64,000 nt of DNA, taken from positions 62,001 through 126,000 of the forward strand of contig WGMF01000032.1 in NCBI GenBank assembly GCA_016125215.1. Direction: 5' to 3'. Numbering within the stretch: position 1 is the stretch's first letter; every line of letters starts with the position of its first letter. Origin of the DNA: Phycisphaera sp. Lineage in GTDB: Bacteria; Planctomycetota; Phycisphaerae; Phycisphaerales; Phycisphaeraceae. The notes beneath the pieces are model-generated. The model was given only the letters and a program-made list of their open reading frames with translations. It made no database searches and was not told the origin of the DNA. Positions 1 through 64,000 of this stretch are shown piece after piece. A program made the translations under genes and the position numbers.

Positions 1-175
1 TCTCACGGGTGTCTTGTGCTCCGGGATAAACGGGTTGAACACGGTTGAGTGGCGCAGGTCCAGGGTGCGTGTGTGGTGCGCGAGTTTAACGATTCATCGC
101 ACCCATAGCGAGTGCGGGGGTACACTGTGTCGGGTCCACCTTGACCACCGGCACTCGATCAATCAAGCCCCCGCC

Positions 176-1198
176 ATGCCCGTATTGCTGACCAAGCTCT
201 TGCACCTGGCCCGGCTGTCCCGCGCCGCGATGCTCATCACCGCGGTGAGCAACGGGTGGATGATCGTCTTCCTCACGCGCAGCGGATTGGACAAAGGCGA
301 GGCGCACGGCCTTGTCGAGCAAGGCCCGCTCTGGGTTGTGCTGCCCCTGGTTGCGATCGCCGCGGCTGGGTTGCACACCTACGCCGTGGTGCTCAACGAC
401 GTGGTCGATGCGCGGCACGATCGGCTCTTCAGCCCGCACCGGCCGATCGCCTCGGGACGCGTGGGCATCGTCGGCGGCGTGGTGATCGCGGTGACATCGC
501 TGCTCGCGGCAATCGGTGCGTCGGTGGTGCTCGGCACGGGGCCGGCCATACTCTGCCTCGTGGCGTCGGCGGGGGTCTTGTTTTATGACACCGCGGGCAA
601 GTTCCTCCCGGCGCTGGGCATCCTGGGCGTTTGCGTGGTCCGGGCGCTCAACGGCTTTTTGCCCAACCCGACGGTGGGCTATGTCTGGCCGATCGGCCTG
701 GTGTTCTCGCACGTGATGTTTGCCCTGGTCGTGTCGCACAACCTCGCGGGCAAACGGCCGCGGCTGCGCGAGCGTGACATCCTGGCCTTGATCGGCGCGT
801 GGGCCTTTACGGCTCTGGTGCTGATGAGCTGGATGTCCTGGCGGCACACGTTGTCCCTCAGTGGCCAGGCCGCCGCGTGGGTCGGGCCGACCGCCGCGGG
901 GGGGGTCTACCTCATCATCGCGCAGCGCTGGATCAAAAAACTCCGCCAACCCCGACACCATCGGCGGATGGCCACCGACTTGTTCCTGGGGTTCTCGATG
1001 CTCTGGCTGATCGTGTACGACGCGGCCTGGCTTTTCGGGATGGGGCTGGGGTGGCAGGGGCTGGGTCAGACGGCGTTGCTGGTCTTGGGGGGCGTGACCC
1101 TGGCTGGGGAGTACCCGTCTAATCACCTGTTAATCCAAACCCCGAGCTACGAAGCCGGCGACAGACACCCCAAAGCCCATCCTGCTAATACGAAATAA
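176..1198 (+). CDS. UbiA-like prenyltransferase family membrane protein
   Basis: A 340-residue polytopic membrane protein. Residues 74-82 read NDVVDARHD, followed by HRPIASG, which matches the first Asp-rich motif (NDxxDxxxD) that binds Mg-prenyl diphosphate in UbiA-family enzymes. Several hydrophobic segments fill the rest. No clear second DxxxD motif is visible, so the substrate (quinone, heme, chlorophyll-type or sugar acceptor) cannot be named. I chose the ATG at 176 because the protein looks like a family member only from MPVLLTK onward; the 54 codons in frame upstream do not. No Shine-Dalgarno sequence is visible. The gene converges on the two-component genes to the right. Confidence 0.7.
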   Translation: MPVLLTKLLHLARLSRAAMLITAVSNGWMIVFLTRSGLDKGEAHGLVEQGPLWVVLPLVAIAAAGLHTYAVVLNDVVDARHDRLFSPHRPIASGRVGIVGGVVIAVTSLLAAIGASVVLGTGPAILCLVASAGVLFYDTAGKFLPALGILGVCVVRALNGFLPNPTVGYVWPIGLVFSHVMFALVVSHNLAGKRPRLRERDILALIGAWAFTALVLMSWMSWRHTLSLSGQAAAWVGPTAAGGVYLIIAQRWIKKLRQPRHHRRMATDLFLGFSMLWLIVYDAAWLFGMGLGWQGLGQTALLVLGGVTLAGEYPSNHLLIQTPSYEAGDRHPKAHPANTK

Positions 1199-1264
1199 TT
1201 TTCGTAGATATCAAAGATAAAAAGTATATTTTACCGATATTGATCCGGGCGGGATAGAATCGCT

Positions 1265-1455
1265 CCGTTCAAAGCCAGCGCAGCGGGCAACAGTGCCGGG
1301 TCGCTGGAAGGCCACGAACGGGGTTTACGGGAAAATATGGCTAGAAAAACGCCGTTGGCCGGTCGGGGGGGGTCCGTACGGGAAGCCAACGGCGGCGTCG
1401 AGGACGCAGATTGTGGCTGGCGTCTACTGGGCCAGGCAAATCTCTTAGTGACTAA
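1265..1455 (+). ncRNA. Candidate structured small RNA in a convergent intergenic spacer
   Basis: The 362-base spacer 1199-1560 separates two convergent genes, so it is not a leader of either. Nested perfect stems are visible: CCGTTC 1265-1270 with GAACGG 1316-1321, enclosing CCAGCG 1275-1280 with CGCTGG 1302-1307, enclosing a GGCA/TGCC hairpin. Next comes GCCGTTGGC 1351-1359 with GCCAACGGC 1385-1393, then GACGC 1403-1407 with GCGTC 1420-1424. An AT-rich block (1195-1240) lies just upstream and could hold a promoter. I could not match it to SRP RNA, 6S, tmRNA, RNase P or a known riboswitch. Strand and exact ends are guesses. Confidence 0.3.
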
Positions 1456-1560
1456 CCCCCATATCGGCGAATCCCTGTTTTCGTCTTGATGTCGTATTCC
1501 CTAATTGTCACGCCTTTTTGTGGTTGGACCTGTTTAGGGCTAGGGTTGCTTTAGGTTGTC

Positions 1561-2208
1561 TTAATCCTCTGGGCTTTCGAACGCTTCGTTCGTTTCAAGA
1601 ATGGCGCGGGCGAGGTCGACGAGTTTGCGTCGGGAGTCGCGCGCCATTTTTTGCATCCGCTTCATCGCCGCGTCTTCGCTCAGCGAAAGCTTGTCCATCA
1701 ATAAACCCTTGGCCCGTTCGACGACCTTGCGCTCCTCCATGGCAACCTTGAGTTGCGCCACTTCGCCCATCAGTTCACGGTGCGAGTGGTAACACGACCA
1801 CGCCAGCGCCAGGCCCACGTGCAACTCATCCAGCGAGACCGGCTTGAGCATGTAGCCCATCACGCCCACCTGTGTGCCCCGGAGAATGTAGCTGTCGTCT
1901 GAGAACGCGCTGACAATCACCGCCGGGATCCGCATCTGCTTCCACAACACGCCGGCCACGTCCAGGCCGTCCATATCCGGCATGCAGATGTCCAGCATCG
2001 CCAGGTCCGGTTTTTCCTTCTTGGCGTGTTCGATCGCGGCCTTGCCCGAAGCGATCGGCCCGATGGTTTCAATCGACAGGCGGCTGAGGTAGCCCGCCAG
2101 GTTCATGGCCACGAGGTGTTCGTCCTCCGCGATCAACACCCGCGCGGGAAGGGCGGGCTTGCGGTTGAGGATGTCTCTTCCCGGGATGGGCGTGGCCATG
2201 CTCGACAT
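1561..2208 (-). CDS. ANTAR-domain response regulator (AmiR/NasR type)
   Basis: A 215-residue regulator. The N-terminal receiver domain has the acidic pocket (AEDE near 28-30), the phospho-acceptor Asp73 in MLDICMPDMDG and the conserved Lys122 in LKPVS. The C-terminal ANTAR domain (about 160-205) has the usual KVVERAKGLLMDK signature. ANTAR proteins bind paired hairpins in nascent RNA and prevent transcription termination, so its targets are probably leader RNAs. The ATG at 2208 gives a normal length; an upstream in-frame ATG at 2256 would add a hydrophobic stretch not usual for the family. The adjacent upstream histidine kinase is the likely partner. Confidence 0.85.
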   Translation of the reverse strand: MSSMATPIPGRDILNRKPALPARVLIAEDEHLVAMNLAGYLSRLSIETIGPIASGKAAIEHAKKEKPDLAMLDICMPDMDGLDVAGVLWKQMRIPAVIVSAFSDDSYILRGTQVGVMGYMLKPVSLDELHVGLALAWSCYHSHRELMGEVAQLKVAMEERKVVERAKGLLMDKLSLSEDAAMKRMQKMARDSRRKLVDLARAILETNEAFESPED

Positions 2209-2377
2209 GTCAGGAACATCCAAGCAGAAGTATGAGATACAACAGACAAACAACACTTTATCTTACAGACATCACGATCAATCGGCATATCCCCACGTCC
2301 CCCATGATAACCTGATGACCCTCGGGCCCAAACTCTAAAACATCACGATCCTATGGTTTACAACCAAGGTGATAGAC

Positions 2378-3280
2378 TTACAGGGATTCCTGTATGGGGA
2401 GGCTGACCATGAAATCCGTCCCGCGTCCGACTTCGGAGTGGGCGGTGATCGTTCCGCCGTGCTCTTCGATGATCCGTCGGGTCGTGGGCAACCCCAGCCC
2501 GGTGCCCCCTTTTTTTGTCGAAAAATAGGGGTGAAAAATCTTTTCCAGGGTCTTTGCATCGATCCCCGGACCCGTGTCGATCACGTGGACCACCGCCTCG
2601 TTCCGACCGGCCACTCGCCTTCGCTCGGTGCGGAGCATCAGGTCCCGGGAGCGCCCCGTCCCGTCCGGGCCGGTGGGCTGACCGCTCATCGCCTGCGCTG
2701 CGTTGATCATCAGGTTGAGCATCGCCTGCTTGAACAGGTCGGCATCGACCGAGGTCTCGATGGGTTGGGGGCTGCACTGGGTCCGCAATTGGATGCCCTG
2801 TGAGGCCGCCTGGGGTTGGAAAAAGTCGGCCAGTTCCTGCACGAGTGTGTTGATGTCCGCGGGTGTGAGCCTGAGCTTGACCCGGCCGGCAAAACGCAAA
2901 AAGTCGTCGAGCGTCTGGCGCAGCCGAGCTGTCTCACGCGTCAGCGTCTCAAACCGCCTGCGGATGCGACCGATGCGTTCGCTCTGCCCCGGCTGGGCAC
3001 CCGACTCCTGTTCCAGCGTAGCAAGGTCTTCCTGTAACAGTTGGATATTCAGCCCGACGGTGGAGAGCGGGTTTTTGATCTCGTGTGCCAGCCCACCGGT
3101 GAGCGTGCCCAGCTCAGCCAAACGTTCAGCCGACCGCGCACGCTGTTCGAGTTGGCGGATGCGCCGCGACGTGCGACGGACCGCGATCACCGAGAGCGGG
3201 ATCGTCAGCGCCACGCCGATCGCAATGCCGATGAACACGTCTGACATGGTTAACACCCAACCCCCCATCAAGACAAACAC
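2378..3280 (-). CDS. Membrane-anchored sensor histidine kinase
   Basis: A 300-residue kinase with one N-terminal membrane segment (about 14-34), a short linker and a HisKA domain with phospho-acceptor His66 in GGLAHEIKNP. The ATP-binding domain shows the N box (LNLMINAAQAM), the G1 box (DTGPGI), the F box (FHPYFSTKKGG) and the G2 box (GTGLGL). It resembles NtrB/AtoS-class kinases and lacks a recognisable sensor or PAS domain. It lies upstream of, and on the same strand as, the ANTAR regulator gene, with 169 bases between them, and is the likely phosphodonor. Confidence 0.85.
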   Translation of the reverse strand: MFVLMGGWVLTMSDVFIGIAIGVALTIPLSVIAVRRTSRRIRQLEQRARSAERLAELGTLTGGLAHEIKNPLSTVGLNIQLLQEDLATLEQESGAQPGQSERIGRIRRRFETLTRETARLRQTLDDFLRFAGRVKLRLTPADINTLVQELADFFQPQAASQGIQLRTQCSPQPIETSVDADLFKQAMLNLMINAAQAMSGQPTGPDGTGRSRDLMLRTERRRVAGRNEAVVHVIDTGPGIDAKTLEKIFHPYFSTKKGGTGLGLPTTRRIIEEHGGTITAHSEVGRGTDFMVSLPIQESL

Positions 3281-3296
3281 GCCAATACGATTCCGT

Positions 3297-3366
3297 CACC
3301 CGTCACCCGTCACTTGTGACCGCTCACCCCTCACCCCTCACCCCATCCGCCCTCAACTTCCGGGGG
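3297..3366. repeat. GTCACC-type short tandem repeat tract
   Basis: Between ruvA and the kinase gene is a tract of roughly 8-base units of the form CGTCACC/CTCACCC repeated six or seven times. A related tract in the opposite sense (GGTGACTGG units) lies upstream of hisS at about 57249-57296. It ends next to a CTTCCGGGGG decamer (3357-3366) that overlaps the ruvA stop region. Confidence 0.6.
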
Positions 3367-4009
3367 CCGACTTGATCCGGTACACACGCGAGACGAGTTC
3401 CTGCGCATCGCGTGGCCGATCTTGATCTCGCAGAACCGCGTCGATCCACGTGACCGCCTGCGTCCGGTTTTCGCCGAGTTGCAGCAAGACCTCGAGTGCT
3501 TCGCGGGCCATGCTGTTGGGCTTGGCGCTGCCCGGGGGGGCCTGCACGCCCGAGGCTGCGCGAGACGGGTAGGCGTGGTCCGCGACGAACGGCCCGACTT
3601 TTTCTGCCAGCTCGGTCACGATTGACTCGGCGGTGCGCTTGCCGATCTCGGGCAGGGATTGGAGCAGTGCGGTGTCGCGGTCGGCGATGGCCGCGGCGAT
3701 CTGCGAGGATTCGAGCGCCATGGCGCGCAGCGCCTTGCGGTTGCCGATGCCCTTGCACGAGACGAAAAGCTCGAAAAACCGTCGGTCGCCGGGCGATAAA
3801 AACCCCGCGATGCGTGGCGTCATCGACGCCCCCTGGTTGTGGGACTCGAAGTATTCAATCGTGTGAAGCACCCGCGTCTGCCCGATCGAATCGCCCAGCC
3901 GGGCCGCGGTAAAGGCGGGAACGAGCACCTCATAGGTCACGTCCCCGACACGCAGGTGGACCGCGCCCTTTTCCACCGATTCGATCACGCCCTCGAGCTT
4001 CACAATCAT
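3353..4009 (-). CDS. ruvA: Holliday junction branch-migration protein RuvA
   Basis: A 218-residue protein that begins MIVKLEGVIE, typical of the RuvA OB-fold domain. Residues around 70-130 carry the two helix-hairpin-helix motifs (CKGIGNRKALRAM and LPEIGKRTAESIV) that contact the four-way junction. The C-terminal third, which binds RuvB, is divergent, with a low-complexity linker. RuvA forms a tetramer on Holliday junctions and loads RuvB for branch migration. The start at 4009 matches the family N terminus; a longer upstream reading frame has no homology-like sequence. No ruvB or ruvC is adjacent. Confidence 0.93.
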   Translation of the reverse strand: MIVKLEGVIESVEKGAVHLRVGDVTYEVLVPAFTAARLGDSIGQTRVLHTIEYFESHNQGASMTPRIAGFLSPGDRRFFELFVSCKGIGNRKALRAMALESSQIAAAIADRDTALLQSLPEIGKRTAESIVTELAEKVGPFVADHAYPSRAASGVQAPPGSAKPNSMAREALEVLLQLGENRTQAVTWIDAVLRDQDRPRDAQELVSRVYRIKSAPGS

Positions 4010-4153
4010 GGCCAGATGATAACAACGGCAACCCGACGCGGGCCAGATGGATTTCGGGAACCTTTCGGGAACGACATTCGTTCTGGGGGATGAAGGCTTG
4101 AGTGGTGTCACTCAACCCGCCCCGTGGACCCACCCGTTTTCAAGGAGTTTGCA

Positions 4154-4402
4154 ATGTTCCAATCCTCCCTCCGATGGTCGTTCCTGGCTTTGGCGCTCCT
4201 CGCCGGCGCCGCCCTGTCTGTGCCCTCCTACGCTGGGGCGGGCTGCGGCTCGTGTGAAAAGAAAGACCAGCACAAGTGCGCCGAGAACTGCGCCAACTGT
4301 GAGAAATGCAAGGACGGCTGCAAAGAGTGCTGCAAGGACGCCGAGAGCTGCAAGGCCTGCTGTGGTGACAAGAGCGAGAAGAAAGAATCCCCCGCGACCT
4401 GA
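4154..4402 (+). CDS. Small secreted cysteine-rich protein
   Basis: An 82-residue protein with a strong ribosome-binding site (AAGGAG at 4142-4147). The signal peptide runs to about residue 28 (SLRWSFLALALLAG then SYAGA). The mature part is only about 54 residues and contains 12 cysteines, many in CxxC, CxxxC or CC arrangements alternating with Lys and Asp/Glu (KCKDGCKECC). This suggests a periplasmic metal-binding or disulfide-rich peptide. No family is recognised. The neighbours (ruvA and apaG) do not suggest a function. Confidence 0.75.
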   Translation: MFQSSLRWSFLALALLAGAALSVPSYAGAGCGSCEKKDQHKCAENCANCEKCKDGCKECCKDAESCKACCGDKSEKKESPAT

Positions 4403-4565
4403 TCGGACCCACACCAAACCTAACGGAGTTCAGACGTCCACAGCCAAAACCGTGGGCGTTTGATTTTTCACAATTTCAGTTTCACGTGGCCGATGCTGGT
4501 CTTATCGGGAAGCACGCCTATACTTGGACGTGCGACCTGAAAAACCCCTCGCACACGAGGCACAC

Positions 4566-4985
4566 ATGGCCACCGACCAGGTCAGAATGAGCGACGTGAC
4601 GACGCACGGCATCCGTGTCGGCGCCAGCGCGTTCTTCCTGACCGACGAGTCCAGCCCCGAAGAAAACCGCTACGTGTTCGGCTACCAGATCGTCATCCAC
4701 AACACCGGCGACCGCAAGGTGCAACTGCTCTCACGCAAGTGGCGGATCATCGACGGCGACGGCATCGAACGACACGTCGAGGGCGACGGGGTCGTCGGCC
4801 AGCAGCCCGTGCTCGAACCGGGCAAGGCCTTCAAGTACGCCAGCTTCTGCCCACTCGACACGCCGTGGGGCACGATGGAGGGCACCTACACCTTCCAGGC
4901 GGAAGACTGGGAACAGTTGGACGTGGCCATCGGCCGATTCCTCCTCACGATGGAACACGAGGTCCGCTCCGCAAAGCAAACCTGA
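4566..4985 (+). CDS. apaG: ApaG-like protein (DUF525 fold)
   Basis: A 139-residue protein matching ApaG: VTTHGIRVGASAFF near the start, then YVFGYQIVIHNTGD, LLSRKWRIIDGDG, VVGQQPVLEPGKAFKYAS and a C-terminal MEGTYTFQ. This is a fibronectin-III-like fold annotated as ApaG and linked in enterobacteria to cobalt/magnesium resistance; its biochemical role is not established. The start at 4566 has GAGG at a good distance; an in-frame ATG at 4524 is possible but less likely. It is followed by priA 27 bases downstream on the same strand. Confidence 0.88.
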   Translation: MATDQVRMSDVTTHGIRVGASAFFLTDESSPEENRYVFGYQIVIHNTGDRKVQLLSRKWRIIDGDGIERHVEGDGVVGQQPVLEPGKAFKYASFCPLDTPWGTMEGTYTFQAEDWEQLDVAIGRFLLTMEHEVRSAKQT

Positions 4986-5012
4986 CCCGCCGGCGGTTCT
5001 ATACTGATCGCC

Positions 5013-7439
5013 GTGGCTCAACTTTTCGACACCAGACCCCAGGGCGTGGTGGGTTATGCGCAGGTCGCGCTCGAGCGAGGCATCGACCTCACCGCGACCG
5101 GCCTGACCTACGCTGTGCCTCAATCGCTGCACGACCTCGAACCGGGTCAGCGCGTGCGCGTGCCCCTGGGTCGGCGTGACAAGCCCGCGTTCGGATACGT
5201 CATCGAACGCAACGACTCGACGGTCCTCGAACACGTCAAGCCGATCATCGCAAGAGACGAACACGCGATTTCTTTTACGCCCGACCTGCTGCAACTCGCA
5301 CGCTGGATCAGCGCGTATTACTGTTGCCCGCTGGGGATGACACTGGCAAACATGCTCCCCGCCGCGGTGAAAAGAGGCACCGGCACCGTCCACCACCTGA
5401 TGGTGCGCCTGCCCCCCACCGGAACGCCTACCCCCTCCGGGGGTGGGACCTCCACCAACTCTCCATCCAATAACAAGAAAAACCAGCCCAAACTCACCCC
5501 CCTCCAACGCGAGGCGATGCGCGTGTTGCAAGAACGCACCGGCACGGACTCACCGTGGATCGAGGTGCGCGAACTGGCCAACGAAGCCGGGGCACGCACC
5601 CTCAACCCAGTGAAGAGACTCATTGACCTCGGGCTTGTCGAGGCCAAACGCGCCGCTGTGGTCCGCGCCGCCGTGGACGAAGCGCTGGCACAAAGTGAAC
5701 TCAAACCCGTCGAGTACGAACTCACCGCACCCCAGCGCCGCGCCTTCGACCGCATCGCCGACTCCATCGCGCAGGGCTTTTGCGTCCACCTGCTCCACGG
5801 CGTCACCGGCAGCGGCAAGACGGAGGTCTACCTCCGGCTGATCGAGCGGGTGCTGGAAGAGAGTGGCCAAGTGGCCACTTCTGCTCCCCCTCACTCGGCC
5901 ACTTCTGCGTTAGTCCTCGTCCCCGAGATCGCGCTCACCCCGCAGATGGTGCGCAGTTTCGTCGAACGCTTCGGGCCATCTCTCATCGCGGTGCTCCACT
6001 CCGGCCTGACTCCCGCGCAGCGACACGAGCAGTGGCGACGTATCCGCGAGGGCGAGGCACGCATCGTCATTGGCGCACGCTCAGCCGTCTTTGCCCCGTT
6101 TGCTCCCGAGCAACTTCCGGGGGTCGTCATCGTCGATGAAGAGCACGACAGCTCCTACAAACAAGACCAGCTCCCCCGCTACCACGCGCGCGACGTGGCC
6201 ATCAAACGCGCGCAACTGCTCAACATCCCCGTCGTGCTCGGGTCCGCCACGCCCAGCCTCGAGAGCTACCACAACGCCACCGTCCGCAGGACTTACCACC
6301 TGTTAGAACTGCCCGACCGCGTGGCGGGGCTGCAACTGCCGACCGTCCAACTCGTCAACATGCTCGACCAGCGCAAACGCCGGTACCAGATGACCGGCAA
6401 AGCCGGCGTCCACCTGCTCTCCATCGAACTCGAACACCAACTGCGCCAGACACTCGAAGCCGGCGGGCAGGCCATGCTGCTATTGAATAGACGTGGTTAC
6501 GCCAACTACATCGCCTGTCCCGACCACGCCTGTGGCTACATGAAACAGTGCGACCAGTGCGACGCCACGATGGTCTACCACAAAGACGCCAGGCTCCCCG
6601 CCGGCGGGTTTATCCGCTGCCACCACTGCCTGGCGGAACAACTGCTCCCCGCCACCTGCCCCGACTGCGGCAAGCGTATCACCGTGTTCGGCCTGGGCAC
6701 CCAGCGCGTCGAGGAAGAACTCCAGGGTAAACTCCCGGGGGTCAAGCTCGCACGCATGGACTCCGACACCATGCGCACCGGACGCGACTACCACGAGACC
6801 CTCGAAAGATTCCGCAAGGGTGATCTGCAACTTCTCGTGGGCACCCAGATGATTGCCAAGGGCCTGGACTTCCCCAACGTGCAACTCGTGGGCGTCATCA
6901 GCGGGGACACCGCGTTGCACATGCCCGACTTCCGCGCCGCGGAGCGGACGTTCCAACTCATCGCCCAGGTCGCGGGACGGAGCGGTCGGTCCTCAAAAGG
7001 TGGGCGTGTGATCGTGCAGACCTTCAGCCCCGACGACCCGGCGATCGTGCTCGCGGCGAGGCACGATTACGTCGGCTTTGCGACGCGAGAGCTGCAGGTC
7101 CGCGAGAGCGTGGGCCTGCCGCCGACCACCCGCATGGCCAGGATCGTCATCCGTGACAAGGACCTGCCGACGTGCATCGCCAAAGCGAGGGAACTTGTGA
7201 CGCACCTGTCGGAGACTAACCAAAGATTAGACCTCAACGTCCGTCTGCGCGGCCCGTCCGCCTGCCCGATCGCGCGGATTGCCAACTTCCACCGCCAGCA
7301 GATCGAACTCATCGGCCCGCCCCCGGCCAACGAAGCCGCGGCGCGCATCCAGAAACTGCTCACCGCCCTGCGCAACGCGAGGCTGCTCATCTCCGACGCC
7401 CACACCGCGGTGGACGTGGACCCGGTGGCGCTGTTGTGA
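5013..7439 (+). CDS. priA: Primosomal replication-restart helicase PriA, with in-frame repeat insertions
   Basis: An 808-residue PriA with a GTG start. The DNA-binding and winged-helix regions are followed by a superfamily 2 helicase core: Walker A TGSGKTE (Lys269), DEEH, GSATPS, and late motifs around AGRSGR. Eight zinc cysteines lie between the helicase lobes, with the first pair as CPDHAC rather than the usual CxxC. PriA reloads the replisome at collapsed forks. Two low-complexity insertions are visible: a TPTPSGGG stretch (about 133-152), encoded around the palindrome ACCCCCTCCGGGGGT at 5430-5444, and residues 284-299, encoded by the GTGGCCAAG repeat, between motifs I and Ia. Confidence 0.93.
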   Translation: MAQLFDTRPQGVVGYAQVALERGIDLTATGLTYAVPQSLHDLEPGQRVRVPLGRRDKPAFGYVIERNDSTVLEHVKPIIARDEHAISFTPDLLQLARWISAYYCCPLGMTLANMLPAAVKRGTGTVHHLMVRLPPTGTPTPSGGGTSTNSPSNNKKNQPKLTPLQREAMRVLQERTGTDSPWIEVRELANEAGARTLNPVKRLIDLGLVEAKRAAVVRAAVDEALAQSELKPVEYELTAPQRRAFDRIADSIAQGFCVHLLHGVTGSGKTEVYLRLIERVLEESGQVATSAPPHSATSALVLVPEIALTPQMVRSFVERFGPSLIAVLHSGLTPAQRHEQWRRIREGEARIVIGARSAVFAPFAPEQLPGVVIVDEEHDSSYKQDQLPRYHARDVAIKRAQLLNIPVVLGSATPSLESYHNATVRRTYHLLELPDRVAGLQLPTVQLVNMLDQRKRRYQMTGKAGVHLLSIELEHQLRQTLEAGGQAMLLLNRRGYANYIACPDHACGYMKQCDQCDATMVYHKDARLPAGGFIRCHHCLAEQLLPATCPDCGKRITVFGLGTQRVEEELQGKLPGVKLARMDSDTMRTGRDYHETLERFRKGDLQLLVGTQMIAKGLDFPNVQLVGVISGDTALHMPDFRAAERTFQLIAQVAGRSGRSSKGGRVIVQTFSPDDPAIVLAARHDYVGFATRELQVRESVGLPPTTRMARIVIRDKDLPTCIAKARELVTHLSETNQRLDLNVRLRGPSACPIARIANFHRQQIELIGPPPANEAAARIQKLLTALRNARLLISDAHTAVDVDPVALL
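5859..5909. repeat. GGCCACTT-type palindromic repeat inserted in frame in priA
   Basis: The 51 bases include the perfect 12-base palindrome AAGTGGCCACTT (5869-5880) and a second GGCCACTTCTG unit. They read in frame as SGQVATSAPPHSATSA. PriA homologues normally pass straight from the helix after Walker A to the LVLVPE strand. The same units occur in the SNF2 gene (37190-37294) and between rml genes (46523-46546 and 46612-46646). Confidence 0.75.
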
Positions 7440-7500
7440 ATAGGTCAACGGCCCCACATGGCCGCGTGGGGCTGCCAAAGAATGAAACACATTCGGTTGC

Positions 7501-8322
7501 TCACCCCTGTTTGCCGTTGAGGTAGTCGAGGTGGACGTCCATCTGCGGGAAGGGGATGCTCAGGCCGGCGTGATCGAGGGCGACTTTTGCCGCGCGGGTG
7601 GTACGGTCGCGCACGTCCCAGTAGACCGCGGGCTTGCACCACACGCGCACCTCCCAATCGACGCTCGATGCGCCCAGGCCCAGCAGGTAAATCTGGGGCT
7701 GGGGTTCGCTCTCGATGCCCTCGACTTTCTGGGCCGCTTCGAGCAGGACACGGCGGGTCTCGTCGAGGTCGCACTTATAGGAGACGCCGACCGCCACATC
7801 GACGCGCCTTACAGGATGATAGGTCATGTTCTCGATGACCTGCCCGAAGATGGCGCTGTTGGGCACGAAGATGCGTCGGTGGTCGAGTGTGTCGAGCGTG
7901 GTGGTGAAGAGTTCGAGCTCATCGACCGTGCCCTGGTGCCCACCGACGACGACGAAGTCGCCCACTTTGTAGGGCCGAAAGACCAGGAGCATGATGCCCG
8001 AGGCGAAGTTGGAGAGCGTGCCCTGGAACGCCAGACCGACCGCCAGGCCCATCGCCCCGAGCATGACCGCGAAGCTGGCCGTCTCGATCCCGAACTTGGA
8101 GAGGACGAACATGACACCGACGACGAGGATGGCCCACTTGGTGAGCTTGGCAAAAAACTTGGTGAGCGTCATCTCGATGTGGGCTTTGGTGCAGGTCACG
8201 CTGACGATCTTGCTCACCCAACCCGCGATGAAGTAGGCCACGAGCATGATGACCAGCGCGGTCGCACCGGGCACGGCGTATTCGTTGATGAGTTGCCATG
8301 TCTGTTCGTCGATGTGCGGCAT
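7501..8322 (-). CDS. Small-conductance mechanosensitive channel (MscS family)
   Basis: A 273-residue protein of the minimal MscS type. Three membrane segments are followed by the glycine/alanine-rich pore helix (AVMLGAMGLAVGLAFQGTLSNFASG), the beta domain (FRPYKVGDFVVVGGHQGTV) and the C-terminal cage domain (IFVPNSAIFGQVIENMT and onward). Such channels open under membrane tension and release solutes on osmotic downshock. The start at 8322 has GGGGTG upstream; a longer frame to 8367 has no recognisable signal. Confidence 0.9.
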   Translation of the reverse strand: MPHIDEQTWQLINEYAVPGATALVIMLVAYFIAGWVSKIVSVTCTKAHIEMTLTKFFAKLTKWAILVVGVMFVLSKFGIETASFAVMLGAMGLAVGLAFQGTLSNFASGIMLLVFRPYKVGDFVVVGGHQGTVDELELFTTTLDTLDHRRIFVPNSAIFGQVIENMTYHPVRRVDVAVGVSYKCDLDETRRVLLEAAQKVEGIESEPQPQIYLLGLGASSVDWEVRVWCKPAVYWDVRDRTTRAAKVALDHAGLSIPFPQMDVHLDYLNGKQG

Positions 8323-8474
8323 GAGACACCCCTGATGTCGTTGGCCCCGATGGAGTAGAGAGGGCAACCCGTGAAGCCCGCCGCGCCGCCCCGGGAGAGA
8401 TATTACCTCATACCCATTGGGACGTGCAGCGATTTTTACACCGCCGCTGCCATACGCGGGTGCTTACGCCATCA

Positions 8475-8499
8475 AAGGCTGTTAATCACTGTCAGCCTT
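8475..8499. terminator. Hairpin overlapping the VOC gene stop codon
   Basis: AAGGCTG (8475-8481) pairs with CAGCCTT (8493-8499) across an 11-base loop. For minus-strand transcripts the stem is followed by a short T-rich stretch only. It may terminate the VOC transcript, but the U tract is poor. Confidence 0.3.
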
Positions 8500-8896
8500 C
8501 GTGAGGGCGGTTGATCGGCTGGCCGATCATGATGCGGTGGCCGTCGGGCGTTCGGATGCCGAACTCCCGCATGCCCCAGGGACGGTCAGCGATCCCGTGC
8601 AGCGTCGCAACGCCTGCGCTTGTGATCGTGTCGTAGTACGCGTCCACGTCGTCCACACATAGATAGGCAAAATAATTGTGGCAGCCCAGCTCGCTGGGGT
8701 GCATGTCGTCCGGGCACTGGCCAAGCATGACCATGCACCGATCTTTCCTGACGAAAATCCAGCCCTCGGGTTTTTCAACGATCTCAAACCCCAGCACGTC
8801 GACGTAAAACCTCGCGGAGACCTCCACGTCATGCACAGCTAACACGTAATGGTTCTGCAGGATCGTCGTCACGCACTGCCCTTTAGACAAAGACAT
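8492..8896 (-). CDS. VOC (glyoxalase/bleomycin-resistance) superfamily protein
   Basis: A protein of 134 residues from the ATG at 8896, or 126 from a GTG at 8872 that is preceded by AAAGGG and looks like the better start. Repeated beta-alpha-beta-beta-beta modules are suggested by NHYVLAVHDVEVSARFYVDVLGFEIV at the start and FGIRTPDGHRIMIG at the end. VOC proteins use a metal site for diverse reactions (isomerisation, dioxygenation, thiol transfer) or bind drugs; the substrate here is unknown. A perfect 15-base palindrome (8897-8911) lies directly upstream. Confidence 0.75.
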   Translation of the reverse strand: MSLSKGQCVTTILQNHYVLAVHDVEVSARFYVDVLGFEIVEKPEGWIFVRKDRCMVMLGQCPDDMHPSELGCHNYFAYLCVDDVDAYYDTITSAGVATLHGIADRPWGMREFGIRTPDGHRIMIGQPINRPHEG

Positions 8897-8911
8897 CTAA
8901 CAGAATGTTAG
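8897..8911. repeat. CTAACANNNTGTTAG palindrome, exact copy 1
   Basis: The sequence CTAACAGAATGTTAG is a perfect 6-3-6 palindrome directly upstream of the VOC gene. If the GTG at 8872 is the true start, it lies about 25 bases upstream, in promoter position. Two further exact copies (12651 and 28589) and several near copies occur in the window. Confidence 0.7.
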
Positions 8912-8930
8912 TACGCCCCTGCCCGTTTGT

Positions 8931-8990
8931 GCCTTCCGGGGATTAGGCTACCGTGGGTTAAGCTTCCGGGGGTTAGGCTTCCGGGGGTTC
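8931..8990. repeat. Four tandem 15-base units at the 3' end of the yggS-like gene
   Basis: Units start at 8931, 8946, 8961 and 8976. They read GCCTTCCGGGGATTA, GGCTACCGTGGGTTA, AGCTTCCGGGGGTTA and GGCTTCCGGGGGTTC. The third unit contributes the TAA stop of the minus-strand gene, and the units beyond it repeat stop-like TAA codons in frame. Two of the units contain the exact CTTCCGGGGG decamer found across the window. Confidence 0.85.
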
Positions 8991-9779
8991 GTCGCTTTCG
9001 CCGAAGATGCCGCGGCCGATGCGGACGACGTTGGCACCCTCTTCGATGGCGACCTCGAAGTCGCCGGTCATCCCCATGGAGAGGATGTTGAATTGATCGG
9101 TGGGCACGACGCTCGATGAGCGGATTTCGTTGAAGAGTTCGGCACAGCGTGCAAAGCACGAGCGGGCGTCTTCGGGGTTGTCGCTGTAGGGGGCCATGGT
9201 CATCAGGCCGCGCAGGCGGAGGTTGAGCATCGACTCGATCTGCTCAGCCACGTGGATCGCCGCCGGCCCCGCGATGCCGGACTTGGTTTCCTCGCCTGTG
9301 ATGTTGACCTGCAGGAGCACGTCGATGGGTTGTTCGCGTTTCTCGCCCAGGGCGTGGAGTTCTTCAGCCAGACGCAGGCTGTCCACGCTGTGGATGAGTT
9401 TGACGAGGGGGACGACGGGCTTGGCCTTGTTGCGTTGGAGGTGGCCGATCATGTGCCAGCGGACGGTGACGGGGGCGGTGGGCGTGTTGTTGTCTGACCT
9501 TGAGGCGACGTGCGCCAGGGCGCGTTTGCGGGAGAGGTATTCGTCGAGCTGGGCGACGCGCTGCTGGAGTTGCTGGACGCGGTTTTCGCCCAGATCGGTG
9601 TGCCCCAGTTCTACGAGTTGGCGGATCTGGTCGGGCGTGGCGTTCTTGGTGACCGCGACACACAGCACGTCGCTGGGCCTGCGGTTTTTGCGCACAGCAG
9701 CCTCGGCGATGCGGTCCATCGTCTTGCGGTAGGTGTCCTTGAGGTTCACCGGCCCGGCGGTCCGAGGGGTGGCGGTCAT
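8973..9779 (-). CDS. YggS/PROSC family PLP-binding protein
   Basis: A 268-residue protein that folds as a single alanine-racemase-type barrel. The PLP lysine is Lys45 in VAVTKN, followed by LGENRVQQ, WHMIGHLQRNK, HSVDS, LLQVNITGEETKSG, LRGLMTMAPY, and LSMGMTGDFEVAIEEGANVVRIGRGIFG, all family hallmarks. These proteins help pyridoxal phosphate homeostasis and have no confirmed catalytic reaction. A small insertion (about 84-102) precedes the WHMIGHLQ strand. The gene ends inside a four-unit 15-base tandem repeat. Confidence 0.92.
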   Translation of the reverse strand: MTATPRTAGPVNLKDTYRKTMDRIAEAAVRKNRRPSDVLCVAVTKNATPDQIRQLVELGHTDLGENRVQQLQQRVAQLDEYLSRKRALAHVASRSDNNTPTAPVTVRWHMIGHLQRNKAKPVVPLVKLIHSVDSLRLAEELHALGEKREQPIDVLLQVNITGEETKSGIAGPAAIHVAEQIESMLNLRLRGLMTMAPYSDNPEDARSCFARCAELFNEIRSSSVVPTDQFNILSMGMTGDFEVAIEEGANVVRIGRGIFGESDEPPEA

Positions 9780-9783
9780 CAGG

Positions 9784-10452
9784 TTAGCTTATCACTTTTG
9801 AGCGGCCCGAGGCAAGCCTGCGCCGCCGACGCACGATGAACCAGACGACCACACCCACCACCACCGCCGCCGCGAGCAACCCCTGGGCATCGCGCACCAC
9901 CTTGACCAGAATGTCGAAATGCTTTGCAAACAAAAAGCCCACCACGATCACCGCGGGCACAAACAACGACGTGGCCAGGGCGTCGAACAGGAGCATCTTC
10001 CCATACGAAAACCGGAAGGTGCCCGCTGAGAAATACGTGCCCGCGCGCACACCGGGGACGAAGCGTGCCAGGAAAATCGCCTTGCCGCCGTGACCGTGAA
10101 ACGCCCGCTCCGCACGGGCCAAGCGTTGCTCGCTGAGCACCCATTTCAAGGGCGGAAGCCTGGGCACGTGGTGGCCGATCTTCCGTCCGATCAGGTACAG
10201 GATCGAGTCTGCCAGGAGCACGCTACCGATTGCGCTGGGGATCACCCACAGAAGGTCCATCCTGTGAAACGAGCAGAGGTAGCCCAGCGCCAGAAGGAGC
10301 ACGTCCTCCGGAGAGGGAAAGCCCACGCCCGTGGCCACGAGCAGCACAAAGACAAGCGGGAAGCCGTATTGGACCAGTTCCGGTGGCAAGGGCGCTGTGG
10401 GGTTAAGGTTCCGCGTGGTCAGGGACGGCTCATCATAGGAAGGCACGCTCAC
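9784..10452 (-). CDS. DedA/SNARE-associated (VTT domain) membrane protein
   Basis: A 222-residue polytopic protein with the DedA pattern: GVGFPSPEDVLLLALGY near the N terminus, the YLIGRKIG segment, and a conserved FLARFVPGVRAGTYFSAG stretch. The C terminus has a membrane helix and a basic tail. DedA proteins are thought to act in membrane lipid scrambling (for example of undecaprenyl phosphate or phosphatidylethanolamine) and envelope homeostasis; the specific lipid here is unknown. It lies 4 bases upstream of the yggS-like start and may be cotranscribed with it. Confidence 0.88.
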   Translation of the reverse strand: MSVPSYDEPSLTTRNLNPTAPLPPELVQYGFPLVFVLLVATGVGFPSPEDVLLLALGYLCSFHRMDLLWVIPSAIGSVLLADSILYLIGRKIGHHVPRLPPLKWVLSEQRLARAERAFHGHGGKAIFLARFVPGVRAGTYFSAGTFRFSYGKMLLFDALATSLFVPAVIVVGFLFAKHFDILVKVVRDAQGLLAAAVVVGVVVWFIVRRRRRLASGRSKVIS

Positions 10453-10464
10453 CTGTGCGCAGGC

Positions 10465-11790
10465 TCAATCTTCGTGGGGCGCCAGATTTGATCGCAGCCA
10501 CGCCAGCGCAGCGACCCGTGTTGTGAGTTGCCCGTTGAGTTGTGCGTCGTAAGCCTCTTGGAGCAACTTGCCAAAAAGCGGACCGGGCGATTGACCCATC
10601 GCGATCAAATCCTCCCCCGTGACCCACGGCTGGGGCGACACACCCTCGGCAAGCAATCCCGGGGTCTGCTCATCCACCCGCGCCATCAACGTGGCAAAGC
10701 CCGCGTTTGACCGGGCCAGCGCACGCAACAACGCCACCGCCGACGCACTGTGAGGCGATGAGAGCGTGTGCTTTTTCTGCGCGGTGTCCGACTCGCCCCA
10801 TTGCGTCATGCGCGCCGCCACGCCCAGTGTGCCGGCCAGCGCATCGCGTGTCTCGTTGCTCAGGCAAAGCGCCTTACGCCACCGGCGCACCACCCTTGAT
10901 GACTCGACCTGCACGAAGCGGTCAAACCTGGCCGGTTCGGGCTTGTCCACGTGACGGTCGACCGCCCACGCCGCCAGCGCGGTCGCGGCGTCGACGCGGT
11001 CGTCAAGATTTCCCAGTGTTTTCAGGGGCGCATCGTGGTGGTCTTCGTTGAGCGTCGGCCCGTCGAGGTGAAGCTGCTGGATCAGCGCAGCCGCACGGGC
11101 GCGTTTGGCGGACTCGGGCACCGCCATCATCGCCAGCGTCTCCATCCCGATCCTCTCCCGGCTGATCTGGGCGAGGTACCGCGCGTGGACCGCGATCGCG
11201 CGGGCGGTTTTTTCTTCGATCTCAAAACCCAGACGGGCGGCAAAACGCGGGGCACGCAGCATCCGCAGGTGGTCTTCCGCAAAACGCTCGGCCGGGTCGC
11301 CGATCGCGCGGACCAGCCGCGCCCGGATGTCCGCGACGCCGCCGACGTAATCCAACACTTGATTAGACTCACCCGTGGCCAGCGGGTCCTCGAACAACCC
11401 GTTGACCGTGAAGTCACGGCGCATCGCGTCGTGCGGGGCGTCGGTGAAGCGGACCCGTGTGGGCCGTCTGCCGTCGTCGTAGCCGGCCTCGGCGCGGAAG
11501 GTGGCGACCTCGATGTTGTGCCCGGACACCCGGACCAGGGCCACGCCGAACGCCGCGCCGACAAGGTTGCAGCGAGCAAACAAGGCCCGGACCTCTTCGG
11601 GCGTCGCGGACGTGGCCACGTCGTGGTCCTTAGGCTCGATGCCCAGCAAGCGATCGCGCACGCAACCGCCCGCCAGGTAAGCCTCGTGGCCCGCACCACG
11701 CAACGCACGCACCACCGCCACCGCAGCCTCGCGCTGCGGCGTGACAGTCTGATTATCTGACCGGGTCGGGTTTTCTGACCCGTTGCTCAT
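10465..11790 (-). CDS. tRNA nucleotidyltransferase/poly(A) polymerase family protein
   Basis: A 441-residue class II nucleotidyltransferase. The head domain has the GGCVRD loop (41-46), the metal-binding pair in KDHDVATSA (Asp55 and Asp57) and the RRDFTVNGL motif near 120. A helical body follows. The usual first metal ligand block is DxD; here it is DHD, which fits. The family includes CCA-adding enzymes, A-adding enzymes and poly(A) polymerases, which short motifs cannot separate. Because the tRNA-Ser gene next to it lacks an encoded CCA, a CCA-adding role is plausible. Start chosen at ATG 11790. Confidence 0.85.
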   Translation of the reverse strand: MSNGSENPTRSDNQTVTPQREAAVAVVRALRGAGHEAYLAGGCVRDRLLGIEPKDHDVATSATPEEVRALFARCNLVGAAFGVALVRVSGHNIEVATFRAEAGYDDGRRPTRVRFTDAPHDAMRRDFTVNGLFEDPLATGESNQVLDYVGGVADIRARLVRAIGDPAERFAEDHLRMLRAPRFAARLGFEIEEKTARAIAVHARYLAQISRERIGMETLAMMAVPESAKRARAAALIQQLHLDGPTLNEDHHDAPLKTLGNLDDRVDAATALAAWAVDRHVDKPEPARFDRFVQVESSRVVRRWRKALCLSNETRDALAGTLGVAARMTQWGESDTAQKKHTLSSPHSASAVALLRALARSNAGFATLMARVDEQTPGLLAEGVSPQPWVTGEDLIAMGQSPGPLFGKLLQEAYDAQLNGQLTTRVAALAWLRSNLAPHED

Positions 11791-11928
11791 CGACACGAGT
11801 TTAACGCCGCCCACGTAACGGGGATCGCGCCATACGAGCGCCCCGTCGAGCCAGATGCCCGGCGACTTTTCATCGGCGTGTCCTATTTGACATCACGCGG
11901 CGGGCAGAGAATGATGTCCATTCAGCCT

Positions 11929-12020
11929 GGAGAGGTGGCCGAGCGGCTGAAGGCAACGGTTTGCTAAACCGTCGTAGGGACTATCGGTTCTTACCGCGGG
12001 TTCGAATCCCGCCCTCTCCG
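11929..12020 (+). tRNA. tRNA-Ser (anticodon GCU)
   Basis: The acceptor stem GGAGAGG (11929-11935) pairs with CCTCTCC (12013-12019), with discriminator G at 12020. The anticodon stem ACGGT/ACCGT (11956-11960 and 11968-11972) flanks loop TTGCTAA, giving GCT at 11963-11965. A long variable arm and a GCGGG-TTCGAAT-CCCGC T arm are present, as expected for serine. CCA is not encoded. Confidence 0.96.
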
Positions 12021-12327
12021 TTTCTCCCGAGACGCTTTTGTAAGCCGCTGAATTTTCAGTGTCATACAGAGGCGTTTTCTTTTTAAACACACGGTGGTTC
12101 GCACGAACGTGGGCGAATATGGGCGATATTGAGCGTATATCGGGGGGCAGGTGAGGCGGCACGACTCTTGACATGGCACAGAACCCATCAAAGAGACGCA
12201 ATATCCACAGCCACGACAACCACCGCAGGCCCTCTGCCGTCGGTCCACCCAATAACGGATTCTTCATCGACCAAGCGGGGATCGAGCCGGCGTAGGGCAC
12301 CCGGTAGTGTGATGTGTCAGGTGAGGA
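12021..12327. other. Spacer between tRNA-Ser and the anti-sigma candidate gene
   Basis: About 307 bases hold no convincing gene. An open frame runs antisense through the tRNA and this spacer, but its RAGFEPAV-like stretch is the usual artefact of reading the complement of a serine tRNA. Near 12262-12300 there is a tRNA-3'-end-like string, but no complete cloverleaf can be formed. I see no clear terminator. Confidence 0.5.
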
Positions 12328-13017
12328 TTAGAAATCAATGCCGGCGGCCAGGTCGAGGAGCGCCTCGGTCCGGGCGTCGCCCATCACGCACATCCACCGC
12401 CCCTCGTGCCGTGTCATCACCATGCGGACCCCGTCGAACGTGTGCTCGTGGTACAGCCGGCCCTTGAACTCGATGGGCTGGGTCGTGGGCATGTGTCTGG
12501 GTGTGCCCCCGCTGACCACCACCGAGATCAGCCGACCTTCCTGTTCGATCAGCGCACAGGTCAGCGTCTGCCCGTCTTCCTGATAGAGACAGCAGGACAT
12601 GATCTCCCCCGGCAGGTCGGGCACGGGGAGGACACCTGCGCGCTGGTCGGCTAACAACTTGTTAGCCTGCTCGACACTCGTGACGCGCAGGCTCGGCAGC
12701 TTGCCCAGCGACAGGTCGTGGTGGAGTTGTGCCAGGCGGACGGGGGCCGCCATCACGGGCGGGGTCAACGTAGCCCTGTCCAGGCCCCAGACACCCAGCC
12801 ATACCGCAAACAACAGGATCGCCGCCACGGCGACAACGGTGCGCCAACGCTGAAAGATTCGGCCAATCACGGGCGGGGATTCTTTGCCCCCCGCCTCTGT
12901 GAGGGCTTGCTCCATCGTTTGCCGCAGGCGAGCCGTGTCTACGGGGCGGTCGGCGAGTTTGGCCAACCTCCGGGAGGTCGCGGCGTCGAGTCGATCCTGA
13001 TGGGTTGAGGGTTTCAT
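12328..13017 (-). CDS. Putative membrane anti-sigma factor
   Basis: A 229-residue protein with a cytoplasmic N terminus (about 60 residues), one membrane helix (about 61-80) and an extracytoplasmic domain of roughly 150 residues. It has no HxxxCxxC zinc anti-sigma motif. The reason to call it an anti-sigma factor is context: its start overlaps the ECF sigma gene stop by 4 bases (13014-13017), the classical arrangement for translational coupling of a sigma factor with its membrane inhibitor. An exact copy of the CTAACANNNTGTTAG palindrome lies inside the coding sequence. Confidence 0.6.
   Translation of the reverse strand: MKPSTHQDRLDAATSRRLAKLADRPVDTARLRQTMEQALTEAGGKESPPVIGRIFQRWRTVVAVAAILLFAVWLGVWGLDRATLTPPVMAAPVRLAQLHHDLSLGKLPSLRVTSVEQANKLLADQRAGVLPVPDLPGEIMSCCLYQEDGQTLTCALIEQEGRLISVVVSGGTPRHMPTTQPIEFKGRLYHEHTFDGVRMVMTRHEGRWMCVMGDARTEALLDLAAGIDF
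12651..12665. repeat. CTAACANNNTGTTAG palindrome, exact copy 2
   Basis: CTAACAACTTGTTAG lies inside the anti-sigma candidate gene and is read as part of ANKLLA, using a TTA leucine codon that is otherwise rare in this GC-rich window. Confidence 0.7.
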
Positions 13018-13664
13018 GGTGTCGTCTCCCGGTTCGGTTTGACCCAGCCCCGATCCACAGCGGTCCCGTGCAACCGCTCACGCAGCATTGACCGTGCCCG
13101 GTGGGATCGGCTCTTGACCGTGCCCACCGCCACACCCAGCACCCGCGCCGCCTCCGCGTGGTCCATCTGCTCCACGTCCACAAGCAACAGCGTCCAACGC
13201 ATCTCCTCCGGCAGAGTCTTCATCGCATCGATTAGCGCCCGGTCCTCGAAACGGTTCATCAACGACTCCGGCTCGGCCCAGTCCGTCTCGTGCTCACCGG
13301 GTTCGGACCCGCGCGGGTCCACCGGGTCGTAGCCCGCTTCATCGAGCGAGACCCCCGCACGGTTTTTCATCGGACGGACCCGGTCGATATGCGCCCGCCG
13401 GAGGATCGTGAACAGCCACGCCTTGATGTCGCTGCCTTCCTCGAAGCTATCGATCGCGCGCATCGCTTTCATCATGGTTTCCTGCGCCAGGTCTTCCGCC
13501 TCGTGCTCGTGACGGGTCAGGACCTGTGCGGTCCGCAGCACGGCGTCCATCATCGGCCAGGCCAGCCGGCGAAAACGTTGGGCCTGTTCGGGCGTGAGGG
13601 TCTGTCTACGCAACGGCTGCACCTGTCTAAACGAGGTCCGGACGGGTCGGGGTTCCCTGTTCAC
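13014..13664 (-). CDS. ECF-subfamily RNA polymerase sigma factor
   Basis: A 216-residue sigma-70 family protein with region 2 (AEDLAQETMMKAMRAID, then AWLFTILRRAHIDRVR) and region 4 (LPEEMRWTLLLVDVEQMDHAEAARVLGVAVGTVKSR). It would direct RNA polymerase to promoters of a stress or envelope regulon. It is cotranscribed with the overlapping anti-sigma candidate and divergent from the metal-efflux operon, 198 bases away, so autoregulation and control of the efflux genes are both possible. A single-arm hairpin-family repeat lies in the shared promoter region. Confidence 0.92.
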   Translation of the reverse strand: MNREPRPVRTSFRQVQPLRRQTLTPEQAQRFRRLAWPMMDAVLRTAQVLTRHEHEAEDLAQETMMKAMRAIDSFEEGSDIKAWLFTILRRAHIDRVRPMKNRAGVSLDEAGYDPVDPRGSEPGEHETDWAEPESLMNRFEDRALIDAMKTLPEEMRWTLLLVDVEQMDHAEAARVLGVAVGTVKSRSHRARSMLRERLHGTAVDRGWVKPNRETTP

Positions 13665-13679
13665 ACAACGAAGAGAATA

Positions 13680-13712
13680 TAGCCGCCGATGAACGCGGAT
13701 GAACGCGGATGG
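13680..13712. repeat. Single arm of the GATGAACGC hairpin family
   Basis: TAGCCGCCGATGAACG followed by two further GATGAACGCG-type units (period 10) lies between the sigma factor and the efflux operon. The same edge, TAGCCGC, begins both arms of the complete copy at 55772-55961. No inverted partner arm is visible here. Confidence 0.75.
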
Positions 13713-13862
13713 GAGCGGGACGGGGCTGGCGTCAAATCATAAGACGGCTTGCTGGGGTTTATCGGTCTAGCCAACGGTGCCTGCGTGCAAGGAACCTTTT
13801 GAGGGGTTTGTGTCGTTGTGTTGGGTAAGCGAACGACGGCTAATCCATTCACCGGACGCACG

Positions 13863-15275
13863 ATGACACACAACACCCGACATGGCTGGATTCTTCCCGT
13901 GGTTGTGCTGTTTGCCGCCGGCTGCGCCTCGCCTTTCGACGATGAGGCGACACGCATCTGGCAACACAACGACCCGGCAAAGTGGGCCTTGACCGACGCG
14001 GGTCAAACGCACCGCCTCGACACGCTCGCGGGGTTGTCGGCAACGCCAACCGACAACACCGAACCCCTGCTCACCCCCAAGTCGGGTGTCGACGAATACG
14101 TCGCACTGGCGCTGGCGAACAACCCCTCGATCCTCGCGGCTAAGCACAAGATCGAACGGCTGGCCCAGCGCGTCCCGCAGGCCACCTCTCTCGACGACCC
14201 CATGTTCCAGGTCTCCCCCATCGGCGAGATGGCGCAGACCGCGGCGGGGCAGGTCGGGCTGATGACCGGGGTGAGTCAGAAAATCCCCTTCCCGGGCAAG
14301 CTCGACACGCGCGGGCGTATCGCACAGCAGGACGTGGCGATGGCCACGGCCGAGTTGGCGCAGACCCGCCTGCGTGTGGCGGCGGATACCCGCAAGGCGT
14401 ATTGGGACCACTACGCCAACGTCCGGGCTGTGGAGGTGATGGAGCACAGCCGATCGCTTCTTGAGCAGATCAAGAGTGTCGCCGAGGCGGAATACAAGGC
14501 CGGCACGCGAACACAGGGCGACGTGCTTCGCGCCTCGGTGGAACTGGCCAACCTTGAAAACGAACTGGTCACGCTCAAGCGGATGCGAGAGACCTCCCGC
14601 GCGATGCTCAACCAACTGATGGACCGTGCCACGGACGCCCCGCTGCCCGAGCCGGCGGAGGTTGGGCCGACCGTGGTGACGCAACGGCTCGACGACCTGC
14701 TCACGCGCGCCGCTCAGGACAACCCTGCCCTGAGCAAGGCGCGTGAAAAGAACGAACAGATGCGTCAGATGCTCCACCTGGCCAAACTCGGAAGACTGCC
14801 CGACCTCACCGTCGGCGCGACCTACAACGCCGTCGAGGCCAAGGGCCTTTCCAAGGCAGCCAACGGCAAGGACCAGTGGTGGTTTTCCTTTGGCATCAAT
14901 CTCCCGATCTGGACGCAGAAATACGACGCGGCCCAGCGCGAGGCGCTGCGCGGGATGATGGAGAGCGCCGCGGAACTTTCCGCAGAGCAGAACCGCGTGG
15001 CCTTTGCGGTGCAGGAGGCGTACCTGCGCATCGAAGCGCAGCGGCAACTCGTGACCTACTTTGAAGACACGATCCTGCCCCAGGCCCGTCAGATGGTCGA
15101 GGCCTCGACCAGCGGCTACCGGGCCGGCTCGGTCGATTTCCTCACACTCGTGGACAACTGGCGGAAGCTGTTGGGCTTCGAGGTCATGCGCCACCGCGCG
15201 GTGGCCCAGTGGGAACAGGCCGCTGCCGACCTGGATTTGGCGGTGGGAAGCGCGTCACAGGAAACACAACCATGA
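13863..15275 (+). CDS. Outer-membrane factor of a CusCBA-type metal efflux system (TolC superfamily)
   Basis: A 470-residue protein with a lipoprotein signal (VVLFAAGCAS, lipid Cys near residue 20). Two long helical repeats of the outer-membrane efflux protein family follow (LALANNPSILAAKHKIERLAQRV and the second half around LTRAAQDNPALSKAREKNEQ). Such trimeric channels bridge the outer membrane and dock to the adaptor and RND pump. The start at 13863 gives the signal peptide directly. Its stop overlaps the start of the adaptor gene by 4 bases, so the three genes are translationally coupled. Confidence 0.9.
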   Translation: MTHNTRHGWILPVVVLFAAGCASPFDDEATRIWQHNDPAKWALTDAGQTHRLDTLAGLSATPTDNTEPLLTPKSGVDEYVALALANNPSILAAKHKIERLAQRVPQATSLDDPMFQVSPIGEMAQTAAGQVGLMTGVSQKIPFPGKLDTRGRIAQQDVAMATAELAQTRLRVAADTRKAYWDHYANVRAVEVMEHSRSLLEQIKSVAEAEYKAGTRTQGDVLRASVELANLENELVTLKRMRETSRAMLNQLMDRATDAPLPEPAEVGPTVVTQRLDDLLTRAAQDNPALSKAREKNEQMRQMLHLAKLGRLPDLTVGATYNAVEAKGLSKAANGKDQWWFSFGINLPIWTQKYDAAQREALRGMMESAAELSAEQNRVAFAVQEAYLRIEAQRQLVTYFEDTILPQARQMVEASTSGYRAGSVDFLTLVDNWRKLLGFEVMRHRAVAQWEQAAADLDLAVGSASQETQP

Positions 15276-16927
15276 ACACGACATCGCCGACCCCCAAAGC
15301 GATCCGCTGGCAGACGTTTGTCGCGCTTGTTCTTGTCGCAGCGTTGGCCCTGTCGGTCGGGGTTGCGCTGGCGCCGCCGATCCGCACGGCCTTACACACT
15401 GTCGGGGCGGTGATGGGCTTGGGCGATTCGGTGAAATCTTCTGATGCCACGGACGATCACAGCGGCACACCGCGCTACTACACCTGCGGCATGCACCCGT
15501 GGGTGATCCTCCCGCACGAGGGCGACTGCCCGATCTGCCACATGAAGCTCACGCCCATCGACCCCGAGAAGTTCAAGGGCCAGGTCGCCATCGACCCGAC
15601 GGTTGTGCAGAACATCGGTGTGCGGACGGACGAGGTTATCACGGGCCCGCTCACGCGCACCATCCAGACCGTCGGCTCGGTCGATTACGACGAGACTTCC
15701 GTGCGCGACGTGAACATCAAGGTCGCCGGCTGGATCGAGAAGCTCGACGTGGACTACGTCGGGGCACGCGTCGAGGAGGGCCAACCGCTCTTCGAGCTTT
15801 ATTCCCCACAGCTCTACGCGGCGCAGGAGGAGTACCTGCTCGCACTGAAGAACCCCAACAACGCCGACCTGCTCAGCGCCGCACGCACGCGCCTGGAATA
15901 CTTCGACATCACCCCCGAGCAGATCGCGCAGCTTGAGAAAGAGGGCAAGCCCGCCAAGACGATGACCATCCGCAACCCGCACAGCGGTTTTGTCATTGCC
16001 AAGCACGCCAACGAGGGCATGAAGGTCGACCCCGGCATGCAGGTCTTCCGCATCGCTGACCTCTCGCGCGTGTGGGTGATCGTCACGCTCTACGAGTACC
16101 AGTTGCCCTTCGTCGAGCTGGGCATGAAGGCGACGATGACGCTCTCGTACCTGCCGGGCAAGAGCTTCGAGGGGCGGGTGGTTTACATGTACCCCTACCT
16201 CGAAAACAAGACGCGCGAGGCGCAGGTGAGACTGGTCTTCGACAACCCCGACAACACGCTCAAGCCCGGCATGTTTGCCAACATCGAACTGCACAACACG
16301 ATCGCGCAGGACCGCACGCTCGCGCCCCGTGAGGCGGTCCTCGACACGGGCAAACGCCGGGTGGCTTTTGTCAGTCTTGGCGGGGGACGCTTCGAACCAC
16401 GCGACGTGAAGATGGGCATCGAGAACGGCGACGGCATGGTCGAGATCATCGCCGGCTTGAAGCCGGGCGAGAAGGTCGTCACCTCCGGACAGTTCCTGCT
16501 CGACTCCGAGGCACGCGTGCGCGAAGCGCTGGCCAAAATGATCGCGGGCAGCACCACAGACAAGAAGCCCAACCCCGACAAACCCGCGATGGACATGTCA
16601 GCACTCAATCACACCAATCACACCGATCACGCACAAAGCCAAACGCAAAGCCCCGCTGGCTCACAGCAACCCAACAGCGCGAAACCCAAACCCTACCCCA
16701 TCGATTACTGCCTGATCTCCGGCGACAAGCTCGGGCACATGGGCCCGCCGGTCACGATCGAATACGAGGGACGCACGCTGATCTTCTGCTGCGACTCGTG
16801 CATCGAGAGCTTCCGCGAAGACCCGCGGGGCTACCTCAAGAAACTCGACCAAGCCGCGGCCAACCTCGGCCAATCCAATCCCAAGAACCAGCCCCAATCG
16901 CCCACGCCCACGGAAGTGGAACATTGA
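15272..16927 (+). CDS. RND periplasmic adaptor with two metal-binding modules (CusB type)
   Basis: A 551-residue membrane-fusion protein. After an N-terminal membrane anchor, residues about 70-95 form a heavy-metal-binding domain (YTCGMHPWV then GDCPICHMKLTP). The barrel-sandwich/lipoyl and beta-barrel domains of HlyD/CusB adaptors follow. A second Cys module near the C terminus (CLISGDKLG then FCCDSCIESF) resembles a YHS/TRASH metal-binding domain. The protein probably collects Cu(I), Ag(I) or other soft metals in the periplasm and passes them to the pump. It starts within the preceding stop codon and ends 1 base before the pump gene. Confidence 0.92.
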   Translation: MNTTSPTPKAIRWQTFVALVLVAALALSVGVALAPPIRTALHTVGAVMGLGDSVKSSDATDDHSGTPRYYTCGMHPWVILPHEGDCPICHMKLTPIDPEKFKGQVAIDPTVVQNIGVRTDEVITGPLTRTIQTVGSVDYDETSVRDVNIKVAGWIEKLDVDYVGARVEEGQPLFELYSPQLYAAQEEYLLALKNPNNADLLSAARTRLEYFDITPEQIAQLEKEGKPAKTMTIRNPHSGFVIAKHANEGMKVDPGMQVFRIADLSRVWVIVTLYEYQLPFVELGMKATMTLSYLPGKSFEGRVVYMYPYLENKTREAQVRLVFDNPDNTLKPGMFANIELHNTIAQDRTLAPREAVLDTGKRRVAFVSLGGGRFEPRDVKMGIENGDGMVEIIAGLKPGEKVVTSGQFLLDSEARVREALAKMIAGSTTDKKPNPDKPAMDMSALNHTNHTDHAQSQTQSPAGSQQPNSAKPKPYPIDYCLISGDKLGHMGPPVTIEYEGRTLIFCCDSCIESFREDPRGYLKKLDQAAANLGQSNPKNQPQSPTPTEVEH

Positions 16928-16928
16928 C

Positions 16929-19900
16929 ATGATCGCCCGACTCATCCACTGGTGCGTCCACAACCGCGCGATGGTGCTGCTGCTCACCGCCTTCGTCGTC
17001 GTATCTGGCGTGTGGTCGGCTAAGCACATCACCATCGACGCCATCCCCGACCTCTCCGACGTACAGGTCGTCATCCGCACCGAGTTCCCCGGGCAGGCAC
17101 CGCAGATCGTCGAAGACCAGGTCACCTATCCCCTCACCACCGCCATGCTCGCGGTGCCCTACGCCAAAGTCGTGCGCGGATACAGCATGTTCGGTTCGTC
17201 CTTCGTCTACATCATCTTCGAGGACGGCACCGATCTTTACTGGGCCAGGTCGCGCGTGCTCGAACAACTCAACACCGTCTCCTCACGCCTGCCCGAGGGC
17301 GTCACACCCCAACTCGGCCCCGACGCGACCGGCGTCGGCTGGGTCTATCAATATGTCTTACTTACAGGGCGTTACTGCCCCGACCACCCCCAGGGCCTCT
17401 GGCACGACCCGACGAACGATAAGTGGTATGCCTCCGTGGACGACGCGCCCAACGACCCCGCCGTACGCAAACGCCCCGTCCACACACGCATCTTCACCGA
17501 CCGCGACACCTGCCCACTCGACGGCAAGACCCTCGTCCAACCCGACATCGACCTGGCCCAACTGCGAAGCCTGCAGGACTGGTACCTGCGCTACGAACTG
17601 ACCGCGGTGGACGGCGTGAGCGAGGTCGCGCCCGTCGGCGGGTTCGTCAAGCAGTACCAGGTCGTCGTCGACCCCCGGAAGTTACTCGCGTATGACATGC
17701 CTCTACGCATGGTCAAGACGGCGATCCAACGCTCGAACCTCGACGTGGGCGGACGCCTCATCGAGCAGAGCGAAACCGAATACATGGTCCGCGGCCTGGG
17801 GTATCTCGGGAACCTGTCGCAGCAAGAACTCGACCACGCCCGACAGACGGGGATGTCCGTCGAGATGCTGCGCACGCAGCGTGTGGTCGATCAGCTCAAC
17901 AAGATCGCGCTGGGCGCTAATGCGCAGGGTGCCCCGATCTATCTTGCCGACGTGGCCGAGGTCCGCACCGGGCCGGAGATCAGGCGGGGCATCGCCGAGT
18001 GGGACGGCGGGGGTGAGACCGTCGGCGGAACGGTCGTGATGCGCTTCGGCGAAAACGCGCAGCGTGTTATCCGGCGCGTGCGCGACAAGCTCGATGAACT
18101 GGAAAAGGGCCTGCCCCCCGGTGTGGCGATGGGTGTGGCCTACGACCGCAGCGACCTGATCGAACGAGCCGTCCACACGCTCAGCGACACACTCGTCGAA
18201 GAGATCACCGTCGTCGCCCTGGTGTGCATCATGTTCCTGTTGCACGCACGCAGCGAGCTGGTTGCGGTTTTTGTCGTGCCCACCGGCGTGCTCGTCTCGC
18301 TGATCGTGATGTACCTGTGCGGCTTCAACGCCAACATCATGTCGCTCGGCGGCATCGCGCTGGCGATCGGCGTCATGGTCGACTCGTCCATCGTGATGGT
18401 CGAGAACGCGCACAAGCACCTGGACCGTGAGGAGGAACGCCTGCACGCCCTGGCCACGGCGGGCAAAGAGGCCACTCCGCGCCCACGTCAGGAGCTGATC
18501 CTCGAAGCCGCCACCGAGGTCGGGCCGAGCCTGTTTTTCTCGCTGCTCGTCATCGTCGTGAGCTTCCTGCCGGTCTTCGTGCTCGGCGAGCAATCGGGCA
18601 GGCTCTTCAAGCCCCTGGCCTACACCAAGACCTTTGCCATGGCGGCCGCGGCGCTCTTGGCGGTGACCATCATCCCGGTGCTGATGACCTACCTCATCAC
18701 CTCGCGCGTCCTGCCCAAGCGCTGGGGGTGGAAGGCCAATCTCCCTGTAACACTTGCCGTCATGTTCGTCCCCGCCGCGGCCCTGATGCTTGTGCCTCTG
18801 GGTGAAATGGGAAACTTCCGGGGGTGGGTCGCGCTGGGATGGGTGGTGCTCATGGGGATGCTGCTCGTGCCGCAGAAGATCATCCACGAGCGAGCCAACC
18901 CGATCTCGTGGGTGATGCAGAGGCTCTACCACCCGTTCTTCGTCTTTGTGATGCAGTACCGCTGGCTGACGGTCCTTGTCGCGGGGGTGCTGGTCCTGAG
19001 CACCGCCTACCCTTACATGCGCTTAGGCAGCGAGTTCATGCCCCCGCTCGAGGAGGGCGACCTGCTCTACATGCCCACGACCGACCCGGGCATCAGCATG
19101 ACCAAGGCCCGCGAGCTGCTCCAGCAGACCGACAAACTCATCAGACAGTTCCCCGAAGTGGCAAGCGTCTTCGGGAAGGCCGGCCGATCCGAGACCGCGA
19201 CCGACCCCGCGCCGCCGAGCATGTTGGAGACGACGATCACGCTCCACCGCGACCCCGACATGTGGCGCACCCGGCCGGTGGCACGCTTCTACGACGGTTG
19301 GCCCAACTACCTGGCGTGGCTGCCCCGGAAGGTCTGGCCCGGCACACGAAAAATCACGCTCGATGAATTGATCTACGGCTACGAGTTGCCCAACGCCGCC
19401 GGCAAAGAACCCCTCCACGTCCCCGGCCTCAACGACGCGCTGCAGCTTCCGGGGGTCACCAACTCGTGGACGATGCCGATCAAGACGAGGATCGACATGC
19501 TCTCGACGGGCATCAAGACGCCGGTGGGCGTGAAGGTCATGGGGCCCGATCTTGCTACGCTGGCTTCGCTGTCCAACGAGATCGCCAACGTGCTCAAGAC
19601 CTCGCCGGGCACGGGGGCGTACACGCTCAGCGCGTTCCCCGAAAAGAGCGTCGGGGGGAACTACTTCGACATCGTGATCGACCGCGACGCGATTGCCCGT
19701 TACGACCTGGTCGTCGGCGACGTGCAGGATGTCATCATGTCCGCGCTGGGCGGGATGAACGTCACGCGCACGGTCGAGGGGCTTGAGCGTTACCCGGTCA
19801 ACGTGCGTTACCCCTCGGAGCTGCGCGACTCGGTCGAGACGCTCAGGCAAGTGCTCGTGTCCACACCCTCGGGCCAACAGGTGCCGCTGGGCCAACTGGC

Positions 19901-20639
19901 TCACATCGACATTCACAAAGGCCCGCCGATGGTCAAGAGCGAGAACGCACGCCTGACGAGCTGGGTGTTCGTGGACATCGCGGGGCTGGACGTGGGGACG
20001 TATGTCGCTAACGCCCAGCGTGCGGTGGCGTCGGGGGTGAAACTGCCCGCCGGCTATTCAATAGTCTGGTCCGGGCAGTATGAATACATGCAGGCGGCAC
20101 GGAAACGACTGATGGTCGCGGTGCCTCTGGCAGGGGTGTTGATAATTCTGCTGCTTTACATGGCGACGCACAGCTGGCTCCGTGTGGGCATCGTGCTCTT
20201 GGCTGTGCCGTTCAGCCTCGTCGGCGCAGCGTGGATGCTCTACCTGCTCGGCTACAACCTGTCGCTGGCGGTGTGGGTGGGCGTCATCGCGCTGGCGGGC
20301 CTCGACGCCGAGACGGGCCTGGTCATGCTGCTCTACCTCGACAACAGCTTCGAGCGTTTCGCGCGAGAGGGCAGGATGAAAGACGCCACCGACCTCTGGC
20401 ACGCCATCCACGACGGCGCGGTGCAACGCATCCGACCCAAGACCATGACGGTGATGACGACCTTCATCGGTTTGTTCCCGCTGCTCTGGGCCACGGGCGC
20501 AGGGGCGGACACGATGCGCCGCCTCGCCGCGCCGATGATCGGTGGGCTGGCCACCAGCTTCATCGCGGAACTGCTGCTCTATCCCGTGCTCTTCTACTTT
20601 GCCAAGACCCTCGCGATGAAGCGGCCGCAAGCCGCGTAG
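16929..20639 (+). CDS. Heavy-metal efflux RND pump (CusA/CzcA family) with an inserted Cys module
   Basis: A 1236-residue inner-membrane pump of the HME-RND family. It starts with a membrane helix, and the 12-helix pattern and large periplasmic loops are clear. Conserved blocks include TIDAIPDLSDVQV, GPDATGVGWV, GIALAIGVMVDSSIVMVENA and LAGLDAETGLVMLLYLD. Unlike E. coli CusA, an insertion of about 55 residues (148-205) follows GVGWVYQYVLL. It carries Cys150 in CPDHP and Cys195 in CPLDGK, recalling the CxMHP...CPxCG domain of the adaptor, and may be an extra metal site in the porter domain. It is the last gene of the operon. Confidence 0.93.
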   Translation: MIARLIHWCVHNRAMVLLLTAFVVVSGVWSAKHITIDAIPDLSDVQVVIRTEFPGQAPQIVEDQVTYPLTTAMLAVPYAKVVRGYSMFGSSFVYIIFEDGTDLYWARSRVLEQLNTVSSRLPEGVTPQLGPDATGVGWVYQYVLLTGRYCPDHPQGLWHDPTNDKWYASVDDAPNDPAVRKRPVHTRIFTDRDTCPLDGKTLVQPDIDLAQLRSLQDWYLRYELTAVDGVSEVAPVGGFVKQYQVVVDPRKLLAYDMPLRMVKTAIQRSNLDVGGRLIEQSETEYMVRGLGYLGNLSQQELDHARQTGMSVEMLRTQRVVDQLNKIALGANAQGAPIYLADVAEVRTGPEIRRGIAEWDGGGETVGGTVVMRFGENAQRVIRRVRDKLDELEKGLPPGVAMGVAYDRSDLIERAVHTLSDTLVEEITVVALVCIMFLLHARSELVAVFVVPTGVLVSLIVMYLCGFNANIMSLGGIALAIGVMVDSSIVMVENAHKHLDREEERLHALATAGKEATPRPRQELILEAATEVGPSLFFSLLVIVVSFLPVFVLGEQSGRLFKPLAYTKTFAMAAAALLAVTIIPVLMTYLITSRVLPKRWGWKANLPVTLAVMFVPAAALMLVPLGEMGNFRGWVALGWVVLMGMLLVPQKIIHERANPISWVMQRLYHPFFVFVMQYRWLTVLVAGVLVLSTAYPYMRLGSEFMPPLEEGDLLYMPTTDPGISMTKARELLQQTDKLIRQFPEVASVFGKAGRSETATDPAPPSMLETTITLHRDPDMWRTRPVARFYDGWPNYLAWLPRKVWPGTRKITLDELIYGYELPNAAGKEPLHVPGLNDALQLPGVTNSWTMPIKTRIDMLSTGIKTPVGVKVMGPDLATLASLSNEIANVLKTSPGTGAYTLSAFPEKSVGGNYFDIVIDRDAIARYDLVVGDVQDVIMSALGGMNVTRTVEGLERYPVNVRYPSELRDSVETLRQVLVSTPSGQQVPLGQLAHIDIHKGPPMVKSENARLTSWVFVDIAGLDVGTYVANAQRAVASGVKLPAGYSIVWSGQYEYMQAARKRLMVAVPLAGVLIILLLYMATHSWLRVGIVLLAVPFSLVGAAWMLYLLGYNLSLAVWVGVIALAGLDAETGLVMLLYLDNSFERFAREGRMKDATDLWHAIHDGAVQRIRPKTMTVMTTFIGLFPLLWATGAGADTMRRLAAPMIGGLATSFIAELLLYPVLFYFAKTLAMKRPQAA

Positions 20640-20674
20640 CACGTGTTGAATGGCTATCGATCCGTGGGTTGGAT

Positions 20675-23600
20675 TCAACGCCGGGCCATCACGATCAACG
20701 GCGATTTCCAGTCTGGCCCGTTTTTCGCGTTGAAGCCGCCCTGTTCGACGAGGAGGTAATCGACGCCGGCGATGTTTTGTATCCGCATCGCAAGAGCCTG
20801 GTTTGCCTTGAGGTTGAGCAGGGTCTGACCGGTCCAGATCAGGAGCGGGTCATCGGTTCGGCCTTCGGGCTTGAACTCGAGTTGCCTGATCGCGGCACGG
20901 TTGGCGTTGATCGGTTTGGCGGGGTTGAACTCATCGAGTGTGTTGACCAGCGCCACGGTCTTCCACTGGCCCACGATCGCGGGGTTGTCCACGAACTTGC
21001 CGTCCCAGAGGTACCTGCCCTCGTCGGGGTCAAGCTCGGTGTTGTCCGGGTCCTGCAGGGACTGCCACGCGGCGCAGGTCATCGGCACGACGGTCGCGGA
21101 ATGAATCATGACCGCTTCATCCAACGGCGGGAGTTTCATCTCCTGCACCCAGATCATCAGTTGCCTGCTCTTGATGCCCTTGTGGATGTTCATGAAGCTG
21201 ATGTGGGCGATGTCGACCTCTTTGCCGCTGAACTCTTTCCACCACGATTTATCGATGTGCATCTCGATCGGCAAGCCGCCCTCACGCCTGCCGACGCCGC
21301 GGCCCCGCTCGAAGAACGGCTTGCCATTGACATAAATCTTAAAGCCCTCGCCGGCCCCGACGTGGGACATCCCGCCCACGAGCAGGCGGTAACGGTAGCC
21401 CTCTTTGAACTCGGGGAAGGTGAACTTGCCGTTGAGCAGCAGCACCTCCTTGTCCCAGAGCGTTTTCATCGGCTCCTTGCATCGGCAGAAGTCCATCTTG
21501 CAGGGGCTGGGTTTTTCGCTGGTGTCGCTGCCGTCGATCGTGGCCCCGACGAGCTTGCCGTTGGTCGCACCGAAAGGTTGCAGGCCGACCTGCCAGCCGT
21601 GCTCGCTCGGGTTGAACGTGGGCTTGTACCAATCCTCGTTGCCCTTGGGCACGGTGACGGGCCGGTAGCGGGTCTCTTGCGCACTGTCCCAGGGTTTCTT
21701 TTCGACGGGGTCGAACGTAAGGTAGCTCCAGGCCATCTCCGTGGGCACGGGGCCGAAGTCGTGCCAGTCGTAGTCCTTCACGCCCAGACGGTTGTAGAGG
21801 CCGACCAGCCCGTAGACCTGGGTCTTGCCATCGGTGTCTTGATTGCTTTTTTCCTTGAGCAGGGCGGCGCGGTTGCTTGCGATGTAAGCGGGGATCAACT
21901 GGTTTTCGATGCTGTGGTTGACCAACGCCCGCAGCTCGGGGCTGAACGACTCGGTGTCGGCTGAAAGGAAGAGTTTGGAGTAAGGCAGCGCCTCGTCGGG
22001 GTTGCGCGACCTGGCAACGCGGTAGAGCGTGTCATACCCGCCGGGCACCTTGGCAAGTGTCGAGGCAATGATCTCGCGCATGCCGGGGTTGACCCTGTCC
22101 TCGACGACGGGCATGGGGTGTTTGTATTCGACATAGTCGGTGTAAGCCTCGCCGAGCACGCTACAGGCAAAGGCCGCCACTTCCGGGTCGGCGTTGCCGA
22201 GGTTCGTGCCCATCGTGCCCCAGTTGAAGGGGTTGGCCAGGGCCTGGAGGTGGTTGTTCTTGAGCGCCTGTGCCACGGGGGGCAGGACTTTCTTGTAAAC
22301 GCGCGGGTCGACCACGACCGGGCCCAGCGCCTCCATCGCCGAGTGTTGAAGCCACCACTCTTCGTGGTTGAGGTAGGGGATGAACGTGTCGACGTGTTTG
22401 ACGATGGTGTCCGCCGGCGCAAGGGCCACGGCTCGCAGCGCCGCTTCCTTGACGAACCAGGATTCCTCAGGGTCGGCCACCATCTGGATCACGCGGTCGA
22501 TGACAGCGGGTGTGGCCAGCTCCGGCGAGCCGTCGCGCGAAACCATGGTGTCGAGCGCGAGCCTTCGCATACGGGCGTCGGGGTCGCGCAGCAGGTTCAA
22601 CACAAAATCCGGGCCGCGCTGCGCGATGTCTTTGATGAAGTAAGTCCGTGTGATGATGACGGGGTGACGGATGTAACGGTTGAGCTGTTCATCGGTCAGC
22701 CCGTCCTTGTTGACCCGCAGCAGCGCGATGCCGCCGCCGTTGGCCAGCGTGTCGTGAGAAAAATCGGGACGTGAACCGTCGGGGTAGGCGATCGGCTGGG
22801 TTGTGACGAAGTCCTCATCCGCCGCGGTGCCCCAGGGGTGCTCGGGGAGTTTGTAGGGCTTGGCAAACTTGCCGGGCGCGGCGCCGGTGAGGCGGAGCGT
22901 CTTGCGTGGCACGGTGTAGGTCAGCGCGTAGCCCGCGCCCCAGGAGACGTTGTCGTATCGGTCGCCGCCGAAGATGCGGAAGCTGCCGTCGAACTTGCGC
23001 GAGATTTCGTAGTGCCAGCGGCGCTGGTCCATAAAATCCCGGTAGAGGGCGGGTTGTTTGTCGCAGAGCAGCCCCATCGCGGCGCTGCGGAAGATTTCAC
23101 CGATGCCCCCGCCGGTGTGCCCGTGGAGGATGAAAGAGGTGCTGGGGAAGCTGAACAGGGCGGTGATGTCGCGTGCCTTAGCGTAGGTGGAATCTTCACC
23201 ATCGGGCGTGAGCGAAGCGGCGGCGGCCATCGTGAGCGCGAACCCGCCGTTCTTGCCGTTGTCGGTGTAGCTGCCCTCGGGTTTGTTGTTGCCGTAGGGG
23301 ATGTTGCCCCGGCCGGCAAAGCGGTAGAAGTGTCGCACCACGCGGAGAAAGACCTCGTCGTCGATCTTCGCGCCGCACTCTTTGGCCAGGACGAGGAACG
23401 TCGCGGCGTGGATGCCCCCGGCATTGAGGTGCCCACCGCCCCCGCCGTACGTCAGACCGGAGATCGGCGCGCGGTTGCCCCAGCCGCCGTTGTTTTCCGC
23501 TGTGGCGATACTGTCCGCCAAGGCCTGAATGGCGGGCAGGACCTGTTCGTCACCCGTGCGCAGGTAATACTCGCACACCGCAAGGCTCCCCAGGCCCGCG

Positions 23601-24241
23601 TTCCACGTGTGGAAGCCCCGGACCTCCGCGGGCAGGTTGTGCGCCCATTCGCGCACGGGGCCAAGGTCGTTGTCGTCGCCCGTCGAGAGCAGGAACAGCA
23701 TCCCCAGGCTGCCGAAGCCTTTGTCGCTGCCGTCTTTCTTCAAATACTCCGCAAAGTTGCGGACGATTCGGTCGGACTTCTGGCAGTTCACGGGCCAGGT
23801 CGCGCTGTATGGGCCCAGCGCTTCGAGTTGCACCACCACCTCGCGGGTTTCACCGCCGGGCTTGTCCGAGACGACCATGCGCATCTTGCCGTCGGTCGCC
23901 TCGGCCTTGGTAATCATGTTGCCCAGTTGGATGCGTGGGTCGATGTTCGCAAGCTTCTCGCCGTTGATCGTGTGGATCATCATGCCGGGCTTGAGCGCCG
24001 CCTTGTCCGCCGGCGATCCGGGCTCGACACTCTTGACCCGTATGGCAAAGTCAGGCTTGAGCAGGTCGAGGCTCACCCCCACCGGGCCGAACTCGGTAAA
24101 CGTGGTGACCGAGGTGTTGGGGTCTGGCCGCATGGAGAAAAGCTCGGGGGAGTCGTCGTAATACCCACCCTGCGCCAGCGACGTGGTCGCTGTGAAAAAA
24201 CACACCAGCACAACAGCAGCCAATGAATAGATCGGTTTCAC
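20675..24241 (-). CDS. Very large secreted protein with PDZ domain and HEAT-like region (DUF6288-like)
   Basis: A 1188-residue exported protein. The GTG at 24241 is chosen because AAGGAG lies 6 bases upstream, and the translation then begins with a clean signal peptide (LAAVVLVCFFTATTSLAQ). Residues about 45-140 form a PDZ-like domain (VKSVEPGSPADKAALKPGMMIHTINGEKL). An alpha-helical, terpene-cyclase-like toroid segment (GWGNRAP, GGGGGHLNAG, NGKNGGFALTMAAAASL) and HEAT-like repeats follow. The C-terminal half is a mixed region with conserved Trp/Tyr. It fits the DUF6288 proteins of Planctomycetes and Verrucomicrobia; the function is unknown. It converges on the efflux pump gene. Confidence 0.75.
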   Translation of the reverse strand: MKPIYSLAAVVLVCFFTATTSLAQGGYYDDSPELFSMRPDPNTSVTTFTEFGPVGVSLDLLKPDFAIRVKSVEPGSPADKAALKPGMMIHTINGEKLANIDPRIQLGNMITKAEATDGKMRMVVSDKPGGETREVVVQLEALGPYSATWPVNCQKSDRIVRNFAEYLKKDGSDKGFGSLGMLFLLSTGDDNDLGPVREWAHNLPAEVRGFHTWNAGLGSLAVCEYYLRTGDEQVLPAIQALADSIATAENNGGWGNRAPISGLTYGGGGGHLNAGGIHAATFLVLAKECGAKIDDEVFLRVVRHFYRFAGRGNIPYGNNKPEGSYTDNGKNGGFALTMAAAASLTPDGEDSTYAKARDITALFSFPSTSFILHGHTGGGIGEIFRSAAMGLLCDKQPALYRDFMDQRRWHYEISRKFDGSFRIFGGDRYDNVSWGAGYALTYTVPRKTLRLTGAAPGKFAKPYKLPEHPWGTAADEDFVTTQPIAYPDGSRPDFSHDTLANGGGIALLRVNKDGLTDEQLNRYIRHPVIITRTYFIKDIAQRGPDFVLNLLRDPDARMRRLALDTMVSRDGSPELATPAVIDRVIQMVADPEESWFVKEAALRAVALAPADTIVKHVDTFIPYLNHEEWWLQHSAMEALGPVVVDPRVYKKVLPPVAQALKNNHLQALANPFNWGTMGTNLGNADPEVAAFACSVLGEAYTDYVEYKHPMPVVEDRVNPGMREIIASTLAKVPGGYDTLYRVARSRNPDEALPYSKLFLSADTESFSPELRALVNHSIENQLIPAYIASNRAALLKEKSNQDTDGKTQVYGLVGLYNRLGVKDYDWHDFGPVPTEMAWSYLTFDPVEKKPWDSAQETRYRPVTVPKGNEDWYKPTFNPSEHGWQVGLQPFGATNGKLVGATIDGSDTSEKPSPCKMDFCRCKEPMKTLWDKEVLLLNGKFTFPEFKEGYRYRLLVGGMSHVGAGEGFKIYVNGKPFFERGRGVGRREGGLPIEMHIDKSWWKEFSGKEVDIAHISFMNIHKGIKSRQLMIWVQEMKLPPLDEAVMIHSATVVPMTCAAWQSLQDPDNTELDPDEGRYLWDGKFVDNPAIVGQWKTVALVNTLDEFNPAKPINANRAAIRQLEFKPEGRTDDPLLIWTGQTLLNLKANQALAMRIQNIAGVDYLLVEQGGFNAKNGPDWKSPLIVMARR

Positions 24242-24535
24242 GCGATGCTCCTTGTCGGATTTCAGAACGTGGTGGACGATGATTTTATCATCGCCAGACG
24301 CAAGGCGTTTAATAGCTGAAAACAAATGAATACCGGGCGGTACTGGTGATAAGCATGAGCCGATACAGAAACCACAGATTCCGCAGATTACACAGATTCA
24401 AAACCGATTTCCCGAGCATCAGTCTGTATCGATCTGTGAAATCTGCGCAATCTGCGGTTTCTTCCCCAGCCCCGATTGTTCGGCGTGTTCGTATCGGGTC
24501 ATGATGTTTATGGTTGTAGGCCGGTTCACACGCAG
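24242..24535. other. Spacer upstream of the DUF6288-like gene
   Basis: The 294 bases contain the gene's Shine-Dalgarno sequence (AAGGAG, minus strand, just above 24241) and a hairpin element of the GCAGATT family (24361-24463). Nothing else is recognised. Confidence 0.6.
24361..24463. repeat. GCAGATT-family hairpin element, copy 1
   Basis: The left arm (24361-24399) starts CGATACAGAAACC and holds three units of the form CGCAGATTNC. The right arm (24422-24463) is its complement, ending GGTTTCTTCCCC. One end therefore matches the CGATACAGAAACC terminus and the other the GGGGAAG(T)AACC terminus seen in other copies. Confidence 0.9.
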
Positions 24536-25936
24536 TCACCGCCCGTAACCCTTGGCCAGGTCGGCCCGGCTGCGCTGTTCGATGGCGTCGGGGTGTTCGC
24601 CGAGTTCTTCGAGCATGGCGTGGTGCAGCCTGTTGACGGTGTCGGCGTGGGCGGGGTCGCGGGTGAGGTCGTTGAGTTCGCCGGGGTCGTCAAGCATGTC
24701 GAAGAGTTGGGTCTCCGGCCCGTACTGATCGTTGATTCGACTGTGGTAGACGTATTTGAATCGGCCCCTGCGGAACATCGTGAAGCCCGAGCAGATGTTG
24801 TGGCCGTAGTATTCGCTCAGCGCCTGATCCTTCCATGCGTGGGTCGGGTGATCGAGATAGCCGAGCATGGAGTCGCCGTCCATTTTTTCGTGTGGCGTTG
24901 CGCCGGTGACCTCGATGAGGGTCTGAATGAGGTCGACGAGCGAGCAGACACCGCTGCGTCGCTGCCCGCCGGCCCAGCGCTTGGGCCAACTCACGATCAA
25001 AGGCACCCGCGCGCCGTGGTCGTACACGCAGTTCTTCCACCACAGGCCGTGGTCCCCTTTGTTCTCGCCGTGGTCGGAGGTGTAGACGACGAGGGTGTTG
25101 TCCGCCACATCACTGTTTCCCAGGCCGACGAGGACCTTGTTGACCTCGTCGTCGAACCATCGTGTCAGCGCCCAGTAGAGTTCCCGGCCCTTCTGCACGA
25201 CGGCGGGGTCGGTGTCCACGAGGCCAAAGCCTAAGCGCAGGTGCTGGTAATTGGTCGGCAAAGATTCGAGCAGGCCCGGGGGGATGTTGGGCGGGGGGAC
25301 CTTGCCCGTGAACAGGTCGGCATATTTTTGCGGGACGATCAGCGGGAAGTGCGGCGCGAGATAGCCGGCAAAGAGAAAGAACGGGGCGTTGTGGCTCTTG
25401 CGCGCATTGAGAAAGCCCAGCGTCGCCGAGGTGACGTTGCGGTCGTGGTCGAGCACACCGCCGTGGTTCGCGGGGTAGAACTCGCCGCTGCGTTGTTTCC
25501 ATGAGTATTGGCCCTGTCGCGTGTCTTGCGGGTCACGCCTCGCGCCGCGGCCGTTCTTGTGCTGACCGTCGCCGCTCATGCGGGGCAGCACCTCTTTGAA
25601 TCCGTAGCTGCGCGTCGGGTCGTAGTGTTGCTTGCCGATGATGTACGACTCGTACCCCGCCGCGTTGAGCGAGCGCGCGATCGACGGGTAATCGTCCGAG
25701 GGCAGCCAGCAGTCGTTGGTCCACGCCCCGCATCGGCTCACGTATTGGCCGGCGGTAAACGACAGACGCGAGGGCACGCAAAGCGGGCTGTTGCAATAGG
25801 CGCTGTCGAACACGACGCCCTGTTGCGCCAGCCGATCGAGCGCCGGCGTTGTACCCAACGTGTCGCCGTAGCAACCTATGTTGGCCGGGTCGTGTTCGTC
25901 GGACATGATGAGCAGGATGTTGGGGCGTTCGGGCAT
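24536..25936 (-). CDS. Type I sulfatase
   Basis: A 466-residue sulfatase. The N-terminal PNILLIMSDEHDPANIGCYG supplies metal ligands, and LCVPSR (Cys53) is the CxPSR signature whose Cys is converted to formylglycine by an FGE-type enzyme. Other metal-site blocks (GYESYIIGKQHY, YTSDHGENKGDHGLWWK) are present. It cleaves sulfate esters from sugars or other small molecules. No N-terminal signal peptide is obvious from either possible start. It is divergent from two Gfo/Idh/MocA genes, so it probably takes part in the breakdown of sulfated polysaccharides. The ATG at 25936 lacks a clear ribosome-binding site; 25963 is an alternative. Confidence 0.9.
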   Translation of the reverse strand: MPERPNILLIMSDEHDPANIGCYGDTLGTTPALDRLAQQGVVFDSAYCNSPLCVPSRLSFTAGQYVSRCGAWTNDCWLPSDDYPSIARSLNAAGYESYIIGKQHYDPTRSYGFKEVLPRMSGDGQHKNGRGARRDPQDTRQGQYSWKQRSGEFYPANHGGVLDHDRNVTSATLGFLNARKSHNAPFFLFAGYLAPHFPLIVPQKYADLFTGKVPPPNIPPGLLESLPTNYQHLRLGFGLVDTDPAVVQKGRELYWALTRWFDDEVNKVLVGLGNSDVADNTLVVYTSDHGENKGDHGLWWKNCVYDHGARVPLIVSWPKRWAGGQRRSGVCSLVDLIQTLIEVTGATPHEKMDGDSMLGYLDHPTHAWKDQALSEYYGHNICSGFTMFRRGRFKYVYHSRINDQYGPETQLFDMLDDPGELNDLTRDPAHADTVNRLHHAMLEELGEHPDAIEQRSRADLAKGYGR

Positions 25937-26092
25937 GACGTGATCGCTCGGGATTGAAAGCATTTATCGGGGAATTGATCGCAATGGGGCATGGTAGCGG
26001 CTGGGGCGTTCTTTGGGAATGTGGTCGGCCCGGTTTGCGGAGCACGAGAAAGAACGGAGAATGGACCGACTTTTTCTGAAACGGAACCCCAC

Positions 26093-27268
26093 ATGACGGA
26101 CACCAGACAAGTCGGCATCGGGTTGATCGGCTGCGGCTCCCGCCTCACGGGCGTCATCCAGAGCACGCTCCACAACGACAACCGCATCAAGGTCGTCGCG
26201 CTGTGCGACGTGAGCGACACCGCGATCAAACAAGCCAAGGAACGCCTGCGCTGCCCCGACGCCAGGGTCTACCCAAACCATCACGAGCTTTCAGCCGACC
26301 CGAAGGTCGAGTGGGTCTGCGTCGGTTCGTGGAACGCTTTCCATAAAGAACACATCCTCGGCGCGCTCCAGGCCAACAAGCACGTCTTCACCGAAAAACC
26401 CCTGACCACCAACATCGACGACTGTGCCGTGCTCAAGAAAGCCATCGACTCCCACACCGGGATGTTCTCGATCGGCTTCGTCCTGCGCTACGCCGAGTTT
26501 TACCGCAGGATCAAGGCGCTGATCGACGGCGGTGTGATCGGCAAACTCGTCTCGTTCGAGTTCAACGAGACCCTCTCGCCGGACCACGGCGGGTACATCA
26601 TGATGGACTGGCGACGCAAGCGCGAGTGGGCCGGCACACACCTGCTCGAAAAGTGCTGCCACGATATCGATCTTGTGAACTGGCTCACCGGCAGCGTCCC
26701 CGTGCGCGCCGCGAGCTTTGGCGGCCTGAACTTCTTCCTGCCCCAGAACAAGCACCGCATGGACGAACTCGGCCCGCACGCGAACGGTTTGCCCGCCTAC
26801 TGTGGCTGGCGAAACAGCGGCATCTACACCCGTGAAAACCCGCTCGACCCCTTCACGACCGACAAGGACATCATCGACAACCAGGTCGCCATCCTCGAAT
26901 ACGCCAGCGGTGTGCGTGCGACCTTCCACACCAACCTCAACACCTCGATCGCCGAGCGACGCATGTATTTCTGCGGGACGCACGGCACGATCCGCGGCGA
27001 CGTGCGCACCGGTTTGATCGAATACAAACGCATCGACCACGAAAAAGCCGTGCTGACCGAAAAAACCACCGCGGGCGGGCACGGCGGGGCCGACGGCACG
27101 ATGGCAAACGCCCTGCGAAACTCCATGCTCGACGGCACGCCCCCGCTTGTGGGACTGGACGACGGCATCCGCTCGGCTGTCGCCTGCTTCGGCATCGACG
27201 CGGCGCTGGACACCGGCAGCGTCTACGACATGCGCCCGATGTGGCAGCGGGTCGGGATCAGACCGTAA
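26093..27268 (+). CDS. Gfo/Idh/MocA family oxidoreductase 1
   Basis: A 391-residue protein with an N-terminal Rossmann motif (IGLIGCGSRLTG), the EKP motif (VFTEKPLTTN) typical of the family near residue 100, and a C-terminal alpha/beta domain. These enzymes oxidise or rearrange sugars, inositols or their derivatives with a bound or free NAD(P). The start at 26093 is preceded by a weak purine stretch. It is followed by a second paralogue 93 bases away and lies beside a sulfatase, suggesting a sugar catabolic cluster. Confidence 0.85.
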   Translation: MTDTRQVGIGLIGCGSRLTGVIQSTLHNDNRIKVVALCDVSDTAIKQAKERLRCPDARVYPNHHELSADPKVEWVCVGSWNAFHKEHILGALQANKHVFTEKPLTTNIDDCAVLKKAIDSHTGMFSIGFVLRYAEFYRRIKALIDGGVIGKLVSFEFNETLSPDHGGYIMMDWRRKREWAGTHLLEKCCHDIDLVNWLTGSVPVRAASFGGLNFFLPQNKHRMDELGPHANGLPAYCGWRNSGIYTRENPLDPFTTDKDIIDNQVAILEYASGVRATFHTNLNTSIAERRMYFCGTHGTIRGDVRTGLIEYKRIDHEKAVLTEKTTAGGHGGADGTMANALRNSMLDGTPPLVGLDDGIRSAVACFGIDAALDTGSVYDMRPMWQRVGIRP

Positions 27269-27361
27269 CGCAAGACGACACGCGGGTGCCCACCGCGGCT
27301 GAAGATATGCTTCGTGAACCGGTGTGCCTGTTCAGCCCACCACGGGATGCGGGGTCGTGAC

Positions 27362-28516
27362 ATGTCCACAATACGGATCGGATCCATAGGGGCTGGCGGT
27401 CGTGGGGGGGTCTGTCAACACGCGCACCGGCCCGAGCAGGGGATCGAGCTGGCCGCCATCTGCGACACCAATCCCCAGGTCATCGAACGCTATCGCAAAC
27501 GGTATGGCGATCACCCGCGTGCCACCGACGACTGGCATCAACTGCTGGAGTGGGATGATCTGGATGTCGTCTTCGTGACCACGCCGGACTACCTCCACGA
27601 ACGGCAGGCCGTCGCGGCGCTTGAGCGGGGCAAGACCGTTTTCCTCGAAAAACCCATGGCCATCACGCTCGAGGGCTGCGACCGCATCCTCCAGACCATG
27701 CGCAGGCACAACGGCCGACTGTTTGTCGGGCACAACATGCGCTACTTCCCGGTGATCCGAAAGATGAAGCAATGGATCGACGAGGGACGCATCGGAGAGG
27801 TCCAGGCCGTCTGGTGTCGGCACTTTGTCGACTACGGCGGGGACGCGTATTTCAAGGACTGGCACTCCGAGCGAAAAAACACCACCGGGCTCTTGCTCCA
27901 GAAGGGGGCGCACGACATCGATGTCATCCACCACCTGGCCGACTCGCACACCGTCCGTACCGTGGGCATGGGTCGGCTGGGTGTCTACGACCGGGTCACC
28001 GACCGCCGTACAGAGAACCAGCGGGGCGATGCCTCGTTCAACCTCGACCACTGGCCACCGCTCTCGCAGACCGGCCTGAGCCCGACGATCGACGTCGAGG
28101 ATCACAGCATGATGCTCATGCAACTGGCTAACGGCGTGCAGGCGAGCTATTGCCAGTGTCATTTTTCGCCCGACGGCTGGCGCAACTACACGGTCATCGG
28201 CACCGAGGGCCGAATCGAAAACACGGGCGACCACAGCCAGCCCGGCCATTGGGCCACCGTGCACCTGTGGAACAAACGTTGCGGCCCGTCGGCGCTGCAA
28301 GGGCAGATCGTCGAGACGGTTCCCCCGATCACCGGATCACACGGCGGGGCAGACCCCCAGATGATCGATGCGTTTGTCGAGTTCATCCGGACCGGTCAAC
28401 ACGCCGGCGCAACACCCCTTGACGCCCGAAACGCCGTCGCCGCCGGCTACCTGGCCACCCTGTCCCTGCGTCAGGGCAACCGACCGTTCGACGTGCCCGA
28501 GCCGAACCTCGGATAA
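27362..28516 (+). CDS. Gfo/Idh/MocA family oxidoreductase 2
   Basis: A 384-residue paralogue of the preceding gene. It has IRIGSIGAGGRGG at the N terminus, FLEKPMAITLEGC, and catalytic-domain blocks such as GHNMRYFPV and KGAHDIDVIHHLADS. No signal peptide or Tat motif is present, so it is cytoplasmic. Two dissimilar members in tandem often act on consecutive steps or on one epimerisation route. The start at 27362 gives the canonical N terminus. Confidence 0.85.
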   Translation: MSTIRIGSIGAGGRGGVCQHAHRPEQGIELAAICDTNPQVIERYRKRYGDHPRATDDWHQLLEWDDLDVVFVTTPDYLHERQAVAALERGKTVFLEKPMAITLEGCDRILQTMRRHNGRLFVGHNMRYFPVIRKMKQWIDEGRIGEVQAVWCRHFVDYGGDAYFKDWHSERKNTTGLLLQKGAHDIDVIHHLADSHTVRTVGMGRLGVYDRVTDRRTENQRGDASFNLDHWPPLSQTGLSPTIDVEDHSMMLMQLANGVQASYCQCHFSPDGWRNYTVIGTEGRIENTGDHSQPGHWATVHLWNKRCGPSALQGQIVETVPPITGSHGGADPQMIDAFVEFIRTGQHAGATPLDARNAVAAGYLATLSLRQGNRPFDVPEPNLG

Positions 28517-28588
28517 CGGGTTCAACGGCGCGGATGAAACCCCTGCCGTGTTATGACCCCATTCAGGGCCGGTCCGTCGCGGCACCAC

Positions 28589-28603
28589 CTAACACTCTGT
28601 TAG
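28589..28603. repeat. CTAACANNNTGTTAG palindrome, exact copy 3
   Basis: CTAACACTCTGTTAG lies in the 101-base convergent space between the second oxidoreductase and a histidine kinase gene. Here it could serve as a weak bidirectional terminator stem, but the same motif also occurs inside genes. Confidence 0.7.
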
Positions 28604-28617
28604 TAAGCGCCCGGGGC

Positions 28618-29442
28618 TCAGGTCGTCTCGAAGAGGTCCTGGGCCTTGGGCAGCGTGATGTGAAATGTGGTGCCCTTGCCCGGCGCGGTGTCGACGGTGA
28701 TCGAGCCGCCGGCGGAGCGGACCAGGTCGCGGCAGATGCACAGGCCCAGGCCCGTGCCCTTGCGCTGGCCGTCGGCCTCGGGTTCGCGGTGCGTCACGAA
28801 GGGTTCAAAGACACGGTCCACGATCTGCGCGGGGATGCCCGGGCCGGTGTCCGCCACGTCGATGTGGACGAGATCGGCTTTGACCGTTGCACAGATGCGG
28901 AGTTGGCCCCCCGTCCGACGCATGGCCTGCTTGGCATTGAGCAGCAGGTTGACGAACACCTGTTGCAGGTTGAGCGAACTGATGGCCACCTGCACGTCGG
29001 GCACGTCGATGGTGATGTCCACGCCGTCTTTCCGGGGGTCGCGTGCGAGGCAGCCGATCGCGTCGTCGATGGTCTTGTGCAGCTTGGCCACGTGGCCCGC
29101 GTCGGCTTCACGCGCAAAGCCCAGCAAGGAAGAACTGATGTGAGCGGCGCGTTCGGCGCCGGAGAGGGCCTTTTCGACGGCCTTGGTCATCAGCTCGTGG
29201 TCGTCTTTCTTGGCCAGCGCCAACTGGGCGTAGCTGATGATGGGGGTGAGGATGTTGTTGTATTCGTGGGCAATGATCGAGGCAATGGTGCCGAGCGTGG
29301 CCAAACGGTGGGAGTGGGTCAGTCCCTCGCGGACCATCTGGAACTGGGCTTCGAGTTGCTCGAAGTGTTCGAGCAGGGACTCGACGGTTGCCAACTGGTC
29401 CGGGTTAGGCACGGCGGGGAGGGCGTCGGTCTGATTGGGCAT
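28618..29442 (-). CDS. Soluble orphan sensor histidine kinase
   Basis: A 274-residue kinase with no membrane segment. A coiled-coil-like helix (about 15-45) precedes the HisKA domain with His59 in IIAHEYNNIL. The ATP-binding domain has the N box (VNLLLNAKQAM), DTGPGI, FEPFVTHRE and GTGLGL. No sensor domain is visible, so input may come from a protein partner. No response regulator is adjacent. The reading HEYNN resembles the PAS-less kinases that autophosphorylate within a HisKA_4-like context, but I would not go further. Confidence 0.85.
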   Translation of the reverse strand: MPNQTDALPAVPNPDQLATVESLLEHFEQLEAQFQMVREGLTHSHRLATLGTIASIIAHEYNNILTPIISYAQLALAKKDDHELMTKAVEKALSGAERAAHISSSLLGFAREADAGHVAKLHKTIDDAIGCLARDPRKDGVDITIDVPDVQVAISSLNLQQVFVNLLLNAKQAMRRTGGQLRICATVKADLVHIDVADTGPGIPAQIVDRVFEPFVTHREPEADGQRKGTGLGLCICRDLVRSAGGSITVDTAPGKGTTFHITLPKAQDLFETT

Positions 29443-29713
29443 GGCTCACACTCGCGCGATGGATTTCGACCCGGTCACTCCGAACCCCACGCAAGCCGGC
29501 GGTGTAGCCGGGGCGCGTTGAAGGTTACTTCCGGGGGTATCGGGCGGGTGAGGGGGGGGGCTTGATGCGTTACAGGCGTTACAGAATAAATAATCGTTAT
29601 GACCCCGAGGTAGTCATTTATCCGAGGTCACGGAACACTGTTCATCGTCACGGAGCCTATTGTGATCGCTGATCGCGCCCGATGTTCACGAAACGTGAGG
29701 GGGATTCAAAGAC

Positions 29714-30184
29714 CTATTTGAAGTCACTGACCCATTCACGGCTGGGCGCTGGGCGCGTGACCAATGGGACCATGGCAGCGGGCAGGAGGGGGAGATTCGG
29801 CTGTGGGCCAAAAAGGTCCGATAAGTCTGTCCAGAAGAATTCGATCTTAGATTCCCGGCTGACCCACCCTGTGGGATCGTCATCGGTGTCGGCGGGCTGA
29901 AGGTCGAAGACGAAGTTGATCTCGTGGTGACGCTGGGGTATCCCGTGACGGTCGGGCTGATCGAAGCGGGCCTCGACAACCCCGACGAACGAGGTGGCAC
30001 GCACCACGACGCCAAGCTCTTCCATGACCTCGCGTTCGAGCGCCTCCCGGGCAGACTCACCAAACTCGACGTGCCCCCCCGGAAGAAAGACGTGACCGTG
30101 CTTGATGTTTCGGCAGAGCAGAATCCGCCCAGCGTGCAGAAATCGGCCACGCGAGATGACCTCGACGTTGTCTTTGTTTGACAT
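29714..30184 (-). CDS. Nudix hydrolase
   Basis: A 156-residue protein. The Nudix box spans residues 36-58 and fits GX5EX7REUXEEXGU: the stretch begins GGHVEFGES and ends REVMEELGVV. The enzyme hydrolyses a nucleoside diphosphate linked to another moiety; the substrate is not predictable. It reads away from parB, and the two share a divergent promoter region that contains two parS sites. Confidence 0.9.
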   Translation of the reverse strand: MSNKDNVEVISRGRFLHAGRILLCRNIKHGHVFLPGGHVEFGESAREALEREVMEELGVVVRATSFVGVVEARFDQPDRHGIPQRHHEINFVFDLQPADTDDDPTGWVSRESKIEFFWTDLSDLFGPQPNLPLLPAAMVPLVTRPAPSREWVSDFK

Positions 30185-30255
30185 AGAGAAAGGTTACGGA
30201 GATTCTCTTGCCGTATCAAGATCGCAGCGATGGGTTTACTTGCCTGCTTCCGTGG

Positions 30256-30269
30256 GTTTCACGTGAAAC
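30256..30269. promoter_or_regulatory. parS: parS site 1
   Basis: A perfect 14-base palindrome GTTTCACGTGAAAC matches the core of the bacterial chromosomal parS consensus TGTTTCACGTGAAACA. It lies between the Nudix gene and parB. ParB is expected to load here and spread as a CTP-dependent clamp. Confidence 0.95.
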
Positions 30270-30312
30270 GCAAGATGTTAGTCCTCTCGTCGGTTCGCAT
30301 TCACATCCTGGG

Positions 30313-30326
30313 GTTTCACGTGAAAC
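30313..30326. promoter_or_regulatory. parS: parS site 2
   Basis: A second perfect GTTTCACGTGAAAC lies 57 bases after the first and 95 bases upstream of the parB start. Paired parS sites next to parB normally mark the origin-proximal part of a chromosome and may also let ParB repress its own promoter. Confidence 0.95.
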
Positions 30327-30420
30327 ATCTCAAGCTGACCCGTGTTGGCGCAAGCCCGTGAGCTGGGTAGACTGGTTTTAATCATCCCGCCTTCCTCACC
30401 GTGAACAAGGAGGTTCGCCC

Positions 30421-31506
30421 ATGTCTCAAATCAAGTCTCAGGACAAGTCTCAAATCAAGTCCCAGATCAAGTCTCCAGCCAAGCTTCAAGCCGGGCCGGA
30501 AGATGAAAATAACGCGGTTTCCGCAGCCAAAAACAAGCCGTCTCGGCTGGGAAGGGGGCTTTCCAGCCTGATGTCAGCTCCGGTTTCGGTCGCTGCGACG
30601 GCGGCACCGACTGTGGATACGCCGGTTGTAAAAGCCGACACCCCGACCCGTGACGCACATCAGGCCTCACAGAATCACGCAGCCCCCGACACGGGATTGC
30701 GTCTCATCCCGATCGGCTCCATCATCCCCAACCGTCACCAGCCCCGGCAGCGCTTCGACCCCGTCGCACTTGAACAGCTTGCCAACTCCATCAGGTCCGA
30801 GGGCGTGATCCAACCCATCCTGGTCCGACCCGTCACCGACAGTCACAACCCCGAAACAGCCTACGAACTGATTGCCGGCGAAAGACGCTGGCGAGCCGGT
30901 CAACTCGCGGGACTCAACACCCTCCCCGCCGTCGTCAACGAACTCGACGACAGACAGACCGCAGAATGGGCCCTCATCGAGAACCTTCAACGTGAAGACC
31001 TCAACCCCATCGAGAAAGCCCACGCCTTCAAAAACCTGATCGAACAATTCAAACTCAGCCAGGACCAAGTCGCCCAGCGCATCGGATCAGACCGCTCAAC
31101 AATCTCTAACATATTGAGATTACTTAACTTACATGAATTCTCGCAAACGCTGATCCGGGAGGGCGTCCTCTCGGCGGGGCACGCTCGGGCACTTCTGGCC
31201 ATCACCGACGCGGACCTGCAACTCGCCATTGCCAAGCGTACCGTCAAAGAACAGCTCTCCGTACGCCAGCTCGAACAGCTCACCCGGCGACTCACCGCCC
31301 CCCCCTCAGACGCCCCTGCCGGCCGACCCGGCAAACGCTCCCCCGCGCACCTTGAAGACCTTGCCCAACAGATCGGCAGGCAACTGGGCACCAAGGTCCA
31401 TATCAAGACCGGCCGACGCAAGGGCACCGGCACAATCTCTATCGACTTCTACTCCATTGACCAGTTCGACGCCCTGCTCAAACGCATGGACGTGGAGACG
31501 GAGTAA
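30421..31506 (+). CDS. parB: Chromosome-partitioning protein ParB
   Basis: A 361-residue ParB/Spo0J protein with a strong ribosome-binding site (AAGGAGG). The CTPase/N-terminal domain has IPNRHQPRQRFDP, GERRWRAGQL and ENLQREDLNPIE. The helix-turn-helix follows (LSQDQVAQRIGSDRSTISN) and then a C-terminal dimerisation region. The first 18 residues are a four-unit QIKS repeat, followed by a disordered linker and KPSRLGRGLSSLM, which is the ParA-stimulating motif. No parA gene lies on either side. A 40-base AT-rich patch (31101-31140) encodes part of the helix-turn-helix. Confidence 0.96.
   Translation: MSQIKSQDKSQIKSQIKSPAKLQAGPEDENNAVSAAKNKPSRLGRGLSSLMSAPVSVAATAAPTVDTPVVKADTPTRDAHQASQNHAAPDTGLRLIPIGSIIPNRHQPRQRFDPVALEQLANSIRSEGVIQPILVRPVTDSHNPETAYELIAGERRWRAGQLAGLNTLPAVVNELDDRQTAEWALIENLQREDLNPIEKAHAFKNLIEQFKLSQDQVAQRIGSDRSTISNILRLLNLHEFSQTLIREGVLSAGHARALLAITDADLQLAIAKRTVKEQLSVRQLEQLTRRLTAPPSDAPAGRPGKRSPAHLEDLAQQIGRQLGTKVHIKTGRRKGTGTISIDFYSIDQFDALLKRMDVETE
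30427..30474 (+). repeat. Four 12-base tandem units in the parB 5' end
   Basis: Units of CAAATCAAGTCT type start at 30427, 30439, 30451 and 30463. They encode QIKS, QDKS, QIKS and QIKS. The repeat is recent enough to be nearly identical at the DNA level and lies ahead of the ParA-interaction motif. Confidence 0.85.
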
Positions 31507-31565
31507 CGCAAGAGCGTTTGACGCGATCACGGGATCGGTTGGAACAACCGGATGCGAATCCAAAC

Positions 31566-31689
31566 CTTAACCGCAGAGTGCGCAGAGGACGCAGAGAAGA
31601 GAAAATGACCGGCGGATGAAGTCAAGAGCGACCGAGTTCAACGCTCTGTTCCTCTTGCTTTCTCAGCGATCTCTGCGGGCTCTGCGGCA
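31566..31689. repeat. GCAGAG-family hairpin element
   Basis: The left arm (31566-31600) contains CCGCAGAGTG, CGCAGAGGAC and GCAGAGAAG, that is three 9-base GCAGAGNNC units. The right arm (31651-31689) is the complement (TCTCAGCGATCTCTGCGGGCTC pattern). A 50-base loop lies between. It shares the period and layout of the GCAGATT family, with a different unit. Confidence 0.85.
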
Positions 31690-31776
31690 AATGCCCTGTA
31701 CCCGTTGATCCGGCCGATCCTGTTATCCTGTCAAGACATCCCCCGACTCGCCCCGATACTAACACTTGATTTGTCC

Positions 31777-33186
31777 ATGAAAATCAACACCGCACTCGCC
31801 TTTGCCAACCTGCTCAAGCCCGCGCAGCGCATCGCGTCGCTGGCCGCCCAGAAAGCCCGCGCCATCGACCGCTCGTGGAACCCCACGCACGGCACACCCG
31901 TCTTCACCGTCAAGGGCCGATACACCTCACGCGGGTGGACCGAGTGGACCCAGGGCTTTCAATACGGCTGCGCCATCCTTGCCGGCGAGATGACCGGCGA
32001 TAATAAACTCATCGACCTCGGCAGGCGACGAACCGTCGAACGCATGCTCCCGCACGTCACCCACACCGGCGTACACGACCACGGCTTCAACAACCTCTCG
32101 ACCTACGGCAACCTCCTCCGACTGCTCTCCGAAGGCACGCTGCGCGATAACGAGTGGGAACGACGCACCTACGAAAACGCCCTGGCCTGCTCCGGCGCGG
32201 TGCAAGCCACGCGCTGGTCGGGTGCCCCACCCGTGGATTCCAAACACACCGCGCATTCTCCGGCGCTGGGCTACGTCTACTCTTTCAACGGCCCGCACTC
32301 GCTCTTTGTCGACACGATGCGCACCGTCCGCATCCTCGGCGTCGCATGGCAGTTCGGCCACGTGCTCATGCACGAGAACGACAAGAAAGCCAACCTCCTC
32401 AAACGATCCGTCCTCCACGGACTAACCACCAGCCAGTACGTCCTCTTCCACGGCGACACACCCCACACCTATGACATCCCCGGACGCACCGCGCACGAAG
32501 CGGTCTTCAACCGCAACGACGGCGCGTTCCGCTGCCGATCTTCGCAACAGGGCTACTCGCCCTTCTCCACGTGGACACGTGGCCTGGCGTGGGCGATGCT
32601 CGGCTACTCGGAAGAACTCGAGTTCTTCAAGACGATCTCCACCACCGATTTCAAATCCGCCACCGGGCTGGACAAGGCCAACGTCGTCAAGGTCTACGAG
32701 CGCTGCGCGATCGAGACCTGCGACCACTACATCGATGGTGTCACCGCGCTCGACGGCATCCCCTACTGGGACGACGGCGCACCGAACCTGCACAAGGTCA
32801 GCGATTGGCCCAACAAACCCGCTGACCCGTTCAACAATTACGAACCGGTCGACTCCTCCGCCGCGGCCATTGCGGCGCAGGGTTTGATCCGTCTCGGCCA
32901 ATACCTCGGCAAGTCGCGCGGCAAACGTTACACCCAGGCCGGCCTGACCGTGGCTAACACTTTGTTTGATGTGCCGTACCTCTCCACGTCGCCCAGGCAC
33001 CAGGGCCTCTTGCTGCACAGCGTGTACCACCGGCCCAACAACTGGGACTACATCCCGCCCGGGCACAAGGTACCCTGCGGCGAGTCGAGCCTCTGGGGCG
33101 ACTACCACGCAATCGAACTGGCGCACCTGCTCGAGCGACTCGCTTCACCCGGGCACAAGAGTCCTTACCCGACGTTTTTCATCTAA
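31777..33186 (+). CDS. GH88-like (unsaturated glucuronyl hydrolase-like) alpha/alpha-barrel protein
   Basis: A 469-residue protein. It has repeated helical hairpins of a six-hairpin barrel and motifs seen in GH88: WTRGLAWAMLGYSEEL, GIPYWDDGAP, VDSSAAAIAAQGLIRL and, near the end, CGESSLWGDYHAIELAHLL. The pair of Asp residues around YWDD and the preceding YVDS-like stretch would fit the catalytic/hydration residues of these enzymes. They remove unsaturated uronic acids released by polysaccharide lyases. Its location 3 kb from the oxidoreductase and sulfatase genes supports a role in degrading sulfated or uronate-rich glycans. The start at 31777 has no clear ribosome-binding site. Confidence 0.65.
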   Translation: MKINTALAFANLLKPAQRIASLAAQKARAIDRSWNPTHGTPVFTVKGRYTSRGWTEWTQGFQYGCAILAGEMTGDNKLIDLGRRRTVERMLPHVTHTGVHDHGFNNLSTYGNLLRLLSEGTLRDNEWERRTYENALACSGAVQATRWSGAPPVDSKHTAHSPALGYVYSFNGPHSLFVDTMRTVRILGVAWQFGHVLMHENDKKANLLKRSVLHGLTTSQYVLFHGDTPHTYDIPGRTAHEAVFNRNDGAFRCRSSQQGYSPFSTWTRGLAWAMLGYSEELEFFKTISTTDFKSATGLDKANVVKVYERCAIETCDHYIDGVTALDGIPYWDDGAPNLHKVSDWPNKPADPFNNYEPVDSSAAAIAAQGLIRLGQYLGKSRGKRYTQAGLTVANTLFDVPYLSTSPRHQGLLLHSVYHRPNNWDYIPPGHKVPCGESSLWGDYHAIELAHLLERLASPGHKSPYPTFFI

Positions 33187-33305
33187 CCGATGCGAATATC
33201 CGGGCCTGGTGTTGAACAGCGCCGGTCGGCCGACGTAGTATGTTGGACGGGCGGATTGACCGACCGGGTGTTTCTTCAAAAAACAACTCACCGAAAGGAC
33301 GGAAC

Positions 33306-33890
33306 ATGACCCGCTATCCGATTATGCAAAACATCAAAACTTCGGGCGTCGCGCTGCTGGCCCTCACGCTGTGTTTCCTCGGCACGGCCTGTGCCAGCCA
33401 GAAGTGTGACATGTGCATGATGGGCGGCGATGGCGCCGCGGCCGTCAACCACGCGGTGGCCATCGTCACGCCGACCAAGGGCAATACCTGCCGCGGCGTC
33501 GTGAAGTTCGAACAGGTGGCGGACGGCGTGAAGGTCACCGCGGACATCGAGGGCCTGACCCCCAACTCGAAGCACGGCTTCCACATCCACGAGTTTGGCG
33601 ACGCGACCTCCGACGATGGCACGGCGATGGGCGGCCACTACAACCCCGAGGGCCACGAGCACGGCCTGCCCGACGGAAAACCGATCCACGCCGGCGACAT
33701 GGGCAACCTCGAAGCCAACGCGCAGGGCGTCGCCCACCTCGAAACGGTGTTTCACAACATCACGATCTCGGGCAAGAACGCGATCCTCGGGCGCGGCCTG
33801 ATCGTCCACGCCAAGGTCGACGACGGAGGCCAACCCACCGGCAACGCCGGCGCACGCATCGGCCAGGGCGTCATCGGCGCGGTCAAGTGA
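33306..33890 (+). CDS. sodC: Cu/Zn superoxide dismutase, lipoprotein form
   Basis: A 194-residue protein with a lipobox (LGTAC, Cys29) and a ribosome-binding site (AAAGGAC). Copper ligands His93 and His95 (FHIHE), His111 and His168 (IVHAK), plus zinc ligands His119 and Asp131 (HAGDMGN), are all present. It would dismutate superoxide at the outer face of the cell. A Met/Cys-rich segment (CDMCMMGG) directly after the lipid anchor may hold copper. Start is chosen from the signal peptide. Confidence 0.93.
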   Translation: MTRYPIMQNIKTSGVALLALTLCFLGTACASQKCDMCMMGGDGAAAVNHAVAIVTPTKGNTCRGVVKFEQVADGVKVTADIEGLTPNSKHGFHIHEFGDATSDDGTAMGGHYNPEGHEHGLPDGKPIHAGDMGNLEANAQGVAHLETVFHNITISGKNAILGRGLIVHAKVDDGGQPTGNAGARIGQGVIGAVK

Positions 33891-33954
33891 TCCCACGCGG
33901 GGGCCGCCGGGTATCAATCCATTGATGATTGATGATCTGCTGAGAGTCTTGACT

Positions 33955-34028
33955 GTTGAAACGCTTGGCGTCCTTGGCGGTCTTGGCGTGAAATCTCTTT
34001 GCTTTCTCTCTGCGCTCCCGCGTGAGAC
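33955..34028. repeat. CTTGGCG-family element, one half
   Basis: Three CTTGGCGTCC-type units (about 33963-33989) are followed by TCTCTCTGCGCTCC and GCGTGAGACC. This is the right half of the complete nested copy at 40190-40388. The left half is missing, so this copy is truncated or has recombined. It directly abuts the CPBP protease stop codon. Confidence 0.7.
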
Positions 34029-34031
34029 CGC

Positions 34032-34904
34032 CTACTTGCCCATCAACTGCAGCGCCATGTAAGTGTTCAGCGCGTTGAACGCCGCGTGCAGTGCGATGCC
34101 GGGCCAGAGCGTGCCCGTGCGCTCGTAGAGCGTGCCCAGCCCCAGCGCCAGCAGGAAGATCGTCGGCAGCGATTCCACGCCCACCCCACCGCCGACGTGT
34201 ACGAGCGTAAAGAGCGACGCACCGATCACGATCACCCACAGCCGCTGGCTGTCGCCGAGCGCCCCGAGCAGGCACGACTGCACCAGCCCGCGGTACATCA
34301 TCTCCTCGAAAATCGGCACGAAAAAAATCGCGGTGCAAACCAGCAACGCAAGCGATGTCACGTCGTGGCCGGCCTTGGCCTGTTGCATCATGTCCAGCAC
34401 CTCGTGCGCCACCGGGTCGGGTTCGCGGCCGGTGATGAGCGTCGACGCCACCACGGTCAGTGATCCCAACGCCAGGCAGGCGGGCAAGACACTCACGACC
34501 GCGCCCGACCACCAGAGCGCTTCCCGGTAGGGACGGCGGGGCAGCAGCCCCAACTCGCGCAGGCCCTCAGGTTTGAACATCACACGCCAGAGCAGGTAGG
34601 CAAAAGGCAGCGTGTAGGTGGCCAACTGGTTGACGAGCAACAGGCGGGCGCGGTTGTGCAGGGTCGGGCCGGCCTGCGGGTTAAAGCCCATGGCCTTGAG
34701 CGCGAGCATGATGAGGGCCGGCCCGACGAGCATCAGCGCCATGCCGACGGCGAAGTCGATGACCGTCAAGCCCGTTTGCCGGGTGGGGGATTGATTGAGC
34801 GATCCCTTTTTGAACACCCCCCGCCAAAACCAGAAGAGGACCGCCGCCGCGATGACCGGCGGGGCGATCAGCAGGGTCTGGCGGTGTTCGAGCCATACGG
34901 ACAT
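34032..34904 (-). CDS. CPBP-family intramembrane glutamic endopeptidase
   Basis: A 290-residue membrane protein with six or more hydrophobic segments. The CAAX-protease motif 1 is IFEEMMYRG (Glu200, Glu201 and Arg205) and a later His (His236 in LVHVG) completes the usual active site. The substrate is unknown; bacterial members often process peptides or bacteriocin-like proteins. It is divergent from the SNF2 gene with about 130 bases between. Confidence 0.88.
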   Translation of the reverse strand: MSVWLEHRQTLLIAPPVIAAAVLFWFWRGVFKKGSLNQSPTRQTGLTVIDFAVGMALMLVGPALIMLALKAMGFNPQAGPTLHNRARLLLVNQLATYTLPFAYLLWRVMFKPEGLRELGLLPRRPYREALWWSGAVVSVLPACLALGSLTVVASTLITGREPDPVAHEVLDMMQQAKAGHDVTSLALLVCTAIFFVPIFEEMMYRGLVQSCLLGALGDSQRLWVIVIGASLFTLVHVGGGVGVESLPTIFLLALGLGTLYERTGTLWPGIALHAAFNALNTYMALQLMGK

Positions 34905-35035
34905 ACAGCGGTTCCGTGAATGTTCTGTGCCCGGGCATTGCCATTGCTCCGGAAGGTGCTAAGCTTACAAGTTTGGCCCCTATCGTGTGGGGCAAGAGCG
35001 CACGGAAGCGGTGGAACCCCAGCACGGACCAGCCG

Positions 35036-38000
35036 ATGAGCCTTATCAAGACTTGGGCGCCTTTTTTTCAAGCAAAGGTCCGCGCACGCGGCAGGGGGTA
35101 CTTCCTTTCCAACCGTGTCGAGCAGGTCCCCACGCTCGACGGCGAGTGGGTCCGGGCCCAGGTCCGTGGAAGCCAGGTTTATGAGGTGGCGCTGCGCACG
35201 CAGGACTCGCAACTTTCAGCCGAGTGTACCTGTGCCTTCTTCCAGGGCGGCAGCTACTGCAAGCACATCTGGGCCACGATCCTCCACGTCCAGAACCACG
35301 GCGTGCTATCCCCGGGCAGCAGCCACGGCAACGGGCAAAGCTCAACCGATCACGGGCAGATCGACCACCTTGCACCACGCCCGCCCAAGGCTCGCAAACG
35401 CACCGGACCCACCGCACCCCAAGCCTCCGACGAACCGACGTGGATGGGACGCCTGAGTTTGCTCAGACCCTATCAGGCTATGGGCGTCACCGAGCCGACC
35501 ACCGGCCTGCTCTCGCCACGGCAGATGGTTTACAGCATCCTCCCCGCGCGATCCGAAACCCAGCACAGCCTCGTCATCGAACTGCTCCAGCGCACACCGA
35601 CCGCCACCGGCTGGGCCAGGCCGAAAAAAGCACGCATCGATCCGTATGAACTCTCGACCATGGCCGACCCGACCGACCGTGAGTTGTGTGCGCTGATCCT
35701 CGGCGCCGAGCCGATCGACTCACTCTACGACAACTCGGCCCACAACGCGGCCCGGCGCGGGCACGCCCTGTTCATGCTCCCGCGCGGCGTCAACCGTTCG
35801 ATGATGAAAAAACTCATCGAGACCAGACGCTGCGTCCTCTCGACCGACGAACTCGAGGCCGACCTCTCGAAGTTCACCCCCATCGAATGGGACGGCCAGG
35901 ACGACCACCACTGGCGGCTCTGGCTCACCGGCAAACGCGATGAGAACAACGCGCTGCGCTTAGACCTCGAAGTCCGACGCGCAGGCCAGATCATGGCCAT
36001 CGACCAGCCCGTCGCGCTCGTGGGCGGGTTCGACGGCGTTGTGATCTACACCCAGACCGACCCGATGGGCAAGACCCGTCTGCTTGCGGCGGAATATGAC
36101 GACGACGCGGCCTCACGCTGGGCACAACAGTTCCGCGACCGCGCCGCAGCCGGTCGGGAAGACCCGACACTCATCGTCCCCGAGCACGACATCCCCGGAT
36201 TCCTCGATCGGCTGTATCTCATGCAGGCGCTGCCCGAGCTCGACCTCCCGCCGCGCGTCGGGAAACCCGAGGAACACGTCGAGCCGGTGCCCTGCGTCGA
36301 GGTCATCAGCCCGACCACGCTCGGTAAAGCCGGCGCGTCGGACACCTCGCGCAGCCAACTCACCGCCTACGTCTGGTTCGAGTACGGCAAGCTCCGCGTC
36401 CGCCCCGAAGCAACCGGCCAATTCGTCGCTACGCGCCCGGACGAAGAGGGCGCCGACGTGCTCGTACGCAGGGACCGCGACAAAGAACACCACCATCTTT
36501 CACAACTGATCTCCGCCGGCTTCCGCGCCGCAAGCGAGACCCCCTCGCGTGACGCCAACTCCGATGCGCTGCTCTTGCCTGCCAAGTCGCTGCCCTCGGC
36601 GGTAGCCTCGCTGCTCGAACAGGGCTGGCGCGTCTGGGCCGACCAGAAAGCCATCCGGAGGCCGGCCAATACATTCTGGTCCGTTTCGAGTGGCATCGAC
36701 TGGTTCGAGCTGCGCGGCGGAGTGCGCTTCGACACCGAGCAGGGCGAGCGTATTGTCGACCTGATGGACATCCTGGCCGCGGCGAGGGCGGGTCGGTCCA
36801 TGATCGAACTGGGCGACGGTACGCAGGGCATGCTGGCCATGGACTGGCTCAGGCAACAGGGCCTGCTCACCGCGCTGGGCAAGGCCGAGGGCGACCACCT
36901 GCGTTTCAAGAGTTCGCAGGCGGTGCTGCTCGATGCGCTGCTCGACTCACAGTCGCTGGTGAGTGCCGATGCACTCTTTGAACTGGCGCGCGAGAAGCTG
37001 CGCAGCTTCGACCGCATCTCGGCTCGGGATGCCAGAGAAACCTTCCGGGGGTCGCTTCGTCCGTACCAGCGCGAGGGGCTGGGATGGTTCGATTTTCTGC
37101 AGCAATTCGGCATGGGCGGCGTGCTGGCCGACGACATGGGCTTGGGCAAGACCGTGCAGGTCCTGGCGATGCTCGACGCGGTGTACGGGGAGAGTGGCCA
37201 AGTGGCTGGGGAAAGTGGCCAAGTGAAAGGCAAAGAATCCGAATCCGCGCACTCGGCCACTGGGCCACTCGACCACTCGGCCACTTCTGGCCACAAGCCC
37301 TCGCTCATCGTCGTGCCGCGCTCGGTCGTCTTCAACTGGATCGATGAGGCGGCACGCTTTGCCCCCAAGCTACGTGTGCAGGCTTACACCGGGGCGGACC
37401 GTTCGTCGCTGCGTGAGGCCTTCAAGGATCACGACGTGATCGTCACGAGCTACTCGCTCATGCGCCGCGATATTGCCGAGCTGCGTGAACACGAGTTCGA
37501 GTACGTCGTGCTCGACGAGGCCCAGGCCATCAAGAACCCCACCTCGCAATCCGCCAAGGCGGCGCGGCTCCTGCCCGCCCGGCACCGGCTGGCCCTCACC
37601 GGCACGCCCGTCGAGAACCACGTCGGCGACCTCTGGTCCATCTTCGAGTTCCTCAACCCCGGCATGCTCGGGTCGAGCACGCGCTTTGCCTCGCTCGTCA
37701 AGGGCGGCTCGCAGAACCCCACGAGCGTCGAGGCCGCCCGCGCAACCGGCCGCGCTCTACGTCCCTTCATCCTCCGCCGAACCAAGAAACAGGTTCTCAC
37801 CGACCTGCCCGAGAAAACCGAACAGACGATCCTCTGTCAGATGGACGCCCCGCAACGACGGATGTACGACAAGTTGTTACGTCACTACCGCGACTCGCTG
37901 CTCAAACAGCCCGGCTCGTCCGACAAATCCGGCACCAGCCCGATGATGGTTCTCGAAGCGCTGCTGCGCCTGCGTCAGGCCGCGTGCCACCCCGGGCTGA

Positions 38001-38533
38001 TCGATGAAAAGCTCATCCCCGAACCCAGTGCCAAACTCGAAACGCTGCTCGTGCGTCTACAGGACCTCATCGACGAGGGACACAAGGCGCTGGTCTTCAG
38101 CCAGTTCACGTCGCTGCTCTCGATCGTGCGCAGGCAGCTCGACGCGACCGGCGTGCCCTACGAATACCTCGACGGCCAGACGCAGGACCGCCAGACGCCC
38201 GTCAAGCGTTTCCAGGAAGACCCGTCGGTCCCGATCTTCCTCATCAGCCTCAAGGCCGGCGGCCTGGGCCTGAACCTCACCGCGGCCGGTTACGTCTTCA
38301 TCCTCGACCCGTGGTGGAACCCCGCCGTCGAAGCGCAGGCCATCGACCGCGCCCACCGCATCGGCCAGACCCAGCACGTCTTTGCCTACCGCCTCGTGTG
38401 CGAAGACACCGTCGAGCAACGCATCCTCGAACTCCAATCCCGCAAACGCGCCCTGGCCGACGCCATCGTCGAGGGCCAGGACAGCCTCATGTCAAACCTC
38501 TCCCGCGCGGATCTGGAGATGCTGTTGAGTTAA
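35036..38533 (+). CDS. SWIM zinc-finger SNF2/DEAD-box helicase with in-frame repeat insertion
   Basis: A 1165-residue protein. An N-terminal SWIM zinc finger has CxC...CxH (Cys64, Cys66, Cys75, His77). After a long middle region, the SNF2 core begins with DDMGLGKT (Lys705) and includes [29 protein letters not shown] and [13 protein letters not shown]. Such bacterial proteins are Swi2/Snf2-like ATPases that move along double-stranded DNA or remodel nucleoprotein; the target is unknown. Residues 719-753 ([12 protein letters not shown], then [13 protein letters not shown]) are a low-complexity insertion between motifs I and Ia, encoded by the GGCCACTT repeat also found in priA. Confidence 0.93.
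37190..37294. repeat. GGCCACTT-type repeat inserted in frame in the SNF2 gene
   Basis: The 105 bases contain GAGAGTGGCCAAGTGGC near the left end and GGCCACTGGGCCACTC then GGCCACTTCTGGCCAC at the right, all in multiples of GGCCACT. They read as about 35 residues with no family match. The starting 15 bases are identical to the start of the priA insertion. Confidence 0.75.
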
Positions 38534-38560
38534 CGCGTTGTAGGCCGGTAGGGCGCGGGG

Positions 38561-38958
38561 AAGGAACCGCAGATTCCGCAGATGACGCAGATTTCAAGGC
38601 AGATAAGAGGCGATCATCTAACCCTCACCAGCCGGGCCATACCCACGCTCGTAAAAGAATGAATAACCCAGCGCCGGCACTCAGCCCGATGAGACATACC
38701 AACAGCCATCGTTCAACTTGAGGCATCTGTCGGGCAGATGTTTGATGGCCGCGCAAGAGCAAGAGTATTCCTATTGCAAACACAACACCAACAAGCACAA
38801 CCACCACGGGCAGCCCCAGCCGGTGGAAGAAGTCCATGACGGGTGAACGTTCGGGCGCGGCCCGTGTAAGCATTAACAACATGTAAGTCCACCAAACGCT
38901 CTTAGCCTTATCTGCCTTGAAATCTGCACCATCTGCGGAATCTGCGGTTTCTGTATCG
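38561..38958. repeat. GCAGATT-family hairpin element, copy 2, with a 300-base interior
   Basis: The left arm (38561-38606) begins GGGGAAGGAACC and the right arm (38906-38958) ends GGTTTCTGTATCG. Arms of about 45 bases, each of GCAGATNNC-type units, are inverted. The interior, about 300 bases, holds a small open frame for a two-helix membrane protein. This is the only copy that carries such an interior. Confidence 0.85.
38625..38837 (-). CDS. Small two-helix membrane protein inside a hairpin element
   Basis: A 70-residue frame with two hydrophobic segments: LGLPVVVVLVGVVFAIGILLLL (roughly 7-28) and LLVCLIGLSAGAGLFILLRAW (roughly 44-64), separated by a short basic-rich loop. It starts at ATG 38837; an in-frame ATG at 38873 would add a basic tail. 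No Shine-Dalgarno sequence is visible. No homologue is recognised. Base and codon use differ from neighbours (more A/T), and it lies wholly between the inverted arms of a hairpin element, so it may be a passenger gene. A real product is likely but unproven. Confidence 0.4.
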   Translation of the reverse strand: MDFFHRLGLPVVVVLVGVVFAIGILLLLRGHQTSARQMPQVERWLLVCLIGLSAGAGLFILLRAWVWPGW

Positions 38959-38989
38959 GAGCGGGGGTGAGTTCGAAATCCCACGACCT

Positions 38990-40165
38990 TCACGTCGCGG
39001 GCACGAACGCTTCGATCAAGAGCCCGAAGCCTTGCAGGGCGGTGGGTTGGAAGGGGTGGTCGGTGATGAGCTTGATCCGGCGGACGCCCAGGTCGCGGAG
39101 GATCTGGCAGCCGATGCCGTACGCACCGTGATGGGTGGGCGGATGGCTCCCGGGGGTCGGTTGTGACCGACCGAGTTTGAGGCCGCCGTCATCGTCGTGA
39201 ACTTCATGGTGCAATGATTGCAACCGTTGGAGCAGTCCCCGGCCGGCCATCTCGTGGCGGAGGTAAACGATGGCGCCCTCGCCCGCTTCGTCGATCATCT
39301 TCATCGCGCGGTGCAGCGTCTGTCCGGTGGGTTGCGTGGCGTCGCCAAAGACATCGCCCAGCAGGTTCTGGCTGTGCATGCGCACGAGCACGGGGCGGTC
39401 GATCTCGACGGGTTGGCCGTCGGGCGCAAGGTTGCCGACGCTTCCACGTACGAGGGCGACGTGGGGCTGGGCATCGACCCGGCTGCGGTAGGCGATGAGT
39501 TTGAACTTCCCGAACGCGCTATCGAAGGGCACGGTGTCGATCCGCTCGACGAGCTTGTCGCGTTCGAGGCGGTGGTGAATCACGTCGGCGACGCTGCACA
39601 TCTTGATGCCGTGTCTGGTGCAGAGTTTTTCCAGATCGGGCAATCGTGCCATCGAGCCGTCGTCGTTCATCACCTCGATGATGGCCGCCGCCGGTGTGAG
39701 GCCCGCGAGTCGGCAAAGGTCAACCGAACCCTCCGTCTGCCCCGCACGCACAAGCACCCCGCCGTCCCGCGCGCGCAGCGGGTTGATGTGCCCCGGCCGT
39801 GCCAGGTCGGTGGGCTTCGTGTTCGGGTCGATGGCCACGCGCACGGTCGTCGCGCGGTCCCTGGCGCTCACGCCGGTGGTGATGCCGAACTTCTCGTGGG
39901 CGTCGATGGTGACCGTGAAGGCGGTTGATCGTTGCGTGGTGTTGACGCTGCTCTGCGGGTGCAGTTCGAGGCGGTCGCACATCGCCCCGGTCATCGCCAG
40001 GCACAGCACGCCCCGCCCCTCGCGCACCATGAAGTTCACCACCTCGGGCGTGACAAACTCCGCGGCACAGACCAGGTCGCCCTCGTTCTCACGGGCCTCG
40101 TCGTCGATAAGTACGACCATCTTGCCGCGGCGCAGGTCGTCGAGGATGTCCACAATCGGGTGCAT
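38990..40165 (-). CDS. ribBA: RibBA-type protein with degenerate GTP cyclohydrolase II domain
   Basis: A 391-residue fusion. The N-terminal domain (1-205) has DHBP synthase hallmarks: DDEARENEGDLVCAAE, TGVSARDR and RPGHINPLRARDGGVLVRAGQTEGSVDL. It converts ribulose 5-phosphate to the riboflavin precursor. The C-terminal domain looks like GTP cyclohydrolase II, but the Cys ligands of the catalytic zinc are gone: the motif HSECLTGDVFGSLRCDCG reads HSQNLLGDVFGDATQPTG here (residues 264-281). The HNGRG-like GRG (308-310) and YGIGCQILRDLG remain. The second domain is probably inactive. The start at 40165 gives the family N terminus. Confidence 0.9.
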   Translation of the reverse strand: MHPIVDILDDLRRGKMVVLIDDEARENEGDLVCAAEFVTPEVVNFMVREGRGVLCLAMTGAMCDRLELHPQSSVNTTQRSTAFTVTIDAHEKFGITTGVSARDRATTVRVAIDPNTKPTDLARPGHINPLRARDGGVLVRAGQTEGSVDLCRLAGLTPAAAIIEVMNDDGSMARLPDLEKLCTRHGIKMCSVADVIHHRLERDKLVERIDTVPFDSAFGKFKLIAYRSRVDAQPHVALVRGSVGNLAPDGQPVEIDRPVLVRMHSQNLLGDVFGDATQPTGQTLHRAMKMIDEAGEGAIVYLRHEMAGRGLLQRLQSLHHEVHDDDGGLKLGRSQPTPGSHPPTHHGAYGIGCQILRDLGVRRIKLITDHPFQPTALQGFGLLIEAFVPAT

Positions 40166-40189
40166 GGATTGATTTTAGTGATGGGGAGG

Positions 40190-40388
40190 GTTTCACGCAG
40201 GGGCCGCGGAGAGAGGGGGGTAAGGCAAAGAGATTTCACGCCAAGCTCGCCAAGTGCGCCAAGGGATTGAAGGATCAATATTCACTCTAGATCATCAATC
40301 ATCAATGCTTTGATACTTGGCGTCCTTGGCGAGCTTGGCGTGAAACCCTGCCTTTCCCCGCGCTCTCTGCGACCGTGAGCGTGAAACA
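40190..40388. repeat. Nested hairpin element: GCAGAGAG-type outer arms, GCCAAG/CTTGGCG inner arms
   Basis: The outer left arm (about 40190-40230) is TTTCACGC followed by CGCGGAGAGAGG. The outer right arm ends GAGCGTGAAAC. Between them, GCCAAGCTC, GCCAAGTGC and GCCAAGGG (from 40240) pair with CTTGGCGTCC-type units (40317-40340). The centre reads ATCATCAATCATC, which also occurs in the half copy at 33955. Two element families are therefore nested. Confidence 0.85.
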
Positions 40389-40389
40389 A

Positions 40390-41604
40390 TCACGCCGGCG
40401 TGAGGCGCACGACGGTGCGGGGCTGGAACGGGTACTCATTCACAAGCTCAACGAGGTCGGCCACGGTGACTCGCGTGAGGCGTGCCAGTTCTTCTTCGAG
40501 GGGGATATGTTCTTGCAGATATAGCCACTGCCCGCCGAGGCTGCTCATTCGCCCCATGGGGGTCTCGCCCTGGAGCGTCGCGGCGGTGGCGAGTTTGTTC
40601 TTCACGCGCTCGAGTTCGTCGTCTTCGATGTGGTCGGCAAACGTGTCGAGCGACTGGTGCAACACTTCCTCGACCTCGTCCGCGCGGTCGGTGTCGCACG
40701 AGGCAAAGACGATATACGAACCCGTCCGGTCCTGCGGGTTGAAGTCGAAGCTCACCTCGTCCGCCAGACCGGGGTCGATGAGCGACCAATACAACCGTGA
40801 GCCGTCCTCGTCGCCCAGCGCGTCGGCGAGGACCTTGGCGGCGTAGCGTTTTTCGTCCTGTGCCCCGGGCGCGGGCATCATCATGGCCAGGTAGTGCCGG
40901 TTGACCCGCGCGTCGCGCTCGGTGCGTTTTTCGCCTGTCGCGGGGGGTTGGCCGTGCATGCGACTGGCCCCGGTGGGTTTCCATGTTTGCGTGAGCGTGC
41001 CCAATTCATCGACGAGCTTCTTGAAGTTCAACCTGCCCGCCGCAGCCACGACGATGTTGTCCGGGCTGTAACGCTCGTTGAAGTAATCGCGCATCTGTTC
41101 GACCTGCAGGCCGCCGACGGTCTGCGTCGTGCCCAACACACGGTGGCCCAGCGGGTGCGAGTCGAAGTGCGCAAGATTGAGCGCATCGTGCAGGCGCCAC
41201 TGCGGGCGGTCGTCGTACATGCCGATCTCTTCGAGGATGACCTTCTTCTCCATGTCGAAGTCGCTCTCGCGCAGCGCGGGGCGGAGGATGTCCGCCAGCA
41301 GGTCCGTGGCCTGAGAAAAGTGCTCGGGCAGGACCTGTGCGTAATACGCGGTCAGCTCTTCGGAGGTAAAGGCGTTGTAGTTGGCGCCGATCTCGTCGAA
41401 CTCGCGGTTGACGTCCTCAGCGGTCCGACGCGCGGTGCCCTTGAACATCATGTGCTCAAGAAAGTGCGAGACCCCCATGACCCCCGGTAGTTCGTCACGC
41501 GCGCCGGTGGCGACAAAAAAACCAATCGCCGACGTGTGCGCATCGGGCATCGACTCCGCAAGCACGGTCAGTCCGTTGGGCAGGCGGTGGTGGTGGAAGG
41601 GCAT
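40390..41604 (-). CDS. M16-family zinc metalloprotease
   Basis: A 404-residue peptidase. The inverted zinc motif HxxEH is HFLEH (His47, Glu50, His51), and a downstream Glu ligand lies in VILEEIGMYDD. The second half is the typical non-catalytic partner domain. Members include mitochondrial processing peptidase-like and insulysin-like enzymes, which degrade short peptides in a clam-shell chamber. No signal peptide is seen. The start matches the canonical FHHHRLPNGLTVL. Confidence 0.93.
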   Translation of the reverse strand: MPFHHHRLPNGLTVLAESMPDAHTSAIGFFVATGARDELPGVMGVSHFLEHMMFKGTARRTAEDVNREFDEIGANYNAFTSEELTAYYAQVLPEHFSQATDLLADILRPALRESDFDMEKKVILEEIGMYDDRPQWRLHDALNLAHFDSHPLGHRVLGTTQTVGGLQVEQMRDYFNERYSPDNIVVAAAGRLNFKKLVDELGTLTQTWKPTGASRMHGQPPATGEKRTERDARVNRHYLAMMMPAPGAQDEKRYAAKVLADALGDEDGSRLYWSLIDPGLADEVSFDFNPQDRTGSYIVFASCDTDRADEVEEVLHQSLDTFADHIEDDELERVKNKLATAATLQGETPMGRMSSLGGQWLYLQEHIPLEEELARLTRVTVADLVELVNEYPFQPRTVVRLTPA

Positions 41605-41634
41605 GGGGGGCAGTGGGTAGAGGGTGGAAAGGTG

Positions 41635-41702
41635 AGAGTAGACTCGGAACGGCGATGTGAACCGCGTGACGTGGTGAAGAACGGCCCCGCCACTTCTACT
41701 CT
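41635..41702. repeat. Inverted repeat between the M16 and thioredoxin genes
   Basis: AGAGTAGA (41635-41642) pairs with TCTACTCT (41695-41702), inside weaker flanking complementarity (GGTAGAGGGT with the ACTTACCCATC stretch). It may be a remnant of another hairpin family. Confidence 0.5.
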
Positions 41703-41731
41703 CTACTTACCCATCACCACGCACCAACACC

Positions 41732-42064
41732 TCACCCCGCGATTTTCTTGAGTTCGTTGACGAACTCCTGCTTGGGCGTGACGCCGACGAACTTGCGGAC
41801 GACCTGGCCGTCCTTGAAGAGCATGATGGTTGGGATGGCGCTGATGCCGAACTTGACGGAGACGTCGCGGTTGGAGTCGGTGTCGACCTTGCCGACCTTG
41901 ACCTTGCCGTCGAACTCCTTGGCCAGTTCGTCGATGGTGGGGGCAAGCATTCGGCAGGGCATGCACCACTCCGCCCAGAAGTCGACGAGCACGGGCTTGT
42001 CGGACTGGACGACTTCGGATTCGAAATTATCGTCGGTCAATTCGAGGACGGCTTCGCTGGCCAT
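41732..42064 (-). CDS. trx: Thioredoxin with WCMPC active site
   Basis: A 110-residue thioredoxin. The active site is AEWCMPCRM (Cys34 and Cys37) rather than the canonical WCGPC; the residue between the cysteines tunes the redox potential. The rest of the fold is standard (VLVDFWAEW, KVDTDSN, PTIMLFKDG). A good Shine-Dalgarno sequence (AAGGAG) lies upstream. It is probably a cytosolic reductant for ribonucleotide reductase and other proteins. Confidence 0.95.
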   Translation of the reverse strand: MASEAVLELTDDNFESEVVQSDKPVLVDFWAEWCMPCRMLAPTIDELAKEFDGKVKVGKVDTDSNRDVSVKFGISAIPTIMLFKDGQVVRKFVGVTPKQEFVNELKKIAG

Positions 42065-42225
42065 GGCGTGAACTCCTTCAGCCGCGCGTGGGCGGCGGGG
42101 TTGTGAGTGAATGAAACGGCAGGATTCTAGGCCCGTTTGCCTCTTTGTTCAACACACCTTGTCCTGCCGTTATTCCCCGCCGTTGCTACGATGTCCCCCG
42201 ACCCACAGCCACACAGGAGCACGCG

Positions 42226-43119
42226 ATGGCGACGACCAGCCCGGTAAAAAGCCTTGGTTTCATAGGCCTGGGCGTGATGGGTCGGAGCATGGCGGGGCAC
42301 CTGCACGACGCGGGGTACGCCTTGCACGTCCACACGCGCACGAAAGCCACAGCCGAGGCGCTGCACGGACGCGGCGCGGTCTGGCACGACACGCCCTCTT
42401 CGCTTGCCCCGTTGTGTGACGCCATCATCACCATCGTCGGCTACCCGCGCGATGTCGAGGAGGTCTACTTCGGCAAAGACAACCGGTCGGGGCTGCTGCA
42501 CAACGCCAAGCCGGGCGCGGTGCTGATCGACATGACCACGTCCAGCCCGCGTCTGGCGCAACGCATTGCGAAAGAGGCTTCCCACGGGGGCCTTGCCGCC
42601 GTGGACGCGCCGGTCTCAGGGGGCGACGTCGGGGCACGCAACGCGACGCTGTCGATCATGGTTGGCTCGGACCCGGACGTGTTTGAGCGGGTCAAACCGA
42701 TCCTGGGGAAACTGGGGACTAACATTGTGTTACAAGGCCCGCCGGGGTCGGGTCAGCACACGAAGATGTGCAACCAGATCGCCATCGCGTCGAACATGCT
42801 CGGGGTGTGCGAGGCGATGGTCTATGCCGAGCGTTCGGGCCTCGACCCCCGGAAGGTTTTGTCGAGCATCGAAAAAGGGGCGGCGGGGAGCTGGTCGCTC
42901 TCCAACCTGGCCCCACGCATGCTCGACGGCAACTTCGATCCCGGGTTTTTCGTCAAACACTTCATCAAGGACATGACGATCGCGCTGGAGTCGGCCAAGG
43001 AGATGGGGCTGGAGCTACCCGGTCTTTCGCTGGCCAGGTCGCGTTACGAAGAGCTGGTCCGCGCCGGGGGCAAAGACCTCGGGACGCACGCGCTGTTCAA
43101 GCTCTATTCAAATGTATGA
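42226..43119 (+). CDS. 3-Hydroxyisobutyrate dehydrogenase-family NAD(P)-dependent enzyme
   Basis: A 297-residue beta-hydroxyacid dehydrogenase. Rossmann motif GFIGLGVMGRSMAGHL, the substrate-binding DAPVSGGDVGAR block, and catalytic Lys in GQHTKMCNQI are clear. Related enzymes include 3-hydroxyisobutyrate dehydrogenase and tartronate semialdehyde reductase (GarR); the substrate is not predicted. AGGAG lies before the chosen start. Confidence 0.88.
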   Translation: MATTSPVKSLGFIGLGVMGRSMAGHLHDAGYALHVHTRTKATAEALHGRGAVWHDTPSSLAPLCDAIITIVGYPRDVEEVYFGKDNRSGLLHNAKPGAVLIDMTTSSPRLAQRIAKEASHGGLAAVDAPVSGGDVGARNATLSIMVGSDPDVFERVKPILGKLGTNIVLQGPPGSGQHTKMCNQIAIASNMLGVCEAMVYAERSGLDPRKVLSSIEKGAAGSWSLSNLAPRMLDGNFDPGFFVKHFIKDMTIALESAKEMGLELPGLSLARSRYEELVRAGGKDLGTHALFKLYSNV

Positions 43120-43207
43120 TTGGGGGCGCCGGGAATCACACTGGCGGGCAAGCCTCCAGTGGCACCCAACCGTTGCGGTTCACTCCCGGTGACCGGGGGG
43201 CCGGGGT

Positions 43208-43846
43208 TTACGGCGGGTCGCTGGGGGGGATGTTGCTGGCGGTGCTGGTCAGGCCGAAGAAAGACCAGTCTTCACGGTAGCTGCGGCCGATGACGACGGG
43301 GCACTTGGCGACGACGAAGCCTGTTTCCCTTTCGTAGGCGATATAAGCGATGCCCGCGGTGCCCCACTGTTTGTCGCTCTTGACCAGCGCCAGTTCGGGC
43401 GTGGAGACAGAGGCGGCGGGGATGCCGGCACTCGAGGCGATGTCGCCGACCGGGATACCGGGGATGCCGACAAGAAACTCCCTGCGGTCGATGCCGACGC
43501 CGGGCGTGCGCAGCTCGACGATGATGTCCGCCTCCTCGCGGTGCTCCGTGAGCTTGACACCCAGTTCGAGCAGCTTGGCCCGCGCACAGGCCACGAGGTA
43601 CTCATACTCCGGGTGGCCCATGAAGGTGTTGTCGATGTAGACGCTCTTGTTGGTCAGTTCGTCCGCGGCGAGCTGGGCGACGGCGCGCTGCGAGGCGACG
43701 GAGAAGAGGTAGATCTCGGTCGCGGTGCGCATCGGATCGGTCTGGCGCACCTTGGTGCAGCCGGTGACAAGAAGCAGCGTGGCGCAACTCATAAGGGTGA
43801 TGAGACGACCCGCGTTCGAGAAATTGTTGTGCCCGATCTTGAGCAT
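43208..43846 (-). CDS. DUF6655-like lipoprotein
   Basis: A 212-residue protein with a lipobox (TLLLVTGC, lipid Cys near 30) and a starting Met chosen from the signal peptide. The family pattern TDPMRTATEIYLFSVASQRAVAQL followed by SVYIDNTFMG, with a beta-rich remainder, matches the planctomycete DUF6655 lipoproteins as I remember them. The function is unknown. It may be cotranscribed with rmlB, which ends 32 bases upstream. Confidence 0.65.
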   Translation of the reverse strand: MLKIGHNNFSNAGRLITLMSCATLLLVTGCTKVRQTDPMRTATEIYLFSVASQRAVAQLAADELTNKSVYIDNTFMGHPEYEYLVACARAKLLELGVKLTEHREEADIIVELRTPGVGIDRREFLVGIPGIPVGDIASSAGIPAASVSTPELALVKSDKQWGTAGIAYIAYERETGFVVAKCPVVIGRSYREDWSFFGLTSTASNIPPSDPP

Positions 43847-43878
43847 GAACCCAATGGTAGTCCGTACGTGAGCGTGTG

Positions 43879-44898
43879 TCAGCGGTTGCCGTATTGTTTC
43901 TGGTAATACTCGCGGTAGGCCCCGCTCTTGACGCGGCGCCACCACCGCTCGTGATCGACATACCACTTGATGGTCTGTTCGAGCGCACCGGGCCAGGCCG
44001 AGCGCGTCGGCTTCCAACCAAGCTCACTCTCGATCTTCCGGGGGTCGATGGCGTATCGGCGGTCGTGGCCGAGGCGATCGGTGACGGGCTGGATCATCTC
44101 TTTGCCCTTGCCCATGAGTTCGAGGATGGTGTGTGTGAGTTCGAGGTTGGAGCGTTCGTTGTTCCCGCCGATGCAGTAGGTCTGGCCGGCCTTGCCCTTT
44201 TCGAGCACGGCCAGGACCGCCTCGCAGTGGTCGACGACGTGCAGCCAGTCGCGGACATTTCGCCCATCGCCGTAGAGCGGGACTTTCTTGCCCTCGATGA
44301 GGTTGGTGACAAAGAGCGGGATGACCTTTTCGGGGAACTGGTATGGGCCGAAGTTGTTGGAGCAGTTCGTCACACTCACGTTCAAGCCGAACGTGTGGTG
44401 GTAGGCGTGGACGACCATGTCGCTGGCGGCCTTTGAAGCGGAGTACGGGCTTGAGGGCTTGAGCGGGAGTTTCTCGTGGAACTTGAGTTCCGGCTGATCG
44501 AGCGGCAAGTCGCCGAAGACCTCGTCGGTGGAGACGTGGACGAACCTGCCCTTGAAGTTGTTGCGACGCGCAGCATCGAGAAGCGTCTGTGTGCCGAGCA
44601 CATTGGTCTCGACGAATGGCCGTCCGTCGATGATGGAGCGGTCGACGTGCGACTCGGCGGCCATGTGCACGACCGCGTCGACTTCGCCCAGCAGCCGGGT
44701 ACACAGGTCCAGGTCCTTGATGTCGCCGTGGACGAAGCGGTAGCGCTTGTCGTGCTCGATGTCCGCGAGGTTCTCCGGGTTGCCGGAGTAGGTCAGCGCG
44801 TCGAGGTTGGTGATGGAGAGGTCGGCCCGCGATTCGAGCGCAAAGCGCACGAAGTTGGAGCCGATAAACCCGCTGCCGCCGGTGAGAAGGATGTGCAT
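43879..44898 (-). CDS. rmlB: dTDP-glucose 4,6-dehydratase
   Basis: A 339-residue extended short-chain dehydrogenase. GGSGFIGSNF binds NAD, the Ser/Thr-Tyr-Lys triad is STDEV then YSASK, and NCSNNFGPYQFPEK is a dTDP-sugar signature. It converts dTDP-glucose to dTDP-4-keto-6-deoxyglucose. It is the last gene of an A-C-D-B rhamnose cluster on the minus strand. The start at 44898 follows the family N terminus; an upstream frame adds 18 residues. Confidence 0.96.
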   Translation of the reverse strand: MHILLTGGSGFIGSNFVRFALESRADLSITNLDALTYSGNPENLADIEHDKRYRFVHGDIKDLDLCTRLLGEVDAVVHMAAESHVDRSIIDGRPFVETNVLGTQTLLDAARRNNFKGRFVHVSTDEVFGDLPLDQPELKFHEKLPLKPSSPYSASKAASDMVVHAYHHTFGLNVSVTNCSNNFGPYQFPEKVIPLFVTNLIEGKKVPLYGDGRNVRDWLHVVDHCEAVLAVLEKGKAGQTYCIGGNNERSNLELTHTILELMGKGKEMIQPVTDRLGHDRRYAIDPRKIESELGWKPTRSAWPGALEQTIKWYVDHERWWRRVKSGAYREYYQKQYGNR

Positions 44899-44973
44899 GG
44901 GATTCCTTAGCTGGACGCGATGGTAATCAACCTCTATCTCAACACGAAACAAGCTTTGGAGAGAACGTGACCA

Positions 44974-45068
44974 AGATACAGAAACCGCGGATTACGCAGA
45001 TTCCGCAGATTTTGATCGAGTTTTCTGCGTCAATCTGTGTCATCTGCGCAATCTGTGGTTACTTCCCC
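44974..45068. repeat. GCAGATT-family hairpin element, copy 3
   Basis: The left arm (44974-45011) begins GATACAGAAACCGCG; the right arm (45023-45068) ends GGTTACTTCCCC. The right edge supplies the TAA stop of rmlD (GGGAAG then TAA on the minus strand). It stands between rmlD and rmlB. Confidence 0.9.
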
Positions 45069-45925
45069 GCTCCCGTTACGCGCTCCATCACCGATTTGAG
45101 GTTTTCTTTCCATGGTGTCATCGGGCCGACCTTCATCTCGGTGCGGATGATTTCGAGCGTGGAATAAGCCGGCCTCTTGGCGAGGCGGGGGAACTCGGCG
45201 GTCGTGCAGGGGTGGACATCGCACTTTGCACCGGCCAGCTCGACGATCTTTTGGGCAAATTCGTACCACGTACACTCGCCGCCGTCGGTGACGTGGTAGA
45301 TGCCGCGTGCGTCTTTCTCGACCAGTGCAAGCGTGGTGGCCGCGAGATGCTCGGCGCTGGTGGGCCTGCCGCGCTGGTCGTTGACGACCTTGAGAGTCGG
45401 CTTTTCTCTGGCGAGCCTGGCAATGGTGAGCACGAAGTTCTTGCCCCACGGCGCGTAGAGCCAGCTCGTGCGGACGATCAGGTGTTCGCCGGCCACCGCT
45501 TCGATCAGCTCCTCACCCAGCGCCTTGCTCTTGCCGTAGGCGTTGATGGGGTCGCGCGTGTCGTCGGTGGTGTAGGGCGTCGTGGCCTGTCCATTGAAGA
45601 CGTAGTCGGTCGAGTAATGTACGAGCAGCGCCCCGACGTGCTTGCACCGCTTGGCCAGGTCGCCCACGCCCGTGCCGTTGATCTTCTCAGCCAGGGCGTA
45701 CTTCGTTTCGCAGCCGTCCACGTCGGTGAACGCGGCGCAGTTGACGACCATCGTGTAGCGCTCGTCAACATGTTTGACGATGGACGGCTCACGGGTCAGG
45801 TCGAAGTCGGGGATGTCCACGTCGGTGTGGCGGATGCCCCGCTCGTCCATGAGTTTGATCCACGCGTGGGCGAGCATGCCCGAGGCGCCGATGAGCAGGA
45901 CGTGGTCGGTGGGATGACGTGCCAT
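45059..45925 (-). CDS. rmlD: dTDP-4-dehydrorhamnose reductase
   Basis: A 288-residue SDR. LLIGASGMLAHAW, VVNCAAFTDVDGCE, YSTDYVFNGQ, NAYGKSK (catalytic Tyr and Lys) and RTSWLYAPWGKNF identify RmlD. It makes dTDP-L-rhamnose with NADPH. It lies 8 bases after rmlC. Its last two residues and stop codon (GK*) derive from the edge of hairpin copy 3, so the C terminus was altered by the element. Confidence 0.95.
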   Translation of the reverse strand: MARHPTDHVLLIGASGMLAHAWIKLMDERGIRHTDVDIPDFDLTREPSIVKHVDERYTMVVNCAAFTDVDGCETKYALAEKINGTGVGDLAKRCKHVGALLVHYSTDYVFNGQATTPYTTDDTRDPINAYGKSKALGEELIEAVAGEHLIVRTSWLYAPWGKNFVLTIARLAREKPTLKVVNDQRGRPTSAEHLAATTLALVEKDARGIYHVTDGGECTWYEFAQKIVELAGAKCDVHPCTTAEFPRLAKRPAYSTLEIIRTEMKVGPMTPWKENLKSVMERVTGAGK

Positions 45926-45933
45926 GATTGATC

Positions 45934-46506
45934 CTAGCCGGTGATGGTGTCGAAGACGAAGACGGATTCAAGCTCGGCCAGCTTCGGGTGTTTACGGTCC
46001 TTGTCGGAGAGCACCGCGGAGGCTTCGTCGATCTTCCAGTCGATGCCCAGCGCCGGGTCGTTCCAGAGCAGGCCGCGGTCGTGCTGCGGGGCATAAGGCG
46101 CGGTGACTTTGTAGATCACCTCGCAATCGTCGCAGAGCGTGGCAAAGCCGTGGGCAAACCCCTTGGGCACGAACATCTGTTTCCAGTTCTCCGCGGAAAG
46201 CTCCACAGCCACGTGCCTGCCGAACGTCGGCGAACCCTTGCGGATATCGACCGCGACATCGAGGACCGCGCCGCGTGTGACCCGGACGAGCTTGTCCTGG
46301 GCAAAGGGCGGCGCCTGGAAGTGCAACCCACGCACCGTGCCGCGCGGTTGAGAGTAAGAATGATTGTCCTGGATGAAGTCGAGCTTCAGGCCAAGCTCTT
46401 CAAAGACGCTGCGCTTGAAGACCTCGGAAAAGAAACCGCGCAGATCGCCGAACTTCTTGGGCGCGAGCACGAGCACGTCGGGGATATCGGTGGGGATGAT
46501 GGTCAT
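45934..46506 (-). CDS. rmlC: dTDP-4-dehydrorhamnose 3,5-epimerase
   Basis: A 190-residue cupin epimerase: FFSEVFKRSVFEELG, QDNHSYSQPRGTVRGLHFQ (catalytic His in the GLHFQ part), AVDIRKGSPTFG and PKGFAHGFATL. It produces dTDP-4-keto-L-rhamnose from the RmlB product. It follows rmlA after 146 bases that contain GGCCACTT repeats, and is tightly linked to rmlD. Confidence 0.96.
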   Translation of the reverse strand: MTIIPTDIPDVLVLAPKKFGDLRGFFSEVFKRSVFEELGLKLDFIQDNHSYSQPRGTVRGLHFQAPPFAQDKLVRVTRGAVLDVAVDIRKGSPTFGRHVAVELSAENWKQMFVPKGFAHGFATLCDDCEVIYKVTAPYAPQHDRGLLWNDPALGIDWKIDEASAVLSDKDRKHPKLAELESVFVFDTITG

Positions 46507-46522
46507 GGGGGGAAAGAAGGGG

Positions 46523-46546
46523 CCGAGTGGCCACGTGAGTGAGGAT
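46523..46546. repeat. GGCCACTT-type repeat upstream of rmlC, part 1
   Basis: GGCCGAGTGGCCACGTGAG, in the rmlA-rmlC spacer, belongs to the same repeat type as the insertions in priA and the SNF2 gene. This copy does not lie in a reading frame. Confidence 0.6.
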
Positions 46547-46611
46547 CGGTGATGTTCGGAGAGTTCATGGAGAATTAACGACGCATAACGAATTGGCTTT
46601 CCCGTTTTTTA

Positions 46612-46646
46612 CCCGGCCACTTGACCACTTGGCCACTTGACCACTT
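46612..46646. repeat. GGCCACTT-type repeat upstream of rmlC, part 2
   Basis: CCGGCCACTTGACCACTT is followed by a second GGCCACTTGACCACTT unit. Four GACCACTT/GGCCACTT octamers are in tandem. It lies immediately after the rmlA stop. Confidence 0.7.
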
Positions 46647-46652
46647 TCCCTC

Positions 46653-47540
46653 TCACATCCACGGCTCGACGTGCTTGTCGTTGAGCTGCGCCAGCAGGTA
46701 CTGGCCGTAGCTGTTGCTCTTCATCTCGTTGGCCAGCTTCTCGAGCTGCGCCGCGTCGATAAAGCCCATCTTCCACGCGATCTCTTCGGGGCAGGAGATC
46801 ATCATGCCCTGCCGTTCCTCGATGGCCTGCACGAAGACCTGCGCCTGCAGGAGCGACTCGTGCGTCCCCGCGTCGAGCCAGGCAATCCCCCTTCCCCAGA
46901 CCTGCACGTTGAGCTTGCCCTCTTTCATGTACAGCCGATTGAGATCGGTGATCTCAAGCTCGCCGCGCGGCGAGGGCTTGAGCGATTCGGCCATGGCCAC
47001 GACGTTCTTGTCATAGAAATACAACCCCGGCACCGCGAAGTGGCTCTTGGGCTGTTTGGGTTTCTCTTCGATCGAGATCGCCTTGCCGCCCTTGTCGAAC
47101 TCGACGACGCCGTACCGCTCCGGGTCCTTGACGGGGTAGCCGAACACCGTCGCGCCGGTCTTGAGCGAGGCCGCCTCCTGCAATTGCGCCCGCAGGCCCG
47201 AGCCGTAGAAGATGTTGTCGCCCAGGATCAGGCACGTCGGCTCGTGGGCAATGAACGCCTTGTCGAGTAAAAACGCCTGCGCCAGGCCCTTGGGCTCGGG
47301 CTGTTCGACGTAATGAAATTCCATCCCCCACTGCGACCCGTCGCGCAGCAGCCGCCTGAACATCGGCAAATCACTGGGCGTCGAGATCACCAGCACCTCC
47401 CGGATGCCCGCGAGCATCAGGATCGACAGCGGGTAATAGATCATCGGTTTGTTGTAGACCGGCAAGAGCTGCTTGCTCACCGCACGGGTAAGGGGGTAGA
47501 GCCTTGTGCCGAGACCGCCTGCGAGGATGATGCCTTTCAT
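46653..47540 (-). CDS. rmlA: Glucose-1-phosphate thymidylyltransferase
   Basis: A 295-residue nucleotidyltransferase. It starts [18 protein letters not shown], followed by [40 protein letters not shown] and [11 protein letters not shown], all diagnostic. It makes dTDP-glucose, the first step to dTDP-rhamnose for surface polysaccharide. It is the first gene of the rhamnose cluster; a GCAGATT hairpin (47587-47672) lies just upstream. Confidence 0.97.
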
Positions 47541-47586
47541 AGGGGGACTTTCAGTGTGAAATTACAACGAATGAACTCCGTGTGAA

Positions 47587-47668
47587 TCGATACAGAAACC
47601 ACAGATTCCGCAGATGACGCAGATTATCAGAATCCGTTCTGTGAAATCTGTGCAATCTGCGGTTTCTC
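47587..47668. repeat. GCAGATT-family hairpin element, copy 4
   Basis: The left arm (47587-47625) starts CGATACAGAAACCACAG and the right arm (47636-47668) ends GCGGTTTCTCCC. A 10-base loop lies between. It separates the rml cluster from the NtrC-type regulator gene. Confidence 0.9.
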
Positions 47669-47730
47669 CCTGTATGCGGATGGGTGTGTCGCGTGCATTC
47701 TAACGGATGCCACAAACAAGATCGGGTGTG

Positions 47731-49206
47731 TCACGCCGGCTCATCCAAACGGAATTGTTTAATTTTTTTGTAAAGCGTGGTGCGGTTGATGTTGAGTTGG
47801 GCGGCGGTCTCCTGGCGGTTCCAGTTGTTGGCTTCGAGGGCCGCGAGGATCACCTGGCGCTCGGGTTCGAGCAGTGCCTCGATCAGGGGCGTCGGGGTCC
47901 AGCCGTCCTTGAGCGCGGGGACGATCACCGCGCCGCCTGGTGGCGCCTGGCCGCCCATGCCCATCGGCGACGGCACGCCCGCGCTCTGTTTAACCGTGTC
48001 GGGCAGGTCGTCCACCCCGATCACCGCGCCGCGGCTGAGCACTACCGCACGCTCGATGGCGTTCTCCAACTCTCGCACGTTGCCCGGCCAGTTGTGGCGA
48101 CGAAGCGCCTCGGTCGCCTCGTTCGACAGCGCCCGGTCCTTGCGCAGCTCCGCGCAGTACTTGGCCAGGAAGTGTTCAGCCAACAGGGGCACGTCGCCGG
48201 ATCGTTCACGCAACGGCGGGAGCTTGATGTTCACCACGTTGATGCGATAGAACAAGTCCTCGCGGAACCGCCCCTCGCTCACGAGCGCTTCGAGCGACTG
48301 GTTCGTGGCCAAAACAAAACGCACGTCCACCTTCATGGTCTTGTTCGACCCGACCGGCTCAAACTGCTTTTCCTGCAGCACCCGCAGGAGCTTGAGCTGC
48401 AGCGCGGGCGTAGCGGAGTTGATCTCATCAATGAATAAAGTCCCGCCGTCCGCGGCCTGGAGCTTGCCCGGCTTGTCGTTGTCCGCCCCGGTAAACGCGC
48501 CCTTGACGTGGCCGAACAACTCGCTTTCGAGCAGCGTCTCGGGGATCGCGCCGCAGGCAAACGTGACAAAAGGCCCGGAGGCGTGCGGGCTGCGCGTGTG
48601 GACCGCCCGGGCCACCATCGTCTTGCCCGTGCCGCTCTCGCCGGTGATGAGCACCGTCGTCTTGCTCTCGGCCACGGCCTCGATCAGGTCGTAGACCTTC
48701 TGCATCCGGTAATCGGAACCCACCAGGTTGGCCATGCCGAAGCGCTCGACGAGTTGGCTCTTGAGCGACTGGTTCTCGTGGAGCAGGATGTGCTGACGCA
48801 CCGCCTTGTCCACCGCGATGCGCAGCTCGTCGTCGACCAGGGGCTTGGTGAGATAGTCGGCTGCGCCCAGGCGGACCGCCTCGACCGCCGACTCGATCTT
48901 GCCAAAGCCCGTGACCATGATGACCACGATCGAGTCGAACTTCTTGCGGATGCGCTTGAGCAACTCCATCCCGTCGGCGCGGGGCATGTTGACATCCGCC
49001 ACCACGACGCCGAACGGCCGATTGTCCTCGGATCGCTCGGCGCTGCCCGCGGCGTCTTCGATCACGCGCATCGCCTCGTTGCCGTCGCCGGCGGTGGCGA
49101 CGGAGTAGCCCTCGTGATGCAAAAAATCCGCCAGGGAGTCGGCGACGATCGGGTCGTCATCGACAACGAGGATGCGGGGTCTGGGCTGGGCGTCGCTTGC
49201 GATCAT
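47731..49206 (-). CDS. NtrC-family sigma-54-dependent response regulator
   Basis: A 491-residue regulator. The receiver has Asp71 in VVVADVNMPRADG and Lys121 in YLTKP. The AAA+ domain has Walker A GESGTGKT (189-196), the sigma-54 contact loop GAFTGA (236-241), Walker B GGTLFIDEI and RFREDLFYRINVV. The C terminus carries the Fis-type helix-turn-helix (NRQETAAQLNINRTTLYKKI). It activates sigma-54 promoters when phosphorylated. The upstream gene (49284-50195) encodes its probable kinase. The DNA targets are not known; the rml cluster lies downstream. Confidence 0.95.
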   Translation of the reverse strand: MIASDAQPRPRILVVDDDPIVADSLADFLHHEGYSVATAGDGNEAMRVIEDAAGSAERSEDNRPFGVVVADVNMPRADGMELLKRIRKKFDSIVVIMVTGFGKIESAVEAVRLGAADYLTKPLVDDELRIAVDKAVRQHILLHENQSLKSQLVERFGMANLVGSDYRMQKVYDLIEAVAESKTTVLITGESGTGKTMVARAVHTRSPHASGPFVTFACGAIPETLLESELFGHVKGAFTGADNDKPGKLQAADGGTLFIDEINSATPALQLKLLRVLQEKQFEPVGSNKTMKVDVRFVLATNQSLEALVSEGRFREDLFYRINVVNIKLPPLRERSGDVPLLAEHFLAKYCAELRKDRALSNEATEALRRHNWPGNVRELENAIERAVVLSRGAVIGVDDLPDTVKQSAGVPSPMGMGGQAPPGGAVIVPALKDGWTPTPLIEALLEPERQVILAALEANNWNRQETAAQLNINRTTLYKKIKQFRLDEPA

Positions 49207-49223
49207 GGGAGGGGGGAGGGTGA

Positions 49224-49260
49224 TTCACCACAGAGGCACAGAGGACACAGAGCAAGACAA
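49224..49260. repeat. CACAGAGG-family single arm
   Basis: TTCACCACAGAGGCACAGAG, followed by GACACAGAGC, has three ACAGAGGNN units of 8-9 bases. It lies between the kinase and regulator genes, and no inverted partner is seen. It is one more variant of the 9-base-unit repeats. Confidence 0.65.
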
Positions 49261-49283
49261 GAAGCCGATCCGTGGCGATGGTT

Positions 49284-50195
49284 TTATGGGGTATGGATGT
49301 TGCAACTCAGGGCGGTGAGCGGGACACGGAGCATCAACAGCGCGCCGCCGCCGGCCGCGTTGGTCAGGCGGAGCGAACCGTTGAGCGAACGGGCGATGTT
49401 GTAGGCCAGCCCCAGCCCGATGCCGTGGCCCGTGGGTTTGTCGGTTTGACCGAATTGGAACCGTCCGTGGCTGTCGAGCAGGTCGGGGTTGAGGCCGGGT
49501 CCGTTGTCGGTCACGGTGAGGACCAGGTCATCGCCGTCGAGCCGGGTGGCAAGGCGGACGCCCGGCGAGTCTTGTTTGAGTGAGTTGCCGATCGCCGAGC
49601 GCATGGCGTCGAGGCTGTTGCGCAGCGCGTTGGTGATGACGGGGTAGACCGCCCCGCCGTCGAGTTCACGGCTGTGGACATCGAGGTCGCAGCGGATCGT
49701 CACCTTCAACTCGCGCGCTTCGTCCGCGACCATCTCGACCGCGTGCGCCACGCAGGCCGCAAGCGTCCGGGGGAGGTCCGCCGGATCGGGCTGCGCATGG
49801 ACGTGCGTGTGGCTGAACCCGGGCATCCACTGTCGGACGAGCGTGGCCATCTGCTGCATCGCGGTGTTGACGGTCTGCAGTCGGCCGATGAGTTCTTCGT
49901 CGGTCTCGTCGTGGCTGCTTTGCGTGTTCGTGTCGGCTTCATCACCGAGCGAACGCATGACCATGCGCACGTGACGCATCGACCCGTCGAGCAGGTTGGC
50001 CAATTCGTGTGCCAGCGCGGGGTGGGGGTTGGGATGAACAAGAGCCGGAGGGTCGGTTTGTGTGCGAGAGGGGACCGGCGAGGTTTCCGGGGGCATCGCC
50101 GGCTTTATAGGAGTTGAAACCGGGGGAACTTCCGGGGGCGGGGGAACTTCCGGGGGTGCGGGAACTTCCGGGGGGTTGTGGTTTGGGTGCGACAT
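49284..50195 (-). CDS. Sensor histidine kinase with repeat-built proline-rich N terminus
   Basis: A 303-residue soluble kinase. The first 45 residues are a PPEVP-repeat linker encoded by three CTTCCGGGGG decamers plus one AAAGCCGG-type palindrome. His63 lies in ALAHELANLL, and the ATP domain has NALRNSLDAM, DNGPG and GIGLGL. No sensor is recognised. It immediately precedes the NtrC-type regulator on the same strand and is its probable kinase. The N-terminal linker probably arose by repeat spread and is unlikely to be conserved. Confidence 0.85.
   Translation of the reverse strand: MSHPNHNPPEVPAPPEVPPPPEVPPVSTPIKPAMPPETSPVPSRTQTDPPALVHPNPHPALAHELANLLDGSMRHVRMVMRSLGDEADTNTQSSHDETDEELIGRLQTVNTAMQQMATLVRQWMPGFSHTHVHAQPDPADLPRTLAACVAHAVEMVADEARELKVTIRCDLDVHSRELDGGAVYPVITNALRNSLDAMRSAIGNSLKQDSPGVRLATRLDGDDLVLTVTDNGPGLNPDLLDSHGRFQFGQTDKPTGHGIGLGLAYNIARSLNGSLRLTNAAGGGALLMLRVPLTALSCNIHTP
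50087..50111. repeat. AAAGCCGG/CCGGGG palindromic element, copy in the kinase gene
   Basis: CCGGGGGCATCGCCGGC followed by TTTATAGG is, in reverse complement, the same AAAGCCGGCGATGCCCCCGG-type unit that recurs at 60892-60916 and 62929-62951. It reads in frame as part of the kinase N-terminal linker. Confidence 0.65.
50129..50174. repeat. Three CTTCCGGGGG decamers, 18-base period
   Basis: Exact copies start at 50129, 50147 and 50165, that is with an 18-base step. On the coding strand they read PPEVP three times, making the kinase linker. Each is preceded by AA (AACTTCCGGGGG). Confidence 0.9.
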
Positions 50196-50278
50196 TCATC
50201 GGGTTTATCGACCCGGTGGGTGTGGCGGTTAAGCGACATGTCGTGTGTGGGCGACACGAACAGCGTATTGTCGTGGCA

Positions 50279-50743
50279 TCACGCGGCCTGCGGGTCGAGT
50301 GATTCGTAGCTTGGGGTTTCGCACGGCTGTGGCGGCGGGACAACAGTCGGGCGTGTGCCCCACGCGATGCGTCCCCACAGCGCGTGATGATTATCGGGCG
50401 AGGCGGGGTCGGCGGGCTTGAGTCGCAGGCGGTGATACCCCTTGGCGCGGAGCTTGTGCAGGGCTTTATCGAGCAATCGCCGCGACGTGTGCGGGTCGGT
50501 GTGGCCGGCGTCGACAGCCAGTTGATAGAGTTGCCCCTTGCCGCCCTCGTGGCCGCAGAGCAGCACCGCGACGACGCTGTCGTTCTCGACCGCGACGAGG
50601 CTCAGGCCCTTGTTGACCTTGAGGAAGTTGGCCAGGCCCTGTGCCGAGTCGATCATCGCAGCCGACATGTCGCCGGTGGCCTGCCACAGCTCGAGGGCAC
50701 GCTCGAGGTCCTGCTCGCCGATCTCGCGGATGTCGATGGGCAT
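50279..50743 (-). CDS. GNAT-family N-acetyltransferase
   Basis: A 154-residue protein beginning MPIDIREIGEQDLERALELW. Conserved features are VVAVLLCGHEGGKGQLYQLAVD and an acetyl-CoA pyrophosphate-binding stretch around TSRRLLDKALHKLRAKGYHRLRLK. It resembles small YpeA-like acetyltransferases. The acceptor substrate is unknown. It lies upstream of the kinase gene. Confidence 0.82.
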   Translation of the reverse strand: MPIDIREIGEQDLERALELWQATGDMSAAMIDSAQGLANFLKVNKGLSLVAVENDSVVAVLLCGHEGGKGQLYQLAVDAGHTDPHTSRRLLDKALHKLRAKGYHRLRLKPADPASPDNHHALWGRIAWGTRPTVVPPPQPCETPSYESLDPQAA

Positions 50744-50865
50744 GGCGGTCCGTCCTGGACAGGTGCGCAAAAACTCCCCGGAAGCGGATCGGTCCAGCTA
50801 ACTACGGTCGTGACCGATCGCGTGGTCGGTCGTGTGATTTGTCTTTTGAAGCGGCGCTACAACCG

Positions 50866-53718
50866 CTACGCAAGTCCCAGAGCCGCCGCGTCACGGTCCG
50901 ATAGCATCCCGCCGTCGGCTCGCTCCCGGACGCTGCCATCGCGTTTCCACGAGCGCTCGCAACGCGGTTCGCTGCGCAGGTCGTGGACCGTGCAGGCGGG
51001 TGTTGTACCGGGTGTCACGACGAATCGGCTGACCATGCACAGGTCCGCCAGGTCGGTCGGGTCGAAGCTGGACAGGTCAACTTGATCTTTTACAACCGTG
51101 ACCGACAGGCCCATGTCGAGCGGGTTGTCGATGGACTGTTCGATGCGGGCCTGTTCGATAGCGCGCATCCACTCTTCGCGCAGGGGCATCACGCTTCCCC
51201 AAGCGGGGGAAACCTTTGCTCCGGTTGCGGTCGGGAAGGTTTCGAGGTGTACGCTCGTGGCGTTCTCGCCGTGCAGCGCGCGGCGGGCTTCGTCGGCGGT
51301 GTGCGGGAGGATCGGCGCGAGCAGGCGGACGAGTGCGTCGGTGATCGTGAACATCGCGGTCTGCGTTCGCCTTCGGCGCACACTTCCGGGGGCGTCGCAG
51401 TACAAGCGGTCCTTGGTGGCCGCGAGGTAGACCGCGCTGAGCGTGTCGTTGCAGAAGTTGAAGAGCGCCTCGTGCAGCCTGCGGTAGTGGTGGTTTTCAT
51501 AACCGTCCACCACGGTGGCGATGAGTTTGTTGAGTTCACCCAGCGCCCAGGCGTCGAGGCTCGTGCTGTCCGCGTCCGTGAAGGCGTGCGCGTTGGCCGG
51601 CGTGTAATCGTAAAGGTTGCTCAGCAGGAACCGGACCGTGTTGCGGACCTTGCGGTACTCCTCGCCCGCCGTCTTGAAGAACTCGATGTCGACCTTGATG
51701 TCGTTCTCGAACGGCAGCGACGAGACCCACCATCGGCAGACATCGGCCCCGTAATCCTTGAGCAGCGTCTCGACTTCGAGCGCATTGCCGAGCGACTTAC
51801 TCATCTTCCTGCCGTCGCGGTCGACCATGAACCCGTGCGTGAGGATGGCCTTGTACGGCGGTTTGCCCGTGGTGGCGACGGCGGGCAGGAGCGAAGCCTG
51901 AAACCACCCGCGGTGCTGGTCGGAGCCTTCGAGGTAAAGATCGGTCGGCAGGGCATCCGCGCCGAAGCGCTGACGGATCACCGAAGCCCAAGACGTGCCG
52001 GAGTCGAACCACACGTCAAAAATATCCGCACCTTTGGTAAAGCCGAGGGATGGCCATCCCTCGGCTTTGGCCCATGCGGGGGCGTCGGGGTCGATTTGCG
52101 GATCGTAATCCTTGAGCAATTCTTCCGGGGTGAGCTTGAACCACGCATCGGACCCGTGCTGGGCGACGACCTTCGCCACCGCACGCACGGAAGCGGCGGT
52201 CAGCAACGCTTCGCCGTCCTTGTTGTAAAACGCCGGGATCGGCAACCCCCACGAGCGTTGCCGCGAGATGCACCAGTCCGGCCGCGACTCGAGCATCCCG
52301 TGCATCCGGTTTCGGCCCCAGTCGGGGATAAACTTGACGCCGTTTTTCACGTGCTCCATTGAAAGTGAACGCAGCGACCGACCGCCGTCGCATTTCTCCA
52401 TGTCCACACTCACGAACCATTGTTCCGTCGCACGGAAGATGGTCGGCGTCTTGCTCCGCCAGTCGTGCGGGTAGCTGTGCGTGAAGCGGTGGGCGTGAAA
52501 CAGGTGATTAGACGCGGTGAGCTTTTCGAGCACCTTGGCGTTGGCGTCCCACACGACGATGCCTTGTAGCCAGTCCGGCGCGGTGTGGTCGAACGTGCCG
52601 TCGGCCAGCACGGGGCAGTAGATGTCCAGCTTCTCGCGCAGCCCGGTCTGGTAGTCCTCGACGCCGTGGCCCGGCGCGGTGTGGACCAGGCCCGTGCCGT
52701 CTTCGAGCGTGACGTAATCGGCGGTCACCACCGGGGAGACACGGTCGATGAACGGGTGACGGTATCTCACGCCCGCTTTGTGCAGTTCTTCACCCTTGCA
52801 CGTCGCCAGCCTTTGAACATCCGTCGCGCCGCCGGTGGCGAGCACCTTGTCCGCAAGGTCGTCCGCGAGGATGACGTGGTGCGTACGTCCCTGCCACTCA
52901 CACTTGAATAGACCGTACAACGCCCGCGGTGCCGCCGCCACCGCGAGGTTGGCCGGCAGGGTCCAGGGCGTCGTCGTCCAGATCATCAGCTGCACGGGGG
53001 CATTCGGACCAAGCTTCGCCGGTTCGTGCAACGGCGTCGGTGTCGTCACGTCGAACAATACATAGATGCTCGTGTCCTTGCGGTCCTCGTATTCCAGCTC
53101 CGCCTCGGCCAAGGCCGTCTGGTTGGCAATCGACCAGTGCACCGGCTTGAGCGCGCGGTACACCAAACCCTTCTCGACAAGCTGCGCGAAGACTTCGAGC
53201 GACGCCGCCTCGTAAGCCGGGTCCATCGTGAGATAGGGGTGGTCGTAGTCCGCGAGCGTGAGCAGCCTCTGCATCTGCCCGCCCTGGAGTTTGACGAATT
53301 TTTCAGCGTAAGCCTGGCACTTGCGCCGGACCTGGTAGGCCTCCATCGTCTTGGCCTTCTCGCCGAGCTCCTGCATGACCTTGTGCTCGATGGGCAAACC
53401 GTGGCAGTCCCAACCGGGGATGTAGGGGCAGTCGAAGCCCATCATCGTGCGCGAACGGACGACGAAGTCTTTCAGACACTTGTTGAGCAGGTGCCCGAGG
53501 TGGATCGACCCGTTGGCGTAAGGCGGCCCGTCGTGAAACACATATTTAGACGAACCCTTGCGTGCTGCGCGGATCGCCCGGTACAGGCCGCCGTCCTGCC
53601 AGCGCTTGAGAGAGGCCGGCTCGTTCTGCACGAGGTTGGCCTTCATCGCAAACGCCGTCTTGGGCAGGTTGAGCGTCTGTTTATAAGATCGCTTTTTCTC
53701 GTCGGTCGGATCGGTCAT
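50866..53718 (-). CDS. ileS: Isoleucyl-tRNA synthetase with an in-frame palindrome
   Basis: A 950-residue class Ia synthetase. HLGH is at residues 73-76, DWEGD-type and WSIANQTALAEAELEYEDR editing-domain blocks follow, and GRKMSKSLGN lies near residue 635. A perfect 30-base palindrome (52039-52068; half-site AAAGCCGAGGGATGG) reads as AEGWPSLG around residue 551-560, directly before KGADIFDVWFDSG. This is a loop that varies in homologues. It charges tRNA-Ile and is essential. Confidence 0.95.
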   Translation of the reverse strand: MTDPTDEKKRSYKQTLNLPKTAFAMKANLVQNEPASLKRWQDGGLYRAIRAARKGSSKYVFHDGPPYANGSIHLGHLLNKCLKDFVVRSRTMMGFDCPYIPGWDCHGLPIEHKVMQELGEKAKTMEAYQVRRKCQAYAEKFVKLQGGQMQRLLTLADYDHPYLTMDPAYEAASLEVFAQLVEKGLVYRALKPVHWSIANQTALAEAELEYEDRKDTSIYVLFDVTTPTPLHEPAKLGPNAPVQLMIWTTTPWTLPANLAVAAAPRALYGLFKCEWQGRTHHVILADDLADKVLATGGATDVQRLATCKGEELHKAGVRYRHPFIDRVSPVVTADYVTLEDGTGLVHTAPGHGVEDYQTGLREKLDIYCPVLADGTFDHTAPDWLQGIVVWDANAKVLEKLTASNHLFHAHRFTHSYPHDWRSKTPTIFRATEQWFVSVDMEKCDGGRSLRSLSMEHVKNGVKFIPDWGRNRMHGMLESRPDWCISRQRSWGLPIPAFYNKDGEALLTAASVRAVAKVVAQHGSDAWFKLTPEELLKDYDPQIDPDAPAWAKAEGWPSLGFTKGADIFDVWFDSGTSWASVIRQRFGADALPTDLYLEGSDQHRGWFQASLLPAVATTGKPPYKAILTHGFMVDRDGRKMSKSLGNALEVETLLKDYGADVCRWWVSSLPFENDIKVDIEFFKTAGEEYRKVRNTVRFLLSNLYDYTPANAHAFTDADSTSLDAWALGELNKLIATVVDGYENHHYRRLHEALFNFCNDTLSAVYLAATKDRLYCDAPGSVRRRRTQTAMFTITDALVRLLAPILPHTADEARRALHGENATSVHLETFPTATGAKVSPAWGSVMPLREEWMRAIEQARIEQSIDNPLDMGLSVTVVKDQVDLSSFDPTDLADLCMVSRFVVTPGTTPACTVHDLRSEPRCERSWKRDGSVRERADGGMLSDRDAAALGLA
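52039..52068. repeat. Perfect 30-base palindrome inside ileS
   Basis: The half-site is AAAGCCGAGGGATGG, and its complement follows directly with no spacer. It is related to the AAAGCCGGGGATGGCATCCCC-type element in valS and downstream of ffh. It encodes eight residues in frame, so it can persist in an essential gene. Confidence 0.9.
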
Positions 53719-53772
53719 GGGGGACGAATACTAACACACCCCCACGGCCCCCGGAAATTGACCCTCGTGACC

Positions 53773-55179
53773 TTACCGCGGGTCCGTCCCCGCCGCCGGT
53801 GCGATCCAGTCATAGACCGGCAGCTCCCGACCGTCGCGCAGGCGCAGGCCCGTGGGGTTGGCGGGGGATTGATGGGCGTCATCGGCAGAGGACAGGGCGT
53901 GGACCGAGAGGCTGACGATCGGTGTGTTTTCGATGGGCACGACCTCGCCGGGATCGGAGACGGCGTTGCCGTTGGCGTCGCACCAGACGGACAAGCCGCG
54001 CATCTCGGGGCCGGTCAACTCGCCATCGCCGTTGTCGTCGAGCATGGCGAGCGGGCCAAAGCCGTCGTTCCAGAAGAGCCACCATGTGACGTTGCCAAAG
54101 AGTTGTCTGCCGGAGGTGACGCGGCCGGTGTGCATCGGGTCCCACACAAGCAGGCAGGTGCCGGCGCGGGGCCAGTGGCGCTGCTCCGCAAGGCCGTCGC
54201 CGTCGAGGTCGAAATTCACTATCTCGCCGCCTTCGAGCCAGCGGCGCAGTTGATCGGTGTCGTGCGTTTGATTCATGTCGAAGACGATCGGCGTGACGGC
54301 ACCGATGGGCAGGTCCTTGAGCTTGTCGAGGTGGGCGGTGAGCTTGGCTTGTGTTTTATCGTCCAGCGCACCATCCGGGAGCAGCTTGGCCACGCGCAGT
54401 GCGCCCTGTGCGGCACCATGGCTCACAAGTGAAGTGATGCCCGCGATCGGCTGCGTATCCAGCGCCGCGTCTCTCTTGGCGCTCAATTCGTAGGCCTGCA
54501 TATAGCTGTTGAGTGAAGCTTCGAGCCAGCGTTGTGTGTCAAACTTCTGGACCGGATTGTGGACGACCTGCAAGCTCGTGGGTTCCAGGCCGAGTTCCCC
54601 TGCACGGCGGGCGTACTCTTCTCGGATACTCGCAAGGCCGATGTGGTAAAGGGCGTTGTCGGGTTTCATCTCCACCGCGCGGAGAAAACAGCGGACCGCC
54701 TCTTGCGCATGGTGGTCGAGTTCCTCGGCGGGGGGTTCGGGCGGTTGCCAGTGGGCGTCCTGCAGCGCCTTGTAGTGTTTGCCAAACGCGCGGGCGTAGG
54801 CCTTGCCGTCCTTGGATTCGTCCAGCCCCTGTTTGGCAAGCTCTTCGTCCGCAAGACGTTTGGCTTCGGCTTCGAGGGCCTGCTGCTGGTAGAAGCTCTT
54901 GTAGATCGCCCAGTCCGCGGGGATGTCGGGCTTGCTGCCTTCGGGTTTGTTGCCGAATTCAAACGACGGCACCGCGCGCGACTTCTGCGTGTAGGCCAGG
55001 TAGTGGATGCGACCGAGCGTGTATTGCCCGTCCGCGTCGTCGGGGTGGGCTTCAATGTATTTCGTCGCCTTGGCCACGAGCCGATCCACCGGCGCCAGCT
55101 CCGGCGGCATGAACATGGCCCGCGAGACCGTGGCGAACAACGCAACACCCATCAGGGACAGGCAAAATCTGCGGGTCAT
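53773..55179 (-). CDS. Secreted TPR protein with EF-hand-like motifs
   Basis: A 468-residue protein with a signal peptide (LSLMGVALFATVSRA). The first half has TPR-like helical units (KYIEAHPDDADGQYTLGRIHYLA; RCFLRAVEMKPDNALYHIGLASI). The C-terminal part has Ca-binding loop candidates (DLDGDGLAEQ, DDNGDGELTGPE, DANGNAVSDPGE), which recall EF-hand/dockerin-type sites and thrombospondin-like repeats. The function is unknown; it is probably extracytoplasmic and calcium-responsive. The stop lies 55 bases from the ileS start. Confidence 0.75.
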   Translation of the reverse strand: MTRRFCLSLMGVALFATVSRAMFMPPELAPVDRLVAKATKYIEAHPDDADGQYTLGRIHYLAYTQKSRAVPSFEFGNKPEGSKPDIPADWAIYKSFYQQQALEAEAKRLADEELAKQGLDESKDGKAYARAFGKHYKALQDAHWQPPEPPAEELDHHAQEAVRCFLRAVEMKPDNALYHIGLASIREEYARRAGELGLEPTSLQVVHNPVQKFDTQRWLEASLNSYMQAYELSAKRDAALDTQPIAGITSLVSHGAAQGALRVAKLLPDGALDDKTQAKLTAHLDKLKDLPIGAVTPIVFDMNQTHDTDQLRRWLEGGEIVNFDLDGDGLAEQRHWPRAGTCLLVWDPMHTGRVTSGRQLFGNVTWWLFWNDGFGPLAMLDDNGDGELTGPEMRGLSVWCDANGNAVSDPGEVVPIENTPIVSLSVHALSSADDAHQSPANPTGLRLRDGRELPVYDWIAPAAGTDPR

Positions 55180-55253
55180 GAATGTTCTCCTGTTAATGGA
55201 CGGACGACAGCGTCAGAAATTAGACGAACAGACGGGGTCAGGGTTCCGAATCG

Positions 55254-55766
55254 CTACAACAACTCTGTGATGGGTCTGGAGAGTCTGGCGTAGTCTTGTG
55301 CGGGTATCGAGACGGTATCCCAGCGCGGGCTGCGTTGTTTCATGTGGTCTTTGTAGTCGTCGAGCGTGATGGCCAGCACAGCGTACCAACGCTCACCCAC
55401 GGTAAAAACATCCTGGAACAACGCCTCCGGGGGTGACGCCTCGCACCAATACAAAAACGCAAACGCCCCCCGGAAGTTGGCCCCGAAGATGTTTTCCCAG
55501 CGTTCGAGGCTCTCCACGTCGTTGCGTGTGACCCAGTTGTCCAGGCTCTTGCGCGACCTGCCCGTGTGCTTGCGTCCCTTCACGTCCACGAGCAGGTTCG
55601 GGCCGTGCTCGGAGTAGACGACGAAATCAAAACTCTTGAGCGACACCGGCGGGTGCCTGCCCGCGTCCAGCGCCCGCCGCGCCTCGTCCACCGCGACATA
55701 GGGCACCGTCCGGTCACGCAGGTAACGCTCGAACGCCGCGTCGTAATGGAACCGCCGCTGAGCCAT
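55254..55766 (-). CDS. HYExAFE-type protein
   Basis: A 170-residue protein starting MAQRRFHYDAAFERYLR, matching the HYExAFE motif as HYDAAFE. Such proteins are short and known to me from planctomycetes. A block of FDFVVYSEHGPNLLVDVKGRKH has the spacing of a PD-(D/E)XK nuclease core (Asp, then DVKG), so a nuclease-like fold is possible. The function is not established. A hairpin element (55772-55961) begins 7 bases upstream of the start and separates it from hisS. Confidence 0.7.
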   Translation of the reverse strand: MAQRRFHYDAAFERYLRDRTVPYVAVDEARRALDAGRHPPVSLKSFDFVVYSEHGPNLLVDVKGRKHTGRSRKSLDNWVTRNDVESLERWENIFGANFRGAFAFLYWCEASPPEALFQDVFTVGERWYAVLAITLDDYKDHMKQRSPRWDTVSIPAQDYARLSRPITELL

Positions 55767-55771
55767 GATGT

Positions 55772-55961
55772 TTAGCCGCCGATGAACGTAGATGGACGCA
55801 GATGAAATCCCAAACAAAACATGTAGACAGGATAACAGGATGATCAGGATGAACGGGATCAAGTCAATAAATTCAGTTCTGTTCCCGTCAATCCCGAAAA
55901 TCCGGTGACCCCGTCCACCTCTCTGTCTTTATCCGCGTTCATCTGCGTTCATCTGCGGCTA
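55772..55961. repeat. Nested hairpin element: GATGAACGC outer arms, CAGGAT inner units
   Basis: The outer left arm (55772-55807) starts TAGCCGCCGATGAACG; the outer right arm (about 55928-55961) ends ATCTGCGGCTA, its complement. Inside are CAGGATAACAGGATGATCAGGATGAACGGG-type 9-base units (55828-55860) facing weaker complements (55880-55918). The right edge (TAGCCGC on the minus strand) supplies the hisS stop codon. Confidence 0.85.
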
Positions 55962-57248
55962 CTGCTTCATCTCTTTCGCCAGTTGAGTGATCGCCACGTC
56001 GCGTTGTTCTCCGGTGTCGAGGCACTTGAGTTGCGCTGCGTCCGTGTCGTCGCTGAGGATGATGGCGTAACGGGCCTTACAACCTGATGCATCCTTGAGC
56101 AGCTTGCCCACGTTGCGTGTGGCCTTGTAGCTCATGCGCACGTGCAGGCCGGATCGACGCAGCGACGCCACCACCCCCGGAAGTTGAGCCACCGCACCCT
56201 CGGAAGCCGCGAGGACAAAAGCGTCCGGCCGGGGCGCGTACTGGCTGGGGATGAGCTTCTTGTCGATGAGCACGTTGGTGAGCACCACGTCGCCCATGCC
56301 CAGGCCGACCGCCGGCATCGACGGCCCGCCGAAAAGCTCGATGAGCTGGTCGTATCGCCCCCCGCCGGCCATCGCTCGCTCCGCGCCGCTGACCTCGTGG
56401 ACCTCGAACACCGTGCCCGTGTAATACGCAAGACCCCGCACGATCCCCAGGTCATACTCACACCAATCCGCAACGCCGAACGCCTTGAGCTGTTCATTCA
56501 ACGCGCCAAGTTCATCCGTATCAGAATCGTCCTCCATGCCGATCGATCGGCGGAGGTGTGCCAGGTCGTTGGCGTCGTATCTCCGTCGGCAGGTCTGGTC
56601 GAAACGCGCCACGGTCGGCTCGTCCAGGCCCAAAGCCGCAGCCCCCTTGGTGAACTCGTCCGGCGGGACCTTGTCACGTCGATCTAACAGGTTGAAAGCG
56701 TCGAGCATCTTGTCGTCGCTCACGCCGATGCGCGAGAGGATGTGCTTCACGGTTGCGCGGTGGCTGATGCGCACACGCACCTGCTCGGGCGTCAGCCCCA
56801 ACTCGGCTAACAGGTCGATAGCCGTGAAGATGCACTCGGCGTCGGCCAAAGGCGGTTCCAGGCCGAGGATGTCGATGTTCCACTGCCAGAACTCGCGCAA
56901 ACGCCCGCGCTGGGGCCGCTCGGCACGGCAGAGATTGGGCGTGCAGAACCACTTGATCGGGCGCGGCAGGCTGCTTGCCTTTTCCGCCACCATACGCGCC
57001 AGCGTCGGTGTGAACTCGGGGCGGATCGCCAGCTCGCGCTCGCCCCGGTCGGTGAAGTGGAACAGCTCGCTGACGATCCCCTCGCCCGACTTGACCTTGT
57101 AAAGGTCCAGCGTCTCGAAGATCGGCCCGTCCACCTGCTCAAACCCGTTACGCACCGACACGCGCCGCCACGCGTCGAGCAGGTAGCTGCGCCACGCGCA
57201 GTCGTCGGGATAAAAATCACGTGTGCCTTTGGGGGCTTGAAGTCGCAT
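55959..57248 (-). CDS. hisS: Histidyl-tRNA synthetase
   Basis: A 429-residue class II synthetase. Motif 2 region (PQRGRLREFWQWNIDILG) and motif 3 (AMAGGGRYDQL, PAVGLGMGD) are present, as are the HisRS-specific RGLAYYTGTVFE and the C-terminal anticodon-binding domain. The stop (TAG) is at the edge of the hairpin element that follows, so the last residues (KQ*) may have been altered. The start at 57248 gives MRLQAPKGTRDF, the family N terminus. Confidence 0.96.
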   Translation of the reverse strand: MRLQAPKGTRDFYPDDCAWRSYLLDAWRRVSVRNGFEQVDGPIFETLDLYKVKSGEGIVSELFHFTDRGERELAIRPEFTPTLARMVAEKASSLPRPIKWFCTPNLCRAERPQRGRLREFWQWNIDILGLEPPLADAECIFTAIDLLAELGLTPEQVRVRISHRATVKHILSRIGVSDDKMLDAFNLLDRRDKVPPDEFTKGAAALGLDEPTVARFDQTCRRRYDANDLAHLRRSIGMEDDSDTDELGALNEQLKAFGVADWCEYDLGIVRGLAYYTGTVFEVHEVSGAERAMAGGGRYDQLIELFGGPSMPAVGLGMGDVVLTNVLIDKKLIPSQYAPRPDAFVLAASEGAVAQLPGVVASLRRSGLHVRMSYKATRNVGKLLKDASGCKARYAIILSDDTDAAQLKCLDTGEQRDVAITQLAKEMKQ

Positions 57249-57296
57249 GGGGTGACTGGTGACGGGTGAATAGTAACTGGTGACTGGTGAGTGACG
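57249..57296. repeat. GGTGACTGG tandem units upstream of hisS
   Basis: GGTGACTGGTGACGGGTGA followed by further ACTGGTGACTGGTGAGTGAC units lie just ahead of the hisS start, in the reverse sense of the tract at 3297-3345. The unit length is about 8-9 bases. Confidence 0.6.
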
Positions 57297-57369
57297 CTGT
57301 GGGGCAAGAGGATACCAGAGGCTTATGGAGTACCTCAAATAAACAGGTCACTGGGAACAGACGGGGCCT

Positions 57370-57572
57370 CGATACAGAAACCGCAGATTTCGCAGATTGC
57401 GCAGATTCAGAGCAAAGCGATCAAACCCCCGAGACACCGAGGACACCGAGAAGGATGCGATGCACATGTATACCCGACTCTTCTCGGCGCTCTCGGTGTC
57501 TCGGTGGCAATTCATTCTTCTCATCTGCCTTGAAAATCTGCGTCATCTGCGAAATCTGCGGTTTCTGTATCG
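57370..57572. repeat. Nested composite element: GCAGATT outer arms, GAGACACCGAG inner arms
   Basis: The outer arms (57370-57409, starting CGATACAGAAACC, and 57522-57572, ending GGTTTCTGTATCG) enclose inner arms (57425-57453 and 57480-57505) built of ACACCGAGG-type 9-base units. The same composite is found at 59110-59308. It lies between hisS and the methyltransferase gene, which accounts for most of this 345-base spacer. Confidence 0.9.
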
Positions 57573-57593
57573 ACGCCCCCAGATTGTTGACAC

Positions 57594-58457
57594 TCACTTC
57601 TTCACCCCCACGACATACGCGATCCACACCTTGTCCGACGGGGCGCTGATGCGTCTGCGGTACACGTCGTTGCCCTCGCCCTCTTTGTTGGTGCCCTCCC
57701 AGTAGACGTGCGACTCGGCAAAGCCGGCCTCGTCGAGCATCTCACGGACTTCGGGGATGGTCCAGAACCGCCAGTGGTACTCGAAGGCGCGTTTCATCTC
57801 GCTCTTGTCGCGGAACTGGAAGTGGATGTAGAAACTGGCCGAGTGGGAGATCGGGTCGTAGCGGGCCTGTTCCCAGAGGTAGGTAAATCGGCGCGGGTTG
57901 CCCTCGACGATCGGCTCTTCGCTGATGGGCCTGCGGTCGGTGTGGTCTTCCATGATGCAGTCGCCCCCGCCCATCATGTCGAGGATGACGACGCCGCGCT
58001 TGGCGAGGTTGCGGTGCATGGCTTTGAAGTATCTCACAACCTCGGGGCGAGTCTTGAAAATCCAGAACGAAAAATTCTGCGCCGCGACGATGTCGGCCTT
58101 GGGGCCTGCGACTTTGAGGACGTTCTCCCGCATGAGCGTGATGCGTGGCCTGGCCGAGGGGCGGATGCGCGAGAGGTTGTGGGCCATGCCCCACTCGAGC
58201 GGTTCGGGGTCGAGGTCGACGCCGATCGCGACGCGGTCCTTGTGCCCCTTAACCCACTCGCAACACACAGCGAACGTGCCGCAGAAGTCTTCACGCAGGA
58301 TTTTCGGGTCGCTCGAAAAGGCGTCGCGGTAGACCCGTCTGAAAAATGGCGTCTCGTGCGAGGGGTTCTGCACCGAGCGCTGGTAGAGGTCGTACTTGTC
58401 GGCGGTGCGCGCAAGGGGTTGGGTGTGCGGGGCCTTGTCTTGCTTGCGTCGTGCCAT
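57594..58457 (-). CDS. Class I SAM-dependent methyltransferase
   Basis: A 287-residue protein. Motif I is divergent (REDFCGTFAVCCEWV), motif II acidic loop is GVDLDPEPLEWG and motif post II is ADIVAAQNFSFWIF. The family resembles small-molecule or sugar methyltransferases but I cannot name a substrate. Start at 58457 gives MARRKQDKAPH; an upstream frame to 58631 has no plausible ribosome-binding site and overlaps the divergent rsmD. Confidence 0.8.
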   Translation of the reverse strand: MARRKQDKAPHTQPLARTADKYDLYQRSVQNPSHETPFFRRVYRDAFSSDPKILREDFCGTFAVCCEWVKGHKDRVAIGVDLDPEPLEWGMAHNLSRIRPSARPRITLMRENVLKVAGPKADIVAAQNFSFWIFKTRPEVVRYFKAMHRNLAKRGVVILDMMGGGDCIMEDHTDRRPISEEPIVEGNPRRFTYLWEQARYDPISHSASFYIHFQFRDKSEMKRAFEYHWRFWTIPEVREMLDEAGFAESHVYWEGTNKEGEGNDVYRRRISAPSDKVWIAYVVGVKK

Positions 58458-58518
58458 GTTGACGCGATGATAAAACAACATGCCCAACCGTACCACCCAC
58501 CCATCGGCCAGATAAATC

Positions 58519-59118
58519 ATGCGCATCATCGCCGGCACCCATCGCAGCAGAACAATCCTTGCCCCGCCCGACGCAAGGACGACGCGTCCGATCACCGACC
58601 GCGTAAAACAAAGCCTCTTTGACCTGCTCACCGCGCGTGAGCTGATGGGCGGTCACGTGCTCGACCTTTTTGCGGGCACGGGCAGCCTCGGGTTGGAGGC
58701 CCTTTCGCGCGGGGCGGACCGCTGCACGTTCGTCGAGCGAGACCGGTCGATCCGTGAACTGCTCGAAAAAAACCTCGACACGCTGGGCTTCACCGCACAG
58801 GCCGCGGTGCTCAAGGTCGACTCGCTGGCTGCCAACTGGGGTGTGCTCGTGCCCCCCGCAAGTGTGAGGGTGGTGTTTTGCGACCCGCCGTTCGTGATGA
58901 CCAGCGACCCCGACAAACTTCCGCGCGTCACCGCCCTGATCGAAAAACTCGCCGACCGCCTCGAACCCGGCGGGGCCTGCGTCCTGCGTACCGAAACACA
59001 CATCGAACCCCCCTCCCCCGTCGGCTACGCCCACGCCGAACACCACCCCTACGGCTCGATGGCGCTGCACCTGTATGCGCGATCGGAAACCAGTGGCGAA
59101 ACGGACACGGGGAAGTAA
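58519..59118 (+). CDS. rsmD: 16S rRNA (guanine966-N2)-methyltransferase
   Basis: A 199-residue methyltransferase: MRIIAGTHRSRTILAPP, TRPITDRVKQSLFDLL, HVLDLFAGTGSLGLEALSRG and the catalytic VVFCDPPF. RsmD methylates G966 of 16S rRNA. Its stop codon, together with the preceding Gly-Lys, is read from the edge of a GCAGATT element (GGG AAG TAA), as in rmlD. Divergent from the methyltransferase gene, 61 bases apart. Confidence 0.95.
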   Translation: MRIIAGTHRSRTILAPPDARTTRPITDRVKQSLFDLLTARELMGGHVLDLFAGTGSLGLEALSRGADRCTFVERDRSIRELLEKNLDTLGFTAQAAVLKVDSLAANWGVLVPPASVRVVFCDPPFVMTSDPDKLPRVTALIEKLADRLEPGGACVLRTETHIEPPSPVGYAHAEHHPYGSMALHLYARSETSGETDTGK

Positions 59119-59308
59119 CCGCAGATTTCGCAGATGACGCAGATTGCAAGGCAGCTAAGAACAAGGCATGAACCCCCGAGACACTAAGAGCACCGAGAAG
59201 CGTTGGGTGATTGAGCGCTCGGCATGAATCTCGCTGACCTTGGTGCCTCGGGGGTTCGTTTTGATCTCTGAATCTGCGTCATCTGCGAAATCTGCGGTTT
59301 CTGTATCG
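59110..59308. repeat. Nested composite element, second copy, abutting rsmD
   Basis: The outer left arm (59110-59158) begins GGGGAAGTAACCGCAG and the outer right arm (59264-59308) ends GGTTTCTGTATCG. The inner arms (59172-59199 and 59229-59258) have CCCCCGAGACACTAAG and GCACCGAG units. The arrangement is the same as at 57370-57572, in the opposite direction of the ends. It fills most of the rsmD-ffh spacer. Confidence 0.9.
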
Positions 59309-59370
59309 CCTGCCGGTTCTATCCAAGGCACATTCTGCCCATCGCACGCCGCGCTGCTACGATATCCCCC

Positions 59371-60855
59371 ATGTTTGGCCACCTCACCGACAAGTTCAAC
59401 GACGCCTTCCGCAAGCTCTCGGGCCGGGGCAAGATCAGCGAGTCCAACGTCCGCGAGGCGATGGAGGATGTCCGCACCGCCCTGCTCGAAGCCGACGCAC
59501 ACTACGAGGTCGTCGAGTCCTTCTGTCAATCCGTGCAGGCCAAGGCCCTTGGCCAGGAGGTGCTCTCGAGCGTCAAGCCCGGGCAGCAGATGGTCAAGAT
59601 CGTCTACGACGAACTCGTGGCGCTCATGGCCGGCGAGGGTGAGGAACCCGGTGTATTGGAAGTCCACCCCGGGCCGACCATCGTGATGATGTCCGGCTTG
59701 CAAGGCTCGGGCAAGACGACGACGTGTGGCAAACTCGCCGGCTACCTCAAGAAGAAAAACAAGAGCGTCATGCTCTGCGCCGCCGACCTGCAGCGCCCCG
59801 CCGCGGTGAAGCAGCTCGAAGTGTTGGCCGACCAGGTCCGCGACGAAGCCCCCGGAGGTGGCAAGGTCCTGTTTTACGCCGAGCCGGACAAGTGCAAGGA
59901 ATACGGCCAGGCGGTGGGCGTAGCGGTCAAGGTGTGTCAGAACGCCCTCGCCAAAGCCCGCGCTGAAAAAGTCGACTTCCTTATCCTCGACACCGCCGGC
60001 CGATTGCACGTCAACGACCAGCTCATGGGCGAGCTGCGCCAAGTCAACACCGCACTCAACCCGCACCAGGTCTTCCTTGTCATCGACGCCATGACCGGGC
60101 AGGACGCGGTCAACTCTGCCAAGGCCTTCAACGACCAGCTCGAACTCGACGGCGTGATCCTGACCAAGTTCGACTCCGACACGCGCGGCGGGGCAGCGCT
60201 ATCGGTGCGACACGTCACCGGCAAGCCGATCAAGTTCATCGGTGTCGGCGAGAAGCTCGATGCGCTCGAAGAGTTCCACGCCCAGCGCATTGCCTCGCGG
60301 ATCCTCGGTATGGGCGACGTCGTCAGCCTCGTCGAAAAAGCCCAGGAACAAGTCAGCGCCGAAGAGGCCGCCGCGCTCCAGGAAAAGATGGCCAAGGGCA
60401 AGATGACGATGGAGGACTTTTTGAGTCAGCTCCACGCCATCCGCAAGATGGGCTCCATGAAATCTCTCCTGGGAATGCTCCCGGGGATCGGCCAGCAACT
60501 AAAGGACATCAACCTCGACGACAAACAGATTGACCGCACCGAAGCGATCATCCGTTCGATGACCAAAGACGAACGCGCCGACGCCGACTTGCTCGATAAC
60601 TCACGCCGACGACGGATTGCCAAAGGCTCCGGCTCAACCACGCAGGACGTCTCGCAACTCGTCAAGGGCTTCAACATGGTCAGCCAGATGGGCAAACAGA
60701 TGGCCAGCATGAGCATGATGAGCCGACTCAAATCGATGGTCGGCATGGGCGGCGCGGATTTGGCGGCGATGTCCGCAGGCCAGGCCCCCCGGCTCGCCGG
60801 CCCAAGCAAACCCGACCGCCCCAAGTTCAAACAACGCAAACGCCGGAGCCGATAG
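59371..60855 (+). CDS. ffh: Signal recognition particle protein Ffh
   Basis: A 494-residue SRP54 GTPase. The N domain (about 1-95), the G domain with GLQGSGKTTTCGKLA, DTAGRLHVN, TKFDSDTRGGAA and the RILGMGDV C-terminal junction, and a Met-rich M domain (MKSLLGMLPGIGQQL, MVSQMGKQMASMSMM) are all present. It recognises signal sequences with 4.5S RNA and delivers ribosomes to FtsY. No 4.5S RNA gene was found in the window. A basic tail (KFKQRKRRSR) ends the protein. Confidence 0.97.
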   Translation: MFGHLTDKFNDAFRKLSGRGKISESNVREAMEDVRTALLEADAHYEVVESFCQSVQAKALGQEVLSSVKPGQQMVKIVYDELVALMAGEGEEPGVLEVHPGPTIVMMSGLQGSGKTTTCGKLAGYLKKKNKSVMLCAADLQRPAAVKQLEVLADQVRDEAPGGGKVLFYAEPDKCKEYGQAVGVAVKVCQNALAKARAEKVDFLILDTAGRLHVNDQLMGELRQVNTALNPHQVFLVIDAMTGQDAVNSAKAFNDQLELDGVILTKFDSDTRGGAALSVRHVTGKPIKFIGVGEKLDALEEFHAQRIASRILGMGDVVSLVEKAQEQVSAEEAAALQEKMAKGKMTMEDFLSQLHAIRKMGSMKSLLGMLPGIGQQLKDINLDDKQIDRTEAIIRSMTKDERADADLLDNSRRRRIAKGSGSTTQDVSQLVKGFNMVSQMGKQMASMSMMSRLKSMVGMGGADLAAMSAGQAPRLAGPSKPDRPKFKQRKRRSR

Positions 60856-60876
60856 GCACCGCCACCGGAACCCGAA

Positions 60877-60916
60877 CCCCCGGAAGTAGACCATAAAGCC
60901 GGCGAGGGCATCCCCG
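60877..60916. repeat. CTTCCGGGGG decamer and AAAGCCGG element after ffh
   Basis: An exact decamer (60877-60886, in reverse sense) is followed by CATAAAGCCGGCGAGGGC and ATCCCCGG. This is the non-coding counterpart of the elements inside valS (62929-62951) and the kinase gene (50087-50111). Confidence 0.8.
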
Positions 60917-60986
60917 GTCCCACGATCCCCCGGTCCCCCACACCCGGATTGAAACCCGCTTCCCCCAATCCCTGTAAAATACCCTC

Positions 60987-61205
60987 ATGGCCAAAAAAGA
61001 CCGCAGTGACTGGCCCGTCCGCAAGTTCAACTCACACGAGGAGGCCGACGCCGCGGACGAGGCCGAGTTGCGGAACACCACGCCCGCTCAACGTTTCCTC
61101 ATGGTCGACCTCATCAGCCGAACCGCCTATGCCCTCCTCACCGAAGCTCGAACTCAACGACGACTTCCGCGACATGCTTGGCCTGTTGCAAAGGTTTGGC
61201 GTTGA
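60987..61205 (+). CDS. Small protein partner of the nucleotidyltransferase
   Basis: A 72-residue hydrophilic protein: MAKKDRSDWPVRKFNSHEEADAADEAELRNTTPAQRFLMVDL. The N-terminal half recalls the small proteins (WPVRKF.SHEEAD) that often precede DUF6036-type nucleotidyltransferase genes. The last 20 residues overlap the start of the next gene and look unrelated, so the natural C terminus may have been changed by a frameshift. It is probably a partner, antitoxin-like or adaptor, but there is no direct evidence. Confidence 0.5.
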   Translation: MAKKDRSDWPVRKFNSHEEADAADEAELRNTTPAQRFLMVDLISRTAYALLTEARTQRRLPRHAWPVAKVWR

Positions 61206-61617
61206 GTTCCTCGTCGTCGGCGGCTACGCGGTCGGTGTGCACGATCGGCCACGCGCCACCGGCGATCTCGACATCTGGGTCAGGCCGACACCCGACAACG
61301 CGAACAGGCTCTGGCAGGCGCTCGTAGAGTTTGGTGCCCCACTCACCGGCGTGCGGGAAAACGATTTTGCACGCATGGGGCTGGTCTACCAGATGGGCTG
61401 TGAGCCACAACGCATCGACGTCTTGACCTCCCTCGCGGCGGTGGGCTTCGATGAAGCCTGGCCCCAGCGTGTCGAGGTCGAGATCGATGGCGTCAAAGTC
61501 TACGTCCTCGGCCGCGACCACCTGGTCCGCAACAAACAATCCGTCGCGCGGGACCAGGACCTGCTCGACGCGAAAAACATCATCAAGAGAAACGCACCCC
61601 CAACCGGCAAGCCATGA
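61129..61617 (+). CDS. MNT/DUF6036-like nucleotidyltransferase
   Basis: A 162-residue protein beginning MPSSPKLELNDDF. The signature GVEFLVVGGYAVGVHDRPRATGDLDIWV has the nucleotidyltransferase GG..GxR.T.DxD core with the catalytic Asp pair. Such proteins occur in small two-gene modules that include toxins or antitoxins (AbiE- or HEPN/MNT-like). It overlaps the small upstream protein by 77 bases and its stop overlaps the valS start by 4 bases (ATGA). Start 61174 is an alternative. Confidence 0.75.
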   Translation: MPSSPKLELNDDFRDMLGLLQRFGVEFLVVGGYAVGVHDRPRATGDLDIWVRPTPDNANRLWQALVEFGAPLTGVRENDFARMGLVYQMGCEPQRIDVLTSLAAVGFDEAWPQRVEVEIDGVKVYVLGRDHLVRNKQSVARDQDLLDAKNIIKRNAPPTGKP

Positions 61618-64000
61618 CCACCGAACTCCCCCCCAAATACGCCCCCGCCGAGGTCGAGCCGCACATCGCGCAGCGCTGGGCCGACGCCCGCGCGTTTGCC
61701 GCCGACCCAACTTCCGGGGGCGCGCCGTACTGCATTGTCATCCCCCCGCCCAACGTCACCGCGGCGCTGCACCTGGGCCACGCGCTCAACAACACACTCC
61801 AGGACATCCTCATCCGCTACCACCGGATGCTCGGCGATAACACGCTCTGGATGCCGGGCACGGACCACGCCGGCATCGCGACACAAACCGTTGTCGATAA
61901 ACGCCTCCAATCCGAGGGCAAGCCCGCGCTCAAGGAACACAAAAAGCTCGAAGACTCAGGCCAAAACGGCCGTGAAAAGTTCATCGCCCTCGTGCAGGCG
62001 TGGAAAGATGAATACGAACAGCGCATCCTCGGCCAACTCAAAGCCATGGGCTGCTCGTGCGACTGGCAGCGCACCCGCTTCACCATGGACGACACCTGCG
62101 CCAAAGCCGTGCGCGAGGCCTTCTTCCGCCTGTTCAAAGACGGCCTGATCTACCGGGGCAAGCGTCTGGTCAACTGGGACCCCGCGACACAGACCGCCCT
62201 GGCGGATGACGAAGTCGAGATGGAGGAGATCGACGGGCACTTCTATTACCTGAAGTATCCGCTCGAAGACGGATCGGGCACGGTGACCGTGGCCACCACG
62301 CGACCCGAGACGATGCTCGGCGACACCGCCGTGGCGATGAACCCCAAAGACCCACGCGCCCCCGGATTGCGCGGCAAGAAGGTCCGCCTGCCGATTGTGA
62401 ATCGCGTGGTGCCGATCATCGAAGACGAGTACGTGGTGCTGCCCAACCCCGCCCCCGGAAGCGGCGACGAAAAAGCGAGATATTCCTCGGGCTTCTTGAA
62501 AGTCACCCCCGCCCACGACCCCAACGACTACGAGCTGGGCAGGAAACACAACCTGCCCACGATCAACATCATGGCCCCCGACGGGACGATCAGTGACCAA
62601 CACGGTTGGCCCCCGGAAGATTTCAAAGGAGGCGACGCGGAGTTTCTTTTAGGCCTCGACCGCTTCGAGGCCCGCAAAGCCGTCGTCGAGTGGTTCCGTA
62701 GTAACAACCTGTTAGAAGAAGTCAAACCCTACCGCCACACCGTCGGCCACAGCTACCGCTCACATGTGCCGGTTGAACCCTACCTGAGTGACCAGTGGTA
62801 TGTAAAAGTGACCGACGACCGCCTCGCCGGCGCGGCGTTACGCGCGCTGGAAACCCCGAACGCCCACGGACTCCCGTCCGTGGGCACCCATGCTCAGGAG
62901 AGCATGGGCGTTCAATATTCCAATCATAAAGCCGGGGATGGCATCCCCGGTCCTGCCGCAGGCGCCGCCCCCTGGGAAGGCACCTTACGCTTCACCCCCG
63001 AGCGTTACGCCAACACCTTCCGGGGGTGGCACGAAAACATCCGTGACTGGTGCATCAGCCGACAACTCTGGTGGGGACATCGCATCCCGGTGTGGAAATC
63101 AAAGATTGATCTGTTAACAGAATTTAATCATGTGTTAAAAAGGCCGGAATATACAGATACACGGCGACCAAATCCCTATCTGATCAACTTCCGAACAAGA
63201 AAAATACGATTTGGGAATCCACTTCCTGAACTTCAACAGGGTGAAGTCATTATTCTTCACACCGTCCGTCCCCTACCTGATGGCGGCATAGAGCATTATT
63301 ACTGTCCTCAGGCGGGTGATAATACTCTCGAGCAATTTCTCGACGAGAATGCGGTCCGTGACCCCGACGTCCTCGACACCTGGTTCTCCTCCGCGCTCTG
63401 GCCGATCTCGACGATGGGGTGGCCCAACGAAACAACCGAACTCAAGACGTGGAACCCTTCCAACGTCCTCTGCACCGCGCGGGAGATCATCACGCTCTGG
63501 GTCTCGCGGATGGTGATGTTCAACCTCTACTTCCGGGGGTGTCTGCCCTTCACCGATGTGTTCATCCACGCGATGATTCAGGACGGCGAGGGGCGGAAGA
63601 TGTCCAAATCGCTGGGTAATGGTGTGGACCCGATCGACATCATCCACACGCACGGTTCGGACGCGATGCGCTACACGCTCACAGCGATGACGACGCACAC
63701 GCAGGACGTGCGCATGCCCGTCGAGAAAGACGCCGCGACGGGGCGGAACACCTCGCCGCGCTTTGATCTTGGGCGCAACTTTGCCAACAAGCTGTGGAAC
63801 GCGGTGCGGTTTGCGCTGAGTCATTTGACGCCTGCTGATGGCGATGACCGGCGTGGGGACACGCCGGCTCTGACCTCGGCGTTATCGCTGCCCGACAAGT
63901 GGGTCCTCTCGCGTCTTGCGCACACCGCGGATGCGGCGACGATGGCGCTTAATCAGTTCCAGTTCTCCGTGTATGCCCAGACGTTGTACGACTTTGTCTG
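61614..64000 (+). CDS. valS: Valyl-tRNA synthetase, 5' part (truncated by window end), with in-frame insertions
   Basis: The first 795 codons or so of ValRS, open to the end of the window. It begins MTTELPPKYAPAEVEPHIAQ; ALHLGHALN is near residue 55, LKAMGCSCDWQRTRFT and the editing-domain stretch TTRPETMLGDTAVAMNP follow, and GRKMSKSLGNG is at about residue 662. Two segments do not fit: residues about 416-459 (encoded by hairpin repeats 62859-62990) and about 495-575, encoded by a low-GC patch (63096-63340). The start overlaps the preceding stop by 4 bases. Confidence 0.95.
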   Translation, partial: MTTELPPKYAPAEVEPHIAQRWADARAFAADPTSGGAPYCIVIPPPNVTAALHLGHALNNTLQDILIRYHRMLGDNTLWMPGTDHAGIATQTVVDKRLQSEGKPALKEHKKLEDSGQNGREKFIALVQAWKDEYEQRILGQLKAMGCSCDWQRTRFTMDDTCAKAVREAFFRLFKDGLIYRGKRLVNWDPATQTALADDEVEMEEIDGHFYYLKYPLEDGSGTVTVATTRPETMLGDTAVAMNPKDPRAPGLRGKKVRLPIVNRVVPIIEDEYVVLPNPAPGSGDEKARYSSGFLKVTPAHDPNDYELGRKHNLPTINIMAPDGTISDQHGWPPEDFKGGDAEFLLGLDRFEARKAVVEWFRSNNLLEEVKPYRHTVGHSYRSHVPVEPYLSDQWYVKVTDDRLAGAALRALETPNAHGLPSVGTHAQESMGVQYSNHKAGDGIPGPAAGAAPWEGTLRFTPERYANTFRGWHENIRDWCISRQLWWGHRIPVWKSKIDLLTEFNHVLKRPEYTDTRRPNPYLINFRTRKIRFGNPLPELQQGEVIILHTVRPLPDGGIEHYYCPQAGDNTLEQFLDENAVRDPDVLDTWFSSALWPISTMGWPNETTELKTWNPSNVLCTAREIITLWVSRMVMFNLYFRGCLPFTDVFIHAMIQDGEGRKMSKSLGNGVDPIDIIHTHGSDAMRYTLTAMTTHTQDVRMPVEKDAATGRNTSPRFDLGRNFANKLWNAVRFALSHLTPADGDDRRGDTPALTSALSLPDKWVLSRLAHTADAATMALNQFQFSVYAQTLYDFV
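62859..62951. repeat. Multi-hairpin palindromic element inserted in frame in valS
   Basis: An outer stem GAACGCCCA (62859-62867) pairs with TGGGCGTTC (62906-62914). Inside it are two adjacent hairpins: CCCACGGAC/GTCCGTGGG (62864-62872 and 62877-62885) and CCCATGCTC/GAGCATGGG (62888-62896 and 62901-62909). A third hairpin, CCGGGGAT/ATCCCCGG (62933-62940 and 62944-62951), follows. The whole keeps the reading frame. Confidence 0.9.
63096..63340 (+). other. Low-GC patch within valS
   Basis: Over 63121-63300 G+C falls to about 38-48% per 60 bases by my count, against about 60-65% just outside. The codons include several TTA, ATA, AGA and AGG, which are rare elsewhere in the window. The translation stays in frame (KSKIDLLTEFNHVLKR onward) up to DPDVLDTWFSSAL. 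It replaces the usual zinc or linker segment of ValRS. Confidence 0.7.

Follow-up and report, generated by a model that had tools for sequence, protein, structure and literature searches.

In-frame REP-like palindromes and Y1 transposases in the tRNA synthetase genes of a Phycisphaera genome and its relatives

Introduction

How does repeated palindromic DNA come to be translated inside essential enzymes? The question arises from a stretch of 64,000 nucleotides of a Phycisphaera sp. genome (hereafter the window, meaning the whole stretch that was analysed), in which the initial annotation had picked out palindromic units lying in frame within two essential tRNA synthetase genes, ileS and valS, and within a histidine kinase, and had proposed an element selected for being translatable. 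In-frame palindromes of this sort have precedents: in the sections of PMC3733652 cited here, intragenic REPs of the GTAG and CGTC super-families and the Rickettsia RPEs are described as in-frame palindromes in conserved proteins, including tRNA synthetases, and REPs are placed mostly between genes, often in convergent gaps. Transposases of TnpA-Y1 class 3 have been described as genes encoding some 178 aa; the same study set aside a small number of unexpectedly long proteins in each subclass as fusions or annotation errors (PMC6006769, in the sections cited).

Here we follow the palindromes of the window through their own 4.04-Mb genome, through 40 sampled relatives and through a wider scan of genome contigs. 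We find that the loop of valine--tRNA ligase that holds short elements in the window holds a whole transposase in other genomes, and we weigh what kinds of mobility and selection may have placed such elements there.

Results

The elements of the window and the genes that carry them are collected in Table 1. The ileS element (52039-52068) is, as initially described, a perfect 30-bp palindrome, with no mismatch; the chance expectation of such a palindrome is 1.5e-4 per 64 kb. In valS the elements occupy a loop between the ALRAL and LRFTPERY segments, and the earlier description of a four-stem element there comes close: it consists of three units, an inverted pair plus a type B unit, with a short outer pairing. 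A pattern search for the GAACGCCC family gave six matches in the loci examined, of which two lie in valS of the window; the other four are single units, related to the valS hairpin pair, at other loci of the same genome. The proposed kinship between the valS unit and that of the kinase linker holds, both being type B, and the extragenic copy at 60892 belongs to the same type; the ORF upstream of it is presumably Ffh-like. All of the named coding copies lie in uninterrupted open frames, and both synthetase sites do vary among homologues (29 aligned loci each, a few wrong-frame rows being ignored). The linker of the kinase-like ORF also carries CCCCCGGAAGT-type repeats (PPEV).

Table 1. Palindromic elements of the window and the genes in or near which they lie
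Feature	Position	Strand	Remarks
Histidine-kinase-like ORF with HATPase_c domain	49284..50195	-	type B element in N-terminal linker
Type B element, loop lengthened, read as PIKPAMPPETSPVP	50070..50109	-	covariance model E 3.9e-4; kinase linker
ileS, isoleucine--tRNA ligase, 950 aa	50866..53718	-	ORF; TIGR00392 842 bits, cut-off 621
Type A REP-like element AAAGCCGAGGGATGGCCATCCCTCGGCTTT, read as KAEGWPSLGF	52039..52068		inside ileS, variable linker before DIFDVWFDSG
Type B element, intergenic	60892..60922	+	covariance model E 2.2e-8; downstream of ORF 59371-60855
valS, valine--tRNA ligase	61614..64000, past window end	+	open frame 1090 aa in genome
REPIN-like inverted pair of hairpin units, in frame in ValRS loop	62858..62913		GAACGCCCACGG...CCGTGGG / CCCATGCTC...GAGCATGGGCGTTC
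Type B REP-like element in valS, read as HKAGDGIPGP	62925..62955 (about)	+	covariance model E 6e-10

Searched genome-wide, these units prove to be dispersed, at no fewer than 90 places over two families. The ileS palindrome recurs with three mismatches or fewer at 27 places, against none for a reversed control; with covariance models, type A (to which it belongs) has at least 35 places below E 0.01 and type B (with the valS and kinase units) at least 55, both counts being lower bounds because 150 of 3674 and 150 of 6896 candidates, respectively, were scored. The arms of type A vary while their pairing is kept, both within the own genome, G000 (GCCGAGGG/CCCTCGGC and GCGGAGGG/CCCTCCGC), and elsewhere (GCCCGGAG/CTCCGGGC in G014, GCCCACGG/CCGTGGGC in G023); rows with different, paired arms were displayed for five genomes (G006, G009, G014, G023 and G024). 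With up to two mismatches, the type A core is present in at least 11 of 41 genomes, and in five of them in 21-40 copies among the matches listed. As palindromes of 20-40 nt in many, mainly extragenic copies, types A and B resemble REPs and REPINs. Read by eye, type B copies start CATAAAGCC and type A copies AAAGC, and no GTAG or CGTC tag was seen at the ends of the copies so read. The genome has seven Y1_Tnp ORFs, at least six of which are flanked by palindromes on both sides; no type A or B unit adjoins any of the seven in the 0.3-1.5 kb of flanking sequence examined, and a cognate transposase gene flanked by its own REP was accordingly not found for either type.

The form and placement of type A raise a different reading, namely that these elements are bidirectional transcription terminators and the ileS copy a stray one. 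The hairpins run AAAGCC...GGCTTT, and 15 of the 35 places lie between best-scoring flanks that converge (left +, right -), both with a stop, against 1 of 35 in the opposite arrangement (by eye, low scores included). We regard this as unlikely: a terminator inside ileS should be harmful, the arms differ between genomes with their pairing kept, and convergent gaps are favoured by REPs generally (PMC3733652, in the sections cited).

We then compared the ileS site in frame at 30 loci, our own included. In G014 the same codons as in the window hold a perfect palindrome of that genome's own family (KARRWPSPGF), and in G036 they hold a decayed one (KAQGWPTLGF); the site in G024 has an 18-nt palindrome of another kind. 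A second element lies elsewhere in the G014 gene (TSRDREGA). Short tandem repeats were seen at the site in some relatives. Similar peptides at the same codons in G014 and G036 could mean that the decapeptide KA..WPS.GF is an ancestral segment of IleRS rather than an insertion, but this seems to us improbable, given that perfect type A family palindromes are found at just two of the 30 ileS loci, those of G000 and G014, that each of these copies matches the dispersed arm sequence of its own genome, and that most other loci have an unrelated linker. The G014 palindrome and the decayed G036 copy point to one old ileS insertion with co-evolving arms, or to repeated insertion.

How often, and in which frames, are the short elements translated? 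A codon-usage model trained on 33 ORFs of the window, which ranked the true frame above the best wrong frame in 91% of 40-codon windows of these training ORFs, was applied to all 90 places and put six of them in frame inside genes; it missed further in-frame copies, those of valS and the kinase among them, and 15 candidates were then read by hand. With codon model, hand reading and profile scans combined, at least 8 of the 90 copies are read in frame within ORFs that match a curated family (ileS, valS, the kinase, a peptidase C26, HscA/Hsp70, bioA, an MFS/HEAT protein and a SecG tail), and four more candidate coding copies are uncertain (L001, L026, L031 and L120). The bioA element forms residues 291-304, between two HMM stretches (to 283 and from 310); that of HscA forms residues 264-275 and adjoins a break, the second stretch beginning at 281 (PF00012) or 267 (NF003520). 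The observation that dispersed palindromic elements lie in frame in variable regions is thus supported and extends to further genes.

The proposal that the short palindromes are selected for being translatable fares less well. One frame of type B contains a TAA, and at least three others are used (HKAGDG, IKPAM, TGDAIAG); among shuffled palindromes of the same composition, 51% are open in all six frames. Since the copies lie mostly outside genes and the in-frame ones are read in several frames, such selection is unproven, and on that ground we reject translatability as a special property of the palindrome. Selection on an essential host gene would by itself suffice to keep its surviving insertions in frame.

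The relatives offer a better case for a translation-adapted element than the short palindromes do, in the form of whole transposase elements in valS. Nearly all of the genome records are metagenome-assembled genomes; a valS match was found in 40 of the 41 (own included), and the ValRS loop was readable in 35 of the 40 relatives, which leaves aside G002, without a valS match, and G018, G030, G031 and G034. In seven of the 35 (G004, G015, G028, G032, G033, G036 and G040) this loop contains an in-frame Y1 transposase. The inserts are complete, stop-free REP-transposase-REP elements of the Y1/RAYT type, all at the same loop, and the fused valS open frames extend uninterrupted over 1216-1373 aa. 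Among the matches with E <=1e-50, a threshold that a more divergent copy would escape, no second valS appeared, since the matches in each of the seven genomes are pieces of one gene (on two contigs in G036). The enzyme presumably works with the transposase domain in place. Measured as the gap between aligned stretches, the loop has 55 residues in the window's ValRS versus 12 in that of T. thermophilus (1gax), which fits a tolerant site. Repeat-like sequence of another sort occupies the loop in G024, e.g. RHGGTEARRHEE. Length of the valS frame does not by itself reveal an insert, that of G037 reaching 1284 aa with a short loop.

Two classes of transposase occupy this one site. Those of G004, G015, G032, G033 and G036 carry the motifs of TnpA-Y1 class 3 (HUH, W[TA], Y....Q); the G004 insert, the sole one scored against NF047646, falls below the cut-off of that family (30.9 vs 80 bits), with PF01797 above its own. 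The G028 and G040 inserts are RAYTs by the same equivalog: a single ORF gives 935 bits for valS and 87.4 bits for REP_Tyr_transpos NF047646 in the former, 945 and 90 bits in the latter (cut-off 80). Inverted REPs stand at both ends of the inserts (ACGAGCCGCGACCGTGAGGGAGCGG ... CCGCTCCCTCACGGTCGCGGCTCGT in G015 and G033), with changes matched at both REPs in G004 and G036; the ends start ACGAGCC, and a plain CnGA 5' foot, as expected for flanking structures of TnpA-Y1 class 3, was not recognised by eye. The class-3 end REP is dispersed in 17 of the 41 genomes, that is, in all seven with an insert and in 10 of the 34 others (Fisher p 0.0009; 0.008 for class 3 alone), where the 34 include the five with the loop not read and the REP counts include the inserts' own ends. 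The elements are therefore built like RAYT/REPtron units, with inverted REP ends that are dispersed in the genome, as measured for the class-3 REP.

Searching GTDB genome contigs with the class-3 inserts as queries yielded 252 confirmed relatives, of which the best 80 were kept. Among these 80 loci, 11 lie in frame in valS, one in alaS and one in a DUF1156 gene (L332), where gene coverage is found on both sides of the transposase and NF042963 scores far below its cut-off; the rest, beside two methylase cases, are free-standing, in shadow frames or broken (L368). In the methylase ORFs (L334 and L358) the transposase lies near the end and the frame is cut off by the end of the contig; they were not counted. 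Long frames at L330, L318, L353 and L331 were judged by eye to be shadow frames. In G029, a Y1 match lies in an open frame of 1401 aa that likewise shadows another gene. As four of the 11 valS records are those of G004, G015, G032 and G036, the valS cases known number 14 in all, 12 of class 3 and two RAYTs. In each of the 12 fused ORFs of the scan (11 valS, one alaS) REPs flank the transposase on both sides, often in several copies that are read in different frames (TSRDREGA, NEPRPSGSG, PLPHGRGS). Seven of these ORFs lack any ATG, GTG or TTG in the 40 codons before the transposase LHG motif, and the other five have one or two start codons there.

Are the class-3 inserts one lineage, and do they follow their hosts? 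The catalytic residues H..H, W-T and Y....Q are invariant in all 10 aligned inserts, an alignment that left out L312 and G033; the latter, aligned separately, has W-A. We built a transposase tree of 84 sequences (79 of the best 80, without the broken L368, and five others) from a sample that was seeded with the valS inserts and leaves out five transposase loci of the sampled relatives from which no protein was taken, proteins having been drawn from part of the matches there. A free search grouped 11 of the 12 class-3 valS rows, and constraining all 12 together gave +44 lnL (pAU 0.94), which agrees with a single lineage in valS; the tree placed the alaS and methylase cases elsewhere. Judged by these sequences, and against the best 80 of 252 relatives, the class-3 inserts fit a single valS-specific lineage. 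For the pair L304/L306 dN/dS is 0.19, at a dS of 1.22 that is near saturation, other pairs being more saturated. On a host ValRS tree with weak forks (43 rows, without G002, G018, G030, G031 and G034), presence of the insert needs 10 changes, at least eight of them on starred branches; shuffled labels need 12 on average, and 51 of 500 shuffles were as low, which leaves the label neither clearly clustered nor clearly scattered. Identity between inserts does not track that between hosts (rho -0.03, 66 pairs), and a topology test (LG+G4, 171 columns) rejects the host tree for the inserts (pAU 0.0008, or 0.005 when a single open host fork is resolved to suit them).

One site in all cases, a fit to a single lineage, the patchy distribution and the disagreement with the host are what would be expected if the class-3 transposase spread between valS genes in a homing-like manner, by its own activity or by recombination in conserved valS flanks, with no splicing out. 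We treat this as a tentative and rather unlikely reading. The ambiguous result of the label shuffles does not help it; a similar picture could arise from loss after vertical inheritance combined with noise in 171 columns, or from an exchange of entire valS genes; and within genus g29 the G028 insert is of the other class, while G032 and G036 share 50% identity in their class-3 inserts despite sister ValRS sequences.

A plainer account is that of neutral debris, in which REPs and RAYTs would insert indiscriminately and, of those in essential genes, just the in-frame ones in tolerant loops would be seen, the others being lethal, with no adaptation to translation or to valS. In its favour are the several frames of the at least 8 of 90 own copies in curated-match ORFs, the openness of about half of palindromes in every frame, a REP read in different frames within a single ValRS, and other repeat-like sequence in the loop, such as RHGGTEARRHEE in G024. 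A valS lineage with invariant catalytic residues, a dN/dS of 0.19, no stop and often no start nevertheless seems too persistent for debris, and we consider this account a serious contender that falls a little short of convincing us.

Discussion

Here we find it highly probable that mobile elements of the REP/RAYT kind have settled repeatedly in loops of essential enzymes that tolerate them. The palindromes of the window would be REP-like dispersed hairpins, short units such as Y1 (RAYT-type) single-strand transposases mobilise. By working on single-stranded REP hairpins, a transposase of this type could deposit REPs or entire elements at many sites; it is in this sense that we take the transposase to move the REPs. 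In an essential gene the only survivors would be in-frame, stop-free insertions in permissive loops, and the ValRS loop from the editing domain to the FTPERY block is, on this reading, a recurrent landing site in this order. Because a deletion there must keep the frame too, the gene would shelter the element and supply its expression, and would probably protect it from deletion. Mobile DNA, this suggests, uses an essential gene as a shelter.

It is also possible, though we would not put it higher than an unlikely extension of the colonisation reading, that a valS-specific transposase lineage, with no stop and mostly no start of its own, is translated as a domain of ValRS, is kept active by selection, and spreads from valS to valS at one site in a homing-like way without splicing; the REPs of the window would then be its relics or relatives.

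Inteins and homing endonucleases are mobile, sit in frame at a fixed site in an essential gene, have a patchy distribution and disagree with the host tree. The valS inserts are like them in frame, fixed site, patchiness and host-tree disagreement, but differ in that no intein/Hint splicing domain was among the Pfam matches (E up to 0.001) of five fused ORFs, and nothing points to splicing of the inserts. The likeness to REP-associated tyrosine transposases with REP/REPIN ends is one of build: the transposase lies between inverted, dispersed REPs in both, as far as the cited part of PMC2817692 describes them, and NF047646 scores above its cut-off for the G028 and G040 inserts; what differs is that the present elements lie in frame within an essential enzyme gene. 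With TnpA-Y1 class 3, in the cited sections of PMC6006769, the other inserts share NHVH, W[TA] and Y....Q, high-copy REP-like structures, and an occurrence in Planctomycetes (reported there together with Acidobacteria), although members of that class are known as genes and here form a domain of ValRS or AlaRS. The GTAG/CGTC REPs and Rickettsia RPEs are, like the elements described here, dispersed palindromes translated in frame, tRNA synthetases included; the GTAG or CGTC tag of the former was not seen in type A or B copies, and the sections of PMC3733652 cited describe short inserts (up to 82 aa), whereas here a transposase gene is in frame. In-frame REPs are therefore already known, while a whole transposase as a domain of ValRS is apparently unreported: our searches of open-licence papers listed no report of a transposase as a ValRS or AlaRS domain.

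For the Rickettsia palindromes, the persistence of selfish DNA through translation has been discussed with reference to short inserts. What is read in frame here is a transposase, present in 14 valS genes, which encode an essential and universal enzyme, in two classes and at one loop. The finding suggests that long fusions of this kind may go unnoticed when unexpectedly long proteins are discarded as annotation errors. It opens the questions of whether the fusion aminoacylates, whether it cuts REP DNA and whether the essential gene protects the element; with a transposase in frame in 14 valS genes, the question of whether selfish DNA persists by being translated becomes testable.

Transposases and other inserts in coding sequences

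In-frame insertion extends beyond valS: transposases accompanied by repeats lie within alaS, for alanyl-tRNA synthetase, and within a DUF1156 gene, whose match to an anti-phage-associated DUF1156 model is weak (table below). Farther along the alaS gene, beyond the transposase insert, more REP-like peptides were seen.

The variable ValRS loop that holds transposase or REP inserts elsewhere carries RHGGTEARRHEE in one relative (G024, locus L240); judging from the peptide, this looks like a translated CACGGAGGCACGG-type repeat. In two further relatives, G021 (L246) and G013 (L247), the loop is about 60-80 aa above its length in most relatives, and the extra sequence was not transposase-like by eye.

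Repeats of the window and of the genome

The decamer CTTCCGGGGG occurs 24 times in the window against 0.22 expected, both strands counted, with copies both within and between genes; this iterated motif brings to mind HIP1. A similar string, CCCCCGGAA, is contained in the enlarged loop of the type B REP-like element in the kinase linker.

Coordinates of in-frame transposases and window repeats
Feature	Location	Strand	Remarks
Class-3-like transposase and REPs, in frame within alaS	L355 3005-7021		alaS match 813 bits
Transposase and repeat arrays, in frame within DUF1156 gene	L332 3068-6880		
Decamer CTTCCGGGGG	Window, e.g. about 50130-50175, 51383, 61711, 63017	either	24 places in window
ACCGCAGATTTCGCAGATGACGCAGATT-type repeats with nearby inverted partners, and CGAGACACCGAGGACACCGAG repeats	Window 24356, 38551, 44969, 47583, 57365, 59103		

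Across the Phycisphaera sp. genome itself, at least six of the seven Y1_Tnp ORFs (L049-L055) are flanked by distinct palindromes of their own; from these palindromes, this one genome is host to several REP/RAYT families.
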